Shown in pieces: positions 1 to 15,359 of a DNA stretch of 15,359 bases. The stretch is from SAR324 cluster bacterium (GTDB lineage Bacteria; SAR324; JACQKK01). A program made the position numbers and the translations under genes. The stretch lies in contig JAPUJL010000205.1 in NCBI GenBank assembly GCA_027296185.1, positions 1 to 15,359 of the forward strand, read 5' to 3'. The notes under the pieces were generated by a model, which worked only from the letters and a program-made list of their open reading frames with translations, was not told the DNA's origin and did no database searches. Every line of letters starts with the position of its first letter. The first letter of the stretch is position 1.

Positions 1-622
1 TCCGAAGAGTCGAGTCGGCCCATTCCCCCTCGGCGAAGTCGATCCGGTGGAGGGTGCGCACGGGCGTCGCCGCGGCGCATTCCTTGGCCCGAAACGCGGA
101 AAAATCGTGGGTGCCGATGAAGTGAGCCGCCGCCCGGCCCATGGCACCGGCATCCAGGGGTGCCCGGATCCACCAGCAGTGGTGGCGCGCGAAGACGGGC
201 GGATAGGCGCGATTGAAGATGTGGTAGCGGTAAATCTTGCCGATGGCCGAATGGCGCGCATGAAAATGGGGCGGTACTTCCACCAGCGCCTTCACGGCGA
301 TGCCCGGCGCGGCCAGAGCGTTGAGGCTCCGCTGCAACTCGTGCAGATCCACCTTCCGCGGCAAATCGCAGTGGGCCACCTGGTTCAGGGCATGCACCCC
401 CGCGTCGGTGCGGCCGGAGCCGTACACTTTCACCGGCAGCTGCGTCACCGTACGCAGCGCCTCCTCCAGCTTCGCCTGGACGGTGATGCAATGGTCCTGC
501 ACCTGCCATCCGTGGAACAGGCTGCCGTCGTAGGCCAACAGCATCGCCACCCGCCGTGGGCCGTGGCCCGCCCACTCAGGCGCGGGAGCGCCGGTGGGGT
601 GGGCCTTTGTCGGGGAAGCCAT
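1..622 (-). CDS. truA: tRNA pseudouridine(38-40) synthase TruA, C-terminus beyond window edge
   Basis: Cytosolic enzyme that isomerises U38, U39 and U40 in the tRNA anticodon stem. The minus-strand reading shows the N-terminal signature LLAYDGSLFHGWQ, the catalytic block GSGRTDAGVHA (Asp about residue 73) and the later HDFSAFRAKEC and TPVRTLHRI blocks, all in family order. About 207 residues are visible; the family is usually 245-275, so roughly the last quarter lies left of the window. I place the start at the ATG at 622, which leaves about 24 residues before the conserved core. The frame stays open further upstream to another ATG at 748, and neither start has a clear ribosome binding site. 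The gene follows trxA on the same strand after about 150 bp. The identification is firm; the start is not. Confidence 0.95.
   Translation of the reverse strand, partial: MASPTKAHPTGAPAPEWAGHGPRRVAMLLAYDGSLFHGWQVQDHCITVQAKLEEALRTVTQLPVKVYGSGRTDAGVHALNQVAHCDLPRKVDLHELQRSLNALAAPGIAVKALVEVPPHFHARHSAIGKIYRYHIFNRAYPPVFARHHCWWIRAPLDAGAMGRAAAHFIGTHDFSAFRAKECAAATPVRTLHRIDFAEGEWADSTLR
560..594. repeat. 35-bp imperfect direct repeat, copy 1
   Basis: This segment matches 656-690 at 31 of 35 bases. Read on the minus strand it encodes APEWAGHG in the N-terminal region of TruA. The two copies are 96 bp apart, exactly 32 codons, so they are in the same frame. It may be a small internal duplication at the 5' end of truA. 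Only two copies were found. Confidence 0.7.
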
Positions 623-655
623 CGAGCCGATATGAATCTGCAACGGTAAGATCGG

Positions 656-690
656 GCCGCGGCCCGCCCATTCAGGCTCGGGAGCGCCGC
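656..690. repeat. 35-bp imperfect direct repeat, copy 2
   Basis: This is the second copy of the 560-594 unit, upstream of the chosen truA start and in the same minus-strand frame, where it would read APEPEWAGRG. The trxA-truA spacer (about 623-772) is otherwise GC-rich with no clear gene. The repeat may be a duplicated 5' coding segment or a translational control element. Confidence 0.7.
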
Positions 691-772
691 CTGCGTTCAC
701 GGCGCGCCCATCGCGGCGCGTTCCCTGCGAGAGGCCGGGCGGACCCATCCCTTGCGGGAGCGGGGAGCCTGA

Positions 773-1093
773 CTAAACGGCGCGCTCGACCATCTCGCGG
801 ATTTTCTGTGGGCTGTTGCCCACGAACATATCCAGTTGCTGCCCGTCCTTGAACAGGATCACGGTGGGTATGCCGCGGATGCCGAATTTTGCGGGAATAT
901 TGGGGTTGGCGTCGATGTCCACCTTCGCCACGGTCAGCTTTTCGGAGTATTCGTCGGCCAATTCGTCCATGACCGGGGCCAGCGCCAGGCACGGGGCACA
1001 CCATTCGGCCCAGAAATCGACCAGGGTCAAGCCGTCCTGCACACCCGTTTCGAAGTTGTCCTCGCTGAGGTGGATCACGTTTTCGCTCGCCAT
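773..1093 (-). CDS. trxA: Thioredoxin with a CAPC active site
   Basis: Small cytosolic dithiol reductase, 106 residues, the normal length for thioredoxin 1. It shows the thioredoxin fold blocks in order: the N-terminal strand, TLVDFWAEWCAPC around residues 21-33, VAKVDIDANP, the cis-proline block FGIRGIPTVILFKDG and the C-terminal helix. The active site is C-A-P-C followed by Leu, where the textbook sequence is C-G-P-C-K; this could shift redox potential or partner choice. The start is the ATG at 1093, preceded by AAGGGA at good spacing. Upstream in-frame codons lack family similarity. truA follows on the same strand, and cofE diverges upstream. Confidence 0.95.
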   Translation of the reverse strand: MASENVIHLSEDNFETGVQDGLTLVDFWAEWCAPCLALAPVMDELADEYSEKLTVAKVDIDANPNIPAKFGIRGIPTVILFKDGQQLDMFVGNSPQKIREMVERAV

Positions 1094-1439
1094 GATAAAT
1101 CCCTTGATGGATCTTGAACTGCGGTGCAAGCGCCATGCGCCACACCACAATCAAAAACCCCGCCGGAGAGCAATGGGCCTGAACCCTGGGGGCTCTGCCG
1201 AAACGGGGACCACGAACTACACCCGCTCGCCCGGTAACGGTTCCCGGCCAAGCGATTTTGCTAGAGTTCATTATAGAATGGGCGATGTGTTGGAGCAACC
1301 GCGCGCCGGAGGCGGCTTTCATGGGGTTTGCCGCCGATGGAGCGCCGACGGAGCGTCGTCCTGGCCCGGCCTGGAGCGTGCCGCCCTCACCTCTCGTGGC
1401 GACCGGTTGTCGACACCTGCTGAACGAATCGACTGACTG
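1094..1439. other. Divergent intergenic region, trxA / cofE
   Basis: These 346 bp lie between the divergent starts of trxA and cofE. I see the overlapping -10-like elements near 1270-1279. I see no tRNA, no riboswitch that I recognise and no convincing small ORF. Open frames here are short and have no recognisable protein character. Confidence 0.6.
1270..1298 (-). promoter_or_regulatory. Candidate trxA promoter
   Basis: On the minus strand a perfect -10 box TATAAT (1270-1275) lies 17 nt downstream of TTGCTC (1293-1298), a 3/6 match to the -35 consensus. It would give a trxA leader of about 170 nt. The same bases read on the plus strand contain TAGAAT (1274-1279), a possible -10 for cofE without a good -35. 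Sequence match only. Confidence 0.45.
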
Positions 1440-2207
1440 ATGGCTTCCACCGACAATGCCTCCCTCACCGTCGTTCCCTTGATTGGGATGCCCGAAGTCC
1501 ACCCCGGCGACGACTTGGCCGCGTTGCTGTGGTCGGCGGCCCAGTCCTCCGCCGCCGGCCTGGAAGCGGGCGACGTGGTTGTGGTGGCCCAGAAGATCGT
1601 CTCCAAAGCGGAGGGAGCGCGGGTTTCCCTGGCGAGCGTCGAGCCCTCGCGGATGGCCCGGGAATGGGCCGAGGCGTGGAATCACGACCCGCGCCTGGTG
1701 GAGGTGGTTTTGCGGGAGAGCGTGCGCATCGTGAAAATGGCCCGGGGCCTCATCGTCTCCGAGACCCGCCACGGGTTCATCTGCGCCAATGCCGGGGTGG
1801 ACGCCTCCAACTCCGGGGAGGAAGACATGGCCATCCTGCTCCCCCGGGAGCCCGACCGCTCCGCCGAGCAACTGCGCGACAGCCTGGGCCGCCTTGCCGG
1901 CTGCGACCTCGCCGTGATCGTCGCGGATTCCTTCGGCCGGCCCTGGCGTCAGGGCGTCACCCAGGTGGCCGTCGGGTCGGCGGGTCTGGCCCCCATCGTC
2001 GACCTGCGGGGCGAGCGGGATGCCGACGGCCGGACGCTGCACGGCACCCTCATCGCGTTGGCCGATCAACTGGCCGATGCCGCCGATCTGGTCTGCGGCA
2101 AGTCCAGCCGCATCCCCGCCGCCGTGGTGCGCAATTACCGGGGCCCTCGCCGCGAGGGCTCGGCCAAGGAGCTGCTCCGCCCGCCGGAGGAGGATCTGTT
2201 CAGGTGA
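1440..2207 (+). CDS. cofE: Coenzyme F420-0:L-glutamate ligase (CofE family)
   Basis: GTP- and metal-dependent ligase that adds L-glutamate to F420-0 and then gamma-links further glutamates. The 255-residue protein matches the single-domain CofE length; it lacks the C-terminal nitroreductase-type domain of actinobacterial FbiB. Visible family blocks are VVVAQKIVSKAEG (47-59), NAGVDASN (117-124), DSFGRPWRQG (163-172), an IVDLRGERDADGR region (186-198) and a C-terminal CGKSSRIPAAVVR block. The ATG at 1440 is the first start that keeps the conserved N-terminus, though its ribosome binding site is weak. It opens the cofE-cofG-Mur ligase run. CofD, CofC and CofH, also needed for F420, are not in the window. 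Related CofE-fold enzymes exist, but the adjacent cofG supports this function. Confidence 0.93.
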   Translation: MASTDNASLTVVPLIGMPEVHPGDDLAALLWSAAQSSAAGLEAGDVVVVAQKIVSKAEGARVSLASVEPSRMAREWAEAWNHDPRLVEVVLRESVRIVKMARGLIVSETRHGFICANAGVDASNSGEEDMAILLPREPDRSAEQLRDSLGRLAGCDLAVIVADSFGRPWRQGVTQVAVGSAGLAPIVDLRGERDADGRTLHGTLIALADQLADAADLVCGKSSRIPAAVVRNYRGPRREGSAKELLRPPEEDLFR

Positions 2208-2226
2208 GGGTGGTCATTTGCCGAGG

Positions 2227-2304
2227 ATGAGATTACGCTTTTTGGGCGGTATCCCGGGGCCCAAGCGAACGGATCCAACATTGCTTGCCGAGGCGTTGAA
2301 TTGA
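2227..2304 (+). CDS. 25-codon mini-ORF overlapping the cofG start
   Basis: This short frame fills the gap between cofE and cofG. It reads MRLRFLGGIPGPKRT and ends LLAEALN, and I do not recognise it. Its stop TGA (2302-2304) overlaps the TTG start of cofG (2301) as TTGA, a typical translational-coupling arrangement. A TTG at 2218 in the same frame, four bases after GAGGGTGG (2206-2213), is an alternative and better-spaced start. It could be a leader peptide that delivers ribosomes to the weak TTG start of cofG, or simply an open spacer. There is no protein-level evidence. Confidence 0.35.
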   Translation: MRLRFLGGIPGPKRTDPTLLAEALN

Positions 2305-3482
2305 CAGACCGGTCGACGGAACTCATCCAAAAATCCGCCGAGAGCGCGCTTTCGGCCGAAGAGGCCACCGCGCTGATGGGCGCGCAGGGGCCGGCGATGC
2401 TGGACCTGCTCCGGGCGGCGTGCGTCCTGCGGGACGAGGCGAAGGGAAATCGCGTCACCTATTCGCGGAAGGTGTTCATTCCGCTCACGACCCTCTGCCG
2501 CGACGACTGCGGATACTGCACCTTCAAGCGCGATCCGGGTCAGCCCGGCGCCAAGACCCTCTCGCCGGAGGAGGTGCTGGAGATCGCCCGCCGGGGCAAG
2601 GCGCGGGGCTGCAAGGAGGCGCTGTTCAGCCTGGGGGACAAGCCGGAGTTGCGGTTTCCCGAGGCCGCGGCGGAGCTGGCCCGCTTCGGCTACAAGACGA
2701 CCACGGATTACCTGGTGGCCATGTGCCGGTTGGTGCTGGAGGAGACCGGCCTGTTGCCCCATCCCAACCCCGGCACCCTGGGGCGCCACGACCTGGCCCG
2801 GCTGCGGGAGGTGAGCCCGAGCATGGGCGTGATGCTGGAGAACGTCTCCCCGCGCATGCGGCAGCCGGGTATGGCCCACGAGCACGCCCCGGACAAGGTT
2901 CCGGGGGCGCGGGTGGCGATGGTGCGCATGGCGGGCGAGCTGAGAATTCCCTTCACCACCGGGCTGTTGATCGGCATCGGAGAGACCCTTCGGGAACGGG
3001 TGGACACCCTGCTCGTGATCAAGCGACTCCAAGAGGCTCACGGCCATATCCAGGAAGTGATCGTGCAAAACTTCCGGGCCAAGCCCGCGATCCCCATGGC
3101 CGATTGGCCGGACGCCACGCTGATGGAGCTGTTGCGCACCATCGCCGTCGCCCGGCTGCTGTTGGGGGGGGAGATGAACATTCAGGCGCCGCCGAATCTC
3201 TCCCCGGAAGTCTATCCGCTGCTCTTGCTGGCCGGGATCAACGACTGGGGCGGGGTCTCTCCGGTGACGCCGGATCACATCAACCCCGAGGCGCCCTGGC
3301 CGGAAATCCAGCGCCTGGCCCAGTTCAGCGCAGACGCGGGCTACGCGTTGCGCGAGCGGCTCTGCGTCTATCCGGAATACATCGACCGGAAGCCCGGCTT
3401 TCTCTCCGATGGTTTGCGCGATGCCGTACTCCGTCAGGCCGATGGAGAGGGCTATGCCCTTGCCGAAGAAAAGTACGCCTGA
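2301..3482 (+). CDS. cofG: FO synthase subunit 1 (CofG), radical SAM
   Basis: With CofH it builds 7,8-didemethyl-8-hydroxy-5-deazariboflavin (FO), the F420 chromophore and a photolyase antenna. The radical SAM cluster motif CRDDCGYC (Cys66, Cys70, Cys73) follows the CofG-typical VTYSRKVFIPLTTLC. Later blocks include the FSLGDKPE segment, HPNPGTL, MLENVSPRM, TTGLLIGIGET, VIVQNFRAKP and a LLLAGINDWGG segment near residue 310. At 393 residues it is a standalone CofG rather than a CofG-CofH fusion such as FbiC. No ATG is available before residue 26, so TTG at 2301 is the start; it has GAGG about 8 bases upstream and overlaps the preceding mini-ORF stop. The end overlaps the Mur-ligase gene. Confidence 0.95.
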   Translation: MTDRSTELIQKSAESALSAEEATALMGAQGPAMLDLLRAACVLRDEAKGNRVTYSRKVFIPLTTLCRDDCGYCTFKRDPGQPGAKTLSPEEVLEIARRGKARGCKEALFSLGDKPELRFPEAAAELARFGYKTTTDYLVAMCRLVLEETGLLPHPNPGTLGRHDLARLREVSPSMGVMLENVSPRMRQPGMAHEHAPDKVPGARVAMVRMAGELRIPFTTGLLIGIGETLRERVDTLLVIKRLQEAHGHIQEVIVQNFRAKPAIPMADWPDATLMELLRTIAVARLLLGGEMNIQAPPNLSPEVYPLLLLAGINDWGGVSPVTPDHINPEAPWPEIQRLAQFSADAGYALRERLCVYPEYIDRKPGFLSDGLRDAVLRQADGEGYALAEEKYA

Positions 3483-4950
3483 CGCCCCGCCCCGTGCAAC
3501 GCCGCCGTTGGAGCGGATCCTGGCGGAGTTGCCGCGTCCGGTCGGCCTGCTCGGCTTCGGCGAGGAGGGGCGGGCCACCCTGGCCTTCCTGAAGGGGCAT
3601 GGCGTTACAGACGCCGCCGTCTTCGATCGGGCAACATCTTTGGGGGACGAATCCGAGGCGGCGCTGCTGGAGGGAGTGCCCCTGCACAGCGGCGAGAGGT
3701 ACGACCAGCAGCTTTCCGATTGCGGCACCGTATTCCGCAGCCCGGGGGTGCGGCCCGACCTGCCCGGTCTGGAGCGGGCCCGGCGCGGTGGGGTGCGGAT
3801 CACTTCGGCCACCCGCTTGTTCTTGGAAGCATGCCCGGCCCGCACCGTGGGGGTCACGGGCACCGTGGGCAAGGGCACCACGGTCACCCTGATCGGAGAG
3901 GCGCTCGGGGCGGCGGACATTCCCCACCGCTTGGGAGGCAACCTGGGCACCAACCCTCTGGCGTTCCTGGACGAGCTCACCCCGGCCCACGTGGCGGTTC
4001 TGGAACTGTCGAGCTTTCAGTTGATGGACCTAGAGGGCCATTGGCCGGACGTGGCGGTCGTCCTGCGCACCACGAGCGAGCACTTGGACTGGCACCGGGA
4101 CGTGCGGGAGTACCGCCGCGCCAAGGCCCGGATTCTGGCGCCACCCGGCGCGGGACAACGGGCCGTTTATTGCGCCGACAGCCCCGGCAGCCGCGAAATC
4201 ATGGCCTCAGCCGCCGGAGAGACCCCAGATTATAGCCTGGCCTACAGCCTGACCGGAGCCGTGGCCCGGGGGGTCGGCACGGTGGATGGGCGGCTCGTTC
4301 GCTGCGGTCCGGGCGATCCCGCGCCGCTGGAAGCGTTGGAACGGATCGCCTTGCGGGGACGTTTCAACAGAGAGAACGCCGCCGCCGCGCTGCTGGCCGC
4401 CGAATCCCTCGGCGTGCCGGCTAAGATGGCGCTACCGGCCATTGCGGCGTTCCCCGGGCTGCCCCATCGCCTGGAAGCAGTAGGCCGTGTGGGCCGTGTG
4501 TTGTGTGTAAACGATTCCTACGCCACGCGGCCCGATTCTACCATCGGGGCGCTCTCCGCCTTCGAGGACGGACCGCTGGCGCTGATTCTCGGTGGGTCGG
4601 AGAAACACGCGGACTTCGCCGCGTTGTCGGAAGCGCTATGCCGCCATCCCACCCTGCGCGGGGTGCTGCTGATCGGAGACACGGCCCCCCGGCTGGCGGA
4701 GGAGCTGGACGCCGCCGCCCAACGCCTTGGCCTAGCCGGACCGCCCGCCGAGCGGAGCGGGGGCCTGGAGGAGGCGTTCCGCCGGGGGCTGGGCGCCTTG
4801 CCCGAAGGCGGGGTGCTGTTGCTCAGCCCCGCCTGTGCCAGCTTCGGATTGTTCCCCAATTACAAGGTGCGGGGGGAGCGGTTCCGTGCCTTGGTGGAGG
4901 ATTTCGCGGCGGGCGGCGCAGCGGCACCCGCGCCAACGCCGCGGGGATGA
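3454..4950 (+). CDS. MurD-like Mur ligase in the deazaflavin operon
   Basis: ATP-dependent ligase of the Mur family, about 498 residues. It has an N-terminal Rossmann-like part (GLLGFGEEG), a central ATPase domain with P-loop GTVGKGTT (136-143) and ELSSFQL (184-190), the carbamylated-lysine block YRRAK (Lys224), and a C-terminal domain with LPHRLE, NDSYAT, GGSEKHADF and LLSPACASFGLF. The layout is that of UDP-MurNAc-L-Ala:D-Glu ligase. Several normally fixed positions differ: GTNGKST is GTVGKGT, the G.HN..N block is GRFNREN, and NDSKATN is NDSYATR. It overlaps cofG by 29 bp and lies outside any dcw cell-wall cluster. I therefore call it MurD-like; it may be the true MurD, or a paralogue joining an amino acid to F420 or another acceptor. 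The start at 3454 has GGAGAGG close by; the ATG at 3442 is an alternative. Confidence 0.85.
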   Translation: MPLPKKSTPDAPPRATPPLERILAELPRPVGLLGFGEEGRATLAFLKGHGVTDAAVFDRATSLGDESEAALLEGVPLHSGERYDQQLSDCGTVFRSPGVRPDLPGLERARRGGVRITSATRLFLEACPARTVGVTGTVGKGTTVTLIGEALGAADIPHRLGGNLGTNPLAFLDELTPAHVAVLELSSFQLMDLEGHWPDVAVVLRTTSEHLDWHRDVREYRRAKARILAPPGAGQRAVYCADSPGSREIMASAAGETPDYSLAYSLTGAVARGVGTVDGRLVRCGPGDPAPLEALERIALRGRFNRENAAAALLAAESLGVPAKMALPAIAAFPGLPHRLEAVGRVGRVLCVNDSYATRPDSTIGALSAFEDGPLALILGGSEKHADFAALSEALCRHPTLRGVLLIGDTAPRLAEELDAAAQRLGLAGPPAERSGGLEEAFRRGLGALPEGGVLLLSPACASFGLFPNYKVRGERFRALVEDFAAGGAAAPAPTPRG

Positions 4951-5003
4951 TGCGCATAGGGAGCGGTGACGGTAAAATAGCCGGATAGCGGGTAACGAAC
5001 GTG

Positions 5004-5600
5004 ATGAAACGCACCTATTGGATTTTTGTGGCGGCGCTGTTGGTGGCGCTCATTGGAGGGACGCTGGCTTCCCGGTGGCGGGACGGAACCCCTGAAGCGG
5101 GCGGCGCGACCGCGGCGACGGTGGACCCGGCGGGCGGCGCGGACCCGTTGCAGGCATTCCTCATCGAACGCCCGCAAGAACCGGTACAGGCCGAGCCCTT
5201 CACCGCAGTGGCGGTGAACGGCGCCAGCCCGCGCCTCCAGGACTACGCCGGGAAGTACATCCTGCTGAACTTCTGGGCCACCTGGTGTGGGCCCTGCAAG
5301 CAGGAACTGCCGGAACTGCAGGCGCTCTACGAGTCCCTGAAGGAGCAGAATTTCGTCGTGCTGGCGGTGAGCATGAGCGAGACGGAGGAGAAAGTCGCCC
5401 ATTTCCTGGAGGACACCGGCTTCACCTTTCCGGTGCTGGTGGACGTGGACGGCAGCGTGTCCGAACTTTACGGGGTCAATTCGATCCCCCTCACCTACCT
5501 TATCGATACCGATGGCCGGATCGAGGCCCGTGCCCTGGGCCCCAGAGAGTGGAACGATCCGGCGCTTCAGGCCTATTTCCGCAGAATGAGCGCCCAATAG
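5004..5600 (+). CDS. TlpA/ResA-type membrane-anchored thioredoxin
   Basis: Predicted thiol-disulfide reductase tethered to the outer face of the cytoplasmic membrane. About 198 residues: a lone hydrophobic segment at about 6-22 (signal anchor), an Ala/Gly-rich linker to about 55, then a TlpA-like thioredoxin domain. It carries YILLNFWATWCGPC (Cys95, Cys98), the FPVLVDVDG insert region typical of TlpA/ResA, and the cis-proline block YGVNSIPLTYLID. The ATG at 5004 is preferred over the adjacent GTG at 5001. It begins 53 bp after the Mur-ligase gene on the same strand, so it is probably in the same transcript. A role in cytochrome c maturation or periplasmic disulfide reduction is usual for the family; the link to deazaflavin genes is unexplained. 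Confidence 0.9.
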   Translation: MKRTYWIFVAALLVALIGGTLASRWRDGTPEAGGATAATVDPAGGADPLQAFLIERPQEPVQAEPFTAVAVNGASPRLQDYAGKYILLNFWATWCGPCKQELPELQALYESLKEQNFVVLAVSMSETEEKVAHFLEDTGFTFPVLVDVDGSVSELYGVNSIPLTYLIDTDGRIEARALGPREWNDPALQAYFRRMSAQ

Positions 5601-5658
5601 CGGCCACTGGCGACGGCCGTCGGGGCGCCGCGAGTCTCTAGCGCCCAGCCGCCCGGGA

Positions 5659-5847
5659 TCAGCGCACCCGGAAGCGCCGCGCCGGCGACCCGTGGGGCGC
5701 CACCCGGAAGCGGATTTGGCGCAGGCAGGTGGGGCAACGCCCAAGGTAGAACCGGCCGCTGCGGTCCTTGTATACCCGCTGATAGACTTGGCAGCATTCG
5801 AACAGTATCTGCAGGTAGGGGCGGCCCGTGAAAGAGGGTTCGCTCAC
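5659..5847 (-). CDS. 62-residue Cys-rich, probable zinc-ribbon protein
   Basis: Short basic protein with an adjacent Cys pair at 18-19 and a CPTC pair at 38-41, a plausible four-Cys zinc site. Between them lies an aromatic/basic stretch (VYQRVYKDRSGRFYLG), and the C-terminus is rich in Arg. From memory, small proteins of this general GRPYL...CC...CPxC pattern occur in other bacteria as uncharacterised conserved proteins; I cannot name a function. The GTG at 5847 is chosen because recognisable sequence starts there and GGAAT lies about nine bases upstream. The frame stays open further upstream but becomes low-complexity Arg/Pro/Ala. It is convergent with the TlpA-like gene (58 bp apart) and divergent from the thioesterase. 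Confidence 0.65.
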   Translation of the reverse strand: MSEPSFTGRPYLQILFECCQVYQRVYKDRSGRFYLGRCPTCLRQIRFRVAPHGSPARRFRVR

Positions 5848-6051
5848 CGTTGACTTATTCCGTTGGACATGGGAATTGGCGCCGCAGGCCGATGGCCGTA
5901 GAGCGCGGCGTCTGCACGGTGCGCGGTCTCGATCGGCCGGGCGCGAGGCCGGCGCCGCGCCGGAAGCGTGTTTCGATGCCCGCGGGACCGGTTCTCCGGC
6001 ACATCGCGTCGGCCGCGGAGCCACGCATCGGGTGGCCGGGTATCGAACTTG

Positions 6052-6071
6052 TGCATGCGGAAACCCATGCA
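6052..6071. promoter_or_regulatory. Inverted repeat upstream of the thioesterase
   Basis: TGCATG (6052-6057) and CATGCA (6066-6071) form a perfect inverted repeat with an 8-bp spacer, about 64 bp before the thioesterase start. Each arm is the reverse complement of the other, as expected of a dimeric regulator's operator. The rest of the 287-bp divergent gap (5848-6134) is GC-rich, with no gene I can support. Six-base arms can arise by chance. Confidence 0.3.
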
Positions 6072-6134
6072 AAATGCGTGCGGGGTGGGTGACCTGCCGG
6101 GAGCGGTCCGGTGCCACGACAATCGAGGAAGACG

Positions 6135-6509
6135 ATGAAAGATTCTTTGCAGGCCGGGTTATCGACGGAGCAGACTTACACCGTGTCCCCGGAGATGGGT
6201 GTCAAGCACCTGGGGGACGCCGGTGGGGTGCTGTCCACGCCCAGCATGATCGGATTGATCGAGCAGACCTGCCTCCAGGCCATGATGCCCCACCTGGACG
6301 GCGGAGAGCAGTCGGTCGGCACCATGGTGCACATCTGGCACCGCGCCCCGGCCAAGACGGGGGAAGAGGTGACCATCCGCTGCAAGATGATCGAGCGGGA
6401 CCGGCGGAAGTGCGTGTTCGAGGTGGAGGTCGATGCCGGCGACGTGCGTGTGGGCGACGGAACCCACGAACGCTTCGTGGTCGACCTCTCCAAGTTCAAG
6501 CAAACCTAG
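6135..6509 (+). CDS. Hot-dog fold acyl-CoA thioesterase, FlK family
   Basis: Cytosolic 124-residue protein like fluoroacetyl-CoA thioesterase FlK of Streptomyces cattleya. Residues that line up with the FlK catalytic triad are visible: Thr35 in VLSTPSM, Glu43 in GLIEQ, and His69 in WHRAP after a VGTMV strand. The length equals that of a single hot-dog domain, which works as a dimer. The ATG at 6135 has GAGGAAG just upstream; an earlier ATG at 6111 lacks one. FlK-type proteins are widespread in bacteria that never meet fluoroacetate, so the substrate is more likely an ordinary short acyl-CoA. Nothing nearby indicates fluorine metabolism. The fold is well supported, the substrate is open. Confidence 0.85.
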   Translation: MKDSLQAGLSTEQTYTVSPEMGVKHLGDAGGVLSTPSMIGLIEQTCLQAMMPHLDGGEQSVGTMVHIWHRAPAKTGEEVTIRCKMIERDRRKCVFEVEVDAGDVRVGDGTHERFVVDLSKFKQT

Positions 6510-6641
6510 CGGATCGATACGGCACTCGCTGCGTGGCCCCGAATGTGCATTCAAGGTGCCACGGCGACTTATCCTTTGCGCTGGGGCATGGAGGCCGCGG
6601 CGCAGCATGGAAGGTCCGGACTTAAGCAGTGAGGTGCCCCC

Positions 6642-6884
6642 ATGATTCGCACCACGGTGAAAAACGTCTCCAAGAAGTTGGAGCACTTGTCGCGCTACGA
6701 AATTCCCTTTACCCGATCGTTGGATCTACTGGAATCCCGCGCCAGGACGCTGGAGGAGATGATCGTGATCGAGGTGATGCGGGAGTCCTACCGCGAAGTG
6801 CGCGAGAAGTGGAGCGGCATTGCGGTTCACGCCGATTCCAACTCCCGCACCGCTCGGATGCCGGCCATGGCGTTGAGGCGGTGA
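6642..6884 (+). CDS. Small unknown protein, 3' overlap with RSH gene
   Basis: 80 residues, mostly predicted helical and charged (for example LEHLSRYEIPFTRSLDLLES, then EEMIVIEVMRESYREVREKW), with no signal peptide or known motif. The start has GAGGTG six bases before the ATG, the best ribosome binding site in this part of the window, which favours a real gene. The last 58 bp overlap the 3' end of the convergent RSH gene; the final residues there (SNSRTARMPAMALRR) read like an antisense shadow. No family recognised. It lies 132 bp after the thioesterase on the same strand and may be co-transcribed with it. Confidence 0.5.
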   Translation: MIRTTVKNVSKKLEHLSRYEIPFTRSLDLLESRARTLEEMIVIEVMRESYREVREKWSGIAVHADSNSRTARMPAMALRR

Positions 6885-8986
6885 AGGATCCGCTTGACCT
6901 GCTTGGTGTCGCTGACCATGACGGTCAGCCGCTGGGTATACCGCTCCCCCTCCGACGTGATGGTGCCCGATTCGATCGGCGTGCCCTCCTCCTCGAGCAG
7001 TTTCGCCACCTGGATCAATCCCTGCGTTGACGATTCCGCGCTGACCAGCAGCCGCACCGGTTGGCGGGCGCGGCGCTCCTGAACCCACTCCACCTCCAAC
7101 AGCCGCTCGGGCTGATTGCGCACGCGGCCCAGGTTGCCGCAGTCGCGATGGTGTACCGAGATGCCCTGGCCCCGGGTGACGATCCCCCGCAGCGGATCGC
7201 CGATCTTGGGAGCGCAGCAGCGGGCGAACCGCACCATCAGTCCGCTGACGCCGGAGACCTGCACCAGGTTGGGCGCCAGGTCGGGATGGCCCTTGGTCTC
7301 CGGATTCGGAGGAGCCGGGGCGCCGGTCGCTTCCGGTGAGGTGTCCGAGTCCGGATAGAGCTTCTCCAGCGCCTCCCTGAGCGAGACCCGCCCCGCCGCC
7401 TCGGCGGCGTAGATATCGTCGGCGGAACTCAGGTTGTTGCGGCGCATCCACTCGCGGAACCCATCGGCTTTCAGCAGTTCCTCGATCTTCTGGCCGAACC
7501 GCTTCGCCTCCCGCACGCAACGCTCGCGGCCCTGATCGGCGAGCTCGCTCCGCTCCTTCTGCCGCAGGTGGGCGCGGATGCGCGCCAGAGCCTTGGAGGT
7601 GACGGCGTGCTTGAGCCAATCCTTGCGCGGTGAGACGCGGTTGGAGGTGATAATTTCCACCACCGTCCCGTTCTTCAGGGGCGAGCGGATGGGGATCATG
7701 CGGCCGTCCATCTTGGCGCCCATGCACCGGTTGCCCACGTCGGAGTGAATGGCATAGGCGAAGTCGATGGCGCTGGCGCGGTTGGGCAGCTTGATCACCT
7801 CACCGACCGGCGTGAAGACGAAAATCTCGTCGGGGTTCAGGTCCCGTTCGAGGAGGTCCATGGATTCCTTGGGATCCTGACCGGCCTCCATGGTATCGAG
7901 CAGCCGCCGAAACCAGGACAGGTTCGCCAATTCCCGCTCGTCGGCGCTGGCGCCCCCCTTGTAGTTGAAGTGGGCCGCGATGCCCAGTTCCGCCTGCCGG
8001 TGCATTTCCACCGTGCGGATCTGCACCTCCACGATGTCGCCGCTGGGGGCGAAGACCGTGCTGTGCAGGGTGCGGTAGCCGTTTCCCTTGGGAATCGCAA
8101 TGTAGTCCTTGAAGCGCCCAGGGATGGGCGTGTAGGCGGCGTGGATCATCCCCAGCACCGAGTAGCATTCCGCCTGGGTCTCCACGATGATGCGGGTCGC
8201 CAACAGGTCGTAGATTTGGTCCACCGTTCCCTGGGTTTTTTTCAGCTTGCGGTGGATGGAATACAGGTGCTTGGTGCGCCCGATCACTTCCCCCTGGATT
8301 CCGTTGTCCTCGAGCAGCCCGCGGAGTTCCTCGTTGATGCGCTCGATGCGCTCCCGGCGCACCGCCACCTGGCTCTCGACCGCGGCCTGCAACTCCCGGG
8401 CGGCCTCCGGCTCGATAGCCTGGAAGGCGGTATCCTCCATCTCGGCAAGGAAGAAATGGATGCCCAGGCGGTGGGCGATGGGGGCATAGATGTGCAGCGT
8501 TTCCCGGGCAATGGCCCCGCGGTCTTCCGGCTCGAATTGCTCGAGGTTCCGCATCGCCTGCAGCCGGCCGGCCAGCAGAATGAGGATCACCCGCAGATCC
8601 CGCGTGGTGGAGAGAATCATCTGGCGCATGTGCTCGGCGCGAGATTCCTCGGAACCGCGGTAGGAGGCGCGGCTCAGGTTGGCAAGCTCCTCCAGCAGGC
8701 CGGCAACCTCGTCCCCGGCCACTTTCCGGATTTCAGCGGCGTCGGCCAGCCCCTCCTCCAACACGTCGTGAAGGAGGCCCGTGACGATGCAGACGGGATC
8801 GAGCCGAAGCTCGGCGAGAATGTAAGCGACTTCGAGGGTGTGCTGCAGCAGGGGCGACCCGCCGGGCAGGAAACGGTCGCGGTGGAGCTGCGCGGAATAG
8901 ACGTAGGCCTTGCCGATCCGCCCCTTGTCGGCCTTGCGGGGCAGATAGGCCGATGTCTTCGCGATCAGGTCATCGATGCGGATCAT
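6827..8986 (-). CDS. RSH (p)ppGpp synthetase in spoT position, degraded hydrolase site
   Basis: Stringent-response enzyme, 719 residues, full RSH length. In order: HD-type hydrolase region (about 20-170), synthetase region (about 225-345) with GRTKHLYSIHRK, RFKD (291-294) and EVQIRT (Glu320), TGS domain (about 387-448), helical part, a Cys/His block FARCC...HHRDC (587-616) and an ACT domain at the C-terminus. The synthetase keeps the RxKD motif seen in bifunctional Rel/SpoT rather than the ExDD of RelA. The hydrolase keeps His49 and HD (73-74), but HDVIEDT is HDVLEEG and LADRxHNMRTL is LAGRLQAMRNL, so catalytic Asp and Asn positions are lost. The ATG at 8986 starts recognisable sequence. It follows gmk, where spoT sits in many proteobacteria; I leave the symbol blank because the activity may be synthetase only. 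Confidence 0.93.
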   Translation of the reverse strand: MIRIDDLIAKTSAYLPRKADKGRIGKAYVYSAQLHRDRFLPGGSPLLQHTLEVAYILAELRLDPVCIVTGLLHDVLEEGLADAAEIRKVAGDEVAGLLEELANLSRASYRGSEESRAEHMRQMILSTTRDLRVILILLAGRLQAMRNLEQFEPEDRGAIARETLHIYAPIAHRLGIHFFLAEMEDTAFQAIEPEAARELQAAVESQVAVRRERIERINEELRGLLEDNGIQGEVIGRTKHLYSIHRKLKKTQGTVDQIYDLLATRIIVETQAECYSVLGMIHAAYTPIPGRFKDYIAIPKGNGYRTLHSTVFAPSGDIVEVQIRTVEMHRQAELGIAAHFNYKGGASADERELANLSWFRRLLDTMEAGQDPKESMDLLERDLNPDEIFVFTPVGEVIKLPNRASAIDFAYAIHSDVGNRCMGAKMDGRMIPIRSPLKNGTVVEIITSNRVSPRKDWLKHAVTSKALARIRAHLRQKERSELADQGRERCVREAKRFGQKIEELLKADGFREWMRRNNLSSADDIYAAEAAGRVSLREALEKLYPDSDTSPEATGAPAPPNPETKGHPDLAPNLVQVSGVSGLMVRFARCCAPKIGDPLRGIVTRGQGISVHHRDCGNLGRVRNQPERLLEVEWVQERRARQPVRLLVSAESSTQGLIQVAKLLEEEGTPIESGTITSEGERYTQRLTVMVSDTKQVKRILHRLNAMAGIRAVRELESA

Positions 8987-9284
8987 AGGTCCGGCCGCCT
9001 GCCGCCTCTGGAGCGCAACGGCCGCGCACCCCTTCCCGCCGCGCGCGCGCATCGCCACTCGGTGCCTGAAGAACCGTTGGAATTATAGACCAGCGAAACG
9101 GTAAATTCACCTTTCCGTCCGCCCCTGCCAGCAGCGTTCAGCGCGGCTCCGCGGTGCGGCCTGGTGTCCCATGGCGCGGCCTCCAGGGTAAGACCGGCGT
9201 GCGGGGGCGTGCGATCGCAGGAAGCTGGGGAAATGTTGCGGGGACACGCCCCGGCGCAGGCGGAAGCGAGGTAACGCCCAGGGC
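8987..9284. other. gmk-RSH gap where rpoZ would be expected
   Basis: These 298 bp are about the size of an rpoZ gene, and rpoZ lies here in many gamma- and betaproteobacteria. The minus-strand frames contain no omega-subunit start (such as MARVTVED or similar) and none of its later motifs. The stretch holds a perfect TATAAT and GC-rich sequence, but no gene I can support. Confidence 0.6.
9082..9087 (-). promoter_or_regulatory. Candidate -10 box for the RSH gene
   Basis: A perfect TATAAT on the minus strand, about 95 bp before the RSH start, inside the 298-bp gmk-RSH gap. No convincing -35 lies at the right distance; the best is TGAATT 16 bases upstream. An own promoter would explain the long gap in an otherwise overlapping gene chain. 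Confidence 0.4.
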
Positions 9285-9881
9285 TCAGGTGGAGCGCTCG
9301 AAGCGTATCGGCTTCGCCTTTTCCACATCCAGGATGTGCCGGAAGTCGGCGACGGCCGAATCGAGCTCCTTGTTGACCACGGTGTAGTCGTACTCGGACT
9401 GGAAGCTCATCTCGTGCTCGGCCCGGGCCATGCGGCTGGAGAAGCTGCGGTCCGATTCGGAGCCCCGGAGGCGGAGCCGCTCGGCCAGAATCTCGACCGA
9501 GGGGGGCATCACGAACACGTACACGACACCGGAGCAGGCCCGTTTGATGGACAAGGTGCCCTGGGTATCGATATCCAGCAGAGCGTGGTGGCCATCGGCC
9601 AGGATGTCCTGCACGTGCTGCAGCGCCGTGCCGTAATAGTTGTCGTAGACCTGCGCCCATTCCAGAAACGCGTTGGCCGCGATCGATTCCTTGAACTGCT
9701 TCCGGTCCACGAAGAAATAATCCCGCGCGTGCTCCTCCCCCGGCCGCGGCGGGCGGGTCGTCGAGGATACCGACAGCCGCAACTCTCCGTCTTCCTCGAG
9801 CACTCGGTGGATGATGGTCGATTTCCCGACACCACTGGGCCCAGAAACCACGAACACCCGCTTCGCCGCAGCTTCAGTCAT
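9285..9881 (-). CDS. gmk: Guanylate kinase
   Basis: Phosphorylates GMP to GDP with ATP in the cytosol, feeding GTP and (p)ppGpp pools. The 198-residue protein has the P-loop GPSGVGKS (14-21), the GMP-binding block SVSSTTRPPRPGE (37-49) followed by YFFV, FLEWAQVYDNYYGT, LLDIDTQG (101-108) and the lid region with SRMARAEHE. Length and order are those of bacterial Gmk. The start overlaps the yicC stop as ATGA (9878-9881); there is no strong ribosome binding site of its own, so translational coupling to yicC is likely. It is followed by RSH after 298 bp with no rpoZ in between. Confidence 0.97.
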   Translation of the reverse strand: MTEAAAKRVFVVSGPSGVGKSTIIHRVLEEDGELRLSVSSTTRPPRPGEEHARDYFFVDRKQFKESIAANAFLEWAQVYDNYYGTALQHVQDILADGHHALLDIDTQGTLSIKRACSGVVYVFVMPPSVEILAERLRLRGSESDRSFSSRMARAEHEMSFQSEYDYTVVNKELDSAVADFRHILDVEKAKPIRFERST

Positions 9882-10756
9882 TCGATATTCTGAATTTGTT
9901 CGCGCAGCTTTTCGAGCTCGGCCTTGACGTCGATGATGAGCGCGCCGATACGGGGATGGTTACATTTCGCGGCCAGTGTGTTGGCCTCCCGATTCAGTTC
10001 CTGCAGGACGAATTCGAACTTTCGGCCGATGGAGCCTCCCGCTTCCAGCATTCGACCCAGACCCGACAGATGGGCGAAGAAGCGGGTAATCTCCTCCGTA
10101 ACATCGGAACGGTCGGCAAGAATAGCAATTTCTTGCCGAATGCGCTCATCGTCGGGGAGCCCCGCTTCCGAATAACGCGCGAGATTATCCCGCAGCCGCT
10201 GGGCGAGTTGGGCGGGGTAATCGCGCACGATGGGCTCCGCCTCGGCCAGCAAGCGTCGCAACTCGGAGACGCGCTCTCCCAAATCGGTCAGGATCGACGC
10301 GCCCTCGCTTTCGCGCATGGCGACCAGCCCTTCCAGGGCATTGGAAACGGTATCCCGCACGATCGCCTCCACCCGCTCCGGCTGCTCCTCCCAGGTCGCC
10401 GACTGGATCAGATCCTTGGTTTCGATCAGGTCGCGCAGGGTCACGGAGACCTCCTGGCCCAGCACTTCGCGGAACTGGGCCAGCAGCTTGGCGTAACTGC
10501 GCGCCAGGGGCAGATTAAGGGCCAAGGGCTCCGCGCTGGAGTCGTCCGCGGCGATTTGGATGGAGCACTCGAATTTTCCCCGGCTGCAGCAGGATTTGAC
10601 CAACTCCTTGATCGCCTCCTCGCAGTGACCGGTTCCGGAGGGCATCCGGACGCGGATTTCCAGAAAGCGTCCGTTGACCGAGCGGATTTCCACCCGGCAG
10701 CGCCAGGGCGGTACCGAATGCTCGGCGCGGCCGAATCCGGTCATGGATCGAATCAT
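9878..10756 (-). CDS. yicC: YicC-family endoribonuclease
   Basis: Cytosolic stress-associated RNase family; E. coli YicC has been linked to decay of small RNA RyhB. The 292-residue protein opens with the family hallmark MIRSMTGFGRAE, continues with EIRSVNGRFLEIRVRMPS (about 23-40), and ends with the conserved DUF1732 segment FVLQELNREANTLAAKCN (248-265) and a Lys/Glu helix. The start ATG has GGGGAG seven bases upstream and overlaps the stop of the J-domain gene as ATGA (10753-10756); the stop in turn overlaps gmk. yicC-gmk linkage is common across bacteria. Confidence 0.96.
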   Translation of the reverse strand: MIRSMTGFGRAEHSVPPWRCRVEIRSVNGRFLEIRVRMPSGTGHCEEAIKELVKSCCSRGKFECSIQIAADDSSAEPLALNLPLARSYAKLLAQFREVLGQEVSVTLRDLIETKDLIQSATWEEQPERVEAIVRDTVSNALEGLVAMRESEGASILTDLGERVSELRRLLAEAEPIVRDYPAQLAQRLRDNLARYSEAGLPDDERIRQEIAILADRSDVTEEITRFFAHLSGLGRMLEAGGSIGRKFEFVLQELNREANTLAAKCNHPRIGALIIDVKAELEKLREQIQNIE

Positions 10757-13236
10757 TCGGCCGCTCCCCGCCGTTTCGCCAGTTCGCGGTCGTAACGTCG
10801 GCGGTGGGCCGCATCGCTGAGCACTTGGTAGGCCTCGCTCAGACGGCGGCTCATCCGCTCGGATTCGCTGCGGATCCAGCCGAACTCCGATTCGCTATGC
10901 CGGTCGGGGTGGTACTGCTTGATCAGACGGTGGTAGGCGGCCTTGATCTCGGCGCCGCTGGCTGCGCTGGGCACTTGCAGGAGCTGATAGTAATCCCCAT
11001 CCTCCGTTGCCTCCGGTGCTTCCGTGGCTTCGGACTGCGGGTGGGCCGTGCCGAACTTCAAGTTGCGCAGTTCCGCGCGGATTGTGTTGAGCCGTTCGAC
11101 CAGCCGCTCCGGGTCGGCGGAACTTTCGTTGAGCCGCCGGCCCAGGGTGTTCAGCTCCGCCTCAAGTGCCAACAGGTAGGCGGTATGGTGCTGGCCGCGA
11201 TCCGCTTGGCGGCACGATTGGAGCATGTCCTCGGTCTTCTCCAGCACCTCGGCCACCTCGCTGAGCCGCACCGCCGTTCGCAAGTGCGCCCGTGCCGCCC
11301 GGTCGCGGCGGGCGCCCTCCTCTCTGCGCTGCCGGATGTCCATATCCGCCGACCGGCGACCTGCCGCCCCACCCGGGGGCGGGGGCTTGCGCAAGGGCGC
11401 TGCACTTTCCAGGGACAAGGGCCGCAGCCAGCCCAGCCAGGAAGCGCGGAAGCGGTACATCAGCCCTCCCACGATGACCAGCGCCAGCGCCATGCCGGTG
11501 CCCAGGGCGCCCAATCGGCGGAACGTGCCGCCGGAGCGGCTATCGATCTCCGCCTGCAGCGCCAGTCCCGTGGCGCTTGCCGGTTCCAGGCGCAGGGCCT
11601 CGTTGACCAGGGTTTCCGCGGCGGCGTATAGCTCCAACTCCATCTTTTGCCGCGCCTGGCCCAGGGTGTTGTCGACGTCGCGCTTTCGTTCGGCCAGGAG
11701 GATCAACTGGTTGGCCTCGGTGTAGTGCTCGCTAGCGGCGCCGATGCGGCTGGAGAGCAGCTCGATGGATTTGCGGTACTGGCCCGCGTCGTAGGATTCC
11801 TGCGCTTCGGCCAACACCTGCCGGTCGCGCATGGCGTCCAGCCGCGCCAGGGCCTGCACCGCCTCGGCATTGCCCGGGTCCAGTTCGGCGATGCGCCCCG
11901 CCCACTCGGCCACGGCGGCGGGCTCCTCCTCGCGCAAGGCCTCGCGGAGCCGTTGCGCGTATTCGGCGAGCACCCGGTCGACAGGGGCGCGGTTCAACTC
12001 CTGCTCGATCTCGCGCCGCCCGGCGCTGCTCAGCCCTTCGGGATCGAGCATCCGCGCGTAGGTGAACGCCGTCTGGTAGGCGCCCCGCTCGCGCAGTTGC
12101 CGGACGTAGTCCACGGGCGAAACCGGACGGGCGAAGGCATAGGTGCGTAGCGTCTCGTCCACTCCGGTCAGGATGTAGCGGCCGGTGGGGCTGATGGCAG
12201 TGAGTCCGGCGGGGGGGACCTCCAGCGCGCCCTCGGTCTGGCGTTTCGCCCCCTCCACCGCGGCGAGGTGCCGTTGATCGCCCTCGCGCCAAAGCACCAG
12301 GATTTTCTTCCCGGACAGGACGGACAAGGCCACCGGCTGGGCCCCGGCGGGGAGCGCCTGGAGGAAATCCATCTGCTGGGCTTGACGGTCGCCGCTCCAG
12401 GCGATCAGGTTGCGGCCCGAATCCAGGGAGACCAGCTTCCCCCCGGGGGAATATCCCATCGCGGATACGGGAAAGCGGTGCATCGTCAACGTGCCCTGCG
12501 GTTGGGCGGGGTTGCCCGCGTAAAGCGCAATACGCTTGTCTCCGTGGCCATACGCCGCCAGCGCCGCCATTGTGGGATGCAGCGCGATGCCGCCCGGCGC
12601 GCCTTCCCCCTCGAGCAGCGGCGTCTCAGGCGCCGAGGACTCCGCCTTCGCTTCCCGGAAGTACAGGGCCGCGCCCTCGCGCCACACCGCACCCGGCGGT
12701 TCGGCGGCGAAGGCGGCGGCGAAGATGGGGCCATCGGTCACCGGAGTCTGGCGCCACAGGCGGTGCTCCTCGGCCAGGGGCGCATCCACGCGCAACTCCC
12801 CGACCGGGACCTCCCACAACTCCAGTGCATCCTCGCCCCACACCAGCAGTTGGTCCCGGTCCGGCGCGAAGGCCAGCCGGGGAGAGGCTCCCGGCTCCCC
12901 TTTGAGCGAGCCCAGGGCGGCTCCGCTGCGCCGGTCGAGCAACCGCACGTCCACCTCGCCGCCGCCCGCCTCGAGCGCCACGGCGATCAGAGCCTCGTCC
13001 GCGTTGATCCCGACAGCGAGGATCTCCTCGTCGAAGGGAATTTCCTTCTCCAGGCGGAAGGGGCCGTCCGCCGCCGCCGCCCAGCCCGGTTCGAACGGCC
13101 AGTCCGGCGCGAAAGGCCAGCCAGCCGCGAAGAGCATGGCCAGCAACAATCCCCATACGGCCGCTCCCCGGCCGGAAGGCCGCCGGCGGGGATCGCCGCG
13201 AAGGCGGGGCCCCGGGCCCGGGAGGGTGGCTAGCAT
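10753..13236 (-). CDS. Large membrane J-domain protein with predicted periplasmic propeller-like and helical-repeat part
   Basis: About 827 residues. An Arg-rich N-terminus precedes a hydrophobic segment (25-43) that may be a signal peptide or anchor. Residues about 58-375 hold repeated short beta-rich units with Trp/Tyr and SPGG/SPTG turns (WGEDALELWEV, GYSPGGKL, AISPTGRYILTG), like degenerate WD40 blades. Residues 380-570 are helical, TPR-like. A second hydrophobic segment (575-594, LGALGTGMALALVIVGGLMY) is followed by basic residues, a Pro-rich linker, a coiled-coil-like helix (about 635-725) and a C-terminal J-domain (749-819) with YHPDR (His-Pro-Asp 776-778). Basic residues before segment one and after segment two place both ends in the cytoplasm and the middle in the periplasm. 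The J-domain should stimulate DnaK. The ATG at 13236 overlaps the trmB stop by 7 bp (ATGCTAG). Domain calls beyond the J-domain and membrane segments are inference; no named family recognised. Confidence 0.8.
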   Translation of the reverse strand: MLATLPGPGPRLRGDPRRRPSGRGAAVWGLLLAMLFAAGWPFAPDWPFEPGWAAAADGPFRLEKEIPFDEEILAVGINADEALIAVALEAGGGEVDVRLLDRRSGAALGSLKGEPGASPRLAFAPDRDQLLVWGEDALELWEVPVGELRVDAPLAEEHRLWRQTPVTDGPIFAAAFAAEPPGAVWREGAALYFREAKAESSAPETPLLEGEGAPGGIALHPTMAALAAYGHGDKRIALYAGNPAQPQGTLTMHRFPVSAMGYSPGGKLVSLDSGRNLIAWSGDRQAQQMDFLQALPAGAQPVALSVLSGKKILVLWREGDQRHLAAVEGAKRQTEGALEVPPAGLTAISPTGRYILTGVDETLRTYAFARPVSPVDYVRQLRERGAYQTAFTYARMLDPEGLSSAGRREIEQELNRAPVDRVLAEYAQRLREALREEEPAAVAEWAGRIAELDPGNAEAVQALARLDAMRDRQVLAEAQESYDAGQYRKSIELLSSRIGAASEHYTEANQLILLAERKRDVDNTLGQARQKMELELYAAAETLVNEALRLEPASATGLALQAEIDSRSGGTFRRLGALGTGMALALVIVGGLMYRFRASWLGWLRPLSLESAAPLRKPPPPGGAAGRRSADMDIRQRREEGARRDRAARAHLRTAVRLSEVAEVLEKTEDMLQSCRQADRGQHHTAYLLALEAELNTLGRRLNESSADPERLVERLNTIRAELRNLKFGTAHPQSEATEAPEATEDGDYYQLLQVPSAASGAEIKAAYHRLIKQYHPDRHSESEFGWIRSESERMSRRLSEAYQVLSDAAHRRRYDRELAKRRGAAE

Positions 13237-13904
13237 GCGGATTTTTCCACGCACAAGTAAAACACCGGCTTCCGTTGGGCGCTGAACATCCGCTCAAACT
13301 CGGATTCCAGCTTCGGTCCGGGCGGGTGGTTTCGCTTCAAGTCATTGGAAAAGAAACGAATTGTCCAGCGCCCGCTGCGATGAACGATATGAAGGACATG
13401 CAAGAAATATCCCGAATGATCCGTCTTGAGGTGAAAGCACCCCCCGGGTTTCAGGGCCGTCTCGATCCGCTCCAGTAACTCCGGATTGACCATGCGCTTC
13501 TTCCACTGGGAAGCCTTGGGCCAGGGATCGGGAAAGTTGATGTACAGCGCATCCACGGAGCCCGGCCCGAAATAGCCGGGAAATTGCTCCGCCGGCTCAC
13601 GGAGCGCCCACACATTGGTCAGTCCCAGTTTCTCGAATTTCCGGGCGGACTTCACCAGCCGTTTGTAGCGCAGCTCGAAGCCAACCACATGCTCGCCGGG
13701 GTAAGCCTGGGCCAGTTCCAGCAGGAAGTTGCCCGAGCCGCTGCCCAGCTCCACCCGCAGTCCCCCGGCCGGCCGCTCCGCCCGCCGCGCCCGCAACTGT
13801 TCCGGCGTGGGCCGGGGCAGCAGGTACGCCGGATGATCGTACAACCAGCGCGTGTAGGGATTGATCCGAAATGCCTCGTCCGACGTATTCAATAGCATCG
13901 GCAT
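13230..13904 (-). CDS. trmB: tRNA (guanine-N7)-methyltransferase
   Basis: Makes m7G46 in the tRNA variable loop using S-adenosylmethionine. The 224-residue protein has the SAM-binding motif VELGSGSGNFLLELA (51-65) with acidic residue in VVGFELR (73-79), the family signature INFPDPWPK (122-130) followed by a KKRMVNPELL region, LKPGGCFHLKTDHSGY, and the C-terminal TrmB block LESEFERMF. Length is normal. It begins at ATG 13904 (ATG at 13898 is an alternative); no clear ribosome binding site. Its last codons overlap the J-domain gene, making it the first gene of the trmB-J-yicC-gmk chain. The second J-domain gene diverges 114 bp upstream. Confidence 0.96.
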   Translation of the reverse strand: MPMLLNTSDEAFRINPYTRWLYDHPAYLLPRPTPEQLRARRAERPAGGLRVELGSGSGNFLLELAQAYPGEHVVGFELRYKRLVKSARKFEKLGLTNVWALREPAEQFPGYFGPGSVDALYINFPDPWPKASQWKKRMVNPELLERIETALKPGGCFHLKTDHSGYFLHVLHIVHRSGRWTIRFFSNDLKRNHPPGPKLESEFERMFSAQRKPVFYLCVEKSAC

Positions 13905-14018
13905 GGGATGAGGAGCGGGGCGCCGCCCTCTCCCCCGGCAGGGGTTTTCTTCTAGACTGGCGCTTGGCTGCGGGGGCGATCATTCGCTGCCAACCGCCAC
14001 CAGCCCCTTGGCAACCGG

Positions 14019-14942
14019 ATGAACTACTATCAACGCCTGCAGGTCGACCCCAAGGCCTCGACGGAAGTCATCAAGAGCGCCTACCGCGTATTGCTGAAGC
14101 GCGTGAATCTCCATCCCGACCTGGGCGGCGACGAGGCGGTGACCAAGGAGATCAACGAGGCCTACGGCGTGGTCAGCGACCCGGCCCAGCGGGAAGTCTA
14201 CGATCGGGAACTGGCGCTGGTCGAAACGCTCTTCCAGCCCGTTTTTTCGCCGGAGTATATCCTATTTTGCCATTTTTGCGGGAAGCGCAACCGCATCTAC
14301 GACGAGTCGCGAATCCCCCGCGCCCGTTGCGGCGCGTGCCACCGGAAACTTCAGGCGTCGGGTCCCGCCGCCTCCGGCGAGGCGCCTCTGCGGGCGTTCC
14401 GCCTGGGGGTGTTCCTGTTCGAGAAGGGTCTGCTGGACCGCTCCCTGCGGGAGTTCCTGTCGGCGGTGCGGCTGAAACCCAAAAGTGCCACCTACCGCTA
14501 CTGGCTGGGCCGGTGCTATTACCAGAAGCGCAGCCACGAGAAGGCGCTGGTCGAATTCCGGGTGGCGGTCTCGATGAAGCCCAAGTCCTTCCAGTTCCGG
14601 TTCTGGCTGGGCCAGACCTACCATGCCATGAAGGACCACGGCGGGGCGGCGGGCAGCTTCGAGACGGCCGCAGAGATCCGGCCCGATTACGCGCCGACGT
14701 TCCACCGCCTGGGCTCTGCCTATTTCGAGCTGCAGAAGTTCGACGAGGCGGTTAGCGCCTTCGAGCGCACCCTGGAGCTCGACCCCCACAGCATTCAGTC
14801 GCTCCGGTGGTTGGGGCTGTGCCAATATTCCGCCGGGGACCCGGAGCGCGCCGCCCAGGCCTTTCTTCAGGCCGACCGGATGGCGCCGGGCGATCCGTTC
14901 ACCCAGAAATACCTGGGCCTCCTCGGTCAAGCCTCCGCCTGA
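14019..14942 (+). CDS. J-domain, zinc-knuckle and TPR protein
   Basis: 307 residues, no signal or membrane segment, so cytosolic. N-terminal J-domain (2-63) with NLHPD (His-Pro-Asp 32-34) and the helix IV block YDRELAL. Then CHFC (Cys84, Cys87) and CGAC (Cys104, Cys107), a single four-Cys zinc knuckle quite unlike the paired CxxCxGxG repeats of DnaJ. Then five consecutive 34-residue TPR units, about 124-157, 158-191, 192-225, 226-259 and 260-293, each with a Leu-Gly at the same position. The J-domain should activate DnaK, while the TPRs bind a partner or client. The start is the only ATG before the J-domain; its ribosome binding site is weak. It diverges from trmB and its membrane J-protein partner gene. 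No named family recognised. Confidence 0.88.
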   Translation: MNYYQRLQVDPKASTEVIKSAYRVLLKRVNLHPDLGGDEAVTKEINEAYGVVSDPAQREVYDRELALVETLFQPVFSPEYILFCHFCGKRNRIYDESRIPRARCGACHRKLQASGPAASGEAPLRAFRLGVFLFEKGLLDRSLREFLSAVRLKPKSATYRYWLGRCYYQKRSHEKALVEFRVAVSMKPKSFQFRFWLGQTYHAMKDHGGAAGSFETAAEIRPDYAPTFHRLGSAYFELQKFDEAVSAFERTLELDPHSIQSLRWLGLCQYSAGDPERAAQAFLQADRMAPGDPFTQKYLGLLGQASA

Positions 14943-14979
14943 CCGGAGCTTTAATACAAATCGGATCACCGCAAGCGGC

Positions 14980-15008
14980 GTGGCGGCGGGCAGGTACGCC
15001 CGCCCCAC
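14980..15008. terminator. Strong hairpin between convergent genes
   Basis: GGCGGGC (14985-14991) and GCCCGCC (14998-15004) form a perfect 7-bp stem with a 6-nt loop; after one bulged base four more pairs (GTGG/CCAC) extend it. It lies between the ends of the J/TPR gene and map, where a bidirectional terminator would be useful. No T-run follows on either strand, so it is not a canonical intrinsic terminator. The rest of 14943-15113 holds nothing else I can support. Confidence 0.35.
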
Positions 15009-15113
15009 CAGGGGAGCATGGCGGCGGGGAGGGACGTCCGCGCCACTGTGAGAACGGGGCCACGGGCGGGTGAGGAGCTAGGGAGTGGGGCGCTGGGGAA
15101 TGTGCGGCGCGAT

Positions 15114-15359
15114 TCAGGCGGTGAGGACTTCCACGCCATCCGGGGTGACGTGGAGGGTGTGCTCCCACTGAGCGGAGAGGGAGCCGTCTGTGGTGACGGC
15201 GGTCCATCCGTCTTCGAGTATCCGGATGCGCCAATCGCCGGCGTTAATCATCGGCTCGATGGTGAACACCATCCCCACCTGCAGTGGGTGGCCCTGACCC
15301 GGGCGGCCATAGTGGGGAATCTGGGGATCTTCGTGGAACCGGATGCCGGTGCCATGACC
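15114..15359 (-). CDS. map: Methionine aminopeptidase type I, N-terminus beyond window edge
   Basis: Removes the initiator methionine from nascent proteins; dinuclear-metal enzyme. Only the last 81 residues are visible. They include the metal and active-site blocks of the family in order: GHGTG with its His, FHEDPQIPHYG with the second His, VFTIEPMINAG with metal-ligand Glu, the DGWT segment, and SAQWEHT with the last metal-ligand Glu, ending in VLTA. In E. coli the first block reads GHGIG. The start and roughly two thirds of the protein lie to the right of the window. Confidence 0.95.
   Translation of the reverse strand, partial: GHGTGIRFHEDPQIPHYGRPGQGHPLQVGMVFTIEPMINAGDWRIRILEDGWTAVTTDGSLSAQWEHTLHVTPDGVEVLTA

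Follow-up and report, generated by a model that had tools for sequence, protein, structure and literature searches.

The JWD gene and its neighbours

The window, meaning the whole stretch of DNA analysed here, spans 15,359 nt and comes from a SAR324 draft genome (2.73 Mb, 73.6% complete). Its minus strand carries, at positions 10753..13236, one open reading frame that begins at a first ATG at 13236 and ends with a stop at 10753 (827 codons plus the stop). From the frame and its conservation, the 827-residue product, with the working name JWD, is identified as a putative transmembrane J-protein. A chance open frame is excluded by that conservation, as whole-length relatives with 33–43% identity are present in nine out of nine other genomes of the same family searched. 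Upstream on the same strand, trmB (13230..13904; tRNA (guanosine-46-N7)-methyltransferase) overlaps the JWD start by 7 nt with its 3′ end; downstream, the endoribonuclease gene yicC (9878..10756, minus strand) overlaps the JWD stop by 4 nt, and the guanylate kinase gene gmk (9285..9881, minus strand) overlaps yicC by another 4 nt. Because of these overlaps, trmB, JWD, yicC and gmk look like one transcription unit. A scan of positions 9000–14200 returned no promoter-like sites (shuffles had a mean of 0.6) and three terminator-like sites (shuffles had a mean of 3.5).

An earlier note on this DNA had suggested searching for the same architecture beside trmB or yicC in other genomes, and the answer differs between families. 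In family f1, which includes the window, trmB lies before and yicC after JWD in 10/10 loci (the window's own and nine more). In family f4, trmB is found at 8/8 and yicC, together with trmB, at 7/8 distinct loci, counted from 10 genomes with G043 and G049 left out and with duplicate records of three loci counted once. In family f2, the placement is found at 0/10 loci, one of which (L044) starts at a contig end with its upstream side unseen; the other nine have an NAD-dependent epimerase gene directly upstream, and several have cca-, smpB- or dprA-like genes downstream, all these f2 neighbours being named by eye from their sequences. Since f1 and f2 belong to one order and f4 lies outside that order, the trmB–yicC placement is probably ancestral. 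Reading a function from the neighbours was dropped, as trmB and yicC are housekeeping genes that are kept beside JWD in f1 and f4, not in f2; the operon neighbours, including gmk, point to no partner, and the f2 neighbours differ.

Predicted domain layout

Hydropathy, scored in a 19-residue window, has a peak of 1.76 at residues 25–43 (13108..13164), a candidate signal anchor or cleavable signal peptide, and a peak of 2.02 at residues 575–593 (11458..11514), the putative transmembrane segment 2 (TM2). The two are separated by 531 residues, in agreement with the spacing of about 530 that the earlier note had read from the letters. A third, less pronounced peak (1.56, at residue 72) coincides with a beta strand of the predicted structure.

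The predicted structural model has a mean pLDDT of 82. In particular, residues 58–372 (12121..13065) form a WD40-type beta-propeller with about seven blades, which is classified as a propeller by the fold criterion and by VIA-align, and comparison of the model with known folds gives lists filled by propeller matches. The Pfam propeller matches are weak: PF00400 (WD40) scores 14.4 bits on JWD, below its cut-off of 27, reaches E ≤ 0.1 in 9/22 members, and is also precomputed on P0007. Residues 373–570 (11527..12120) form TPR-like helical repeats, for which TPR_19 reaches E ≤ 0.1 in 12 of 22 members, JWD itself not among them. Both regions are predicted to be periplasmic. The beta-rich and helical repeats of the earlier note both appear in the structure prediction, the former as a propeller. 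A continuous helix (residues 555–596) joins the last TPR helix of the model to the membrane segment.

Beyond TM2, the model and alignment A1 indicate a helical hairpin, predicted to be cytoplasmic, at residues 639–724 (11065..11322). It is followed by a J-domain at residues 748–816 (10789..10995), present in the model and matched by PF00226 (DnaJ) with an E-value of 1.5e-17 and 63.9 bits (cut-off 27.8). The HPD motif at residues 776–778 (10903..10911) occurs in 22/22 rows of A1 and 6/6 rows of A2, and the J-domain is complete, as had been claimed. The NCBIfam models for DnaJ and CbpA match JWD solely inside residues 746–822, and the DnaJ C-terminal beta-sandwich and zinc-finger domains have no Pfam match in JWD at E ≤ 1. 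Judged by sequence, JWD is by definition a class C J-domain protein, with HPD in 28/28 aligned members and no C-terminal or zinc-finger match (definition as in PMC8215388 and PMC10939069).

Across 171 pairs of 19 members (L041, L045 and P0003 excluded), the mean pairwise identity is 0.50 in the J-domain, 0.33 in the TPR part, 0.31 in the hairpin, 0.28 in the propeller and 0.22 in TM2. Residues invariant in A1 include W141, W185, H253, S270, D272 and L277 of the propeller; S349, T351, G352, Y354, Y377, L381 and A390 of the propeller–TPR junction; A540; and Asp679 and Glu694 of the hairpin, with Asp679 also invariant in A6. We take H253, S270 and D272 to resemble structural positions of WD40 repeats.

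Predicted membrane topology and export

Both hydropathy peaks reach at least 1.5 in 26 of the 28 aligned members; the exceptions are P0003, whose N-terminus is missing, and L057, whose first peak is 1.33. Among the eight J-domain loci of the source genome, JWD alone has hydropathy peaks of at least 1.6; a J-TPR protein is among the seven others. Cysteine is absent between the two segments in 28/28 aligned members (0 of 13,875 residues, where P0003 is partial and L041 and L045 nearly duplicate L038). As controls, neighbouring proteins of seven kinds from f1 loci contain 142 cysteines in 12,543 residues (1.1%), and 161 conserved neighbour reading frames from the remaining loci, each read between two stop codons, contain 541 in 54,964 (1.0%). 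Of the 102 such frames with at least 300 residues, 6 are cysteine-free, and five of the six are one cluster that by eye looks like a membrane-anchored coiled-coil protein. The tail after TM2 is also cysteine-poor (5 of 6,414), so the loss of cysteine extends beyond the part presumed to be periplasmic.

The earlier note had placed basic flanks at both segments. For JWD, this description fits the first segment, with six K/R before it and none in the 15 residues after it, but TM2 is balanced, with three K/R on either side within 15 residues. Across the 10 members in f1, there are 4–9 K/R before segment 1 and 0–2 in the following 15 residues; across all 27 members with a start, only 14 have more K/R before than after. 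At TM2, K/R are more numerous after the segment in 17 of 28 members, tied in 7 and fewer in 4. The K/R rule is thus weak outside f1 at segment 1 and modest at TM2. Moreover, a small-x-small motif (for example ALA, LLA or AMA) closes segment 1 in several members, and for this reason segment 1 may be a cleaved signal peptide. Taken together, hydropathy, cysteine absence and charge favour a topology in which the propeller faces the periplasm and the J-domain the cytoplasm.

Distribution in SAR324

Profiles built without the J-domain find the full-length layout in 30 of 52 SAR324 genomes, spread over three families: 10/10 in f1, 10/14 in f2 outside genus g11, and 10/10 in f4. The same profiles find it in 0/17 genomes of g11 and 0/1 of f3. 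Among the 30, the gene in G026 starts at a contig end and that in G043 is split over two frames; the f2 genomes that lack a match are G024, G028, G035 and G037, and G037 has a frame, cut by a contig end, whose J-domain is 49% identical to that of JWD. The earlier note had left its reading to stand or fall with homologues of the same domain order, and these full-length relatives supply them.

Searches of a protein database with 5.8 billion entries scored about 8,000 candidates each. The f4 profile finds 17 members with E-values below 1e-186, and the next match is a propeller protein at 4.4e-13. The f1/f2 profile without the J-domain finds three members with a J-domain, including one that shares 98% identity with JWD, followed by propeller-domain proteins from 2.4e-24; JWD as a single-protein query finds four members. 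By these scores, the family is sharply bounded in the protein database. A single-sequence scan of genome contigs with JWD found no relative, and an alignment-based scan did find relatives; its one pattern was inside the J-domain, so that ordinary J-domain matches make up many of its 80 loci.

Further, Hsp70 is present in at least 51 of the 52 SAR324 genomes among the matches listed, and at least 16 of the 17 g11 genomes, all without the JWD gene, keep it, again among the matches listed. A special DnaK partner was considered and rejected: among the same listed matches, the number of Hsp70 genes in a genome does not track the presence of the JWD gene.

Comparison with known J-proteins

One close comparison is DjlA, which according to PMC11709261 has a membrane anchor, a C-terminal cytoplasmic J-domain and, between the two, a helical or other region, and works with DnaK. 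Unlike JWD, with its 531 residues between two segments, DjlA combines a short N-terminus in the periplasm with a single transmembrane segment and a TerB-like domain, in whose place the JWD model has the helical hairpin between TM2 and J-domain. Identity with DjlA was rejected, as the DjlA equivalog model NF006948 scores 24.1 bits where 162 would be required, TerB has no match at E ≤ 1, and a large part of JWD is predicted to lie outside. In the same paper, overproduced DjlA loosens the IgaA–RcsD pair via its J-domain and Rcs induction needs its membrane placement, and DjlA without its transmembrane segment still disturbed the pair in a two-hybrid test. For Caulobacter DjlA, PMC10754441 states that it boosts assembly and/or capacity of AcrAB-NodT.

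DjlB and DjlC also keep a J-domain at the inner membrane, where DjlC acts with HscC (PMC8215388), and differ from JWD in being tail-anchored, with the J part before the membrane segment. In JWD, the J-domain follows both hydrophobic segments and is C-terminal (residues 748–816 of a total of 827), and much of the protein is predicted to lie outside, so identity with DjlB or DjlC was likewise rejected. In the ER membrane, DNAJB12 and DNAJB14 share with JWD a cytosolic J-domain, one transmembrane segment and a domain on the other side, and DNAJB12 recruits Hsp70 to misfolded membrane proteins (PMC10939069). Unlike JWD, they are eukaryotic, have the J-domain N-terminal to the membrane segment and have a different lumenal domain. 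Sec63 is another transmembrane J-protein, whose chains the JWD J-domain matches weakly (E = 0.0023). The J-domain of Sec63 faces the ER lumen, unlike the predicted cytoplasmic J-domain of JWD, and identity was rejected in the absence of a Sec63 (Brl) Pfam match in JWD at E ≤ 1. Finally, no description of the JWD architecture was found in the literature searched, including the part of PMC13254874 that was searched; this result covers texts other than the surveys of Barriot et al. 2020 and Malinverni et al. 2023 and is not a claim of absence from print.

Similar layouts outside SAR324

The TPR–TM–hairpin core was searched in 383 genomes with six candidates scored per genome, so that misses are weak evidence. 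The core is matched along its length in 30 SAR324 genomes (in G050 in two pieces), the same 30 found with the profiles, and partly in 46 others. Forty of the 46 partial matches stop at or before model position 108, within the TPR part, and six extend to positions 132–161, beyond the TPR part and into the TM. The reading frames of all six longer matches and of three of the 40 (L152, L153 and L154) were examined, with L151 left out for its internal stop.

One longer match is a second J-protein. Genome G112 encodes an 824-residue frame (L147) with an N-terminal hydrophobic segment, a right-handed beta-helix (PF13229, E = 1.6e-24), TPR-like helices, a transmembrane segment, a cytoplasmic stretch and a C-terminal J-domain (PF00226, E = 2.3e-16), and its core match has an E-value of 1.1e-11. 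Seven of the nine genomes examined from its phylum, all belonging to a single family, encode a full-length protein of this type; these proteins have more K/R after TM2 in 7/7 and one to three ectodomain cysteines each. The beta-helix J-proteins (L147, L162–L168) thus resemble JWD in the order of membrane segment, beta domain, TPR-like helices, membrane segment, cytoplasmic stretch and C-terminal J-domain, and differ in the beta-helix that replaces the propeller and in their ectodomain cysteines, with a core match over the TPR and TM parts only.

The other longer matches carry other domains. In G324, G187 and G071 (L149, L150 and L172), FG-GAP-type propeller repeats are followed by TPRs, a transmembrane segment, TPRs on the cytoplasmic side and, at the C-terminus, a Ser/Thr kinase; the second transmembrane segment alone exceeds the hydropathy threshold in L172. 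The G087 protein (L148) has an N-terminal kinase and no transmembrane segment above threshold, and the G375 protein (L173) has a matrixin-type peptidase domain, TPRs and a transmembrane segment near its C-terminus. L152, L153 and L154 have TPR or FHA–TPR layouts with no J-domain match. As far as domain matches tell, the layout recurs outside SAR324 with another ectodomain and with another output; TPR likeness is common, and common descent of the stalks is not claimed.

Proposed function and alternatives

From the computed domain order, predicted folds, conservation, HPD motif and DnaK presence, we infer a topology, a DnaK partnership, targeting by the periplasmic part and a set of clients. DnaK recruitment is the most likely biochemical act of JWD, because of its J-domain, the conservation of that domain and the presence of DnaK. 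Overall, we hold it fairly probable that JWD is a class C J-protein spanning the inner membrane, to which it would recruit DnaK at sites determined by its periplasmic part. The N-terminal hydrophobic segment would export the next 531 residues, a WD40-type propeller and then TPR-like helices with a conserved junction at residues 349–393. The second segment would cross the membrane, and the cytoplasmic hairpin would be connected to the J-domain by a flexible linker. Stimulated by this J-domain, DnaK would be loaded on clients near the membrane, most likely membrane proteins or trans-envelope assemblies, at a location set by periplasmic binding of the propeller and TPR part. Counted against this explanation are the one to three ectodomain cysteines in each protein of the sampled exported-type family of the other phylum, the Hsp70 counts without an extra copy alongside the gene (among the matches listed), the tail's low cysteine content and the weak K/R rule.

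The earlier note had gone further and read JWD as a sensor of periplasmic state that recruits DnaK; of this, the recruitment stands as the most likely act, and gating by a signal is possible, though rather unlikely, as the main rival. A ligand, peptide or unfolded envelope protein on the propeller would shift the helix from TPR to TM and switch the J-domain, and the periplasmic state would thereby control DnaK activity or a DnaK-dependent regulator. Consistent with gating, the propeller diverges faster than the J-domain, as in receptor ectodomains; the predicted continuous helix could connect the last TPR helix to the membrane segment; and similar outside parts are joined elsewhere, among the six longer core matches, to plain signalling outputs such as Ser/Thr kinases. 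However, the kinase proteins share just the TPR and TM likeness at modest E-values (2.7e-10, 9.4e-8 and 2.7e-6), neither a ligand nor a conserved non-structural pocket was identified, and several invariant propeller residues presumably are structural, as they resemble a WD40 motif. By analogy with the membrane J-proteins DjlA, Caulobacter DjlA and DNAJB12, targeting is favoured over gating.

Propeller and TPR modules are frequent docking parts. An improbable alternative builds on this and makes JWD an assembly or secretion factor, whose propeller–TPR part docks on one envelope machine (a translocon, a Bam-like or a secretion complex) and whose J-domain gives DnaK to incoming precursors, as a cis-side counterpart of Sec63. 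The link of Caulobacter DjlA to AcrAB-NodT (PMC10754441) and the targeting of Hsp70s by class C J-proteins (PMC8215388) would suit such a role. However, no secretion gene is found among the compared neighbours at the f1, f4 and f2 loci (clusters inspected by eye), and the lack of the gene in all 17 g11 genomes would make it hardly needed for general secretion. Most known bacterial WD40 proteins are cytoplasmic and the TM2 flanks of JWD are balanced, but a reversed or absent membrane topology, with a cytoplasmic propeller in an ordinary soluble or peripheral J-protein, is very improbable given the two hydropathy peaks in nearly all members, the signal-peptide-like ends of several first segments and the cysteine-free stretch in 28/28.

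Returning to JWD as a proposed membrane-targeted DnaK recruiter, the described bacterial membrane J-proteins (DjlA, DjlB and DjlC), in the parts of their descriptions available, have little or nothing outside the cytoplasm. If the proposed topology is true, the roughly 530 exported residues would connect the periplasm directly and physically with the DnaK system, and through this layout conditions in the envelope could direct folding assistance to the membrane. Of the readings, gating by a signal from the periplasm would be the most consequential. A broader reading, with less than even odds, is an unrecognised class of bacterial transmembrane J-proteins, represented here by one family in each of two phyla. 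In this class, an exchangeable beta domain in the periplasm, either a propeller or a beta-helix, and a TPR stalk would control across the inner membrane where or when DnaK acts; such proteins would be chaperone receptors built like the receptor kinases that the core search found, with a J-domain as the output. The gene is old in SAR324, given its presence in three families, and JWD is not a single-genome oddity, because it is widespread in SAR324 and a second phylum has the same layout with a different ectodomain.

Genomic context and absence from genus g11

A genome search found the transmembrane J-protein in none of the 17 genomes of SAR324 genus g11, several of which are small, while Hsp70 is present in 16 of them. 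In the window, a second J-domain protein is encoded at 14019-14942 (+), divergently oriented from trmB, with a J-domain that is followed by TPR repeats. The position of this gene is kept in 8 of 9 relatives from family f1, the contig of the ninth stopping at trmB. From its sequence, the protein may have a zinc ribbon among its six cysteines; the Pfam match to Zn_ribbon is weak (E = 0.56). At the other end of the window (1440-4950, +), the F420 cofactor genes cofE and cofG lead into an overlapping gene for a MurD-like Mur ligase, and this ligase adjoins cofG at four f1 loci that extend that far (L030, L033, L034 and L035).

Other J-domain fusions and membrane-spanning architectures

The window's genome encodes further J-domain fusions at two other loci. 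At L008 (1441-2208, +), an N-terminal J-domain is fused to an HTH_25 helix-turn-helix (E = 3.6e-19), the HTH type of RodZ. At L002 (349-1503, -), the J-domain precedes a DUF2807-like beta part, an unusual combination, whose match (E = 4.4e-5) falls slightly below the Pfam cut-off.

Outside SAR324, a second family of membrane-spanning J-proteins (L147, 1457-3928, -, and L162-L168) has an ectodomain predicted to be a right-handed beta-helix, and is present in 7 of 9 genomes of its phylum. Three further genomes each contributed one large receptor-like Ser/Thr kinase (L149, 1234-5670, +; L150, 175-4512, -; L172, 3412-8259, +), laid out as FG-GAP-type propeller repeats, TPR, a TM segment, cytoplasmic TPRs and the kinase.
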